From positions 1 through 49,634 of the forward strand of contig VEMX01000033.1 of assembly GCA_009711805.1 (NCBI GenBank): a DNA stretch of 49,634 bases, in the 5' to 3' direction. Numbering within the stretch: the stretch's first letter is position 1; every line of letters begins with the position of its first letter. The translations under genes and the position numbers were made by a program. Under the pieces are notes generated by a model. That model saw only the letters and a program-made list of their open reading frames with translations, had not been told where the DNA came from and searched no databases. Below, one piece after another: positions 1 through 49,634 of the stretch. This DNA comes from Balneolaceae bacterium. Lineage in GTDB: Bacteria > Bacteroidota > Rhodothermia > Balneolales > Balneolaceae.

Positions 1-114
1 GTACTGAGCGTCACAATATTAGAGCGTATGACGCTTAAACAGCTATTTTCCGATGATTCACTCACGGAATTCGACCCCCAACCTCGTAACCAATTGGGGC
101 TCTTCGACTTTTAA
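1..114 (+). CDS. C-terminal end of an unidentified protein (partial)
   Basis: An open frame enters from the left edge and stops at a TAA at 112-114, giving 37 residues that end in QLGLFDF. The sequence contains no recognisable motif. C-termini of the type QL-x-LFD occur in several DNA-repair proteins, but this alone does not identify the gene. The frame is open throughout, and the next gene starts 116 bases later in the same direction. Confidence 0.45.
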   Translation, partial: VLSVTILERMTLKQLFSDDSLTEFDPQPRNQLGLFDF

Positions 115-230
115 CCGGACACTACTGACATAGGTTGAATTAAAAAATTGATAATTTATCGCCAAGCTATAAAGATTTTTTGATTTTAAATCCCTATCTA
201 TAGGTGTAACAATTATTATAATCACTTGTT

Positions 231-728
231 ATGGATGGAGAATTACTTACTTGGCTATTTTTAATCGGCGGTATAATACTCCTCTTGCTCGAAATGGTAC
301 TTCCGGGCGGAGTTGCACTTATACTTGGACTTAGTGGGTTAGGAATAGGCATTCTTAGATGGTTTGGTTTATTAGCCGATCCTTTTACAGCTGCTATGGT
401 ATGGCTGCTCAGCTCAGTGGCCCTTACTATTTTGATTCGTCCACTCATTAAAAAATATTTTGCCGGCGATATCTCATTTAAATATGCTGATGAGGATTAC
501 GAAGCCATGGATCAGGTAGTGGATGTGGTAGAGCCTATAAATGACATAGATAACAGCGGGCGTATTCGCTACCAGGGTATAACGTGGCAGGCCCGCACCA
601 TCGAAGGTGATATTCCCGCAGGGGCTCAGGTTCGCATCAAGTACCGGGATAACACCACCTGGATTGTAGAAGCTGTAGACATCATCGATTCTCCAAAAAG
701 AAAACTCAAAGACTCAAATTCCAGCTAA
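231..728 (+). CDS. NfeD-family membrane protein
   Basis: This 165-residue protein has the NfeD layout. Hydrophobic helices lie at about residues 6-26, 28-45 and 50-72, followed by a soluble C-terminal OB-fold-like domain at about 95-152 (GRIRYQGITWQARTIEGD, then a V-x-I-x-Y pattern). NfeD proteins pair with SPFH/stomatin proteins in the membrane, and the C-terminal domain is thought to be the contact region. The stop codon is one base before the ATG of the first SPFH gene, so the genes are probably cotranscribed. The start at 231 fits the usual NfeD N-terminus. The exact cellular role, such as membrane-domain organisation or membrane protein quality control, is not shown by the sequence. Confidence 0.85.
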   Translation: MDGELLTWLFLIGGIILLLLEMVLPGGVALILGLSGLGIGILRWFGLLADPFTAAMVWLLSSVALTILIRPLIKKYFAGDISFKYADEDYEAMDQVVDVVEPINDIDNSGRIRYQGITWQARTIEGDIPAGAQVRIKYRDNTTWIVEAVDIIDSPKRKLKDSNSS

Positions 729-729
729 T

Positions 730-1674
730 ATGTTTTGGACCATACTCCTTATTCTATTTGTAGCCGCTTATGTGGTTTTTACCCGGCTGTTCAAGATTGT
801 TGAATTTCGGGAAGAAATGATACAGGAACGTCTCGGTAAATATAAGAAAACCCTGAAACCTGGTTTCCATTTTCTCATTCCTTTTGTAGATCGCGCCGCC
901 TATAGCCAGGAAATGCGCGAACAGGTCATCAATGTGCCCAGCCAAACGTGTATCACCAAAGATAACATTGAAGTGGCTGTGGATGGGTTGGTATACCTTA
1001 AAGTGATGGATTCCTATAAAGCCAGTTATGGCATCTCCAATTACATAGCCGGTGCTATCAATCTCGCTCAAACCACCATGCGGAGTGAAATTGGGAAGAT
1101 AACCCTGGACGACACTTTTTCGGAACGCGAGCAAATGAATGAAAATATTGTCCGTGAAATAGACAAAGCCGCCGATCCCTGGGGAATAAAAGTACTTAGG
1201 TATGAAATTATGAATATCCGCCCTTCCAACGAGATTGTGGATACTATGGAAAAGCAGATGGAAGCGGAACGGGAGAAACGCGCAGAAATCACCCATTCAG
1301 AAGGATACCGACAGGCTCGGATCAATGAATCGGAAGGGGAACAGGAAAGCCAGATTTTAGTCTCTGAAGCCCAGCGCCAACGCCGAATTAATGAAGCCAA
1401 AGGACGCGCCCAGGAAATTGAACTTATTGCAACGGCCACAGCTAAAGGCATCCGAAGAGTTGCTGAAGCTATTCAAAAGCCGGGTGGTGACTTAGCCGTC
1501 AAAACTAAACTTGTAGACCAATACATCGACCAGTTTGGTAATATATTAGACAAAACCAGCGTTTCTGTGCTGCCTACGGAAACGGCTAATTTAAAAACAT
1601 TTTTTGAAGGGGTAAGTAAAGTGAGCGATCATACCAAAGATGCCCCGATTAATACAATAAAAACGGGGAATTAA
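730..1674 (+). CDS. SPFH/Band 7 (stomatin-like) protein, first paralog
   Basis: The protein has 314 residues: one N-terminal membrane helix (about 1-18), an SPFH/Band 7 domain (about 22-180) containing ERLGKYKKTLKPGFHFLIPF, and a charged Glu/Arg-rich coiled coil (about 175-240) with SEG and INEAKG repeats. These features match the paraslipin/stomatin group (E. coli QmcA-like), which oligomerise into large rings or cages at the membrane. It starts two bases after the nfeD-type stop and is followed after two bases by a second paralog, so the three genes form a tight operon. No protease motif is present. Confidence 0.9.
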   Translation: MFWTILLILFVAAYVVFTRLFKIVEFREEMIQERLGKYKKTLKPGFHFLIPFVDRAAYSQEMREQVINVPSQTCITKDNIEVAVDGLVYLKVMDSYKASYGISNYIAGAINLAQTTMRSEIGKITLDDTFSEREQMNENIVREIDKAADPWGIKVLRYEIMNIRPSNEIVDTMEKQMEAEREKRAEITHSEGYRQARINESEGEQESQILVSEAQRQRRINEAKGRAQEIELIATATAKGIRRVAEAIQKPGGDLAVKTKLVDQYIDQFGNILDKTSVSVLPTETANLKTFFEGVSKVSDHTKDAPINTIKTGN

Positions 1675-1676
1675 TT

Positions 1677-2636
1677 ATGGAAATTATTGAATGGATTAGC
1701 AAAGGGATACTGAGTGTATTCTCAATTTACCTCATCTACATGTTCTTAAGGTCACTTCGGCTGGTTCCCAATCAGTATGCATATATTGTGGAGCGGCTGG
1801 GTAATTATCACAAAACCCTGGGGCCCGGCTTTCATGCCCTTATCCCCTTCATCGATAAGGTAGTGTATAAACAGGATCTCAGAGAAGAGACAATTGAAGT
1901 GGAACCCCAGGAATGTTTTACCAAAGATAATGTAAAAGTTGAAGTGGATGGGGTGGTTTACCTTAGTGTAATGGATCCCGTAAATGCCAGCTATGGTACT
2001 ACAGATTACCGGTACGCAGCCGTACAGCTTGCCCAAACCACGACCCGTTCTGTCATTGGGACAATGGATCTGGATCAAACCTTTGAAGACCGTGCCATGA
2101 TGAGCCGGGAAGTTGTTGAGGTGTTAAGTGAAGTGGAGCAAGTATGGGGCATCAAAGTTCACCGATACGAAATTAAAAATATAATGACCCCCCGTACGGT
2201 ACAAAATGCCATGGAACGACAAATGACGGCTGAACGGGATCGCCGGGCCGTCATAGCTAAATCGGAAGGGGTACAGGGTTCAAAAGTAAATGATGCGGAA
2301 GGTAAGAAAAGGGAAATCATTAATATTTCGGAAGCTGAAATGCAGCGCCGGATTAATGAAGCCGAAGGGGTAGCCCAGGAAATTGAATCTATAGCCGAGG
2401 CTACCGCTACCTCTATTGAACAGATTGCCAGCGCCCTTTCTCAGCCTAAAGGAACAGAGGCTATGCAGCTTCAGCTCGCTGAAAAATACCTGAATGTACT
2501 TTCGGGGCTGGGCAAAGAAAGCAACAACATCATTCTTCCTAAGGATATCTCTGATTACGAAAAAGTAATGCAAGGACTTTCTATAGGGGATTTAAGCTTC
2601 GAAAAAGAAAAGAAGCAGACAGAAGAATCTACTTGA
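1677..2636 (+). CDS. SPFH/Band 7 (stomatin-like) protein, second paralog
   Basis: This 319-residue paralog of the preceding gene has the same plan: a membrane helix at about 8-27, an SPFH domain at about 30-185 with ERLGNYHKTLGPGFHALIPF, then a coiled coil with INEAEGVAQEIESIAEATA. The tail (residues 265-319) differs from that of the first copy and ends in a Lys/Glu-rich stretch. Two adjacent SPFH paralogs with NfeD suggest a hetero-oligomeric membrane complex; this is inference. The ATG lies two bases after the upstream stop. Confidence 0.9.
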   Translation: MEIIEWISKGILSVFSIYLIYMFLRSLRLVPNQYAYIVERLGNYHKTLGPGFHALIPFIDKVVYKQDLREETIEVEPQECFTKDNVKVEVDGVVYLSVMDPVNASYGTTDYRYAAVQLAQTTTRSVIGTMDLDQTFEDRAMMSREVVEVLSEVEQVWGIKVHRYEIKNIMTPRTVQNAMERQMTAERDRRAVIAKSEGVQGSKVNDAEGKKREIINISEAEMQRRINEAEGVAQEIESIAEATATSIEQIASALSQPKGTEAMQLQLAEKYLNVLSGLGKESNNIILPKDISDYEKVMQGLSIGDLSFEKEKKQTEEST

Positions 2637-2935
2637 ACTACTCATTTCCCTTTACCCCGACCTCACCCTGCTGAAAGCATCCCTTACGGGGAATCCTCTC
2701 CTTTAGGTGAAGTGAGGAGGAGCTTTGGTTCATGGTAGCGGAATGGAAGAAGCTTTAGCATTATTTTTGCAGTCTTGAGCTTTTGTGATCCGGTCAAGCC
2801 AAAAGTAAGGGGCAAGAGGGCACTCTTTCCCGAAGAGGACCCATCCTTTGAGAGATAAATCTGCTCCTTTATAGTTTGTCGACCGTCCCCCAAGTAATCA
2901 ATTTAGGCTAAGTACAATATTGCAAAAACCCCAGG
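2637..2935. repeat. Intergenic region with repeat-like hairpin sequence
   Basis: No convincing gene lies here. The region contains a CCTCAC ... GTGAGG inverted pair (about 2661-2717) with CTCTCCTT near its centre. A related CCTCACCC ... CTCTCCTTCAGGAGG ... GTGAG block appears at about 49438-49468, so this is likely a dispersed intergenic repeat. Farther right, CTTTTGTGATCCGG and TCAAGCCAAAAG resemble dispersed spacer sequences seen in Bacteroidota genomes. A 69-residue frame on the minus strand spans it, but has no RBS or recognisable fold and is not called. Confidence 0.35.
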
Positions 2936-2971
2936 GTGCATAAGTTGTCTGTTCTTGGCTATATTCTCGCC

Positions 2972-3556
2972 ATGGAAATAACTATTGTACAACTGCTGCT
3001 GATTTTGGCATCCTCGCTGGGAGATGCCGATCAGTCTGAGCTTTATCTGAAGATAAAAAAGGGAGATAAAAAAGCTTTCCGGGCTTTCTTTGATGAACAT
3101 CATTCTCCCCTGATGCAATTTTTGTTATCTAAAGGAATAACCGGTGCACAAGCACAGGATTTGGTACAAGGGGCTTATATCTATATTTGGGAGCACCGCC
3201 ACAAAATTGATCCCGAGAAATCGCTTCGCTCTTATTTATTCAGAATCGCATATACCCGAATGCTCAACCATTTTCGGGACACAAAAAAATATGACCAGAA
3301 CCAGCCTTCAACAGAACACCCGGGAAAAGAAGAAACGGACAGTTCCCTGCTCAACAAAGAACTGGCGGAGGCTATTGAACAAGCAATACAGGCTATGCCT
3401 GAAAAAAGACAAAATGTGTTTCGTCTGTGCTTTCTTCAGAAATTCACCTATAGAGAAGCTGCCGAATTCTGTAAGGTTTCCGTTAAAACAATCGAAAACC
3501 ATATGGCTCTTGCTTTGAAAGATTTACGGAGAGATTTGGAAAAATTTAAAAAATAA
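2972..3556 (+). CDS. ECF-type RNA polymerase sigma factor
   Basis: The product has sigma region 2 (SELYLKIKKGDKKAFRAFF through SLRSYLFRIAYTRMLNHFRD) and sigma region 4 (MPEKRQNVFRLCFLQKFTY, then a helix-turn-helix with VSVKTIENHMALALKDLR). Region 3 is absent, as in ECF sigma factors of the Bacteroidota FecI-like type. The start at 2972 gives 194 residues. An upstream in-frame ATG at 2936 adds 12 residues without domain homology, and neither start has a strong RBS. FecR and an STN-type TonB receptor follow, so this is the transcription factor of a cell-surface signalling system. A lipoprotein gene lies between sigma and anti-sigma, which is less usual. Confidence 0.9.
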   Translation: MEITIVQLLLILASSLGDADQSELYLKIKKGDKKAFRAFFDEHHSPLMQFLLSKGITGAQAQDLVQGAYIYIWEHRHKIDPEKSLRSYLFRIAYTRMLNHFRDTKKYDQNQPSTEHPGKEETDSSLLNKELAEAIEQAIQAMPEKRQNVFRLCFLQKFTYREAAEFCKVSVKTIENHMALALKDLRRDLEKFKK

Positions 3557-3568
3557 AATTTTTCATTA

Positions 3569-3613
3569 GGGGTATCCCCGACTTCAGGTGTATTAGGTGT
3601 AAATAACACATCT
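3569..3613 (+). promoter_or_regulatory. Possible ECF-regulated promoter or operator region
   Basis: Between the sigma gene and the lipoprotein gene there is a GGGG-TAT-CCCC palindrome (3569-3579). Two direct AGGTGT copies follow (3586-3591 and 3595-3600), then an inverted near-copy ACACATCT (3606-3613). A good RBS (AAAGAGG, 3625-3631) precedes the ATG at 3638. This arrangement could be a self-regulated promoter, operator or attenuator. The assignment rests only on symmetry and position. Confidence 0.3.
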
Positions 3614-3637
3614 AAACATAACCTAAAGAGGCAAAAT

Positions 3638-4606
3638 ATGAATCTCTATAAACCAAATACACTACACTTTTTCATTGCTGTTTTCTGCATGACTATATTG
3701 TCAGCTTGTTCAGCAGTAAATAATGAGACGGAAGCTATTTCTGACGAGGATATCGAAATGGCCAGTCAAATTGTAGCTGAATCGATATCTGATCAAAACT
3801 CGGGGCTGATGTCGAATGTATATGATGCTCTTTCCGATGTAGGCTCGGATGGCATTCAATATAAAAGCACGGACTCCCGCGCCAAGCACGATGACCATCC
3901 TCCTTCAGGACGTGGACATGAACGGGATTTTACACATTCTTATGACCCTGAAACGGGTACCCACACCTTGCATTTTAAACGAAGTATGGAACACGACCGC
4001 TTTAGTAAAGAGGTAGAAGTAATTAATAAGTATATCTTTACTGATCCGGAGGGTACATTTGTCGTCCACCCTAAAGAAAACCCAGACTCAATAGCTGCCA
4101 TTAACTTTATTGGAAATAAAAATGGGATGCACAGCGGTCCGGTTCGCCAATCTGAATTCAGCCGAATTGATACCCTCGACTTTGCCGGCTTGCATGCCAC
4201 TAATTCTACCATTACCATGTCAGGAAATCACTATGGAGCCGGAAATGCTTCTATTCAACACGATTCCCTGGATGCCTCCAGAAGTTACCGGCTGGAACTG
4301 AATTTTGTGGATATAGAAATTGATAAAGCCCTGGTACAAGCCAACGGTAGCCTGGAAGAAGGCGTCACCGGAACCATGACTTACAAGCTGTTGATACAAC
4401 ACAACCGGGGTGGCGAAATAGATGAAAAACTGATTGAAGGTGAACTTGAATTGGACGGTGACGGATCTGCATTATTGAGATTTAAAGGAGCCAGTAAAAT
4501 ATTCGAGATCTTACTTGGCTCCGGCGATGTACATGAACGAAGACACAGCGATAAAGGTCGAAGAGGCCATGGAGGCGGTAATGGTGGTAACAACATTATT
4601 CCCTGA
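3638..4606 (+). CDS. Lipoprotein with His/Arg/Gly-rich tail, unknown function
   Basis: The 322-residue product begins with a lipoprotein signal peptide: hydrophobic residues 9-21 and lipobox LSAC with Cys24. The mature part is largely beta-type sequence with a His-rich patch (about residues 87-100) and a C-terminal low-complexity tail rich in His, Arg, Gly and Asn (about 300-320). No named domain is recognised. The start is supported by an AAAGAGG RBS seven bases upstream. It sits between an ECF sigma factor and FecR, so it is probably a target or part of the surface-signalling system. The His-rich segments could bind metal, but that is speculative. Confidence 0.75.
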   Translation: MNLYKPNTLHFFIAVFCMTILSACSAVNNETEAISDEDIEMASQIVAESISDQNSGLMSNVYDALSDVGSDGIQYKSTDSRAKHDDHPPSGRGHERDFTHSYDPETGTHTLHFKRSMEHDRFSKEVEVINKYIFTDPEGTFVVHPKENPDSIAAINFIGNKNGMHSGPVRQSEFSRIDTLDFAGLHATNSTITMSGNHYGAGNASIQHDSLDASRSYRLELNFVDIEIDKALVQANGSLEEGVTGTMTYKLLIQHNRGGEIDEKLIEGELELDGDGSALLRFKGASKIFEILLGSGDVHERRHSDKGRRGHGGGNGGNNIIP

Positions 4607-4630
4607 CACCTGATAATTTTAGATACTGAT

Positions 4631-4668
4631 GCAGGAAAAGATCTCCTTTTCCTGCCTTGGTATTTTTT
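4631..4668 (+). terminator. Terminator-like hairpin between lipoprotein gene and fecR
   Basis: A perfect 10-bp stem (GCAGGAAAAG / CTTTTCCTGC, 4631-4640 and 4646-4655) with a five-base loop is followed six bases later by a run of seven T (4662-4668). It lies only 14 bases before the proposed fecR start. Transcription may be partly stopped here, giving more sigma/lipoprotein than anti-sigma/receptor mRNA. The gap between stem and T-run makes it weaker than a canonical terminator. Confidence 0.6.
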
Positions 4669-4681
4669 TAGCATATAATCT

Positions 4682-5611
4682 TTGGATGAACAACACAACA
4701 TACCGAACAACGATAAAGACCTGAAGCTGGCCCGGCGTATAGGTGATCTTTTGGAACAGGATAAAAGCATTTATGATATCCCTGATCCGCTCATCCAACA
4801 ACTGGCAGCACTAAAGTCCCACAGGAAACCAGACATACCTTCAGAAGCTCTATGGGATTATATTGATACAAAAACACAGCCCTCCTCATCCATACACCAA
4901 CTCTATAGTCGCCATAAACATGCATTCTGGACTGCCGCTGCCGTACTTCTTATGGCCATTGCTATAGGAATATTTCAGCCATTTTCATCAAGCACAGCTT
5001 TAATTGCTGAATCCGGTGCCTCAAAAATAACACATACACTGGCCGATGGATCTACGGTAACATTGCGGCCGCATTCCAGGCTGTATCAAAACAAAGACAG
5101 AGCTTATTCTCTGGAGGGGGAAGCTCATTTTAAGGTCATTCATAACCCCGGGCATCCATTTACTGTCACTTTACCCCATTCCCGCATTACGGTGCTGGGA
5201 ACTTCATTCATTGCCAGCAGCTGGGGGCAAGAAAACAGGGTGTATCTTGAAGAAGGCCGTGTACAATTCGATCTGTTAAACAACCACCAATCTTTGATTC
5301 TCAATCCGGGACAGTCGGCCGTAGCAACCGATTCTTTATCGCTGGATATTTCCTCAGCCCATACATATAAAGACTGGATGGACAATCAACTCATCCTGCA
5401 GAAAACTTCTCTGAGACATACCTTTGCTGAACTCGAACAGCACTTTAATATAAAATTAAAGGCCGAAAACCCTGCTTCACTGAAACTGACTATAGATGGA
5501 ACCCTGCAATTGGATACTTTGGATAAGGTACTTTCGGGCCTCGAACTCGTAACCGGTGGTTCCTTTCAACAAATAGCTCCCCATTCTTATCTGTACACAG
5601 AGGGAGAATAA
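4682..5611 (+). CDS. FecR-family anti-sigma factor
   Basis: The 309-residue protein has a cytoplasmic N-terminal part (1-79) that should hold the sigma factor, one membrane helix (about 81-99), a periplasmic FecR domain (about 110-215, with TLADGSTVTLRPHSRL and VLGTSFIASSW), and a DUF4974-like C-terminal domain (about 240-305) that usually meets the receptor's STN domain. The start is read as TTG at 4682, because no suitable ATG lies nearby. Its stop is one base before the receptor ATG, so the two are cotranscribed. A GAGGGAGA RBS for the receptor lies inside its last codons. Confidence 0.9.
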   Translation: MDEQHNIPNNDKDLKLARRIGDLLEQDKSIYDIPDPLIQQLAALKSHRKPDIPSEALWDYIDTKTQPSSSIHQLYSRHKHAFWTAAAVLLMAIAIGIFQPFSSSTALIAESGASKITHTLADGSTVTLRPHSRLYQNKDRAYSLEGEAHFKVIHNPGHPFTVTLPHSRITVLGTSFIASSWGQENRVYLEEGRVQFDLLNNHQSLILNPGQSAVATDSLSLDISSAHTYKDWMDNQLILQKTSLRHTFAELEQHFNIKLKAENPASLKLTIDGTLQLDTLDKVLSGLELVTGGSFQQIAPHSYLYTEGE

Positions 5612-5612
5612 T

Positions 5613-8291
5613 ATGACAATGACAAAGCAGTGTAGATTGTTTTTAGCGGCAGCATTGGCCATGTGCAGTGTGGCACAAGTTCAGGCACAAACCCCAAAGT
5701 ATCATTTTGAGAACGAAAAACTGATCCAGGTTATTAAGCAGATTGAACAAAATACGGAATTCCGGTTTCTATACCGTGAAGCCCAGCTTTCAGCTGTTCG
5801 GTTAAGTTTATTGGCTTCCGCCGATTCTCTTTTTCTGAAACTGAAACGAAAGCTTATACCCTATCAATTGTCTCTTGATGTAGATTCTGCCCGGAAGCAG
5901 GTTATCATTTATAAACCACATCGCCAACCTCCGGATTATCAAAAATATGCCCTCTCCGGATATGTAGTAGATGATGAAAGTGGAGAACGCCTCCCCTATG
6001 CTACCATTGCCTGGGATACCGGTCCATTAGTAAAGGGCATTTCTGCCAATCAACACGGCTATTTTGATATAAAGAATATGGATCCGGTATCGGATCAGCT
6101 TTATGTGCGTTACCTGGGATACAAAACCCAACAACTTTGGCTGAGTGAAGAAAAACTCAAAAATGGACAAGAACTCACCATACGTCTTCAACCTAAACCT
6201 TTTACTCCTGATGAAATTACCGTTCAGGATGCTCAAGATGATTTAGCAGCAGATTCAGCCCTGGAGGGATTAATTAAAACCGGTTCCTTTAGTCCCCTGG
6301 GAGAGAATAACAGTATCAGGGCATTGCAAACACTTCCCTCGGTGGCCACTGATGCTGCTGTTACCAATGGCTTAAACGTCAGGGGTAGTTCGTCAAATGG
6401 ATTCAGAATATTACTGGATGGGCTCACTCTTTACAACCAGTATCACCTCTTTGGCCTGGTAGATGCCATGAATGCAGAAGTGCTCCGAAGCAGTGGTTTC
6501 CACTACGATATATCACCGGCCCGGTACCAGGCTCCCCTTGGAGGCACATTATCCCTGATTACCAAAACCGGTTCCCTCAATCAGTTTAATGCTACAGCAG
6601 GCCTAAGCAATTCTGCTGCATCGGCTACGCTGGAAGGTCCGGTTAACAAAGGGAGTTCAAGCTGGCTTCTTTCCGGCCGCTATTCGTTTATTGATTCCTG
6701 GAATTTTCCTGGTAATGAAGACCTCATAGAATACGGTTTGGATGTAAACCGGCCGGCTGATATAACCAGCCTGCTTCCTCAAAACAACGCTATGAACCTT
6801 CTGAAACAAAATTCCAGGATTGAACAACAGCAAGTAACGGGAACCAACGCCGATTTTTATGATATCCATGCCAAAACCTATTGGGAGGGGGTAACCGGAA
6901 ATCAGCTTATTATATCCGGCTATCATGGAAGTGACCAGACCCACCAGGAATATATACGGCCCATAAGTGAGGAAGAAACCGCTTCCTTTGCTACCGATAA
7001 CAACTGGAATACATCCATTATCTCAGCCAGTTATAATATGACGCTTCAATCCAGAACTATAGCATCCGCTACTGTAGGATACAGTGATTATGATGCCAGC
7101 TATTTTAAGGAAGATTTTCGCTACCAACTCCGAAATGAAAATAACGGAAACCGCCGAGACACTGTGCGTATTTTCCCACTGGGCCTGGATAATGCGCTTG
7201 CTGATTTTTCCCTTAAGCAATCACTTAGTACTACTTTTGATGACTTTGGCCTTGAGTATGGTTTCAGTTACCAAAACCTGATTGTTACATACAAAGAACA
7301 AAGCCTGCCCGATGCATCCTTCCGAAGCAGACGCACCAGCCAGTTGGCAGATCTGTTTGTTCAGCTTAATATCACTGCCTCAAATATAGTCCATCTATAT
7401 AGCGGAAGCAGGCTACATTATTTTAGTAATGGAGCATACCTGAGGTGGTCTCCCCGGCTTAAAGCACAATTTTTTAACAATCAGAGATTTTCATTTGGCC
7501 TGGGATACAGCCGGAATTACCAGTTCCTGCACAAGCTTCAGTTTTATAATATCAACAGCTCTGATTTTTGGATTATGAGCAATGAGGATCAGCCTCCTTC
7601 TTCTGTTGACTATCTCTCATCTAATCTAAAATATCGTTTTGAGTCCGGCTGGTATCTTCAACTGGAAAGTTATCTCAAGTGGTTTCATAATTTAAGATTA
7701 CATCAGCTCAACTCCGGGCTTCTGTCTTCTACCTTTACCAACCGGAAAAGTCCCTGGTTTTATAATAATGAAGGATTTGCAAGAGGAGTAGAGCTTCTGC
7801 TGCGAAAACAAATTGGTCCTTTGGGTTTTACCGGTACCTATACCCTTTCGGCCATTGAAGTACAGAACGATCGTATCAACGATGGAGCATCATTTTACCC
7901 GGACTGGGATCGCCGCCATCAGGCTGGTTTAGTGGCTGAATGGAAGGTTAACTCACAGTTCATACTCTATGCTTCCACAACTTATGCATCCGGAGCTCCC
8001 GACCGTTTAAACTCTTTCAACTCAACGGAAAGGGATCGCATGGATTATTTTTTACGTACCGATGTGAGCCTTCAGTTTAACCGTCCTATATTTTCCGGGT
8101 ATCTTGAAGCCCGCCTTTCTCTTTTCAATGTATTTAATCGAAATAATCCCTGGTATACTGAAATTTCACCGGTACATGTCACTCAGCCAGCCATGGGCAA
8201 CCGCCCTGACCGAGAACGACGTATTGCTGCCAAAACCACTGTTTATGATCTGGGCTTTCAGCCTTCGTTTAGTATAAACATTCGTTTTTAA
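5613..8291 (+). CDS. TonB-dependent outer-membrane receptor with STN signalling domain
   Basis: The 892-residue protein has a signal peptide (about 1-25, ending VQAQ). An STN (secretin/TonB short N-terminal) domain follows (about 28-100), then a CarboxypepD_reg-like beta domain (about 112-205), a plug (about 220-330, with NGLNVRGSSSNGFRILLDG) and a long beta-barrel ending in SFSINIRF, the typical aromatic outer-membrane terminus. The STN domain and the FecR gene immediately upstream make this the sensing transporter of the ECF system. No SusD partner follows; the next gene converges from the other strand. The ligand cannot be read from the sequence. Confidence 0.9.
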   Translation: MTMTKQCRLFLAAALAMCSVAQVQAQTPKYHFENEKLIQVIKQIEQNTEFRFLYREAQLSAVRLSLLASADSLFLKLKRKLIPYQLSLDVDSARKQVIIYKPHRQPPDYQKYALSGYVVDDESGERLPYATIAWDTGPLVKGISANQHGYFDIKNMDPVSDQLYVRYLGYKTQQLWLSEEKLKNGQELTIRLQPKPFTPDEITVQDAQDDLAADSALEGLIKTGSFSPLGENNSIRALQTLPSVATDAAVTNGLNVRGSSSNGFRILLDGLTLYNQYHLFGLVDAMNAEVLRSSGFHYDISPARYQAPLGGTLSLITKTGSLNQFNATAGLSNSAASATLEGPVNKGSSSWLLSGRYSFIDSWNFPGNEDLIEYGLDVNRPADITSLLPQNNAMNLLKQNSRIEQQQVTGTNADFYDIHAKTYWEGVTGNQLIISGYHGSDQTHQEYIRPISEEETASFATDNNWNTSIISASYNMTLQSRTIASATVGYSDYDASYFKEDFRYQLRNENNGNRRDTVRIFPLGLDNALADFSLKQSLSTTFDDFGLEYGFSYQNLIVTYKEQSLPDASFRSRRTSQLADLFVQLNITASNIVHLYSGSRLHYFSNGAYLRWSPRLKAQFFNNQRFSFGLGYSRNYQFLHKLQFYNINSSDFWIMSNEDQPPSSVDYLSSNLKYRFESGWYLQLESYLKWFHNLRLHQLNSGLLSSTFTNRKSPWFYNNEGFARGVELLLRKQIGPLGFTGTYTLSAIEVQNDRINDGASFYPDWDRRHQAGLVAEWKVNSQFILYASTTYASGAPDRLNSFNSTERDRMDYFLRTDVSLQFNRPIFSGYLEARLSLFNVFNRNNPWYTEISPVHVTQPAMGNRPDRERRIAAKTTVYDLGFQPSFSINIRF

Positions 8292-8312
8292 ACGGTAATT
8301 ATTGAAGTGGCT

Positions 8313-9116
8313 TTAGTAGCCCCTGTATGTATTGCCTTCTCGTAAAAAAATGATCCCGCTCTTCGTAGTAAATTTCACAGGTATTGAAATATAGCCTCCA
8401 CCCTTCTTGGTTTTTTTAACAACAAAATGCAGATGCGGCCCCGTTGCAAATCCCGTAGAGCCCGAATAGCCGATTAACTGGCCGGCACTCACATTATCTC
8501 CTACCGAGACTACAGCTCCATTTTTTCTAAGATGTGAATAGTCCCCGAAGGTACCGTCATCATGAATAATGGTTATGTAATTGGCATAGTCTATATACTC
8601 CTTTGTTCCCCCTCCCAGTATATATTTTTCGGTAACAGTAACCACCTTACCTGCCCTGGCTGCATATACTTCTGTACCTTCCTTCATCTGGAAATCAAGG
8701 GCATGCCGAAGATCTCCTTTATGAGAGAATCTCCCATTGAAACCCTGGGTTAGCCTGTACTCAGCACCTTTTGCAAAGGGCAAAGTGTAGGCATGCCTGT
8801 CATCATGCCTGGCATAGATACTGCCCATATAGTACCGTATAGAAGATTCGAAATTCCAGTTTTTATCTTTCATTTTCATCAAATCAACAATATGTTTCCG
8901 CTGGTTAGGATTCAGAGTAGTTATATAAGGAAGCTTTTTATTGGCCTTCAAGTTCTCCAGGTTGAAAAACACTTCTATCGTAACCGGGTAAATATCGGCA
9001 TTATGAGCAAAAACCTCGATGTGATCTTTTTTATCCTGAGTAAAAAGTGTAACTGAATCCTTTTCCTGGAAAGCTACTAACAAAAGCAAAAAGGGGATTA
9101 TTCTAACAGCAGTCAT
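8313..9116 (-). CDS. M23-family metallopeptidase (LytM-like), exported
   Basis: The 267-residue protein has an N-terminal hydrophobic signal (about 1-16), a beta-rich N-terminal region, and a C-terminal peptidase M23 domain (about 115-255). The zinc ligands His138 and Asp142 (RHALDF) and the HxH motif with His228 and His230 (GPHLHF) are all present, so it is predicted to be active on peptidoglycan cross-links or other glycine-rich peptides in the cell envelope. It converges with the TonB receptor gene (21 bases apart). It is on the same strand as the cyclase gene upstream, but with a 251-base gap and no clear link. Confidence 0.88.
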   Translation of the reverse strand: MTAVRIIPFLLLLVAFQEKDSVTLFTQDKKDHIEVFAHNADIYPVTIEVFFNLENLKANKKLPYITTLNPNQRKHIVDLMKMKDKNWNFESSIRYYMGSIYARHDDRHAYTLPFAKGAEYRLTQGFNGRFSHKGDLRHALDFQMKEGTEVYAARAGKVVTVTEKYILGGGTKEYIDYANYITIIHDDGTFGDYSHLRKNGAVVSVGDNVSAGQLIGYSGSTGFATGPHLHFVVKKTKKGGGYISIPVKFTTKSGIIFLREGNTYRGY

Positions 9117-9367
9117 AAGAAAATACTAAAAACCACAATTGCATTTGATTATTTACTTCAGGGATTCCACTCACTCAACAGAGCAAGCAGTTCAGCACTC
9201 GCACTACTCTAGTGCCTGACTTGTCTGATAAAAAGGAACCTGAACAATTATTATGTGTTATTTATAATAATTTTAGATGATAATAGAAAGCATTTCTGAA
9301 CTTGCTACATTTAGTTCAAAATACCGGCTTTTTCGACCTTTACTTTATTACGGAAAAAACTCTGATA

Positions 9368-12300
9368 TTATTCTAAGTTAGTTCCTTCTTCTTTATCCCG
9401 TATAAAATACATATCAATAACTCCGAAGCCCTGCGTATCAATTTTCCCTCTGTAGATACATTCAAAATCGTCCTGCACATAGTCGCACGTCATAGCCGAG
9501 ATATTAACTTCCCCTACATCTCCTAATTCTTCTACCCGGCTGGCCAGGTTAACCGTTGGGCCCCATATATCAAAGGTGAATTTGTTTTTTCCTACAACCC
9601 CTGCAATAATAGATCCTGTATGAATACCCGCACGCATATTCCACTTTACGGCCGATCTTTTATTTCGTACTTCTACATATTCCATCATTTCCAGAGCTGC
9701 TTGCACAGCATTTCTTGCGTGATCTTTATCCTTAGAAGTCAGTCCACCTACAGCCAGGTAAGCATCCCCAATCGTTTTTATTTTTTCGAGCTCATATTTT
9801 TCAAGGATATAATCAAAGCCTTCAAACAGCTCACTCAATTCGGTAACCAATTTTTGGGCCGACATGGACCTGGAAGCGGTGGTAAAGTTTTCAAAATCGG
9901 TAAACAGCACTGTTACCTCTTCATACCGTTTAGGTTCTACATGACCTTTTTCTTTTATTTCTTCTGCTATATCCTGCGGAAGAATATTATATAATAAGGC
10001 ATCACTTTTTTCCTTTTCATGTTCCAGCAAAAGTGTGCGTTCGCTTACTATCTCCTCCAGTTCTTTATTATACCTTTGGTATAAAATTTTCTTTTTCCGC
10101 TCTTTGCTTACCCGGTAGTTGATAAAGCCTACCAGCATCATTCCCCCCGATACTACATATCCCAGGTACGCCCACCATCTTTTCCACGGGGGAGGCATAA
10201 TAGAAATTTTAATCTCCGTTCCTTGTTCGTTCCAGAGCCCGTCTTTATTAGCGGCTTTTACTTTAAAGGTATAATTCCGGTCGGTCAGGTTTGTATAGGT
10301 AGTGAACCTGCGATTTCCCACATATTGCCACTCCTCATCAAAACCTTCCATCATATAAGCATACTGATTCTGAGCTGGCGCGGCAAAGTGCAAGGCCGAA
10401 AATTGAAAAGAGATGATTTTATCTTTCCAGTCCAGTTTGATGTGATCGGTTTCTGAAATGGCCTGTTTCAAAGGAGTCCCTTTTGCTCCGGGAGCAACAT
10501 CCTTGTTCATTATCTGTAAATTGGTGATTACTACCGGCGGTATATAAGGGTTATCTCTAATACTATCGGGGCTAAACACTACAAAGCCATCAATACCGCC
10601 AAAATACAGAGAGCCGTCCGATCCTTTCTGATATGCTCCAAAACGGTATTCATTACCTGGCAAACCATCATCGGTGCTATAAATACGAATTGCTTCTGTT
10701 TCCGGGTTAAAATCAGCAATTCCTTTATTCGTACTCAGCCAAAGGTGTCCGCGGGCATCTTCGATAATGCCATATATCACATTATTGGGCAAACCGTCTT
10801 CCGTTGTATAGCGTGTAAATTCTTCTCGTATGGGATCAAACTTGTTTAACCCATTGATAGTCCCTATCCATATATAACCTTTTTTATCCTGTACAATCGT
10901 ACTTACAAAATCGTTACTGATCGTATTATGATCATCCGGATGGTAAGTATATCTTTTAAAGATGCCTTTTTTGCGGTTGTATTTGTTTAACCCAAAACCA
11001 TGAGTCCCTACCCAAAACACTCCACTTCTATCTTCATATATACTCCATACTTTATTATGACTCAGGCTGGTTATATCCCTGGGATTATTTTTATAACTAA
11101 TGAATGTATCTTCATTATGATCATACTTATTCAGGCCATTGTTTAATGTTCCTACCCAAAGCACCCCTGTCCGGTCTTCGTAAACAGTAGTTATAATATT
11201 TCCGCTTATTGAACCCTCTTCCTTTGTGGCATAATAAGTTTTAAAAGTCTGTGTTTCACCGTCAAAACGATTTAATCCGTCAATGGTACCTACCCATAAT
11301 GTACCTTTACTATCCCTTAAAATTGAATTCACAAAGTTACTGCTCAATGTTGTTGAATCTTTTTCTTTGTGTATAAAAGCCTCGAGCCGGTCGGTCTCAG
11401 GATTTAATCGGTTAACCCCTCCTCCATGTGTTCCAATCCAGACCGAACCATCGCTATCTTCAAAAATAGACCATACATTGTTATTGTTAAGTGAATGTTT
11501 CTTGGCAGGATCATTCTGATATATCTTAAAACTCTCAGATGCTGTACGTACAAATTTATTCAGGCCGCCATTCTCTGTACCCACCCAAAGTACCCCTGAT
11601 TTATCTTCATATATAGATGTCACAGAGTTGTTGCTCAGGTTCACCATATAGTTCATCTTCTCTACATCTGCCAGGCTCTTTTTCTCCTCATCGAAGATAT
11701 ATAATCCATCGATAGTACCTACCCATAGGGTGCCATAAGAATCCTCATAAATGGCCTGCACCCATATCGAACTCAGGTTGTTTATGGGCTCAAAAAATTC
11801 TTGCCTGGTATTATACTTGTACAGGCCTCCCGATTGGGTTCCCATCCAGAGATTGCCGCTCTCGTCTTCATATAGTACGGTAATCCAATTATCATCAAGT
11901 TGTAGATGGTTCTTTTTGTCTTTATTGTATTCTATAATCTCCCCTGACAAACGGTCGAAGCGATATACTCCCTTATCCTGGGTTCCTATCCATATATAAT
12001 TCGCCCGATCTCTGAAAACGGTAGTTATATTGGCTTCATCAAGTTGTATGCTGTTGTTCGAATAATGATAGGTCTCAAATGTCAAGGTTACCGGATCCAG
12101 TAAATTTAATCCTTTTTGGGTGCCTACCAAAATAACCCCCTCCTCGTCCTGAAAAAGTACCGTTATAAAATCATTACTCAGGGAATTGGGGTTTTCCGGA
12201 TCAGATTTAAAACGTAGCATCGCCTGCGTTCGTCGGTCATAACGATTCAATCCTTCTCCCTTTGTTCCTATCCAGAGGTATCCTTTTTCGTCTTCGAGTA

Positions 12301-12568
12301 ATACGGTAGGCTGATTGCTTGAAATAGATCTTAGATTTGCAGCCTCATTCCGAAATACTTTGAAGCTATAGCCATCGTAACGGTTCAACCCGTCATCGGT
12401 AGCAAACCAGAGAAAACCAGACGAATCTTGCAAAATATAGTTGATCGTACTTTGGGAGAGCCCATCCCGGGTATTCAGTTGATCAAAAGTGATAGAAGGA
12501 AGTTGAGCTAAAAGTAATACCGGGAGGATCATAAATAACCCAAACAAGAAAAACCCTTTTGCCCTCAT
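9368..12568 (-). CDS. Reg_prop beta-propeller receptor fused to class III adenylyl cyclase
   Basis: This is a 1066-residue one-pass receptor. A signal peptide (about 1-22) is followed by about 14 Reg_prop repeats (about 28-690, with recurring LWVGT..GLNRF/Y motifs), a Y_Y_Y domain (about 722-785), one membrane helix (about 793-816), a charged coiled coil (about 820-870) and a class III cyclase domain (about 880-1055). The cyclase keeps both metal aspartates (in LFTDFENF and KTIGDAYL). It has the Lys of KIKTIG and the Asp of FDIWGPTVN, which specify adenine, and the Asn and Arg of TVNLASR, which stabilise the transition state. ATP to cAMP is therefore the predicted reaction, with dimerisation driven by the ectodomain. 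The same ectodomain plan is joined to kinases at 28-39 kb. The effector of cAMP is not in the window. Confidence 0.92.
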   Translation of the reverse strand: MRAKGFFLFGLFMILPVLLLAQLPSITFDQLNTRDGLSQSTINYILQDSSGFLWFATDDGLNRYDGYSFKVFRNEAANLRSISSNQPTVLLEDEKGYLWIGTKGEGLNRYDRRTQAMLRFKSDPENPNSLSNDFITVLFQDEEGVILVGTQKGLNLLDPVTLTFETYHYSNNSIQLDEANITTVFRDRANYIWIGTQDKGVYRFDRLSGEIIEYNKDKKNHLQLDDNWITVLYEDESGNLWMGTQSGGLYKYNTRQEFFEPINNLSSIWVQAIYEDSYGTLWVGTIDGLYIFDEEKKSLADVEKMNYMVNLSNNSVTSIYEDKSGVLWVGTENGGLNKFVRTASESFKIYQNDPAKKHSLNNNNVWSIFEDSDGSVWIGTHGGGVNRLNPETDRLEAFIHKEKDSTTLSSNFVNSILRDSKGTLWVGTIDGLNRFDGETQTFKTYYATKEEGSISGNIITTVYEDRTGVLWVGTLNNGLNKYDHNEDTFISYKNNPRDITSLSHNKVWSIYEDRSGVFWVGTHGFGLNKYNRKKGIFKRYTYHPDDHNTISNDFVSTIVQDKKGYIWIGTINGLNKFDPIREEFTRYTTEDGLPNNVIYGIIEDARGHLWLSTNKGIADFNPETEAIRIYSTDDGLPGNEYRFGAYQKGSDGSLYFGGIDGFVVFSPDSIRDNPYIPPVVITNLQIMNKDVAPGAKGTPLKQAISETDHIKLDWKDKIISFQFSALHFAAPAQNQYAYMMEGFDEEWQYVGNRRFTTYTNLTDRNYTFKVKAANKDGLWNEQGTEIKISIMPPPWKRWWAYLGYVVSGGMMLVGFINYRVSKERKKKILYQRYNKELEEIVSERTLLLEHEKEKSDALLYNILPQDIAEEIKEKGHVEPKRYEEVTVLFTDFENFTTASRSMSAQKLVTELSELFEGFDYILEKYELEKIKTIGDAYLAVGGLTSKDKDHARNAVQAALEMMEYVEVRNKRSAVKWNMRAGIHTGSIIAGVVGKNKFTFDIWGPTVNLASRVEELGDVGEVNISAMTCDYVQDDFECIYRGKIDTQGFGVIDMYFIRDKEEGTNLE

Positions 12569-12696
12569 AAAATATAACCTTCTTATTAGAATTCAATTTA
12601 TAATAAAGAACGAGGCTAATAAAGACCATTAAAATCTACTTAATCATTGTCTTAAACCGGCTTCAATTATTATAAAATCTTGAAGTTTTAGGGCCT

Positions 12697-14892
12697 CTAC
12701 TTGGTGAACATACTACTACTTCCCCTGGCTTCATATTTTTGGAAAGACATTTTAAAGTTGGTGTGTCCGTTTTTGGAATAGTAATCGATTGAGGCATCCA
12801 GCTGATCTGATAAGGCCTTAATCAAACTCATCCCCAGAGAGCTTACACTTTCCATGTTGTTGAAACTATTGGGGAGCCCTTTCCCATCATCTATAATACT
12901 TAAATCCACCCTGCCATTATTTTCTGTGATCATCACCTCAACAATACCGCAGTCATTCTGGTCGTAAGCATGCTTCAGTATATTGGTAATCACTTCGTTA
13001 ATTATCAACGAAAGAGGAACTGCCTGGTTTATGTTCAATTCGGTGTTATCCAGCTTATAGTTTACCTCAATGTCCAGGTTTGTCTGGAACGATTGTATGA
13101 TACTGGAAATCAGTTTCTTAATATTATTACCGAGCAACAGCCTGGAAAAGCTGTGTGATTTATAGAGTAATTCATGTATAGAAGACATCGTTTGAATGCG
13201 GCTCATACTGTCGTATAGCTTTTTCTGTAAACTGGGATCTTCTTCCTCAAAAGCCTGCAGTTGCATCATTCCCGATACCACCGCCAGGTTATTCTTTACC
13301 CGGTGATGTATTTCCAGCAACAGAGTCTCTTTCTCTTTTAGTGTCTCCTTGAGCTCCTTATCCCTTTTAATACGATCGGTAATATCTCGGGAGGTAGTTA
13401 CAATGCCTTGAACTGCGGGGTTATTAATAAGGTTTGCAACGGATGTTTCCAGCCACACCCAACTTCCATCGGGATACTGAAACCGATAAGGTTCCACCTC
13501 TATTTTTTCGCCAACACGCAGGCTTTGCAGAGCTGTATATACCCTTTCCCGGTCATCATCATGGATAAATTGAAAACAGCTCCTACCCAGGTAACGGTCG
13601 CTGTCGATCGACAGGTTTCTGCCTTTTAATGACAATGGAGCTACATAAATATATCTACCTTCCTCATCTATGATAGCAATCTGATCTGTACCATCCTGCA
13701 CCAACGATTTAAAGCGTTGTTCACTGAGTTTTAATTCTTCTTCTGCAAGTTTCTGTTGGGTTATATCGGTTAACGAACCTACAATAGCAATGGTTTTACC
13801 CTCTTCTATTATTGGGGCTTCATTTACTTTCACCCAAATTCGGTCTCCATTTTTCTTCTTCAGTTCCATCTCGAACTGTGGTTGCCGTTCCCCGGTCTCT
13901 ATGGCTCGCATTGTATGTTGTATGCTTTCCTTATTGATGGGATGATCGGTAATAAACCTGTCGGTGCTTTGTTTAGCTTGTTCCACATTATAGCCCAGGA
14001 AATCGATACACTGAGGACTTAAATAGGTGAGCTTACGGTTGGCATCGTGCCTGTAAAACATATTGGTGCTATGCTCTACAATATCACGGAGCTTTTGTTC
14101 TGCTTTTTTAAGCTCTTCTTGCATTTGCCGCTTGTGATGGATGTTTTGAATACTTCCAAATATATGTCCCTGGCCTCCGCTTTTAATTTCCCTTTCCCCT
14201 TTTACACTCACCCAGAGATCGTTGCCTTTGGCAGTTACAATCTTCAGTTCCATCTCAAAAGGCTCTCCTTTTTCAATGGTGTGTTCTACGGCTTTTATTA
14301 TTTCCTGGCGGTGCACTCCCTCTTTATAAAACTGGATGGCTTCTTCAAAAGTAGGTTCGTAATCAAGCTCTACTTCATGTAGTACTTTCACATTGTCGGA
14401 CCAATACACTTCCCGGCTTTCTACGTCCATTTCCCAGTGGCCAATATCTGCCAGTTTGTAAGCCTTATTTAAAAGATTTTGCTTTTCCTGGAGTTCTTCC
14501 CTGGCTTGGCGATATCTTTTAGCATTTATAAGCTCGCGGGTAACTGCCGGCACCAAGCGGCTTATGTTGTCCTTCAACACGTAATCGCAGGCTCCGTATT
14601 TCATCGCTTGAACAGCTTCGTGTTCTTCCAGGTAGGCAGAAATCAAAATAAACGGAAGATCCGAATATGTATTTTGGCAATGTTTTAACGCCTCAAAACC
14701 GGTAAAATCAGGAAGATTAAAATCACAAATTACAATATCGGGGCGGCTTTGCTCCAGCTTCTTTAAAAAATCCTGCTTGTGTTTAACTATGTCCAGATTG
14801 TAATCCACATCCAGCCTTTCCAACTCTTTTTGGAGTATATAGACATGCTCGTAGTCATCTTCGACTAATAAAATGTGATACACTTCACTCAT
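12697..14892 (-). CDS. REC-PAS-PAS-PAS-HisKA_2 hybrid sensor kinase
   Basis: The 731-residue cytoplasmic protein begins with a receiver domain (about 5-125, phosphoacceptor Asp57 in VICDFNLPDF). Three PAS/PAC units follow (about 145-260, 265-385 and 390-510). The C-terminal kinase is of the HWE/HisKA_2 type, with phosphoacceptor His529/530 in EIHHRVKNNLAVV and an ATPase domain (about 610-722, NEVITNILKHAYD and DDGKGLP). There is no membrane helix, so it senses internal signals or receives phosphate at its N-terminal receiver. It lies 128 bases upstream of the cyclase gene on the same strand and downstream of another HisKA_2 kinase. The three genes may share a pathway, but this is not shown. 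Confidence 0.92.
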   Translation of the reverse strand: MSEVYHILLVEDDYEHVYILQKELERLDVDYNLDIVKHKQDFLKKLEQSRPDIVICDFNLPDFTGFEALKHCQNTYSDLPFILISAYLEEHEAVQAMKYGACDYVLKDNISRLVPAVTRELINAKRYRQAREELQEKQNLLNKAYKLADIGHWEMDVESREVYWSDNVKVLHEVELDYEPTFEEAIQFYKEGVHRQEIIKAVEHTIEKGEPFEMELKIVTAKGNDLWVSVKGEREIKSGGQGHIFGSIQNIHHKRQMQEELKKAEQKLRDIVEHSTNMFYRHDANRKLTYLSPQCIDFLGYNVEQAKQSTDRFITDHPINKESIQHTMRAIETGERQPQFEMELKKKNGDRIWVKVNEAPIIEEGKTIAIVGSLTDITQQKLAEEELKLSEQRFKSLVQDGTDQIAIIDEEGRYIYVAPLSLKGRNLSIDSDRYLGRSCFQFIHDDDRERVYTALQSLRVGEKIEVEPYRFQYPDGSWVWLETSVANLINNPAVQGIVTTSRDITDRIKRDKELKETLKEKETLLLEIHHRVKNNLAVVSGMMQLQAFEEEDPSLQKKLYDSMSRIQTMSSIHELLYKSHSFSRLLLGNNIKKLISSIIQSFQTNLDIEVNYKLDNTELNINQAVPLSLIINEVITNILKHAYDQNDCGIVEVMITENNGRVDLSIIDDGKGLPNSFNNMESVSSLGMSLIKALSDQLDASIDYYSKNGHTNFKMSFQKYEARGSSSMFTK

Positions 14893-15186
14893 ATAACTTC
14901 CTTGATAGCTTGCTCAGAGATTACATCCAGCTATGTTCTCACCATGTATTGATTCAGTTCAGCACTCTGCTTTCGCTCAGCTTCTTGTTCAATCAATCCA
15001 GGTTTATATTTCCAACTACTATCGTGTATTAATAACAACCCATTTAATTCGATTAATATATGATAGTAAACCACCTTTAGAAATAGGTGTTGTAATCTTT
15101 ATAATAATTTCAACAAGCTGATTCGACTTTCAAGAGTATTTTGGACTTCTTTATAACCTAATGTCTATGCATCCACGGCTTTTATC
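14893..15186. other. Intergenic spacer without a visible gene
   Basis: This AT-rich spacer lies between two minus-strand kinase genes. The only structure seen is a short imperfect hairpin (CACCT ... AGGTG, near 15070-15092). No tRNA, promoter or repeat could be supported. Confidence 0.4.
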
Positions 15187-16710
15187 TTATAAAAAATGAC
15201 TGGCCGACCCAGACTGTAATACTTTTCTGAATTTAAGCTGAAAACAACTTCCCTCTCCATTTTTGAATTTCAATTTTCCTTTAAGCTGATCCGTAAGTTG
15301 TTTTACCAAGAATAACCCTAATGTGTCAGATTTATCAATATCAAAATTCTTTGGAAAACCCACCCCGTTATCTTTAATGTCCAGGTGTATAAAATCTCCG
15401 TTTTGTGTCATCTTCACCTGTACTTTTCCAGAATCAAGATTATTAAAGCCGTGTTCATACGCATTAGCCACCAGCTCATTCACAATTAAAGCACAAGGGA
15501 TGGCCTGATTTATATTCACCCTGATGTCATCACTTTCTATATCCAGGGAAATATCCTTATTGGCCGGAGCCATGGTTTTGATTACTTCTCCGGTAAGTTT
15601 TTCTATATAGTTACCGAGGTAGAGGTTTGAAAAATCATTCGACTGATACAACTGCTCGTGTATCAAAGCAATTGACTTAATACGCAGTATGCTTTCGTTT
15701 AATACATGCTTTACCTCGGGATTTTCGTCCCAGTTCATAGACTCGAGCTGGAGAAAGCCGGAAACAATGGCCAGGTTATTTTTTACGCGATGATGTACTT
15801 CGTGTAACAGAATTGTTTTTTCATTTAATGCCCGGCTTATTTCTTCGGTTTTGGCTTTCACTCTTCGCTTAAGTACAATATTCCAGCTAAGAAACAAAAC
15901 GATCACAATGCCTCCGCCCCAAAACAAAAAGGTAAGTGCCTGTCTGGGTATTCCTACATAGTCTATATCTGCGGGATACCTCGGTACAATTTGGCGAACG
16001 GTTTCATGATTTATTTTAAATGTATACTGAGCAAACACTCCCCTCACAGAAATCTTATCTCCGATCTCCATAAAGTCGAAATTAAACCTCTGTGTTTTCA
16101 TTTGAGCTTCCGAGATATACACATATAGAATGCGATCCGGCTTGGCAATAGGTGAGATTCTCATTCTGAAGGCCCCAGCCTCCAGGTAGCTCTTGGACAG
16201 TACATTAACTTCTCCTTCCACCAGCATACCCTGATATTTATCCGGTTTATCATAGGTTTGGCTAAGGGGAATAATTCGTATCGGTTTATGCTCTCCCTTA
16301 ATAACTTTTAAGTGATCTACTACTACTTCTGGCTTTCCGTAATACTTTTTTAACTCCCCAGTAACAACCAGACTATCTCCTATCTGAACCTGCTGGGCTA
16401 GTGTATCAGAATACACCAAAATACCTGCATTTTCATCTTGTATAAAAACAGACAGGTATTCGTGATGCAGTACAGCCGAAGCTATATTAGCACGGCCTGT
16501 TACCGTTACAGTTTGCCCTAGTTTATCTAACTCTCCGTCATCATCATGGTCTACAAGCACCTCAGCAATAACGCCAATCTGTACATGCTGTTTATCAATG
16601 GTAGTCGCAGCTAAAGAAATTGTAGCTTTAGAGATTCCAAGAATACCAACAATGAAAATGACTATTAGATATCTAAAGCAGGTTAAAACTCTTGCCTTAG
16701 TTCCTTCCAA
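15187..16710 (-). CDS. Membrane HisKA_2 sensor kinase with periplasmic OB-fold-like sensor
   Basis: The 507-residue protein has an N-terminal hydrophobic signal or anchor (about 13-35), then an extracytoplasmic region (about 40-250). That region includes a DHDDDGELDKLG calcium-loop-like motif followed by GQTVTVTGRAN, and two blocks that resemble OB-folds (GDSLVVTGELKKYYGKPEVVV and GDKISVRGVFAQYT-like patterns). A membrane helix lies at about 255-277 and a HisKA_2 kinase at its C-terminus, with His306/His307 in EVHHRVKNNLAIV, NELVANAYEHGF and DNGVGFP. It is an orphan kinase with no receiver fused. The downstream REC-PAS-HisKA_2 protein on the same strand is a plausible phospho-partner. Confidence 0.88.
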   Translation of the reverse strand: MEGTKARVLTCFRYLIVIFIVGILGISKATISLAATTIDKQHVQIGVIAEVLVDHDDDGELDKLGQTVTVTGRANIASAVLHHEYLSVFIQDENAGILVYSDTLAQQVQIGDSLVVTGELKKYYGKPEVVVDHLKVIKGEHKPIRIIPLSQTYDKPDKYQGMLVEGEVNVLSKSYLEAGAFRMRISPIAKPDRILYVYISEAQMKTQRFNFDFMEIGDKISVRGVFAQYTFKINHETVRQIVPRYPADIDYVGIPRQALTFLFWGGGIVIVLFLSWNIVLKRRVKAKTEEISRALNEKTILLHEVHHRVKNNLAIVSGFLQLESMNWDENPEVKHVLNESILRIKSIALIHEQLYQSNDFSNLYLGNYIEKLTGEVIKTMAPANKDISLDIESDDIRVNINQAIPCALIVNELVANAYEHGFNNLDSGKVQVKMTQNGDFIHLDIKDNGVGFPKNFDIDKSDTLGLFLVKQLTDQLKGKLKFKNGEGSCFQLKFRKVLQSGSASHFL

Positions 16711-16961
16711 ATTACCCTCTTAATCTAAATTACTGAAACCTATACAATATCATTATCAACAAATATCGAAAAAACATTAGTAATTGCAAATATTATTAGC
16801 TGTTCTCTAATCATCCTTAGAGCATTCTAACAGATCTTCTACTTTCGACAGCTTAACTCTAATACACACTAAAGGTAGTCCTTGTCTTCATATAAAACGG
16901 GTATTTGTCTAGAATACAACAAATCCAATCTGTTGTTGGCTGAATTGGTTTTGGTAAGAAA
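16711..16961. other. Spacer between kinase gene and ssrA-derived repeats
   Basis: No gene or RNA is visible here. The stretch should contain the promoter of the minus-strand OB-fold sensor kinase, but no clear promoter elements could be assigned. Confidence 0.35.
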
Positions 16962-17083
16962 TAGTGGAGGTGCGGGGAGTCTTCCGAAGGAATCCCCACG
17001 GGAGAACCCCGGGTTCGCTCCCCGCAAACTGGGATAATAAAAAAGCCAGCTTAGTGGGTATGCCGGCTTGGGGTTTTTAAAGG
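16962..17083 (-). repeat. 122-bp tandem unit, distal copy of ssrA 3' end plus terminator
   Basis: This unit is identical over 122 bp to 17084-17205. It begins with TAGTGGAGGTGCGGGGAGTC, the same 20 bases that form the 3' end of tmRNA and its flank. Next comes a GC-rich block that can fold through an 8-bp stem (GCGGGGAG / CTCCCCGC on the minus strand) enclosing smaller palindromes. A terminator hairpin ends the unit. It is not a complete tRNA or tmRNA. Confidence 0.85.
17039..17078 (-). terminator. Distal duplicated terminator
   Basis: This is the exact copy of the terminator at 17161-17200 (stem AAGCCGGC / GCTGGCTT on the minus strand followed by a T-run). It lies within the distal 122-bp unit and would act as a back-up stop for ssrA transcription. 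Confidence 0.7.
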
Positions 17084-17205
17084 TAGTGGAGGTGCGGGGA
17101 GTCTTCCGAAGGAATCCCCACGGGAGAACCCCGGGTTCGCTCCCCGCAAACTGGGATAATAAAAAAGCCAGCTTAGTGGGTATGCCGGCTTGGGGTTTTT
17201 AAAGG
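17084..17205 (-). repeat. 122-bp tandem unit, proximal copy abutting ssrA
   Basis: This is an exact copy of the neighbouring 122-bp unit. Its right end joins the tmRNA 3' flank, where the 20-base TAGTGGAGGTGCGGGGAGTC sequence occurs a third time (17206-17225). The three occurrences are spaced exactly 122 bp apart. The duplication therefore includes the T-arm 3' strand, acceptor strand and terminator, but not the tmRNA body. Confidence 0.85.
17161..17200 (-). terminator. ssrA terminator
   Basis: Reading the minus strand, AAGCCGGC pairs with GCTGGCTT (one G-U pair) around an 11-base loop, followed by TTTTTTATT. It starts nine bases after the mature tmRNA 3' end and is the first terminator for ssrA. 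Confidence 0.8.
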
Positions 17206-17208
17206 TAG

Positions 17209-17573
17209 TGGAGGTGCGGGGAGTCGAACCCCGGTCCGAGAAGGTAAACCTGCAAGCATCTACATGTTTAGTTACTGATTAAGAGTTCGCCTAAAAGCCG
17301 AGCCCAGTAACCAAGCGACTTCAGACTATTCTGTTTAAGTTCACCTAAAAGCGACAGAAAGCACTTTTAAGTTATCCTATCTTGTATGACGTCCAGGCTG
17401 GCAATGACAGGCACTTAACCAGCGGGACGGCTTAGTCAGTTTATGCTGCTAAGCTGTAAGAGTAATTATTGTCAATTACTTTTGTTCCGTAATGAATTTT
17501 ATACGAGATCCATTGGACAAGCTCGACATGCAACCTACGGCGCTACTCAACCCGTCGAATCCAGAACACCCCC
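17209..17573 (-). ncRNA. ssrA: Transfer-messenger RNA (tmRNA)
   Basis: On the minus strand the RNA starts GGGGGTGTTCTGGATTCGAC, a classic tmRNA 5' end, and finishes with GGTTCGACTCCCCGCACCTCCA. The GGGGGTG and CACCTCC ends pair as the acceptor stem. CCA is not encoded (the next bases are CTA). The tag frame ends AAT AAT TAC TCT TAC AGC TTA GCA GCA TAA, so the tag ends NNYSYSLAA. If GTA is the resume codon, the tag is VIDNNYSYSLAA; the exact resume codon is uncertain. It rescues ribosomes stalled on broken mRNAs and marks their products for proteolysis. Length is about 365 nt, normal for one-piece tmRNA. Confidence 0.96.
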
Positions 17574-17595
17574 AGTAAATCAATGAACTACCTCA

Positions 17596-17626
17596 AGTAT
17601 ACAAAATTCTAAGCTCTTTATTGTAA
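17596..17626 (-). promoter_or_regulatory. Possible ssrA promoter
   Basis: Upstream of ssrA on the minus strand are TTACAA (17621-17626) and TATACT (17596-17601), 19 bases apart. They resemble -35 and -10 elements. The spacing and distance to the mature 5' end (22 bases) allow a short leader that would be trimmed. Support is weak. Confidence 0.3.
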
Positions 17627-17725
17627 TCCTGATGATTGATTAATTATAAATATTAAACACTAAATGTTTAGTTTAAGACACACACATTTAGCGGTTAACA
17701 TTCAAAAAATTTAACATTTCATAAA

Positions 17726-18613
17726 ATGAAATTCGGAAGCGTAGATACCCCAGCCCAAATAGACTTTACCCTCCCACCTGATCATCCCGATACACTTAAA
17801 GTGCTCGGAAATAAACCCTCAGATTCTTTTGATGCCTATGTAGGTTGTGCCAAGTGGAACCGTAAAGACCTAAAAGGCTTTTACCCCCGGGGAACCAAAG
17901 ATGAACTGGAATACTATTCCCGGCAGTTCAATTCCATAGAACTGAATGCCACCCACTACCGAACCTATGGTCCCGATCAAACCAAAACCTGGGCCGATAA
18001 AACTCCGGATGATTTTCGTTTTTTCCCGAAAGTAGTAAATAGAATCAGCCATTTTAAAAGGCTTAAGAATGTGGAAGCTTCCCTGGAAGAATACCTCCAC
18101 GGAATGCAGGGCTTTGGCGAAAAAATGGAGATGATCTTCATTCAGATGAGAGGTGATTACAAGCCTAAAAATATAGATCGTATCCAACGTTTCCTTGAAG
18201 TATGGCCTAATGAAATACCCCTGGCGTTTGAACTAAGGCACACCGATTGGTTCAATGATCCGGCTGTAGCCCCCCAGATATACCAACTTTTTGAAGAACA
18301 TAATGTAGCCAACATCATCACCGACACTGCCGGCCGCCGCGACCTGTTGCATATGCGACTCACTTCGCCTGTAGCTTTTATCCGGTATGTAGGGGCCAAC
18401 CACGAAAGTGACTATACCCGCCTGGACGACTGGGTTGAGCGTATTGCCCTCTGGAAAGATCAGGGACTACGTAAACTCTACTTTTTTGTACATCAGAATA
18501 AAGAGAGAGAATCGCCGGAATTGTCGGCACATTTCATAAAGTCACTTAATGAAAGTATTGGCACTACCCTTCAAATACCCGGTGAAGAGGAACAGGGAAG
18601 CCTGAATTTATAA
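17726..18613 (+). CDS. DUF72 (YecE-like) protein
   Basis: The 295-residue protein has the DUF72 TIM-barrel signature: YVGCAKWNRKDLKGFYP near residue 38, FNSIELNATHYRTY, then FFPKVVNRISH. Near the C-terminus is FIRYVGANHESDYTRLDDWVERI, followed by LYFFVHQNKERESPELSAHF. The fold is known, but no agreed reaction exists for this family. The gene is divergent from ssrA with a 152-base gap, and is monocistronic as far as can be seen. It is complete and of usual length. Confidence 0.88.
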   Translation: MKFGSVDTPAQIDFTLPPDHPDTLKVLGNKPSDSFDAYVGCAKWNRKDLKGFYPRGTKDELEYYSRQFNSIELNATHYRTYGPDQTKTWADKTPDDFRFFPKVVNRISHFKRLKNVEASLEEYLHGMQGFGEKMEMIFIQMRGDYKPKNIDRIQRFLEVWPNEIPLAFELRHTDWFNDPAVAPQIYQLFEEHNVANIITDTAGRRDLLHMRLTSPVAFIRYVGANHESDYTRLDDWVERIALWKDQGLRKLYFFVHQNKERESPELSAHFIKSLNESIGTTLQIPGEEEQGSLNL

Positions 18614-18829
18614 AGCTGGATGCTTGTCTTGCTAATACTATCTGTGTGTAAAGCAGTAATAATATACATCCGAACAGTATTAACAGACCTAACCCATTGC
18701 CAGATTTATGAATTCACAATTATTTTACATGAAAAACTCAATTTAGGTATAACTTCTTTCCCGGAAATCCGTTCACTACCCCGGTTCAATTAACACAGAA
18801 AAATCAACCTAAATCGATCTCACAAATAC

Positions 18830-21097
18830 ATGATGACTAAAACGTTCTATGCGTTAGCTCTACTACTGCTACTTCAGCTTAACGTACAGGCACAGGAATC
18901 TGGTTCTATTAATGGCTATATAACGGATGCCGAATCAGGAGAAACGCTTATAAGTGCCAATATCGCTTTTAAATCAATCAACAAGGGAACATCAACAAAT
19001 ACACTGGGGTATTATTCGCTCACCGAAGTAGAAGCCGGTACTTATACCATTATGTGTTCCTATATCGGCTATAAACCTTTTCAAAAAGAAATCACCCTAT
19101 CCCGGGGCGAAAATTTCCGGCTCGATATTGAACTCCAACCCAACAGCCTTGAGCTTGAAGAAATAACCGTTGTATCTGATGCCGAGGAAAAGGAACAAAA
19201 AAATATAGGAGTTGCCCGTATTGAAACTGACCTGATTAAATCTGTACCCGCTGTTTTTACTGCCGATGTATTTCGTTCCATACAGTTACTTCCAGGAGTG
19301 AAGGCCGCTTCCGATTTTTCCAGTGGTTTGTATATACGCGGTGGAAGTCCTGACCAAACGCTAATATTATTAGATCGCACTACCGTCTATAATCCAAGTC
19401 ACTTTTTTGGCTTCTTTTCTACCTTTAACCCCGATGCCATTAAAGATGTACGCCTGCACAAAGGTGGGGCTCCGGCTGAGTATGGAGGGCGCCTTGGATC
19501 TGTCCTCTCAATCTATAATAAAGATGGAAACCGTAAAGAACCGTCCGGATCGGTAACCCTGGGTATGCTGACCTCCCGGGTTATGGTAGAAGGTCCCTAT
19601 AGCAAAGGATCGTGGATGTTTGCAATTCGGCGCTCCACCCTGGAACCGTTGCTTGCAGCACTAAGAGCCAGTCAGGATGGGATACCCGACAAGTTCTATT
19701 TCATGGATATAAACGGGAAACTCAATTATGATGCTTCCGAATCAGATAAATTTTCTCTCGCTTTGTACTCGGGTAAAGACCGGGTAAATATCCCCTTCAT
19801 GGATGACGCCAATATCAATCTTGGCTATGGCAACCAAACTCTCAGTGGCAACTGGACCCATATTTTTTCAGAAAAACTGTTTTCAAATTTTGTACTCACG
19901 GGCTCCCGGTATTTCAACTATCCTGAGTTCCAGATTGCGGGAACTACCTTTGAACGGGATAACAATATTTATGATTTTTCTGTTAAAGCCGACTTGCAAT
20001 ACCTTCCAAACAGTCGTCATCAGCTCAAAACGGGACTTTGGAGTGGTATCTTCACTCTTAAACTAAATGACTTCTTTGACAACCAGAAGATCTTCTCCAG
20101 CCGTATTCATAACCGGTATACATCTGTTTACATCCAGGATGAATGGACGCCTGGCGAAAAATGGAAAATAACATCAGGCTTACGCCTCAATCATTTTTCT
20201 GACGGCGATTTTGTCCGGCTGGAACCTCGTTTTTCTATGGAATATCAACCAATGGAAAAAATACGCCTGCAAGCGGCCTACGGCAGGTACAACCAATTTC
20301 TGACACTTATATCCAACGAAGCATTTTCGGGTTTTGATGTTTGGTTAACTTCTGCTGAGGGTGTTCCCCCTTCCTATGGAGACCAGTTTATCCTGGGGGC
20401 CAAAACAATTCCCTTTGAAGGATATGGGTTCGACCTGGAAGTGTATTACCGGTCGATGGAAGACCTGTTTGAGTATGACCCTTTCCTCCCTGATGTAGCC
20501 GGTTTCCCTTACGAGGATGTATTCCGTTTTGGCAGAGGATATGCCTACGGCCTGGAAGCCTTTTTCGAAAAAAGATCCGGTAAACTGTCTGGCTTTATTG
20601 GGTACACCCTGGGTTATACCTGGCGTAAATACCCGCATTTTAATGTTGAAATTAGCAACCCGGATGGAGCAGCCCGGTTCTACCCGCCCAAGTACGATCG
20701 TAAGCATGACATTAATGTAGTTCTGAATTATCAGATCAATGACCGCTGGAAGGCTACTTCCACCTTCAGTTATGCCACCGGGCAGGCCTATACCAAAGTA
20801 CACGGACGATACATCCAAACTGAATTGCCCTGGACCAATGACGAGCGTAATGTATTTACAGTTGGTAAAGTTAATGCCTCACGACTGCCGGCTTATCACC
20901 GCCTCGATATTTCATTTTCACGAAGAGGCAAGTTCTTTAATCTGGGCGAGTCTGAACTGCAGCTGCAGCTCATCAATGTATACTCTCATCGCAATGTGTG
21001 GTTTTATAATTACAATTTTGACACAAACCCAATTGAGAGAGAAGAGGTTAACCTGTTGCCCATACTGCCGACCCTCTCCTACACTGTAAAATTTTAG
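18830..21097 (+). CDS. TonB-dependent receptor with CarboxypepD_reg-like domain
   Basis: The 755-residue outer-membrane protein has a signal peptide (about 1-21, ending VQAQ). A CarboxypepD_reg-like domain follows (about 25-105), then a plug (about 125-235, with SSGLYIRGGSPDQTLILLD), and a beta-barrel ending in LPTLSYTVKF. There is no STN domain, so it is a transporter without FecR-type signalling. It is followed 19 bases later by a DUF4249 lipoprotein gene. This receptor/DUF4249 pairing is common in Bacteroidota and probably forms one uptake unit. The start is the first of two adjacent ATG codons. Confidence 0.9.
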   Translation: MMTKTFYALALLLLLQLNVQAQESGSINGYITDAESGETLISANIAFKSINKGTSTNTLGYYSLTEVEAGTYTIMCSYIGYKPFQKEITLSRGENFRLDIELQPNSLELEEITVVSDAEEKEQKNIGVARIETDLIKSVPAVFTADVFRSIQLLPGVKAASDFSSGLYIRGGSPDQTLILLDRTTVYNPSHFFGFFSTFNPDAIKDVRLHKGGAPAEYGGRLGSVLSIYNKDGNRKEPSGSVTLGMLTSRVMVEGPYSKGSWMFAIRRSTLEPLLAALRASQDGIPDKFYFMDINGKLNYDASESDKFSLALYSGKDRVNIPFMDDANINLGYGNQTLSGNWTHIFSEKLFSNFVLTGSRYFNYPEFQIAGTTFERDNNIYDFSVKADLQYLPNSRHQLKTGLWSGIFTLKLNDFFDNQKIFSSRIHNRYTSVYIQDEWTPGEKWKITSGLRLNHFSDGDFVRLEPRFSMEYQPMEKIRLQAAYGRYNQFLTLISNEAFSGFDVWLTSAEGVPPSYGDQFILGAKTIPFEGYGFDLEVYYRSMEDLFEYDPFLPDVAGFPYEDVFRFGRGYAYGLEAFFEKRSGKLSGFIGYTLGYTWRKYPHFNVEISNPDGAARFYPPKYDRKHDINVVLNYQINDRWKATSTFSYATGQAYTKVHGRYIQTELPWTNDERNVFTVGKVNASRLPAYHRLDISFSRRGKFFNLGESELQLQLINVYSHRNVWFYNYNFDTNPIEREEVNLLPILPTLSYTVKF

Positions 21098-21116
21098 TCT
21101 AATACTGTTTAAGATC

Positions 21117-22010
21117 ATGAGAAATCTATTATTACTCGTTTTACTATTTTGTATATCAGCCTGCGAAACATATAACCAGGATGAATATCAGGAACAATAT
21201 GTAGTTGAATCGTATCAGGTAGCTGGACGTGAACTCGCCGAAGTCCGTTTATCTACCACAGCTTCTGCTTCAGAATTATACAAATTTGAAGATCAGGCTG
21301 TAAACCACGCCTCTGTGAAGGTACACCTGCTAAGCGGTGGAGCCGGTACCGATGTGGAAGAAACATTCCCCTTCACCCTTACCGGCCAGGGCACTTATAC
21401 AACTGATGCTGACCATAAAATACTTGGAACACGTACCTATATGCTGGAGATTGATTTTCCTGATTCCGACGAAAAAATCACCTCTACTACCCTTGTTCCA
21501 GGCACCTATGAAATTACCGAAACTCTGCAGGACACCCTTATTTATCAATCCTCAGAGCAACTGGAAGTTACCTTAACCGAAAGCCAATATGCGGGACGCC
21601 AAAGCTACTTTGTGTTTACCTCCATCAGCCTTAATCCTGTTGAAGGAAATCTAACCCCTTTCTTCCTGGACCTATATCAAGATGAAGATGAAGACTTGGA
21701 ATATTATACAAAAAACAGTTCAGGTATCTTTAATAAAGACACTTATTCTTCCAACCCGGATGGTACAACAACCATCAATTACCCCTGGATTGGAATTGCA
21801 TTCTATAGGGATAATTTAATTGTATCGCACACCATCGATGATAATATCTATGATTTTGTGCGTACTCAGCAGGTACAGCTGGGTGGATCTACCATATCTC
21901 CCGGGGAGATACAGAATGTGTTTTATAATATGGATGGTGGAATTGGCATTTTTGGTTCCATGGCTACCGATACAGTAGGCATTCATATCAAAAGAGGTCC
22001 TGATTTCTGA
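21117..22010 (+). CDS. DUF4249-family lipoprotein
   Basis: The 297-residue product has a lipoprotein signal (hydrophobic 3-13, lipobox ISAC with Cys16). The mature protein starts with a short acidic linker and YVVESYQVAGRELAEVRLSTT, the characteristic DUF4249 N-terminal strand pattern. The rest is a beta-rich chain with a conserved-looking FVRTQQVQLGG segment. It is probably the surface- or periplasm-facing accessory of the adjacent TonB receptor, with which it is cotranscribed (19-base spacing). Substrate unknown. Confidence 0.82.
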   Translation: MRNLLLLVLLFCISACETYNQDEYQEQYVVESYQVAGRELAEVRLSTTASASELYKFEDQAVNHASVKVHLLSGGAGTDVEETFPFTLTGQGTYTTDADHKILGTRTYMLEIDFPDSDEKITSTTLVPGTYEITETLQDTLIYQSSEQLEVTLTESQYAGRQSYFVFTSISLNPVEGNLTPFFLDLYQDEDEDLEYYTKNSSGIFNKDTYSSNPDGTTTINYPWIGIAFYRDNLIVSHTIDDNIYDFVRTQQVQLGGSTISPGEIQNVFYNMDGGIGIFGSMATDTVGIHIKRGPDF

Positions 22011-22027
22011 TTAAACACCTTATTTTT

Positions 22028-22547
22028 GGTTCTATGTTGATTTGTGTGGTAAAAGAGAATAATGAAGATTTTTTTCTGCTTGATGTTCGCGAAGACAGGG
22101 AGATCGCGGGTCTGAGCCCGCGATGACTTGTTGGTTAAATTTAAACAAAAAGGGTAGTCATCCCACAATTATTTTATAATTCTATGTGCAGCGTCCCTGC
22201 CGGGACTTGCAGCAATGAACTATCCCGAGGCAGAGCTATCGGGGAATTCTTTGATTAAAGTGGCTCCATGGTTTTATACCAAGTGACCCACCCCTGTCCC
22301 CTCCGGGGTGAACGCTTTAATTTAGATTGTTTGCTGTATTGGAAATTCCAACCACGAAAAAAATATCAGGAATCGATTCTGCAAAACCGGGGCACTACCC
22401 CGGACTATAATCTGTGACCCTTTCTCACGAAGTGATCCCTTCGGGAAGGCTCTTTTCACAGCCTGCATAAAGCCAATAGAGTGTATTGTGTTTGACAAAT
22501 ATTATAGCTCGTTTCATTTTTTTACCCATACAAATCAACATAGAGCC
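22028..22547. mobile_element. Candidate MITE-like element bounded by inverted repeats
   Basis: A 15-bp perfect inverted repeat (TCTATGTTGATTTGT at 22031-22045 and its complement at 22530-22544) lies within a longer imperfect match of about 27 bp (22028-22054 and 22520-22547). Between the arms there is no gene but a row of GC-rich hairpins. These include ATCGCGGG/CCCGCGAT (22103-22124), GTCCC/GGGAC (22193-22206), CCCGA/TCGGG (22224-22243) and CCGGGG/CCCCGG (22387-22403). The element has no transposase, and target-site duplication was not clear by eye. It could also be a cluster of dispersed palindromic repeats. Confidence 0.5.
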
Positions 22548-22580
22548 TTATTTTTTAAGACTGATTTGTTATACTTCAAT

Positions 22581-23258
22581 ATGAATAAACTCAAATTTAT
22601 TACCGCTGTTCTTGTTTGTTGCCTTCTTGGTTTAACGGAGGTCTGTTATGCACAATCGGAAGGCTCATTTTCTATCGCGCGGGCCAAATACCGGGGGGGA
22701 GGTGATTGGTATAACGACCCTTCTTCCCTCCAAAACCTGATACTCTTTACCAAGAATAATGCACCGGTTCCCCTTTCTAACGGTTATAAGGATGTATCGT
22801 TGGGCAGCGCCGAAATACACTCCTATCCATTTGTCTATTTAACCGGCCACGGTAATATTACCGTTAACTCTTCGGAGGCTGCCAACCTCCGGTCATATCT
22901 TGATAATGGCGGTTTCCTCTATGTTGATGACGACTATGGACTGGATGAATATATTCGTCCGGTGATGAAACAGGTTTTCCCGGATGAAGAGTTTGTTGAA
23001 CTTCCGTACGACCATCCCATTTATGATCAGTTGTTCGAATTTAAGCAAGGAGTTCCAAAAATCCATGAGCACGATGATCAGGCTCCTAAAGGATATGGGC
23101 TTTTCAGAAATGGCAAATTAGTGGTGTATTACACTTATGAGTCTAACCTGGGGGATGGATGGGCCGATCCTGAGATCCATAATGATCCCGCCCAAGTACG
23201 CCTGAAAGCTCTCCAAATGGGGGCAAACATACTGGTTTATGCATTGACTCAATTTTAG
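22581..23258 (+). CDS. DUF4159 domain protein, exported
   Basis: The proposed start at 22581 gives 225 residues and leaves a clean signal peptide (MNKLKFITAVLVCCLLG ... CYAQ). The in-frame ATG at 22488 would add 31 residues that overlap the inverted repeat of the upstream element, so it is less likely. The mature part (about 28-225) matches the DUF4159 pattern: FSIARAKYRGGGDWYNDP, then FVYLTGHGNITV, LRSYLDNGGFLYVDDD, and a C-terminal GANILVYALTQF. DUF4159 folds like a glutamine-amidotransferase-related domain and is often linked to MoxR/VWA gene clusters; none is present here. Function unknown. Confidence 0.8.
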   Translation: MNKLKFITAVLVCCLLGLTEVCYAQSEGSFSIARAKYRGGGDWYNDPSSLQNLILFTKNNAPVPLSNGYKDVSLGSAEIHSYPFVYLTGHGNITVNSSEAANLRSYLDNGGFLYVDDDYGLDEYIRPVMKQVFPDEEFVELPYDHPIYDQLFEFKQGVPKIHEHDDQAPKGYGLFRNGKLVVYYTYESNLGDGWADPEIHNDPAQVRLKALQMGANILVYALTQF

Positions 23259-23321
23259 CGTTCTAAGCATTGAGAGCAAACTAAAATAGTAACAATTTAA
23301 AACTGATGGGTATAACCTGCT

Positions 23322-25358
23322 CTACTCATCCCCTTTCATCTTATACTGAAATACCCGGTCTTTTACCGTTTCATCTCTCACGTTTCCTTCGGGGTCGGGA
23401 TACAGTTCATCGGCTTCGGTCATCTCTCTCCGGGTTATTTTAGACTGGACCTCGGCCTGCTTTTGGATAATCTTTCGCTTTTTCTCTTCATCATCCGTCT
23501 TACTAAGCTCTGCCAATTCTTCCCTTTTTCGTTTAAAAAAACTGAGTTCCAGTGTCTTAATGGTGCTTTTGGCTGTAAAAAAAGGATCCCGGTCTTTTTC
23601 ATATTTCATACCTATTTTTTCTTCGTGGCGGTCGCTGGCTGAATATTGTTCCAGCAATACATCTCCCACTAAATTTGGGAATGGCTCCCCTTTGGCTGAA
23701 TATGCTTTAATTGAAATTTCTTTCTCTTCTTTAAAACGTCCTACCACATTATCATAAAACATCCGGAGCTCTTCGTCTTCAAAAAGATGATTATTGGTAA
23801 GAGAACAGATGTACTTTACCATCTCCTTGCCGTAGGTAATCATAAGTCGAATCAACTCCTTTTCATAATGCGGCTTCTTTTTTTGAGGAACAGTTTCTTC
23901 AAATCCTGGTACCGGCTGGTATTCATCACCGGGAAAAGGCACCTCGCTATCGGGTACAGGCGGGCGTTCTTCTGTTTGATTCTGATTTCCCTGAAATTTC
24001 TTCCTTGCTTTTTCTCTGCGTTTGGACCGTTTTTCATCTTGCTTTTTTTCAGCCAGTACGCGCTCAAGTTCCTGAAACAGATCCCGGTCGGTTCCCTTCC
24101 GGTAGCGTTGTGTTTTTTGATGTAAATGCTGCACATACAATTGCCGCTGAATAGAGTCTGGTATACAAGCGATGGCTTCCAATACTTCGGAAATCACTTT
24201 TTTGAGTGCAACCGGGCTTTCCATACGGCCTTCTTCTTCCGCTTTTAACAGCAAAAAATCCACAAAATCGAGGGCTTCCTCATTTTTCAACTCATCAAAA
24301 GACTCCTTGCCAAACTGTTTCACAAAAGAATCGGGATCTTGCCCTTCGGGTAATTCCAGCAACTGCACTTCCATCCCTTCGGCCAATGCAATGTTAATAC
24401 CCCGCTTCATGGCTGTTTGGCCTGCGTTGTCGGAATCGTAAATCATCACAATTTTATCTCCGTAGCGATGCAGTATTCTCATTTGCCCCGGAGTTAGGGA
24501 GGTTCCGCTGCTGGCTACCACATTTTGTATACCATGAGAGTTAAGGGTAATAACATCGGTGTAGCCTTCTACCAATATCACTTCTTTATTCCTGCGAATT
24601 TCGTTACGGGCAAAATTCACCCCATATACAACCTCACTTTTATTGTACACTTTGGTTTGGGAAGAATTGATGTATTTGGCTGTTTTCTCATTCCCCAATA
24701 CTCTTCCGGCAAAAGCAATTACTTTACCAGTGGGATTAAAAATGGGAAACATCAGCCGTCCTCGAAAAGTATCGTAGTATCCCTGCCCCCGGTTGCTGGG
24801 TTTAATGAGATCAGCTTCTACCAGGTATTCTTCATTGATGCCTGCATTTTGAGCCGCCTTCCATAAATCGCTTCCTCCGGATGGGGCATATCCCAACCCG
24901 AATTTCTTAAAAACCTTTTGGCTGTACCCTCTTTTTTCTAAGTAGGTAAGAGCTTTTTGGGCGTCTTCGTGCTCAACCAGGTTCTGGTAATAGTAGACTC
25001 CCGCAAACTTCAGAGCGTGTAAAATTCCTTCTTTGAGTTGCTTGGCTTCGCTGGGCTCGTCATCTTCGTCTTCAGGTATATACACCCCATATTGTTCACC
25101 CAGCTGCCGGATAGATTCCGTAAACCCCACTCCCTCCTGATCCATCACAAACTTAAAAACATCACCAGACTCCCCACACCCGAAACACTTAAAAATACCC
25201 AAACGGGGGGTTACATTAAAAGAAGGAGTTTTTTCATCATGGTATGGGCAAAGCCCCACATAGCCGCTCCCCGACCGCTTTAGCTTCACATAGTCGGATA
25301 CTACCTCAACGATATCAGCTGCCGCCCTTACCTCTTCTTTTTTTTCGTCGCTAATCAT
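23322..25358 (-). CDS. dnaG: DNA primase
   Basis: The 678-residue protein synthesises RNA primers at the replication fork. It has the N-terminal CHC2 zinc finger with Cys37, His40, Cys58 and Cys61, the RNA-polymerase/Toprim core (VEGYTDVITL, and MIYDSDNAGQTA with the metal-binding acidic residues), and a charged linker (about 425-500). A C-terminal domain, expected to bind the replicative helicase, completes it. The linker is Lys/Arg- and Pro-rich, somewhat longer than in many relatives. It is transcribed alone and converges with the DUF4159 gene. Confidence 0.97.
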   Translation of the reverse strand: MISDEKKEEVRAAADIVEVVSDYVKLKRSGSGYVGLCPYHDEKTPSFNVTPRLGIFKCFGCGESGDVFKFVMDQEGVGFTESIRQLGEQYGVYIPEDEDDEPSEAKQLKEGILHALKFAGVYYYQNLVEHEDAQKALTYLEKRGYSQKVFKKFGLGYAPSGGSDLWKAAQNAGINEEYLVEADLIKPSNRGQGYYDTFRGRLMFPIFNPTGKVIAFAGRVLGNEKTAKYINSSQTKVYNKSEVVYGVNFARNEIRRNKEVILVEGYTDVITLNSHGIQNVVASSGTSLTPGQMRILHRYGDKIVMIYDSDNAGQTAMKRGINIALAEGMEVQLLELPEGQDPDSFVKQFGKESFDELKNEEALDFVDFLLLKAEEEGRMESPVALKKVISEVLEAIACIPDSIQRQLYVQHLHQKTQRYRKGTDRDLFQELERVLAEKKQDEKRSKRREKARKKFQGNQNQTEERPPVPDSEVPFPGDEYQPVPGFEETVPQKKKPHYEKELIRLMITYGKEMVKYICSLTNNHLFEDEELRMFYDNVVGRFKEEKEISIKAYSAKGEPFPNLVGDVLLEQYSASDRHEEKIGMKYEKDRDPFFTAKSTIKTLELSFFKRKREELAELSKTDDEEKKRKIIQKQAEVQSKITRREMTEADELYPDPEGNVRDETVKDRVFQYKMKGDE

Positions 25359-25654
25359 AGTTCAATGATAACAATTTGTGGTTTGAAATGAAGGGACTTA
25401 TTTGGTTGGAATTTGAGGTTGGAAAGGATAGCAGCCTGTCGGCTCAAGCCCGGCTGACCAATTACTGGTTTGAAGGGGTTGTAATTTTTTATTCATGATT
25501 ATTCTCCTTAGGAGGGCTTCGACATTGGTCATCATCCATTAAAAAGATGCAAACTCACCTTTCCCCTAACCCTCTAAAAAACAATTGCATTTTATCCTAA
25601 GATTAATTTAACTATACGAAAAGCAAGATAAAATAGACCTCTAACCAAAAGCAT
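25359..25654. other. Intergenic region with a short palindromic repeat
   Basis: No gene is seen. A hairpin near 25435-25455 (CTGTCGGCTCAAGCCCGGCTGAC) has the same plan as the hairpin at 22103-22124 inside the candidate element (GC arm, TCTGAG or CTCAAG loop, then a TGAC flank). Both may belong to one dispersed repeat family. Confidence 0.35.
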
Positions 25655-26923
25655 ATGTTCAGGCTTCCCCTTCATATTATCCGCAGCGGTGGATGGAGTG
25701 TGATGCTTGGGCTCGCCCTGTTGGGCGGGTGTGCCACCGAAACAAACCCGCCGGCCCTTCAAACGAAGATCTCCGAAGTCGAAGTTACTCCCCATCCTGT
25801 TACCACCAATTATACGGCGGTGGTTACCGTGGCCCTCGAAGATAGCCTGACAGAAGCCTACCGCATGCACTGGCAGTGGCAGCACCCGGATGGCTCCTCC
25901 ACAGATACCACCTCCGAGGCCACCCGCTTCTACTGGACGGCCCCGCCCCAGCCCGGCAACTACAAGCACACGGTATGGGTGGAAAGCCCGGAAGGGCTGC
26001 CGCTCTCTGAGAAGTATACCTTTTCGGTAAAGGTAACCCCGTGGGACCCTCCGCCTTCCAGCCCCACCCTGTCGGGCAAGATAGTCTTTTCAGCTATCGC
26101 TGATGAGCAGTACCAGATTTTTAGTATGAATGCCGATGGGACCAACCTCCGGCAGCTTACCGATTGGGAACGGGGATCCAGACAACCTTCCTGGAGCCCT
26201 GACGGGACTCAGATCGTGTTTGCCTCCGGGCGGGACGGATCCGCTCATACCTCCGCCCTGTGGGTGATGGACGCCGACGGGGGCAACCCGCACCCGCTGC
26301 ACCCCGGCTGGCCGTTTCCGCTGCTGGGGAATTTCCCGCGCTGGAGTCCCGACGGAGAGAAGATTGCCTACAGCTACTACGATGGAGCCCAAACCGATAT
26401 CTATGTGTATGACAGGACAACGCAAGAGAATATACGGCTTACCCACCATCCGGCTGACGACGGGTTCCCTGCATGGAGTCCGGATGGAAATCGAGTGGTT
26501 TTCACCTCTGGGAGAGATTATACCAACGCCGATAACATGCGTTACAGAAAGGATTTGTATTTAATTAATAGTGACGGAAGCGGCCTTATCAGACTGACAG
26601 CCAATGGCTATGCCACACGGCCTGAATGGAGTCCGAATGGTTTTAGCATAGTTTATGAATGGAATATCCGGGGTAATGAGATATTTCTGCTTGATATTTA
26701 TACCGAAAAAATTAATAAGCTAAATACAGGCTTAGAATTTACAGGAAATCCTTTATGGAATAAAAATGGAATACAGCTCTTAGTATTTGGAAGGCAAATG
26801 GAATCATCAGAATCTGAAATGAGATTGCTTAAAATTGAAGAACATTCTGCTGAAATTCTTCAAATTATAATGCTGAATGAAAGTACAACTGGCTGGGATT
26901 ACGACTGGTACAGTGGTGAATAA
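25655..26923 (+). CDS. PD40/TolB-like beta-propeller lipoprotein of split composition
   Basis: The 422-residue protein has a lipoprotein signal (hydrophobic 14-23, lipobox LGGC with Cys26). A beta-sandwich-like N-terminal region follows (about 35-135), then WD40-like PD40 repeats (about 140-410) with recurring WSPDG motifs (PSWSPDGTQIVFASGRDG, PRWSPDGEKIAYSYY and further copies). Such proteins sit in the periplasm or outer membrane and are thought to bind other envelope factors. The first two-thirds are GC-rich and the last third AT-rich: counted on single 60-base stretches, 25921-25980 has 40 G+C and 26821-26880 has 17. The last repeats are also poorer matches to the motif. The gene may be a recombinant or recently acquired. 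The catalytic role, if any, is unknown. Confidence 0.8.
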   Translation: MFRLPLHIIRSGGWSVMLGLALLGGCATETNPPALQTKISEVEVTPHPVTTNYTAVVTVALEDSLTEAYRMHWQWQHPDGSSTDTTSEATRFYWTAPPQPGNYKHTVWVESPEGLPLSEKYTFSVKVTPWDPPPSSPTLSGKIVFSAIADEQYQIFSMNADGTNLRQLTDWERGSRQPSWSPDGTQIVFASGRDGSAHTSALWVMDADGGNPHPLHPGWPFPLLGNFPRWSPDGEKIAYSYYDGAQTDIYVYDRTTQENIRLTHHPADDGFPAWSPDGNRVVFTSGRDYTNADNMRYRKDLYLINSDGSGLIRLTANGYATRPEWSPNGFSIVYEWNIRGNEIFLLDIYTEKINKLNTGLEFTGNPLWNKNGIQLLVFGRQMESSESEMRLLKIEEHSAEILQIIMLNESTTGWDYDWYSGE

Positions 26924-27109
26924 ATTCAAAAAATTATTACTTCATCACTAACTATCCATCAGAATAAAACCTGTCAGATACTTACACATTTATTCTTAAT
27001 TGATAGCTGAGCAATTTCCAATTTAAAATTGGCAAACAACCATTTCAATTGCACAACAATGGTGGTATATTCCAACCCGATAAAATCAAAATCTAAAAAC
27101 GAATTTAGA

Positions 27110-27985
27110 ATGAGCGTATTAGTCGGAAATGACACCCGTCTTATTGTACAAGGATTTACCGGAAGTGAAGGAAGCTTCCACGCCGAACAAATGATTGAGT
27201 ATGGCACCAACGTTGTAGGTGGAGTGACTCCCAAAAAAGGAGGACAAACCCATCTTGGTAAACCGGTTTTTAATACTGTAGCCGAAGCGGTAGAAAAAGA
27301 GGGAGCTAACGCTTCTATCATTTTTGTGCCTCCTGCTTTTGCCGCAGATGCCATAACTGAAGCAGCTTTTGCTGGTATCGAAGTTATTATCTGTATTACT
27401 GAAGGTATTCCGGTAAAAGACATGATTACAGCCAAACAAGTAGTAAACAGCCATGGAGCCACTCTGATTGGGCCGAATTGTCCTGGTGTTATTACTCCGG
27501 GTGAAGCCAAAGTAGGCATTATGCCCGGTAATATTTTTACCCCTGGTAATGTTGGGCTAATCTCCCGTTCTGGTACGCTTACATATGAGGCTGTAGATCA
27601 GCTTACCAAAGCCGGCCTGGGGCAGAGCACGGCTATTGGTATTGGTGGAGATCCCGTTATTGGAACCACCCACCTTGATGCGGTAAAACTATTTCAGGAT
27701 GACCCTGATACTGAATCGATTGTATTAATTGGTGAGATTGGCGGCACTGCTGAAGAAGAGGCCGCAGCTTACATTAAAGAACATGTCAACAAACCTGTAG
27801 TTGCCTTTATAGCAGGTTCTACAGCCCCTCCCGGCCGGCGAATGGGCCATGCCGGAGCTATTATCTCCGGAGGAAAGGGAACGGCCCAAGCTAAGAAAAA
27901 GGCACTGGCTGAGGCAGGAATTACGGTTGTTGAGAGTCCTGCAGAAATTGGTGTAACACTCAAAAGTTTGCTTGAGACCGCTTAA
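27110..27985 (+). CDS. sucD: Succinate-CoA ligase, alpha subunit
   Basis: The 291-residue product is the CoA-binding, phosphohistidine-bearing subunit of the TCA-cycle enzyme converting succinyl-CoA to succinate with NTP formation. The start at 27110 ([21 protein letters not shown]) fits the family. An upstream in-frame ATG at 27029 adds 27 residues that look like untranslated leader. The CoA-binding N-terminal domain, [20 protein letters not shown] and the active-site His247 in [13 protein letters not shown] are all present. The beta subunit gene (sucC) is not adjacent. A bidirectional terminator follows. Confidence 0.96.
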
Positions 27986-28012
27986 CCCGGATTATTCACC
28001 AAGAAATTTAAT

Positions 28013-28095
28013 CGTACGCAAGGCGAAGTGGAAATGAGAACGGAAGGGTACTGTGGTACCCTGAGTACCCCAATTTTCACTTGAACGCAGCGTAG
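28013..28095. repeat. Nested palindromic repeat downstream of sucD
   Basis: The outer arms (TACGC at 28015-28019 with GCGTA at 28090-28094, and AAGTGGAAA at 28026-28034 with TTTTCACTT at 28074-28082, one mismatch) enclose an inner GGGTAC-TGTG-GTACCC hairpin (28046-28061) and a further GTACCCC. The nested symmetry fits a REP-like or MITE-derived intergenic element. It lies after sucD and could stabilise its mRNA end. Confidence 0.55.
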
Positions 28096-28241
28096 GGGGG
28101 AATTTCGCCGCCTAATCCGTACCTCAAAATTGGGCTATTACATAAAGCAATTCACCGATAATATATTCAAGTATATAGATCGCCATTTTGCATCCATTCG
28201 TGAATAATTCGGGTTAAAAGGCGACTGATTATAACATAATT

Positions 28242-28277
28242 AAAAAAGCCTCAACTCTAATGAATTGAGGCTTTTTT
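28242..28277. terminator. Bidirectional terminator between sucD and the propeller-kinase operon
   Basis: AAAAAAGCCTCAA (28242-28254) and TTGAGGCTTTTTT (28265-28277) form a perfect 13-bp stem with A- and T-runs at the two ends and a 10-base loop. It can stop transcription of sucD (plus) and of the kinase operon (minus), whose last gene ends 8 bases away. Confidence 0.9.
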
Positions 28278-28284
28278 ATGTCTG

Positions 28285-31200
28285 TCATTTTGGTTTATCC
28301 TTTATGCCGCCTTGGGCCTCCTGAAGCTCAAATTTTAACGTAAATACTGCTCCTTCCCCTTCGCCTTCACTATCTACGATAATTTCAGATCCCATCTCTT
28401 TCATATAATTAGCGCTGCTATGCAGCCCAAAGCCATGTCCAGAATCTTTCGTGGTAAATCCCTGGGTGAAAATTTTACCCCTATTCTTTTCAGTAATACC
28501 ATGCCCATTGTCTGAAATAGACAGATATGCATACTCACCATCATCATCCAGCTTAATTTCAATCAGCTTGTTATCATCGTCATTTTCGGCCATTGCCTCT
28601 TTGGCGTTTTTGAGAATATTCACCAATACATGAATAAGTTTAGTTCGCTGACAAATAACTAAAGCCGAAGAGTTATACTCTTTTTTAATGGTAATAGAAT
28701 GCCTTTCAGTTGAGCCTGTATTTAGCATAAGGGCATCATCAACTATTTCGGAGAGCCTGTGTAAATCATTATTGGTATTAGCAGTGGCATAACTTTGTTG
28801 AGCTGCAATTACTTCATTTATAAGTTTAATATTATCAGATAACCGCTTGCTATAGTTTTTGATCTTCTCCTGTTCCTCTTTCAGCGGACCTTCCAGCTTG
28901 AGGTAATAATTCATCAATTTTTTACCTTTAGGATTTTCTGCAATAAAGCTATCTATTTCATTAATATGTTTCCGCAACAGATTATTGGCCTTTTCGAAGC
29001 CGCTCAGTTTCGTTTTTTCCAGAGTTTCATCAATTAAAGAGGAAGATGTATTTACGCTGTTCAAAATATTTCCCACATTGTGAAGTACTCCCGTAGCAAT
29101 ATCTGCCATACCGGCTTTGTGCGCCTTTTCAACCAGTTTATTTCTGGTATCTCTCAGGTCTTTCAAAGTTTGTTGGAGTTCATTGGTTCGTTCTTTAACC
29201 AATTTCTCCAGTCGCTGGTTTTGGTTATAAATACTTCTTACCCGCCAGCGATAGCCGCCAATAGCAACCCCAACCACAATGACTGAAGCAATAAAATAGA
29301 ACCAGTTTGTTTTCCAAAAGGGAGGTGTCATCACCAATTGCAGTGCCACTCCTTCCTCATTCCATACTCCATCGTTATTTGCTGCCTTAACTCTGAATGT
29401 GTATTCACCAGCCGGTAAGTTCGTATAAGTTGCATAGTTTCGATTACCCACATAATTCCAGTTCTCCTCAAAATTTTCCATTTTGTAGGCAAACTGGTTT
29501 TTTTCGGGGGTTAGGTAACTAAGAGCGGAAAATTCGAATGAAAATACATCGTGGGTATGGTCCAGTTCAATCTGATTAGTATAAGTAATGGATTTGGACA
29601 AGATGCCTTGCTCTCCATTTTCATCAGAGGTAATGGGAATTGATTTATTAAACAGAGAAAAATCGGTTAATACCACAGGAGGGGCAAACTGGTTTCTCGA
29701 CAATGCTTCAGGTTTAAACATATTAAACCCATTTATACCTCCGATATATATGTAACCTTCCGAATCGGTTAATGCTGCTCCAACTCCAAATTCGTTAGCT
29801 TGTATTCCATCTCTTTGGTCATAATTTTGGAACGAATTAGTTTCTGGATTGTATACCGATAGCCCAAATGATGTGCCCAGGTATATCTTTCCATCCTCAT
29901 CTTCTGTAATGCACCAAACGGTATTATGTGCCATCCCGTCTTCTTCTGTGAAATACTGGAGAAGTTCTTTCGATTCCGGGTCCACTACATTTAGTCCCTG
30001 ACCGGTACCAACCCATAAATTTCCCTTTGCATCAACATGCAGGTCATAGATCTGGTATCCGGCTAAACTGTGGGGATTTTCTTTGGTTACCTCAAACGTT
30101 TCAAATATCCCTGTTTCTTCATCAAATACGTTCAGTCCTTTTTGCGTACCAAGCCATATTTTACCTGAATTATCCTGGTTTACTACTGTAACCATCTGGT
30201 CATTTAAACTGTTTGGGTCATCCGGATCGTGATTGTAGTGAGTAAAATTGCCCGTTTCCGGATTCAACATGTCCAGGCCACTTCCTCCGGTAGCCCCCCA
30301 TACCCTTCCCTTATCATCCAAAAATAAATCCCACATTGTGTTTATACTCAGGCTATTCGGATCATCCGGGTCATGGAAGTAGTGCTCAGCCTTCCCTGTT
30401 TTGGGATCAAAGCGGTTAATACCGTTTAGAGAAGATAGCCATAGATATCCCTCAGCATCCTCATGTACACCAAATATCAGGTTTGTACTTAAGCTGTTTG
30501 GATCTTCGGGATTGTGGTGATAGTGCTGAAACTCTCTTGTTTTTTTATTAAACTTGTTTAACCCATTGTTGGTGGCTATCCAAATATTACCTTCCTGATC
30601 TTCCTCAAAACCCCACAGTGAATTGTTACTTAAACTTTTTTCCGGATTGTTAGGATCTCGTTGATAATGCCCCAGTTGCTTCTGATAATAGCTATAGGCA
30701 TTAACGCCAGTCGTCCAGGTTCCTATCCATATGGTTTCCTGATTATCTTCAAAAATGGCATGAATACGGTTAGAGCTTAAACTGAACGGTTGTTGAGGAT
30801 CAGAACTTACCCGTATAAAATCATCACTGGAAGGTCGGTATTGATGAAGCCCGTCTTCGGTACCTAACCAAATGATCCCCTTACTATCCTGAAAGACCTC
30901 GCGGGCGTTACTATTATGCAGGGCGTTGGGATCGTTTGGATTTGCCGGATAATGCGTAACCCTATTCATTTCTGAATGAATCTTATAGACAGCATCTTCT
31001 GTGGTTGAGACCCAGATATTCCCATTTTCTTCCTGATATACTTTATTAATATCATCGTTCAAAAAGCGATAATTCGTTTCATATGTTTCGCTAAAATGGG
31101 TTATTTCCTCATTTTCATAATAAAATAATCCTTTTCCATATGTTCCTATCCATAGCTTGTTATCCGCACCCCTAAACAGTGAAACAGCAGGTACAGAAAA

Positions 31201-31758
31201 TTCAGGGTTCTTATCAAGTCGAGAGAACTCTCCCTTTTCTCTGTCTATCAGTTTATTCAAGCCTTTATCTGTTCCAATCCACACCGATCCGTCAGACTCA
31301 CACAGTACGTCATGAACCCGATTATCACTAATGCTTGAAGAATTCCCACTTTCCTTAAAGTATTGGGTGAATTCTTGTTTTCTAAGGTTCAGATAGTTTA
31401 ATCCGTTGGCAGTTCCCACCCATAAGTTACCTTCCGTATCCTTACAAATATCCAATACATTATCATCGCTCAGGGAGTTTGGCTCAAACATTTCGTTATC
31501 ATAAACCATAAAATTTCTCCCATCATACCGGTTTAAACCTCCACTTGTGCCAATCCAGATAAACCCCTTGTCATCTTGTGCTATTGCTGAAATAGTAACC
31601 TGAGAAATTCCTTCCTCCAGTCCGTAGTGCATAAACCTGAGATCCAGTTCCTGTGCTTGTACCGTTTGCAGCCCGTCAAAAACAAACAGCAAAATCAGCA
31701 GGATCACTATACGTGTGTTATCATTAGTTTTCATTTCTAGGCCTTGTATAGTTTCCAT
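28285..31758 (-). CDS. Reg_prop/Y_Y_Y sensor histidine kinase, paralog 1 (operon-distal)
   Basis: The 1157-residue receptor has a signal peptide (about 10-36), about 14 Reg_prop repeats (about 40-715, with NPEDPNSLS-type linkers), a Y_Y_Y domain (about 746-809), a membrane helix (about 819-840), a coiled coil, and a kinase. The H-box is GVLHNVGNILNSV with His893. About 110 residues of helical sequence then precede an ATPase domain (LVNILKNAKEAM, SISDNGHGI, GHGFGLHSS). No receiver or DNA-binding domain follows, unlike the one-protein hybrid two-component systems typical of Bacteroidota. Two starts are possible (31758 or 31734). It lies three bases after its upstream paralog and is the last gene of the operon. 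Confidence 0.9.
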   Translation of the reverse strand: METIQGLEMKTNDNTRIVILLILLFVFDGLQTVQAQELDLRFMHYGLEEGISQVTISAIAQDDKGFIWIGTSGGLNRYDGRNFMVYDNEMFEPNSLSDDNVLDICKDTEGNLWVGTANGLNYLNLRKQEFTQYFKESGNSSSISDNRVHDVLCESDGSVWIGTDKGLNKLIDREKGEFSRLDKNPEFSVPAVSLFRGADNKLWIGTYGKGLFYYENEEITHFSETYETNYRFLNDDINKVYQEENGNIWVSTTEDAVYKIHSEMNRVTHYPANPNDPNALHNSNAREVFQDSKGIIWLGTEDGLHQYRPSSDDFIRVSSDPQQPFSLSSNRIHAIFEDNQETIWIGTWTTGVNAYSYYQKQLGHYQRDPNNPEKSLSNNSLWGFEEDQEGNIWIATNNGLNKFNKKTREFQHYHHNPEDPNSLSTNLIFGVHEDAEGYLWLSSLNGINRFDPKTGKAEHYFHDPDDPNSLSINTMWDLFLDDKGRVWGATGGSGLDMLNPETGNFTHYNHDPDDPNSLNDQMVTVVNQDNSGKIWLGTQKGLNVFDEETGIFETFEVTKENPHSLAGYQIYDLHVDAKGNLWVGTGQGLNVVDPESKELLQYFTEEDGMAHNTVWCITEDEDGKIYLGTSFGLSVYNPETNSFQNYDQRDGIQANEFGVGAALTDSEGYIYIGGINGFNMFKPEALSRNQFAPPVVLTDFSLFNKSIPITSDENGEQGILSKSITYTNQIELDHTHDVFSFEFSALSYLTPEKNQFAYKMENFEENWNYVGNRNYATYTNLPAGEYTFRVKAANNDGVWNEEGVALQLVMTPPFWKTNWFYFIASVIVVGVAIGGYRWRVRSIYNQNQRLEKLVKERTNELQQTLKDLRDTRNKLVEKAHKAGMADIATGVLHNVGNILNSVNTSSSLIDETLEKTKLSGFEKANNLLRKHINEIDSFIAENPKGKKLMNYYLKLEGPLKEEQEKIKNYSKRLSDNIKLINEVIAAQQSYATANTNNDLHRLSEIVDDALMLNTGSTERHSITIKKEYNSSALVICQRTKLIHVLVNILKNAKEAMAENDDDNKLIEIKLDDDGEYAYLSISDNGHGITEKNRGKIFTQGFTTKDSGHGFGLHSSANYMKEMGSEIIVDSEGEGEGAVFTLKFELQEAQGGIKDKPK

Positions 31759-31761
31759 AAA

Positions 31762-34700
31762 TTAAACTTTAGGTTTTCCATTTATTTTCCCTACTTCTGC
31801 CTGTTCAGTTACTTTATCGGCACGAGGAAACATAAGTGTAAATGTAGCCCCTTTACCTAAACCGGGACTATTTACAGTAAGTTTACCACCCATTTCTGTC
31901 ATATAGTTGGCACAGCTGTGCAATCCGAAACCATGGCCGCCGGATTTGGTGGTATAGCCATGACTAAAAATCTTATTAAGTACCTTCTGTTCAATCCCAC
32001 CCCCATTATCGCACACACTCATATAGATGGTATCCTCGTCCTGCCTAAGCCTAATGGTAATATTCCTGTTATCAGGCTTGTTTCCCTCCAGGGCTTCTTT
32101 AGCATTTTTCAGCAGATTCACCAAAATATGCACCAACTTGGATTTATCGCCGGTTACCTGCCCCGTGGGTTCCAGTTCCTTGTTGATGTTGATGGAATGG
32201 CGTTCGACCGAACCTGCCTGTAAGGTGAGAGTATCCTTAATGACCTCCTGAAGTGAAAGAGTTTCGTTCATAGCTCCAGAGCTGGCATAGGATTGCTGAG
32301 CCGAGATAACATCGTTAATCAGATCCACCTTTCGGAGAAGTCGCTTATTTTGCTTGGTGAGGGCATCTTGCTCTTTTTTAAGAGATTCCTCCAGCTTCAA
32401 ATAGTAATCCAGTAACTTTTCTCCCCGGGGATCCTCAACGAAGAAAGATTTAAATGTGGGGCGATTTTCCCGTAACAGTTTATTTGCTTTATAAAAGCTC
32501 TGCAACTTTGTTTTCCCAAGCGTTTCATACATCAAATTGGCTGAGGTATTTAAACTGTTCAGAATATTTCCAACGTTGTGGAGCACACCCGTGGCAATAT
32601 CGGCCATTCCGGCCTTGTGGGCTTTTTCTACCAGCTCATTACGGGTCGATTTCAGTTCCTTCAGAGTTTCTCTGAGTTCTTCCGTTCGTTCTCTGACCAA
32701 TCGTTCCAAACGCTGATTTAGCTTTCTGATGGATCGAACTCTCCACTGATACCCCCCTACCACCATGCCAGCCAAAAAGAGGAAAGATATAAGATAGAAC
32801 CAGCTTGTTTGCCAAAATGGTGGGGTGATCGTCAAAGCAAGTGAAAGTCCCTCTTCGTTCCACACACCGTCGTTGTTGGCAGCTTTGACCCGGAAAGTAT
32901 ACTCTCCCGGAGGCAAATTGGTATAGGTCGCGAAGTTCCGGCTGCCTACATAGTTCCAGTTCTCCTCGAAGTTTTCCATCATGTAGGCATAGCGGTTCTT
33001 TTCTGGTAAAACATAGTTAAGTGCAGCAAATTCGAACGAAAACACATTTTGTTCATAGTTGAGGATAAGCGAATCAGTATAACTAATGGATGTTTTCAGC
33101 TTGCCTGTGGGATCATCTCTATCTGCATTAGGCTCAATTGATTTGTTGAATACTTTGAAATCCGTCAGGACAATGTCAGGATCATTAGTATTGATGTTCA
33201 GACCATTGGAGTGGAATACATTAAACCCCTTTATTCCTCCAAAATATATTTTCCCTGTGGAGCTCTTTAAAGAGGCCTCAAGGTTAAATTCATTAGATTG
33301 CAGACCATCACTTACAGTAAAGTTCCTGAATTTTTCCTGATCAAGATTAAACCATGAAAGGCCATTTCTGGTGCCAATAAACAATTCTCCGTCTTTTCCT
33401 TCTTCAATTGAGTAGACAGTGTTATTGGGCAACCCATCCTCAACAGTGTAATGAACAAATCCTCCGGTATCGGGCTGGTATCGATTTAACCCATAAGAAG
33501 TACCGACCCAAATACGGCCGTGAGAATCCACCAAGAGAGAGTTAATGCTATTGCTGCTGATGCTCAAAGAATCTGCTGGATCAAACAAAAACCGTTTAAA
33601 GGTCTTGGTACGGGGATTGTAACGGTTTAAACCGTTACTGGTACCGATCCAAAAATACCCCTGCTCATCTTTTTTAATGACATAAATGCTGCCTGTTGTT
33701 AATGAATCCTGACTTTGCGAAGAGGGATAATGGTGTTCAAAAGTATCAGTTTGAGGATCATAGATATCCAGCCCTTCACCTGCCGTACCTATCCATATTT
33801 TTCCACTTTTCTTATCTGCATAGAGACCATATATACGATTGGAACTAACACTATTTGGGTCGTTGGGGTTATGCTGGAAATGAGTTGCGGTTTGGCTTTC
33901 TATGTTAAACCGGTTCAGGCCTTTGCTGGTTGCAAGCCAGAGATTTCCCCGTTCATCACCATCCATGCGAAAAACAAGATTGCTGCTTATGGATTGTGGT
34001 TGGCCGGGCCTGTGTAAATAATGCGTAAAATTTTTAGTTATAGGATTAAAGTGGTTTACCCCCAAATTTGTCCCAATCCAGATATCTCCTGTAGAATCCT
34101 CCCAAAAATCCCACACATTATTTTCGCTAAGTTCATTGCTCCCCCCTTCTTCGTTTCGATAGTGATCAAATGCCTTGAAGTGCCGAGAATACAAATTTAT
34201 GCCCCCTGTCCAGTTTCCTACCCAAATATTCCCATCCTTACTTTCGAACAGTTTTGTAATCCTGCTTCCAATAAGGCTATAGGGTATTGATGGGTTGTGT
34301 TTCAGTACTTTGAATGTGTTTTCTTCCCTGTTATATACATTTAAACCACTTTCAGTCCCTACCCATACTTCTCCTTTGCTGGTAACTAAAATATCGGTTA
34401 CATCATTATAACTTATTTTGTTTTTCTCTTTATCGCTGGCAAAGTGCTGCAGATGGTCCTTATCTATATAATAATGATATAACCCCATGCTGGTTCCAAC
34501 CCACAGGCTCCCGTCAATATCTCTTTTAATTACACCTATCTGATACTCACTTGACTCTACATTACTATCAAGCTGGGTTACAAGGGTTAATTTTTTTGTT
34601 GATGGATCAAGAGTAAACAGCTCGCCCCTATTGGTACCGAGCCAAAAAGTATGGTCTGTATCGTCTATATAAAATGTGGTAAATACCCTGTTAGAATGTT

Positions 34701-35208
34701 TGATTTGCAGAACAAATTTCTCTTGTCTCTGCTGATATTGGACTATTCCTTCATCGGTAATCATCCAAATATTACCATGAGCATCATTTTCGAACTCATA
34801 GGCTTCTGTACCATGAATGATTTGATGCGCGCTTTCATCTGAATAATTGGTAAACTTTTGTTTATGCGGTTCATATATACTTACTCCATCGGGATGTCCA
34901 ATCCATAACTTCCCATCTGCAGAAATCAGCAGGTCATGAATATAATTTTCGGAAAGGCTATTAGCATCATCCGGATGGTTGCGAAAGATTTTGATGGATT
35001 GTCCGCTATATCTGTTAAGACCATCAGCTGTCCCAAACCACATAAACCCCTTACTGTCTTGTGTAATAGCAAATATGGTACTTTGTGAAAGCCCATCTCT
35101 CAGTGTTAAATGATCAAATCTATATTCTTCATTTTGACACCACCCAGGACGAATCCCTGCCAAAAGTATAAAGAAAATAAGCGATATTGTTATTTGGATC
35201 TGTTGCAT
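31762..35208 (-). CDS. Reg_prop/Y_Y_Y sensor histidine kinase, paralog 2 (middle)
   Basis: The 1148-residue paralog has the same order of parts: signal peptide (about 1-24), Reg_prop propeller region (about 28-690), Y_Y_Y domain (about 730-790), membrane helix (about 802-822), coiled coil, DHp helix with His877 in GVLHNVGNILNSL, and an ATPase domain (LVNLLKNAKEALEG, SVCDNGGGI, GHGFGLHSC). The cytoplasmic half is far more similar to its neighbours than the propeller is, which suggests duplicated receptors that kept the output and diversified the input. Its stop is three bases before the next paralog's ATG. Confidence 0.9.
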   Translation of the reverse strand: MQQIQITISLIFFILLAGIRPGWCQNEEYRFDHLTLRDGLSQSTIFAITQDSKGFMWFGTADGLNRYSGQSIKIFRNHPDDANSLSENYIHDLLISADGKLWIGHPDGVSIYEPHKQKFTNYSDESAHQIIHGTEAYEFENDAHGNIWMITDEGIVQYQQRQEKFVLQIKHSNRVFTTFYIDDTDHTFWLGTNRGELFTLDPSTKKLTLVTQLDSNVESSEYQIGVIKRDIDGSLWVGTSMGLYHYYIDKDHLQHFASDKEKNKISYNDVTDILVTSKGEVWVGTESGLNVYNREENTFKVLKHNPSIPYSLIGSRITKLFESKDGNIWVGNWTGGINLYSRHFKAFDHYRNEEGGSNELSENNVWDFWEDSTGDIWIGTNLGVNHFNPITKNFTHYLHRPGQPQSISSNLVFRMDGDERGNLWLATSKGLNRFNIESQTATHFQHNPNDPNSVSSNRIYGLYADKKSGKIWIGTAGEGLDIYDPQTDTFEHHYPSSQSQDSLTTGSIYVIKKDEQGYFWIGTSNGLNRYNPRTKTFKRFLFDPADSLSISSNSINSLLVDSHGRIWVGTSYGLNRYQPDTGGFVHYTVEDGLPNNTVYSIEEGKDGELFIGTRNGLSWFNLDQEKFRNFTVSDGLQSNEFNLEASLKSSTGKIYFGGIKGFNVFHSNGLNINTNDPDIVLTDFKVFNKSIEPNADRDDPTGKLKTSISYTDSLILNYEQNVFSFEFAALNYVLPEKNRYAYMMENFEENWNYVGSRNFATYTNLPPGEYTFRVKAANNDGVWNEEGLSLALTITPPFWQTSWFYLISFLFLAGMVVGGYQWRVRSIRKLNQRLERLVRERTEELRETLKELKSTRNELVEKAHKAGMADIATGVLHNVGNILNSLNTSANLMYETLGKTKLQSFYKANKLLRENRPTFKSFFVEDPRGEKLLDYYLKLEESLKKEQDALTKQNKRLLRKVDLINDVISAQQSYASSGAMNETLSLQEVIKDTLTLQAGSVERHSININKELEPTGQVTGDKSKLVHILVNLLKNAKEALEGNKPDNRNITIRLRQDEDTIYMSVCDNGGGIEQKVLNKIFSHGYTTKSGGHGFGLHSCANYMTEMGGKLTVNSPGLGKGATFTLMFPRADKVTEQAEVGKINGKPKV

Positions 35209-35238
35209 GCACTGCTATTAATCAGGCATTTATGGAAG

Positions 35239-38200
35239 TTATATTTTAGGCTTTCCATTTACTTTCCCTTCTTCTGTCTGGTCAACTTTATCGGCACGGG
35301 GAAAAATAAGTGTAAATGTTGCTCCTTTATCTATTCCGGGACTATCAACCGTTAGCTCTCCCCCCATTTCTGTCATATAGTTTGAACAACTATGCAGCCC
35401 AAACCCATGCCCACTTGTTTTTGTTGTAAATCCATGTGTAAATATTTTCTTTAGATTTTCATCGCTAATCCCACATCCGTTGTCAACAATAGATAAATAT
35501 ACATCAGAATCATCCTGCTTGAGACTAATATCCACAACATGCTCCCTGTTCGATTCAACACTGTCCATAGCCTCTTTGGCATTCTTGAACAAGTTTAAAA
35601 GGATGTGAACTATTTTAGTGCTTTGCCCAATTACTTCACTTACATCGTCAATATCTCTTTTAACTGTAATATGGTGTCTGTCGATCGATCCGGCTAAAAG
35701 GGTAAGTGCACTCTCAATCATTTCTGTCAAATCAATAGAGTCCATAAACATACCAGCAGTAGCATAAGACTGTTGCGTTGAAATGACATCATTAATCAGT
35801 TGTATTTTCTCGGTAAGCCGGGCATTCTGATCTATAAGCTGTTGCTTTTCCCGAAGCAGGGGATCTTCCAGTTTCAGGTAATAATTCAATAATTTCTCGC
35901 CCCTGGAGTCTTCTGCTATAAATTTGTCTATGCGATCCAGGTTTTCCCGAAGCATCTTATTGGCTTTTACCAATCCCTGTAATTTCGATTTTTTCAGGGT
36001 GCTTTCCATGATACTGGCAGATGTATTAACACTATTCAAGATATTACCAACATTATGGAGTACCCCGGTAGCAATATCTGCCATGCCCGCTTTATGAGCT
36101 TTTTCCACTAATTCGTTCCGGGTATCTTTAAGTTCCTGGAGTAGTTCTTCCAGGTGTTCATTTTTATCTGCGAGTTGAGAATTCTTTTCATCCAGTTCTG
36201 ATGTGCGTTCCTTCACTACTTGTTCAAGATGTCGGTTATGTTCCGTAATACTACGCACTCTAAATCGATAACCCGTAAAAATAACTGCCGTCAAGCATAT
36301 AACAACTATAACATAGAACCAGGTTGTTTGCCAGAATGGAGGGGTAATCACCACTATTAATGAAGTACCAACCTCGTTCCAAACTCCATCATTGTTAGCT
36401 GCCTTTACTCTAAAGATGAACTCACCAGGCGGCAAGTTGGTATAAGTGACATAATTCCGATGTCCTACATAATTCCAGTTTTCCTCAAAATTTTCCATTT
36501 TGTAGGCAAACTGGTTTTTTTCCGGAATTGCATAATCAAGGGCTGCAAACTCAAATGAAAACACATCCGCTGTATGGGGGAGTATCAGCGTATCGGTATA
36601 GGTAATTGTTTTTTTGAGGTACTCCCTTCCTTCATATTCACCCACAGGTACTTGATGATTGTACAACTCAAACTTGGTTAATACCACCGGAGGTTTATGA
36701 GGGTTTTTCTTAATACTGTCAGGCTTAAATACATTAAATCCATTAATACCTCCAAAATAGAGCTCTCCGGTCGAAGATCTTAGCACCGACCCTATATTGA
36801 ACTCATTATCTTGCAAACCATCGCGTATATCATAGTTTGAGAATGTATATTCTTCAGGGTTAAATCTTGAAAGGCCAAAATTTGTACTTACATACAGGTT
36901 TCCGTCTCCATCTTCCTCCATTGCATAAATTGTATTATTTGGAAGGCCTTCATTTTCTGTAAAATAGGTAAACGTCTCGGTTTCTCTGTCATAGAGGTTT
37001 AATCCATTTAGAGTAGACACCCATAACCTCTTCTTGGAATCTTCAAATATATAGGTAACCAGGCTATTACTTATACTGGAGGAGTCGGTACGATCTTCAA
37101 CATAGCTTTGGAAAGTTCCCTCCTCTTCATTCATTTTGTTTAATCCATTATATGTACCTATCCACAATACACCTTTGCTATCTCTAAAAATTGCAGATAC
37201 ACTATTGCTGCTTATACTGGATGGGTCATTAGGATCACTCACAAAATTTTTTATAGTTCTTTTGCTAAGATCCATCCTGCTCATTCCACTTCCTCCACTT
37301 CCAATCCAAATGACATCTTTTTCTGGGTCTGAATACACGGAAATAAGGTTACCAGCCACCAGGCTTTCCGGATCATCTGGATTGTTCGTATAAGAAGTGA
37401 ATTTTTTGCTCTGCGGATTAAACTTGTTAAGCCCTTCACTTGTTGCCATCCATAAATTATTCTGTTCATCTTTAGTAATATCGATGATGATATTGCTAAG
37501 CAAAGAACGAGGATCTGTGTCATCTGCCAGGTATGTTTCAAATGATTTTGTTGCCGGAGAAAAGCTGTTTAGACCTCCATCGGTGCCTAACCAGACAGTT
37601 CCATCTACTTCTGAAAAATCCCATACAGTATTATTACTGAGTCCTTTAGATCCGCTGGGCTCTTTCTTGTAATGTTTAAACCCTTTATTGTTGTAATCGA
37701 ACATATTGATTCCACCTGTCCAATTACCAATCCAGAGGATATTTTGGTCATCCTCATATATCACACTGATACGGTCTCCAATCATACTGTTGGGATCTCC
37801 AGGATCACTTTTATATACGTAGAAGTTCTGATTCTCACGATTATACAGGTTTAACCCATCATTGGTACCCACCCAAAAATGTCCGTAACTATCCTCATAT
37901 ATATCATTAACTATATTATTGCTCAAGCTATGGGGATCGTTAGGGGCAGAGTAAAAAGTCTGGATTTTATCTCTGCCCGGGTTAATTTTTTTTAGTCCCT
38001 TAGAGGTCCCCACCCATATATTGTGGCGGCTGTCCTCAAATATTTTAAAGACGGTACTTTTAGAAAGGGATTCTGAAGTGTCTTTAAAATTATGAAAAGG
38101 GACTACCTCTTCCTTTTCCCGGTCAAAAATGAATAACCCTTCTTCACCACTTCCCAACCAGATAGTGCCTTTATGATCCTCTAAAATCTCAGTAAAACCG

Positions 38201-38721
38201 TTGCTGCTTCCTTCAGGACTATAATATCGCTGAAAGTGATCTTTATCTGGGATATAACGACTTACTCCATGTATAGAAGTAATCCACAAATCTCCATTGC
38301 CATCCAATAACATAGCCACAGTAGAGTTATGTGTAATGCTATGTGGATCTTCCGGGTCATGAAAATACTGGGTAATTTGTTCAGTACGCAGGTTTATTTT
38401 TGATAAGCCATTGTTGGTAGTTCCCCATAAATTTCCCTCTCCGTCTCCCTGCAGGTCATCCACAAAGCTGTTGGTAATACTGTTAGAATCCCCAATTTCA
38501 TTTTTAAATATAGTGAAGTTATTTCCATCAAAACGATTTATTCCTTCAAGAGTAGCCATCCATATAAATCCTTTTTCATCTTGAAATATATCACTTACGG
38601 TACTTTGAGAGATCCCATCTTCCAGTGTAAGATGCCGGAAGTTTAAAGAAATTGGTTCTTGAGCCTTTAAAGAAAAGCTCAGTACCATAAAAGAAGAAAT
38701 GAGGAAGGCTTTAATACTCAT
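35239..38721 (-). CDS. Reg_prop/Y_Y_Y sensor histidine kinase, paralog 3 (operon-proximal)
   Basis: The 1160-residue paralog has a signal peptide (about 1-20), Reg_prop repeats (about 25-690), Y_Y_Y domain (about 735-795), membrane helix (about 800-822) and a longer coiled coil than its siblings (a NSQLADKNEHLEELL insertion). His889 lies in GVLHNVGNILNSV, followed by the ATPase domain (LLNLFKNAKEAMDS, SIVDNGCGI, GHGFGLHSC). The C-terminal tail (ADKV-x(n)-GKVNGKPK) is almost the same as that of paralog 2. It begins 8 bases after the hybrid kinase gene and is separated from paralog 2 by 30 bases. The ligand of the propeller is unknown. Confidence 0.9.
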   Translation of the reverse strand: MSIKAFLISSFMVLSFSLKAQEPISLNFRHLTLEDGISQSTVSDIFQDEKGFIWMATLEGINRFDGNNFTIFKNEIGDSNSITNSFVDDLQGDGEGNLWGTTNNGLSKINLRTEQITQYFHDPEDPHSITHNSTVAMLLDGNGDLWITSIHGVSRYIPDKDHFQRYYSPEGSSNGFTEILEDHKGTIWLGSGEEGLFIFDREKEEVVPFHNFKDTSESLSKSTVFKIFEDSRHNIWVGTSKGLKKINPGRDKIQTFYSAPNDPHSLSNNIVNDIYEDSYGHFWVGTNDGLNLYNRENQNFYVYKSDPGDPNSMIGDRISVIYEDDQNILWIGNWTGGINMFDYNNKGFKHYKKEPSGSKGLSNNTVWDFSEVDGTVWLGTDGGLNSFSPATKSFETYLADDTDPRSLLSNIIIDITKDEQNNLWMATSEGLNKFNPQSKKFTSYTNNPDDPESLVAGNLISVYSDPEKDVIWIGSGGSGMSRMDLSKRTIKNFVSDPNDPSSISSNSVSAIFRDSKGVLWIGTYNGLNKMNEEEGTFQSYVEDRTDSSSISNSLVTYIFEDSKKRLWVSTLNGLNLYDRETETFTYFTENEGLPNNTIYAMEEDGDGNLYVSTNFGLSRFNPEEYTFSNYDIRDGLQDNEFNIGSVLRSSTGELYFGGINGFNVFKPDSIKKNPHKPPVVLTKFELYNHQVPVGEYEGREYLKKTITYTDTLILPHTADVFSFEFAALDYAIPEKNQFAYKMENFEENWNYVGHRNYVTYTNLPPGEFIFRVKAANNDGVWNEVGTSLIVVITPPFWQTTWFYVIVVICLTAVIFTGYRFRVRSITEHNRHLEQVVKERTSELDEKNSQLADKNEHLEELLQELKDTRNELVEKAHKAGMADIATGVLHNVGNILNSVNTSASIMESTLKKSKLQGLVKANKMLRENLDRIDKFIAEDSRGEKLLNYYLKLEDPLLREKQQLIDQNARLTEKIQLINDVISTQQSYATAGMFMDSIDLTEMIESALTLLAGSIDRHHITVKRDIDDVSEVIGQSTKIVHILLNLFKNAKEAMDSVESNREHVVDISLKQDDSDVYLSIVDNGCGISDENLKKIFTHGFTTKTSGHGFGLHSCSNYMTEMGGELTVDSPGIDKGATFTLIFPRADKVDQTEEGKVNGKPKI

Positions 38722-38729
38722 AAGGAAGA

Positions 38730-40505
38730 TTACTCAATTTTTACAGACCCTGAAGTCCATTCTTTCACTTTTGAGAGCAATTTGGATTTTGAAATGGGTT
38801 TCTCCAGGAAATCATTTACTCCTGCCGCATATATCCCCTTTTGGTCTTCGGGGAGTGCACTGGCAGAAATGGCTATAATAGGAACTTTATTCCCTCCGTC
38901 TTCTACATTTCTGATGGCTTTAATGGCATCTATACCATCCACTTCTGGCATAAACAGATCCATTATTACAATATCATATTTATTTTCTCCGAAGGCATCT
39001 ACCACTTCCTTTCCATTTTGGACGGTTTCTATCGTTAACCCGCTTTGTTCAAGAATCTGTTTTATATGCCTCTGGTTCGATTTGTTGTCCTCGGCCAGCA
39101 GTACTTTTAGTTTTTCTGTTCCATTGGCTGTTTCTTTCGAAAAACTTTCAGGTTCATGTACAATTTTTCCATCATTTTCTTGATCTGTTACCAAAGGCAG
39201 GCTCACTTTAAACCAAAACTCTGAACCTTCATTTATAGTGCTTTCTACCCCTACTTCGCCATCCATTAATTCTGCCAGTTTTTTACAGATAGATAGCCCA
39301 AGGCCTGTCCCACCATATTCTCTGGTGGTGGACACTTCTGCCTGGGTAAATGGAGAAAATATTTGCTCTACTTTATCTTCAGCTATACCTATTCCGGTAT
39401 CAGTAACAGAAAATTTAACGGTTGCAGCATCATAGGTTTGATCTACTAACTTTGCTTTTAACCCAATTTCACCCTCTTCTGTGAACTTGACCGCATTATT
39501 GCCATAATTCAGTAAAATTTGTCTTATCCTCATCGGGTCTCCCATCACCTGTTCCGGGGTGTCCTCATCTATCTCCAGAGATACGTCTACATCGCTTTCC
39601 TGGTCCTGAACCGAAAATCGGATAAGCCGTTCCAACTCGGCAAGACTCTCTCTCAAATTGAATGGGATAATCTCAATATCCATCTTACCAGCTTCAACTT
39701 TAGAGAGATCAAGAATATCATTAATAATTCTCATCAACGCATTGGCACTGAATTTTACCATACCGGCATATTCTTTTTGCTCATCATCGAGATCTGTATC
39801 CATCAACAAGTCATTCATCCCAATGATACCGTTCATAGGTGTTCGGATCTCATGACTTACGTTTGCAAGAAATTCACTTTTGGCTTCTGAGGCCTTTTCA
39901 GCCTTCTCCTTCATTTGTTTGTAATCTTCAACCATCTGGGAAAGCTCTTTGGTTCGCTCTTCAACTTCCTGCTCAAGTTTTTCGGTATATTTGAGCGCTT
40001 CTTTTTCCAGCTTCCATTTGGTGGTAAGTGTTAAGGTAGTTTGTTTCAGAGCAGTGGCATCAAAGGGCTTTCTCATAAAAAGAAGCCGATCAGAGGTCCC
40101 TAATTCAGAAAGGATACTTTCCCATGAATAATCGGAATAGGCTGTACAAATCACTATTTGGGTATACGGATGGTTTTCCCAAATCTTTTTAATGGTTTGT
40201 ATACCATCCATACCCGGTGGCATACGCACATCCATAAAAATTAACGAATAGGGGGTCTCTTTTTCTGAAGCATCGTTCGTTAATTTTACTGCTTCTTCTC
40301 CCTGGTAAGCATGATCAATATCATAATGGATATCTGTAACAGACACAGAAGAGGGTTCTTCATCCTCATTTGCAAACAGCTCTTCCTCCATCTCCAGAAA
40401 TTCCTCATCGGCACTGGTCGATAAAGCACCCACTAATACCGACTCTATATCCTGGTGTATGGATGCATTATCATCCACTATCAGTATGTGTTTATTTGTA
40501 TCCAT
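38730..40505 (-). CDS. REC-HisKA-HATPase-REC hybrid histidine kinase
   Basis: The 591-residue soluble protein has an N-terminal receiver (about 5-165, Asp92 in FMDVRMPPGMDG, with CTAYSDYSWE) carrying an acidic insert of about 35 residues (about 30-62). A coiled coil (about 170-210) leads to a HisKA domain (His218 in NVSHEIRTPMNG), an ATPase domain (about 325-440, with DTGIGIAEDK and GGTGLGLSICKKL) and a C-terminal receiver (about 470-585, Asp516 in VIMDLFMPEVDG). No membrane helix or sensor domain is present. It is the first gene of an operon with three propeller kinases and may collect their phosphate at the N-terminal receiver; that flow is inference. Confidence 0.92.
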   Translation of the reverse strand: MDTNKHILIVDDNASIHQDIESVLVGALSTSADEEFLEMEEELFANEDEEPSSVSVTDIHYDIDHAYQGEEAVKLTNDASEKETPYSLIFMDVRMPPGMDGIQTIKKIWENHPYTQIVICTAYSDYSWESILSELGTSDRLLFMRKPFDATALKQTTLTLTTKWKLEKEALKYTEKLEQEVEERTKELSQMVEDYKQMKEKAEKASEAKSEFLANVSHEIRTPMNGIIGMNDLLMDTDLDDEQKEYAGMVKFSANALMRIINDILDLSKVEAGKMDIEIIPFNLRESLAELERLIRFSVQDQESDVDVSLEIDEDTPEQVMGDPMRIRQILLNYGNNAVKFTEEGEIGLKAKLVDQTYDAATVKFSVTDTGIGIAEDKVEQIFSPFTQAEVSTTREYGGTGLGLSICKKLAELMDGEVGVESTINEGSEFWFKVSLPLVTDQENDGKIVHEPESFSKETANGTEKLKVLLAEDNKSNQRHIKQILEQSGLTIETVQNGKEVVDAFGENKYDIVIMDLFMPEVDGIDAIKAIRNVEDGGNKVPIIAISASALPEDQKGIYAAGVNDFLEKPISKSKLLSKVKEWTSGSVKIE

Positions 40506-40853
40506 GATTCTTTTTCTTCTATGCCAACTTAAACGTAGATCCTCTTTCTTTATCGTCTAAAATAAATTATAGATAAATAATTTCATTAAAAAATTTTAAT
40601 AATAATAGAGTAATTTATAATAGAACCTCAAATAGGGCTCTATCACATTTTAAGGCTTCTTGAAGGGCAGATTAGCTTTTTAGTTTTTTAGGAAAAAAAA
40701 CTAAGTCTTAAATATTCCCTGATAATGCTGGGTATGAGAGAAAATGAAATAATATCACATGAGGGGAGAATTGGCTACCAAACCCAGCCTAATAATAAAA
40801 TAGAAGCGTAATACAGATGAGCTCAAACATAAACTCCAATAGGCAACTACAGT
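40506..40853. other. AT-rich upstream region of the signalling operon
   Basis: This 348-base spacer is strongly AT-rich and holds no gene. It should carry the promoter of the hybrid-kinase operon and the 3' end of the REC transcript. A weak AT hairpin (TTAGTTTTTT / AAAAAAAACTAA near 40679-40706) is the only structure noted. Confidence 0.35.
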
Positions 40854-41249
40854 TTAATGTATAGCAGCACTATCACCAACAGCATTAATTTTTTTCTTTA
40901 GCTTGTCTACGTTGATAGGCTTGGTCAGGTAATCATCCATACCTGCACTAATACATTTTTCTTTATCTCCTTCAAGTACACTTCCCGTCATTGCAATAAT
41001 ATGTGTATGCTTATTCAGTTTTTTCTCAATTTCACGGATTTTAGCGGTTGCTTCATACCCATCCATCAATGGCATATGAACATCCATTAAAATTACATCA
41101 TATTTCTTCGACGAGTAATACTCTACAGCTTTTTCCCCATTGGAGGCTATATCTAATGTAAAGCCAGCTTTGGATAATATTTTATCAGCCACCTTTTGAT
41201 TGATAAAATTGTCTTCAGCTAAAAGAATATGTGGGTGATGATTCTTCAT
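40854..41249 (-). CDS. Stand-alone receiver (REC) domain protein
   Basis: The 131-residue protein is a single CheY-like receiver. It has the acidic pair in ILLAEDNFINQ, phosphoacceptor Asp56 in VILMDVHMP, Thr in AMTGSV and Lys in LTKPINVDKL. The NxxNQKVA start and KPIN end resemble receivers found at the C-terminus of hybrid kinases, so it may be a detached phosphorelay receiver. It lies 348 bases upstream of the hybrid-kinase operon on the same strand and could be a shuttle or a phosphate sink for it. No output domain is present. Confidence 0.9.
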   Translation of the reverse strand: MKNHHPHILLAEDNFINQKVADKILSKAGFTLDIASNGEKAVEYYSSKKYDVILMDVHMPLMDGYEATAKIREIEKKLNKHTHIIAMTGSVLEGDKEKCISAGMDDYLTKPINVDKLKKKINAVGDSAAIH

Positions 41250-41497
41250 ACTAACAAGTGTTACTAATAATTATAAATGTCCTTAAGCCTACCTAAAGAG
41301 ATAACTCAACTTCTCTTTCTCTTTTTTATAATTGCTAAAACAGATCTTTTCGATCTCCCTTGAGAAAAATATACTAAATATATCCTAACATTAAAAATTT
41401 TTAATAAAAATAATTGTAACATTTCTGCCCCTGTCTACTCTTTATAAATTATAGCCGTTTTTAATGATTTGAAAAGCCGTTCTTCTAAGGGTACAGG

Positions 41498-42769
41498 CTA
41501 TATAATAGTGCCATCTGGTATTACCGTTTTCTTCTTTACGATAATAATTCCATCCCTCACATAGTGGTATTTATAGTCGCCGTCTTCCAGATGATCTCCA
41601 CCATTAATACGAACATCATTACCGATGCATACATTCTTATCAATAATACAGTTGCTGATATAGCACCGTTGCCCGATACCAAATGCGGGATTTTCGGGAG
41701 TAGCATTCTCTAATACCGAGCGGTTCTGGAAATAATCATTCCCCATTACAATAGAATATTCTACGGTAGTTCCTTTACCTATTCTCGACCTTATACCAAT
41801 TACCGATCGAACTACACGGCTGGCTTCTATAATACAGCCCTCTGCCATCAGGGCATGTTCGAGCGTAGTACCCATAAGTTTAGATGCCGGCAATAACCGC
41901 GCCCTGGTGTAGATAAAACTGTTATTGTCATAGAGGTTGAACTCCGGGATGGTATCTGCCAGTTCAATATTAGCTTGGAAGAAAGATCGGATCGTCCCTA
42001 TATCAGTCCAATACCCCCCATATTCATAACTGCTTACATTTAATCCCCCATCTACACATTTGGGAATCAGTTCTTTACCAAAGTCTGTGGCTTCGGGATT
42101 ATCATCAAATAACTGCTTTAACACATCTCGGTTAAAAATATAAATCCCCATAGAAGCAAGGTAATCCTTTCCCTGGCTTTTAAAAGGTTCAGGTACTTCA
42201 GACTTCCATTTATTAAGTTCTTTGGCTGAAGGTTTTTCTATAAAGGATTCAATCTTGGAATCCTGGCTTGTTTTCATAATACCAAAATCGGTTGCTTCTT
42301 TGGCTGTAACAGGAATGGTAGCTACTGTTAAATCTGCGTTTGTTTCCTGATGCCTGTTCAACATCTTCCGGTAATCCATCTGGTACAACTGGTCTCCCGA
42401 TAAGATCAATACATAATCGTGATTATGATTTTCCATATGATGCACCGATTGTCGCACCGCATCGGCCGTACCCTGGAACCAGTCTTGGCTATCGGGAGTT
42501 TGTTCGGCAGCCAGTATATCCACAAAACCACTGCTGAATACATCAAAGTTATACGTGTTTTTGATATGTCTGTTTAGGGAAGCCGAATTAAACTGAGTTA
42601 ACACATAGATGCGGCGAATGTCAGAATTCAAACAATTTGATATGGGAATATCAACCAAGCGGTATTTACCCCCAACCGGAACGGCGGGTTTCGAGCGTTG
42701 ATCGGTAAGTGGAAACAGGCGGGTTCCTCTACCGCCTCCTAATATTACTGCTACAACTGAACTTTTCAT
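41498..42769 (-). CDS. glgC: Glucose-1-phosphate adenylyltransferase
   Basis: The 423-residue enzyme makes ADP-glucose from glucose-1-phosphate and ATP, the committed step of glycogen synthesis. The N-terminal nucleotidyltransferase domain has GGGRGTRLFPLT (residues 11-22), the KPAVPVGGKYRLVDIPISN segment, LSGDQLYQMD and the sugar-phosphate-binding FIEKP. A C-terminal left-handed beta-helix region (about 300-423) forms the rest. Length is normal. It follows glgA by eight bases on the same strand, so the two are cotranscribed. Confidence 0.96.
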   Translation of the reverse strand: MKSSVVAVILGGGRGTRLFPLTDQRSKPAVPVGGKYRLVDIPISNCLNSDIRRIYVLTQFNSASLNRHIKNTYNFDVFSSGFVDILAAEQTPDSQDWFQGTADAVRQSVHHMENHNHDYVLILSGDQLYQMDYRKMLNRHQETNADLTVATIPVTAKEATDFGIMKTSQDSKIESFIEKPSAKELNKWKSEVPEPFKSQGKDYLASMGIYIFNRDVLKQLFDDNPEATDFGKELIPKCVDGGLNVSSYEYGGYWTDIGTIRSFFQANIELADTIPEFNLYDNNSFIYTRARLLPASKLMGTTLEHALMAEGCIIEASRVVRSVIGIRSRIGKGTTVEYSIVMGNDYFQNRSVLENATPENPAFGIGQRCYISNCIIDKNVCIGNDVRINGGDHLEDGDYKYHYVRDGIIIVKKKTVIPDGTII

Positions 42770-42777
42770 ATGATGTG

Positions 42778-44217
42778 TTATTCTGGCTTTAGAGATTTGT
42801 ACATCTTTACATATTCTTGGGTTGAACGCTTCCAGGAAAAATCCAGCTTCATAATTTCTTTCCGGATCTGGTGGAATTGTTCTTTATTATAATATAAATC
42901 TACGGCTCGCTGAAGAGCATTGGACGCGGCCTGCAAACTAAATTCACTAAAGGTGATTCCGTATCCCTCATCTTCGTCAATATCTTTAACGGTATCCTTC
43001 AGCCCACCAACAGCTCGCACAATTGGTACCGTTCCATAGCACATAGCGAACATCTGATTTAACCCACAAGGCTCCACTCTTGAAGGCATCAGAATAAAAT
43101 CTGACCCTCCATAGATCTGGTGCGCCAGCTTTTCATTGTACTCCAGGGTGGCATCAAAATAGCCCATGTGATTACTTTTCATATTTGAAAAAATTTGATG
43201 CAGTTGCGGGTCGCCTGTTCCCAGTAAAACAAAGTTAACTTCCTTCTCTGAATAGATAAAATTCTTAAACAAATCGGGCAGTAAGTCGGCTCCCTTTTCT
43301 CTTACCAACCGCCCGATAAACGAAATCAGCGGTAAATCCGGATCCAGGTTAAACTGCTGACACAGTTTTTCTTTGTTTGCACGCTTCCCTTTTTGGCGAT
43401 TTTTAAAGGAAAAATTCACATCCAAAAGGTCATCTGTTTGAGGATCCCATACTTCCGCATCTATCCCATTTAAAATACCCGCCGATTTATCTGACTCTTG
43501 CTTAAACAGAAGTTCCAGTCCATTGCTATTTTCTGCAAGCTCTTCCATGTAACTCTCAGATACCGTTGTAATTTTCCATGCATTCTTTAGCCCGGAAGCC
43601 AGCGAATTCAGCTTGCCATCCCAGTCTAATAATCCAATATTATCTATATGAAATGCGGGCATTAACTTATAGTTATCAATGGGATATTCTCCATGATATT
43701 CTGCAGTATGAACCGTCATCACTGATGGAATATTTGATAGTTTCCTGAACCGGTTACACTGTGTCATCATAAAGGGAATCAGCCCGGTGTGATGATCATG
43801 GCAGTGTACCACACCGGGGTTTTTTTTTCGGCTTTTAAGCCATTCCAATGCTGCTATCTGAAAGCTAAGAAAACGTTCAAACTCATCCCAGTAACCATGC
43901 CCCGACCAAGGATCAATATATATACCAGGCCGATCAAACCTTCCCGGAATATCAATTACATAGAGTGGGTATCCCAGATCATGATCTTTAAGCCGTTGAA
44001 CGGTAAAAAGTACCCGCTCATAATTCATTGAGAAGGCGTGTTCAAAAACAAGTTCAAAATCATGATGTCCCATCCACACATTATCATATTTGGGGATGAC
44101 CGCTTCACACTGCTCTCCGGATTGATTTAAATATTTGGGAAGTGACCCCACAACATCGGCTAACCCCCCTACTTTGGCTGCTGGGTAACACTCTGCGCTA
44201 AAATGTATTATATGCAT
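42778..44217 (-). CDS. glgA: Glycogen synthase
   Basis: The 479-residue GT5-type enzyme transfers glucose from ADP-glucose to a growing alpha-1,4-glucan. It shows the KVGGLADVVGSLP motif (Lys15) near the N-terminus, HCHDHHTGLIP, FIGRLVREKGADLL and the C-terminal PSRVEPCGLNQMFAMCYGT motif. It is the first gene of a glgA-glgC operon and is divergent from the ABC transporter genes, with 133 bases between the two starts. Branching-enzyme or debranching genes are not in the window. Confidence 0.95.
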   Translation of the reverse strand: MHIIHFSAECYPAAKVGGLADVVGSLPKYLNQSGEQCEAVIPKYDNVWMGHHDFELVFEHAFSMNYERVLFTVQRLKDHDLGYPLYVIDIPGRFDRPGIYIDPWSGHGYWDEFERFLSFQIAALEWLKSRKKNPGVVHCHDHHTGLIPFMMTQCNRFRKLSNIPSVMTVHTAEYHGEYPIDNYKLMPAFHIDNIGLLDWDGKLNSLASGLKNAWKITTVSESYMEELAENSNGLELLFKQESDKSAGILNGIDAEVWDPQTDDLLDVNFSFKNRQKGKRANKEKLCQQFNLDPDLPLISFIGRLVREKGADLLPDLFKNFIYSEKEVNFVLLGTGDPQLHQIFSNMKSNHMGYFDATLEYNEKLAHQIYGGSDFILMPSRVEPCGLNQMFAMCYGTVPIVRAVGGLKDTVKDIDEDEGYGITFSEFSLQAASNALQRAVDLYYNKEQFHQIRKEIMKLDFSWKRSTQEYVKMYKSLKPE

Positions 44218-44350
44218 GTATTAATTTGTTTAAACTGTAACAAATCTATTTATTTATCGACTAATAGAAGGATTAATTCTTCTAACATTTTGCTAAAGAT
44301 ACTTTAACTTTGGCAAACTTCATTTTATCAATCTAATAAGATCTATAAGT

Positions 44351-45277
44351 ATGTCAGTAATATCTGTTAACAACATCAATAAAGCCTTTGGTAAAACCAA
44401 GGCTGTTAATGATGTTAGTTTTGAAATTGAAAAGGGGCGCATATTTGGTTTATTGGGTCCAAACGGGGCAGGCAAAACTACCACCATCAGAATGATTAAC
44501 TACATTCTTACCCCTGACTCCGGAGAAGTTACCATAAATGGGACAATTGCCAGCCCGGAAACTCAAAAGATGATCGGCTATATGCCTGAAGAACGAGGCT
44601 TGTATAAAAAGATGAAAGTCTTTGAACAGCTCATGTACCTTACCCAGTTAAAGGGTATGAAAGCCAGTAACGCCAAACAAGCCATAGACTACTGGCTGGA
44701 TCGTTTTGAAGCTTCCGAATGGAAAAAGAAAGAAATTAATGAGCTTTCTAAAGGAATGTCTCAAAAAATTCAGTTCATAGCTACCATCGCCCATGATCCG
44801 GATATCTACATTTTTGATGAGCCCTTTAGCGGACTTGACCCCATCAATAGTGAAACCCTCAAAGAAATTATTATTGAGCTGAAAGAAAAAGGGAAAACTA
44901 TTCTGTTTTCTACCCACCGCATGGAACAGGTAGAACAGATGTGCGATGACATCTGCCTCTTTAATCAGGGTGAAGCTGTTTTAACCGGTAAGCTTAGAGA
45001 GATTAAATCTTCTTTCGGAGAAAACACCATTAACCTGGAATTTGAAGGAGACGGTTCCTTCCTGGATATGCTCAGGGATGTACGAATCAATAATCGTTCT
45101 ACTAACTTTGCGGAAATTCGCGTTCTCAATGGCCAAAGTATGCAGGACATCCTGAAACTTGCCATGGAACATGCCGAAATTCACAAATTCGAGCGGATAC
45201 AACCTTCATTAACAGAAATTTTTATCTCCACTGTAGGAGAAGACAATATTAAAAAAGCGGGACTTGACATATCATGA
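44351..45277 (+). CDS. ABC-2 type transporter ATP-binding protein
   Basis: The 308-residue NatA-like ATPase has Walker A GPNGAGKTT (36-44), an ABC signature (LSKGMSQK) instead of the standard LSGGQ, Walker B IYIFDEPFSG and the switch histidine in FSTHRMEQ. The C-terminal part (about 215-308) is the DUF4162-like extension common in this subfamily. It overlaps the permease gene by four bases (ATGA at 45274-45277), showing translational coupling. Exported substrate unknown; sodium efflux (NatAB) is one known role of this group. Confidence 0.93.
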   Translation: MSVISVNNINKAFGKTKAVNDVSFEIEKGRIFGLLGPNGAGKTTTIRMINYILTPDSGEVTINGTIASPETQKMIGYMPEERGLYKKMKVFEQLMYLTQLKGMKASNAKQAIDYWLDRFEASEWKKKEINELSKGMSQKIQFIATIAHDPDIYIFDEPFSGLDPINSETLKEIIIELKEKGKTILFSTHRMEQVEQMCDDICLFNQGEAVLTGKLREIKSSFGENTINLEFEGDGSFLDMLRDVRINNRSTNFAEIRVLNGQSMQDILKLAMEHAEIHKFERIQPSLTEIFISTVGEDNIKKAGLDIS

Positions 45278-46569
45278 GTTTTCACAAAATTTGGTTAGTA
45301 TTAAAACGGGAATATCTTACCCGGGTAAAAAGTAAATCGTTCATCCTTCTAACTGCCCTAACTCCGCTGGCACTTGTCGCTTTTTTCGGAATTATCGTGT
45401 ATATCAACATCTCCGAAACCGAAGTTGAAAAACGCATTGCCATAAAGGATCATACCCATGTATTGGCGGAACGATTGGCAGAGATAAACCCAGACCGGTA
45501 TTTTGATGTAGATAATACCCCCATAGATACCCTCCGGTCTCAAATACTTGATGAAGAGATTGATGGCTTCATTGTTCTGAATGATTCTGTCATCAACCAA
45601 TCAAAAACACCACAACTTGTTCATGGAGGCTTGGGAGGTATTAGTGTCATATCGGCTGTTCGCTCCGATTTAAGGGATGCCATCAGGGAAGAACGACTGG
45701 TCCGGGAACAGGTGCCGGATAAAGTGCGAGAAATTTTTGCTTCCCGAACCGGACTTGATGCCATTAAGCTTACCGAAGAAGGAGAGTCCGAGGATAACAC
45801 CATCTTTGCTTCCATCTTAGGTTTTGCGCTTGGGTTTATGATATTCTTTGGCATTTTGCTTTACGGCTCTCTGCTTATGCGCAGTGTTATTGAAGAAAAA
45901 ACGAACCGGGTGCTTGAAGTAATAGCTTCTTCTGTAAAACCTTTAGAGTTGATGTATGGAAAATTGTTTGGAGTTCTTTCTATCGCTCTCACTCAATTTG
46001 GGATCTGGATACTCTTTTATATAGGAATTTCCATAGCAGCCGCTCCCATAGCTACTATGATTGTAGAAAAGCAGATGAGCAACATGCCACAAGAAGCTGC
46101 ACAAGCGGCGTCTTCTTTCGATCCTTCAACCCTTGAAAACCTGGTTATAGATCCTTCCATCTTTGTTTTCTTTATTTTATTCTTTTTCCTTGGCTTCATG
46201 ATTTACAGTGCCATTTTTGCGGCTATTGGTGCAGCTGTAGAAAATGAGCAGGATAGTCAACAATTCATGCCTATTGTAATGATTCCTATTATGGGAGCCT
46301 ACTTCCTCAATACCAAAGTAATGCAAAACCCTGATTCAACACTGTCTACTTTTGTTTCTTTATTCCCGCTTTCATCCCCTATAAATATGATTTCGAGAGT
46401 GGCTTCATCAAAAGTGCCCGCTTGGGAACTCATCGCTTCCATTCTACTTATGGTATTGACCTTTTTCGGTATTATGTGGTTGGCCGCCAAAATATACCGG
46501 GTTGGTATTCTGATGTATGGGAAAAAGCCAACTTTTAAGGAATTGGCTAAATGGGTTAGACAAGACTGA
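45274..46569 (+). CDS. ABC-2 type transporter permease
   Basis: The 431-residue NatB-like permease has one N-terminal helix (about 21-43), a long extracytoplasmic domain (about 44-180) and five or more C-terminal helices (about 185-415). The RSVIEEKTNRVLEVIASSVKP segment is characteristic of ABC-2 permeases. With the ATPase encoded immediately upstream it forms an exporter. A strong terminator follows 28 bases after the stop. Confidence 0.93.
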   Translation: MSFHKIWLVLKREYLTRVKSKSFILLTALTPLALVAFFGIIVYINISETEVEKRIAIKDHTHVLAERLAEINPDRYFDVDNTPIDTLRSQILDEEIDGFIVLNDSVINQSKTPQLVHGGLGGISVISAVRSDLRDAIREERLVREQVPDKVREIFASRTGLDAIKLTEEGESEDNTIFASILGFALGFMIFFGILLYGSLLMRSVIEEKTNRVLEVIASSVKPLELMYGKLFGVLSIALTQFGIWILFYIGISIAAAPIATMIVEKQMSNMPQEAAQAASSFDPSTLENLVIDPSIFVFFILFFFLGFMIYSAIFAAIGAAVENEQDSQQFMPIVMIPIMGAYFLNTKVMQNPDSTLSTFVSLFPLSSPINMISRVASSKVPAWELIASILLMVLTFFGIMWLAAKIYRVGILMYGKKPTFKELAKWVRQD

Positions 46570-46597
46570 TTTTTTAAACCCCAGATGTATTAATCAG

Positions 46598-46629
46598 GGA
46601 GCAAGTTTTTATAACTTGCTCCTTTTTTT
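46598..46629 (+). terminator. Terminator of the ABC-2 operon
   Basis: GGAGCAAGTT and AACTTGCTCC form a perfect 10-bp stem with a five-base loop, followed by seven T. This is a canonical rho-independent terminator for the ABC transporter transcript. Confidence 0.92.
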
Positions 46630-46783
46630 ATGGCATTATCATACTTCTATTTTCTTGCTTTACTAACCGGCCCTCCTCTTTTCCGCTTTTTTTTAAACCA
46701 ATATGACCTTCCCCGGCCAATTAATTCGCATACACGAAGTGTAACTATACATCGAACATCTAAATATATCATATACACTTATT

Positions 46784-47260
46784 ATGAAGCTATACTTTCC
46801 AATTCTTTTGTTTGCCGTTCTATTTATGGCCATCGGCTGCAACGACAGTTCAACAGATACTGATGATTCAACAAACGAAATCACAGGTAATGCTCTGGCA
46901 ATCCGGGCTGTAAATACAGGCAGTGGAAATCTTGAAATATCACAGGATTCCGAAGCAACCACCATTTTCTGCTATAAGTCAACCAGCTGCGGCGAAGCAC
47001 AAGGGGGTGGAGGCAGTTTTCATACTATTTTCGAAGACTCAGAATCACTCATTGATTACTCCGAGGATGAACGTCAGGCCAAAGGCGTTAAAATTGCTTT
47101 TCATGTTGATGAGGGAAGCGGTTATTTCGAAGTCATTTCAGGACGTTCATACCGCGACGATGCCGGATTTCTTGAATTCGAAGAAGGTGATGTCCTTTAT
47201 ACATCCGAAGCATTCTCTGCTGGCGATGTTGTAGTTGACAGCTACGGTAATACGGACTAA
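46784..47260 (+). CDS. Small lipoprotein, unknown function
   Basis: The 158-residue product has a lipoprotein signal (hydrophobic 4-17, lipobox AIGC with Cys19). A Ser/Thr/Asp-rich linker (20-32) leads into a compact acidic domain. Two further cysteines (IFCYKSTSCGE) could form a disulfide in the periplasm. Beta-type patterns dominate the C-terminal half (VKIAFHVDEGSGYFEVISG). No family is recognised. It lies alone between the ABC terminator and a convergent amidase gene. Confidence 0.7.
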   Translation: MKLYFPILLFAVLFMAIGCNDSSTDTDDSTNEITGNALAIRAVNTGSGNLEISQDSEATTIFCYKSTSCGEAQGGGGSFHTIFEDSESLIDYSEDERQAKGVKIAFHVDEGSGYFEVISGRSYRDDAGFLEFEEGDVLYTSEAFSAGDVVVDSYGNTD

Positions 47261-47279
47261 AACCCACCGACAACACACT

Positions 47280-47348
47280 CAGGGAACATCCACATATTTT
47301 TAATTCCGCTTATCTGCGAACTCTGCAATCCAGATTGGTTGTTCCCTG
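47280..47348. repeat. Spaced inverted repeat between convergent genes
   Basis: CAGGGAACATCC (47280-47291) and GGTTGTTCCCTG (47337-47348) are inverted copies with one mismatch, 45 bases apart. The enclosed region does not form a tRNA cloverleaf (no T-loop or anticodon arm). It may be a shared end-of-transcript structure for the two convergent genes. Confidence 0.4.
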
Positions 47349-47400
47349 GGTATTAGTTAACAAATAATCAAGTACCCCAATTCTTAATTGAACATTAAAA

Positions 47401-48213
47401 TTACTCAAAAACCCGATGCTTTAAAGAGGGTAGCTTTTCTCGAATTTCGTTCAGGTAGTTTAAATCTATATTTGCGGTAATAAATCCCGGTTCTTTGCCA
47501 GCATCTGCCAATACCTTCCCCCAGGGATCTATAATCATGGCGTGGCCGTACGTTTCCAGGTTTTTATCATGAATTCCGGTCTGTGCCGGAGCCATCAGGT
47601 ACGAAGTATTCTCTATAGCTCTCGCACGCAGCAATACTTCCCAGTGAGCTTTTCCTGTAGTTTGTGTGAATGCAGAAGTCACCGACAGCAATTCAGCTCC
47701 CTGGTTCATCATCTTTCGGTATAAAACAGGGAAACGAACATCATAACAAATAGAAAGTCCAATCTTGGCTAAGCCCTCAACATTACACACTGTAACTGAT
47801 TGTTCACCCGGCCTCATAATGGCAGATTCCCGATAACTTTCCGATTCGGAAATAGTGACATCGAATAAGTGGATCTTATCATAAGTTGCAATAACATCCC
47901 CATTCGGATCAAATAAAGCCGCCCTGTTATAGACTTTCTCATCACCAGCCGGTACAGGAAATCCTCCTGCAATAATATAAACCCCGAACTCTCTGGCCCA
48001 TTCAGCTATACGCAACATCACCGTCTCAGATATCCAGGGAGCCTGATTAACCATCTCCCTGTTATTACCCAAAAAAGCAAAGTTCTCAGGTAAGCCGATC
48101 AGTTGTACTCCACGGGCTGCAGCTTGCTGAACAAAAGGATATATCACATTCATATTATGAGCTACATCCGGTTTACTGTTTAACTGTACTGTAGCTACTT
48201 TAAAAGACGACAT
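47401..48213 (-). CDS. Carbon-nitrogen hydrolase (Nit2/omega-amidase-like)
   Basis: The 270-residue nitrilase-superfamily enzyme carries the full catalytic triad: Glu43 (LPENF), Lys113 (YDKIHLFD) and Cys156 (LSICYDVRFP). The motif set (GGFPVP, VYNRAALFDPNGDVIATYDKIHLFDV, RARAIENTSY) matches the Nit1/Nit2 branch, whose members hydrolyse deaminated glutathione or alpha-keto acid amides. Exact substrate cannot be chosen from sequence. It is cytosolic, complete and apparently monocistronic. Confidence 0.93.
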   Translation of the reverse strand: MSSFKVATVQLNSKPDVAHNMNVIYPFVQQAAARGVQLIGLPENFAFLGNNREMVNQAPWISETVMLRIAEWAREFGVYIIAGGFPVPAGDEKVYNRAALFDPNGDVIATYDKIHLFDVTISESESYRESAIMRPGEQSVTVCNVEGLAKIGLSICYDVRFPVLYRKMMNQGAELLSVTSAFTQTTGKAHWEVLLRARAIENTSYLMAPAQTGIHDKNLETYGHAMIIDPWGKVLADAGKEPGFITANIDLNYLNEIREKLPSLKHRVFE

Positions 48214-48439
48214 AAACCCCTCGTGTTATATATTAAGATCATATGCTGTTTGTAATCGGCCTTTGAAAGACCCTTAATGTAAGACTTCTGTTTCAAATAC
48301 AAATCTTGTCTCTTCTGACTTGAATCATTTTGCATTTAATTTCAGAAATTGTATTTATGGATGGCTTTGCAAAACCGGTCTTTTACAAAGCTCTCCTTTG
48401 GAGCCTTTCATAATTATAAATAAAATTAAACTACTATCA

Positions 48440-49264
48440 ATGAGATATATCTTGTTCTTCCTGTCGGCATGTGTAGTAAGTGTTGCTTGTTCATCAGCTA
48501 ATAAAACGCACAACTGGTCGGATCTTGAAAGTGTTTCAGTTACACAAGAGCTGTCCATACCAATCACAGATATAGATAAAGAAACACTTATTGCTGATTT
48601 CTCTGGACTGACAGTAGACCAAGCCGGACGGATTTTGGTAGCCGACACCAAATCACAAAAAATTCATGTGTTCTCACCTAAGGGAGCATATATACAGTCA
48701 ATTGGTCGCAGCGGGAAGGGCCCCGGAGAATTTGAACGGATGGATGCCGACATACAAGTCATGGCCGATACCCTGTATGTAAAACAAAACCAGATGCATC
48801 GTATTGATCTTTTCGACCTAAACAAAATGGAGCATATCCGATCGGTTACCATACCCCGAAAAAAGATTGGGGGAATTTCTCTTGGCACTCCAAGAAACCT
48901 GTATCCGCTCAGAAATGGGAATATGCTGATTTCATTTATTGTTCCCTATTTTTTGAAACCTAAAAAAGACAGCCCTGCCAAACAGTTTACTATATCAACG
49001 ATTGATCCCCGGGGAAACTTCATTAACGATCATTTGCTACAGCAGCCTACCCTCTATCCCACGGATCAAAAAATAGTTTACCAGGCGTCCCGGAGCATGG
49101 CCGTATATACCAACCTTCAAATTTACCCCAACACTTTCTTTGTTGCAGACCCAAAGGGCAGCGGCGATTTTTTCATTGGGAATAGCGACAGTCTTAAGTT
49201 TAAAAAGTACTCCAAAGAAGGAACTCTTCAGTCAACAACGCCTGAGAACTTTACACATAGCTAA
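48440..49264 (+). CDS. 6-bladed beta-propeller lipoprotein, probably shortened
   Basis: The chosen start (48440) gives a lipoprotein signal (3-13, lipobox SVAC with Cys17) and 274 residues. An in-frame ATG at 48320 adds 40 residues without signal character. The N-terminal two-thirds match 6-bladed (NHL/BF3886-like) propellers: VDQAGRILVADTKSQKIHVFSPKGAYIQSIGRSGKGPGEF is split over residues of about 61-100. As I recall, full-length relatives usually run to about 370-400 residues; this one ends just after SLKFKKYSKEGTL, where another blade would be expected. It may be truncated. A probable insertion sequence begins about 325 bases downstream. Confidence 0.7.
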   Translation: MRYILFFLSACVVSVACSSANKTHNWSDLESVSVTQELSIPITDIDKETLIADFSGLTVDQAGRILVADTKSQKIHVFSPKGAYIQSIGRSGKGPGEFERMDADIQVMADTLYVKQNQMHRIDLFDLNKMEHIRSVTIPRKKIGGISLGTPRNLYPLRNGNMLISFIVPYFLKPKKDSPAKQFTISTIDPRGNFINDHLLQQPTLYPTDQKIVYQASRSMAVYTNLQIYPNTFFVADPKGSGDFFIGNSDSLKFKKYSKEGTLQSTTPENFTHS

Positions 49265-49588
49265 CCCTAATCTTACAAACACATATTCAAAAGATCGTAG
49301 GTTAAAACAGTTGAATTTTTCTAATGAAGGAAAAGAGAAACCGAAATAACAGCCCGACCAAATATTTTTCCTCCAAGAGAGAGGCAGCTGGAAAGGGTAG
49401 CTTCAGAGATTGGAGAATCATGATGCAACGCATTCACCTCACCCAACCCTCTCCTTCAGGAGGCTGTGAGAAAATACCAAGTCAAATACATATCGTAAAA
49501 AAAGTACTTTTTAGCTCCCAAAAATAGGATAACCTCATGGTATTCAGTATCTTACAGAAGATATATTATTCCCAATAACCCTGTTATT
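49265..49588. other. Non-coding stretch with dispersed repeat sequence
   Basis: No gene is called here. A CCTCACCC ... CTCTCCTTCAGGAGG ... GTGAG block (about 49438-49468) resembles the repeat at 2661-2717. The rest may include the left end of an insertion sequence, but no terminal repeat could be fixed because only one end is visible. Confidence 0.3.
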
Positions 49589-49634
49589 ATGCCGTACATT
49601 CAACCTCCCGATCGCCAGCAACTGACTTTTATGA
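49589..49634 (+). CDS. Start of a probable transposase (partial, runs off the right edge)
   Basis: An ATG at 49589 opens 15 codons reading MPYIQPPDRQQLTFM. A Y-I-Q-x(2)-D-R-x-Q-L-T-x-hydrophobic start is characteristic of IS1182/IS4-like DDE transposases of Bacteroidota. Only the first codons are in the window, so the family call is tentative and completeness cannot be judged. Confidence 0.5.
   Translation, partial: MPYIQPPDRQQLTFM

Follow-up and report, generated by a model that had tools for sequence, protein, structure and literature searches.

Why does the 3′ end of ssrA occur three times in a row in a genome whose tmRNA gene is intact? The window analysed here, the whole stretch of 49,634 nucleotides from a Balneolaceae bacterium, poses this question just downstream of ssrA, where two 122-bp units (16962–17083 and 17084–17205) are 100% identical. 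The 20-mer TAGTGGAGGTGCGGGGAGTC, whose start lies inside the tmRNA T-loop, begins at 16962, at 17084 and again, within the gene, at 17206. An initial annotation had reported this pair of units and the 122-bp steps of the 20-mer, and our repeat comparison found both to be exact.

The array behind ssrA

The gene lies on the minus strand (17573–17206), encodes the tag DNNYSYSLAA according to ARAGORN, and is uninterrupted; tmRNA was the sole Rfam match in the window. Following the direction of ssrA, each unit leads from the 3′ end of the gene (GACTCCCCGCACCTCCACTA) through a terminator hairpin with a T-run and a linker to GAACCCGGGGTTC, a copy of the tmRNA T-arm 5′ strand, and then to a 22-bp palindrome and the next 20-mer. 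In the window this palindrome reads TCCCGTGGGGA TTCCTTCGGAA and splits the duplicated T-loop between TTC and GA. We refer to such 22-bp double palindromes (TNCCnnnGGNA twice) as DHEs. The pattern TNCCnnnGGNATNCCnnnGGNA matched the window twice, at the two DHEs listed in Table 1, against a chance expectation of 0. A small palindromic element had been suspected beforehand in an 8-bp stem (GCGGGGAG/CTCCCCGC). A palindrome is indeed part of the unit, but the one conserved across relatives is the DHE-type 22-mer; the 8-bp stem is present in the window and peculiar to the source genome.

Table 1. Features of the ssrA locus and of the array downstream of it (positions in the window)
Feature	Position	Strand	Evidence
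ssrA (tmRNA), intact	17206..17573	-	Rfam RF00023, 168.9 bits; ARAGORN 17208-17573
Element copy A (122 bp) with the rebuilt end of tmRNA (17206-17225), a terminator, the T-arm 5′ copy and a DHE	17104..17225	-	Exact repeat; boundaries inferred from the tRNA-Ser empty/filled pair
Element copy B, 122 bp, same sequence as copy A	16982..17103	-	Exact repeat
Third 20-mer, displaced original ssrA 3′ end	16962..16981	-	Exact repeat; polarity by analogy, G043 versus G040/G017
DHE of copy A, in T-loop between TTC and GA	17104..17125	-	Covariance-model and pattern match
DHE of copy B	16982..17003	-	Covariance-model and pattern match
GAACCCGGGGTTC, T-arm 5′ strand copy adjoining the DHE, copy A	17126..17138	-	Model R1 match 17084-17138
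GAACCCGGGGTTC, T-arm 5′ strand copy, copy B	17004..17016	-	Model R1 match 16962-17016
Terminator-like hairpin and T-run, now behind ssrA	17160..17191	-	Sequence; hairpin in predicted fold
Terminator-like hairpin, copy B	17038..17069	-	Sequence
CCAAT..ATTGG, possibly the decayed original terminator of ssrA, beyond its displaced 3′ end	16925..16948	-	Inferred from sequence and sister genomes; weak

Neither a recombinase gene nor an endonuclease ORF is present within the 122-bp units. No further copies of the unit were found in the source genome (99 contigs) beyond the ssrA pair, and we rejected the idea of a dispersed repeat, the sequence being confined to that pair. The tie to the ssrA 3′ end expected at the outset holds. 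The structure is not ssrA-specific, however, as it recurs behind many tRNA genes. The perfect identity of the two units suggests that the second copy is recent.

Empty and filled sites, and their distribution

Occupied and unoccupied alleles of the same site exist among close relatives. At the tRNA-Ser(UGA) gene beside atpG, seven of eight congeners have an empty site, in which GGTTC GAATCCCTCACTCTCCGC is followed by the native terminator. The eighth, G042, has a GIY-YIG ORF directly at the end of the same tRNA, then GGGGTTC-TGCCAAAGGCATCCCTTCGGGA-GAATCCCTCACTCTCCGC and the native terminator. This insert is precise and about 312 bp long, it holds one GIY-YIG ORF and a DHE copy, and it leaves the tRNA intact; across the tRNA-Ser stretch, G042 and G044 are 94% identical. 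At ssrA, the corresponding contrast is between G043 and its sisters. In G043 an unrelated new terminator adjoins the gene, and the terminator that sister species have directly at ssrA lies past the DHE copy. At the level of sequence, these sister-genome comparisons demonstrate precise insertion, and together the tRNA-Ser pair and the G043 ssrA locus indicate that the T-loop is the point of entry and that the element brings in a new 3′ end, displacing the old one. They also bear out the initial proposal that the repeats belong to the ssrA 3′ end and that an insertion restored that end.

An arrangement like that of the window, with diverged sequence, stands at ssrA in the same-family genomes G010, G065, G011, G007, G043, G084 and G089. 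In a strict count of ssrA loci that had 300 bp or more of sequence downstream, 8 of 58 distinct loci carried the 3′ end again (a match of at least 15/19), versus 0 of 290 shuffled controls. Such arrays are frequent in one related genus, and many relatives have one plain terminator at ssrA and no unit. In some related genomes, several of them in one genus, ssrA arrays have another palindrome, GCGAAGCAGTGCTTCGC, beside the T-stem (L224, L225, L230, L231 and L232).

The same alleles speak to the explanation that needs no mobile element, namely a simple tandem duplication of the ssrA 3′ end with its terminator, the palindrome being a by-product of break repair. Identical units, as in the window, would fit such an event, and so would the two ssrA terminators of G010, G065 and G011, which are similar. 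However, the new terminator of G043 is unlike the old one, a displaced terminator that the sister species also have; the tRNA-Ser insert is exogenous coding DNA; and the palindrome is conserved and covaries across phyla. We consider this explanation unlikely. The two identical units of the window could still be the product of plain tandem duplication after a single insertion.

A covariance model built on the motif (R1) was run over the genomes of the relatives, and most of its matches lay in partial tRNA copies, at the T-loop, downstream of an intact gene for tRNA-Ser, -Ala, -Asn or -Thr. The palindrome-in-T-arm pattern was found in 68 stretches when the genomes of 85,000 species were searched and in 13 of 394 sampled genomes of the phylum (reversed control pattern, 0), both counts being lower bounds because the pattern fixes part of the stem. 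All 68 stretches are from the FCB group; by their record titles they come from Bacteroidota, Ignavibacteria and relatives, Calditrichota, LCP-89 and Balneolota. The partial 3′ copies are those of tRNAs for Ser, Thr, Arg, Asn, Val and other amino acids, and of tmRNA. Intact cognate tRNAs lie 10–541 bp upstream of the DHE copy, with 80–100% identity over the 20-nt 3′ end. Where at least 700 bp of upstream sequence was available, an intact cognate tRNA stood no more than 600 bp upstream of the DHE copy at 40 of 66 sites in the sense orientation, compared with 1 of 61 in the opposite orientation and 7 of 6,500 random positions in the same loci. For roughly one third of the DHE copies no cognate tRNA was detected nearby, which counts against the model proposed below.

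Tandem arrays are common. The isolate genome of Marinoscillum furvescens has four units at tRNA-Thr (period about 121 bp), a Bacteroidetes MAG has four at tRNA-Arg (146-bp period), and the single-contig genome G360 has at least ten at tRNA-Thr (period about 112 bp).

Some further arrangements were seen. Seven T-arm/palindrome copies lie about 300–775 bp apart in M. furvescens (L139), with no cognate tRNA identified in the stretch examined, and at L069, L072 and L073 the double palindrome is found in intergenic sequence that is hairpin-like, with no tRNA. A palindrome interrupts the anticodon arm of the copies at L209 (tRNA-Asn), L307 (tRNA-Gln) and L308 (tRNA-Gly); at L209 there are two of them, in one arm each. 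Upstream of an intact tRNA-Ser, a copy of the 5′ half of that tRNA carries a DHE in its D-loop (L077, about 1432–1459; G000 C40:7631–7658), possibly a mirror-image insertion. A search of a viral collection gave a single match. One viral contig (L317:2260–2370, IMGVR_UViG_3300005254_000016) carries an apparently whole tRNA-Met(CAT) with the DHE in its T-loop.

Nuclease-bearing members and constraint on the palindrome

At several loci a standalone GIY-YIG ORF of about 80 amino acids (PF01541) separates the tRNA from the palindrome-split copy; E values in full-length relatives, which include one on ssrA, ran from 1e-15 to 3e-18. The full-length ssrA element of G338 (L297) comprises the tmRNA (1124–1490), an 80-aa GIY-YIG ORF that begins 10 bp after it (1501–1743), and a tmRNA 3′ copy with the double palindrome TGCACAGCATCCCTTTGGGA in its T-loop; by this comparison, the window array looks like such an element minus the ORF. 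A nuclease ORF was present in 5 of 40 DHE units with a cognate tRNA. Since most DHE units, including those of the window, have none, it is shared anatomy that links the nuclease to the mini-units, a point against the model proposed below.

In about 20 of 30 loci holding the best GIY-YIG homologues of the phylum, the ORF begins 1–184 bp past a tRNA or tmRNA gene, and a copy of that gene's 3′ end comes after it; the T-loop of this copy, or the anticodon arm for tRNA-Gln and -Gly, usually contains a palindrome. The source genome has GIY-YIG genes behind tRNA-Leu, -Asn, -Gly, -Met and -Ser, and others amid different dispersed palindromes. Standalone genes of this type that accompany other dispersed palindromes and no tRNA copies occur in G000 on C3 (about 126.4–127.2 kb, L206) and C2 (about 24 kb, L208), tandemly repeated with, or embedded in, the repeats GTCACGCAGAGG..GCGTCTTC and GTCATCGCGGG..GATCTCC. 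A similar nuclease may drive other repeat families too.

The nuclease is under purifying selection (dN/dS about 0.07 and 0.11 in the two testable pairs), with Tyr, Gly, Arg, His, Asn and Glu as invariant columns. Among solved proteins, profile comparison places it nearest to UPF0213 members and to SLX1, a structure-specific endonuclease. In a weakly supported tree of 23 nucleases, a set drawn with a tRNA-Ser query, the tRNA-Ser elements grouped by target (3 changes versus 7.4 shuffled) and host families were mixed; we do not rely on this clustering.

That the array might consist of integrase attachment sites was the initial reading, and in its fuller form it would make the units stacked remnants of integrase-bearing ssrA islands with their interiors deleted. 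The islands of Dehalococcoides insert centrally in the T-loop of tmRNA, restore its 3′ end and stack in tandem with a direct repeat of about 20 bp (McMurdie 2011, PMC3146451). The geometry of the window repeats is identical, including the ssrA 3′ end directly repeated at the far end. However, those islands are large and carry serine-recombinase integration modules (PMC3146451), whereas the elements described here measure 110–320 bp, no recombinase was seen in them, full members have a GIY-YIG nuclease instead, and a palindrome splits the displaced copy. The window contig had no match to the phage-integrase domain PF00589, the recombinase domain that was searched, and the clean filled site holds only about 312 bp with its one GIY-YIG ORF. 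Moreover, units of 80–320 bp with the same palindrome occur on many tRNAs in many genera, and repeated deletion down to one short form is implausible. We regard the attachment-site reading as quite unlikely.

Comparison of 69 distinct DHE 22-mers indicated constraint on the palindrome itself. The stem pairs left free by the pattern were Watson–Crick in 98.6% and 100% of cases (expected, 40% and 43%), with GC, CG and TA all in use. The two stems were alike in 4 of the 69 DHEs, compared with 18.5 upon shuffling, and none of 20,000 shuffles gave a value as low; this avoidance of matching stems disfavours one long hairpin. The loop classes mirror each other, purine-N-A in hairpin 1 (52) and T-N-pyrimidine in hairpin 2 (51), never reversed, so that both DNA strands are alike. 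We infer that the DHE acts at the DNA level. In predicted folds of single-stranded DNA, two separate hairpins were not always favoured, which counts against the model proposed below and keeps this DNA-level role tentative.

This symmetry is relevant to a possible role of the units as an RNA element useful to the host, providing extra terminators or a small structured RNA for termination or 3′-end processing. A strong terminator is kept in every unit, the unit fold is modestly more stable than shuffles (z –2.3), and the abundance of ssrA arrays in one related genus would suit such a role. Yet the dyad symmetry of the DHE points to DNA, many relatives manage with the plain terminator, and the units follow tRNA identity rather than transcript function and may have nuclease genes inside, all of which makes a host RNA function very unlikely. 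Finally, an assembly artefact in copy number, the true number being one unit, was a concern raised early on. The draft state of the genome and the identical copies would fit it, but it is highly improbable here and unlikely as a general explanation, since arrays of diverged units recur in other assemblies, including single-contig G360 and the M. furvescens isolate.

A candidate element class and its relatives

The window array is probably a two-copy, non-autonomous member of a set of minimal mobile elements of FCB bacteria that insert at the T-loop of tRNA and tmRNA genes (TTC^GA). It has the features by which we recognise the T-loop DHE family, namely a DHE between TTC and GA and a displaced 3′ copy downstream of an intact ssrA. 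A complete element would consist of a copied 3′ end that rebuilds the gene, a terminator or a small SLX1-like GIY-YIG ORF or both, a T-arm 5′ copy, and a DHE abutting the displaced old 3′ end.

As to the mechanism, we infer that the nuclease makes the cut and that repair copies the element in. The nuclease would cut the T-loop of an unoccupied tRNA or tmRNA gene, and repair from an occupied copy would write the element in, in a homing-like manner, with the duplicated 3′ end keeping the gene functional. The palindrome presumably acts by leaving a split copy that is no longer a normal T-loop and that marks the right end of the element. The rebuilt gene would be a target again, allowing units to stack as tandem arrays. 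Members with no ORF, those of the window included, might be moved by a nuclease acting in trans or amplified locally by recombination. Under such a homing model the rebuilt gene should stay cleavable by its own nuclease, a point against the model, which does not account for self-immunity.

Whether these elements form a distinct class is a more tentative matter. It is conceivable, though we would not put it above an even chance, that a structure-specific, SLX1-like GIY-YIG nuclease of about 80 amino acids and a branched double-palindrome DNA end bring DNA into tRNA/tmRNA T-loops in place of an integrase, transposase or intron, with the palindrome as the recognised end, the gene rebuilt, and the ORF-less 110–120-bp units, including those of the window, as MITEs.

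GIY-YIG homing endonuclease elements, free-standing or intron-borne, are similar to the longer members in their tiny size, GIY-YIG ORF, conserved site, and occupied and unoccupied alleles in close relatives. They differ in that here there is no intron, the host gene is kept working by a duplicated 3′ end and not by splicing, a palindrome-split copy is present, and the nuclease profile is nearest to UPF0213/SLX1. Double-hairpin elements of organelle genomes are short inserts with two adjacent hairpins, in or near RNA genes; the present elements differ from them in residing in bacterial chromosomes, at a fixed position in the T-loop, and in their association with a duplicated 3′ end of a tRNA and with GIY-YIG genes. 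With REP/MITE-type repeats they share small, palindromic, ORF-less forms alongside ORF-bearing ones, but they are site-specific in tRNA/tmRNA T-loops and no terminal inverted repeats were seen. Group I introns occupy the same loop of the same gene, sometimes with homing endonucleases, and interrupt tmRNA genes and self-splice (PMC11915505), whereas the tmRNA gene here is continuous and no intron RNA is present. A group I intron or other RNA family was rejected for the window, as Rfam gives tmRNA only. We found no published description of such bacterial elements; our coverage of the literature was incomplete (subscription journals), and novelty is provisional.

Copies of this kind should not be labelled by annotators as tRNA pseudogenes or integrase attachment sites. 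If our reading is true, it would account for the build-up of small GIY-YIG genes, together with broken 3′ ends of tRNAs, downstream of tRNA and tmRNA genes in a large group of bacteria, and it would add a mobile element of about 110–320 bp that needs neither integrase nor transposase. It would also make testable the idea that SLX1-like nucleases can act in homing or transposition, with hairpin-forming tRNA-gene DNA as their substrate.
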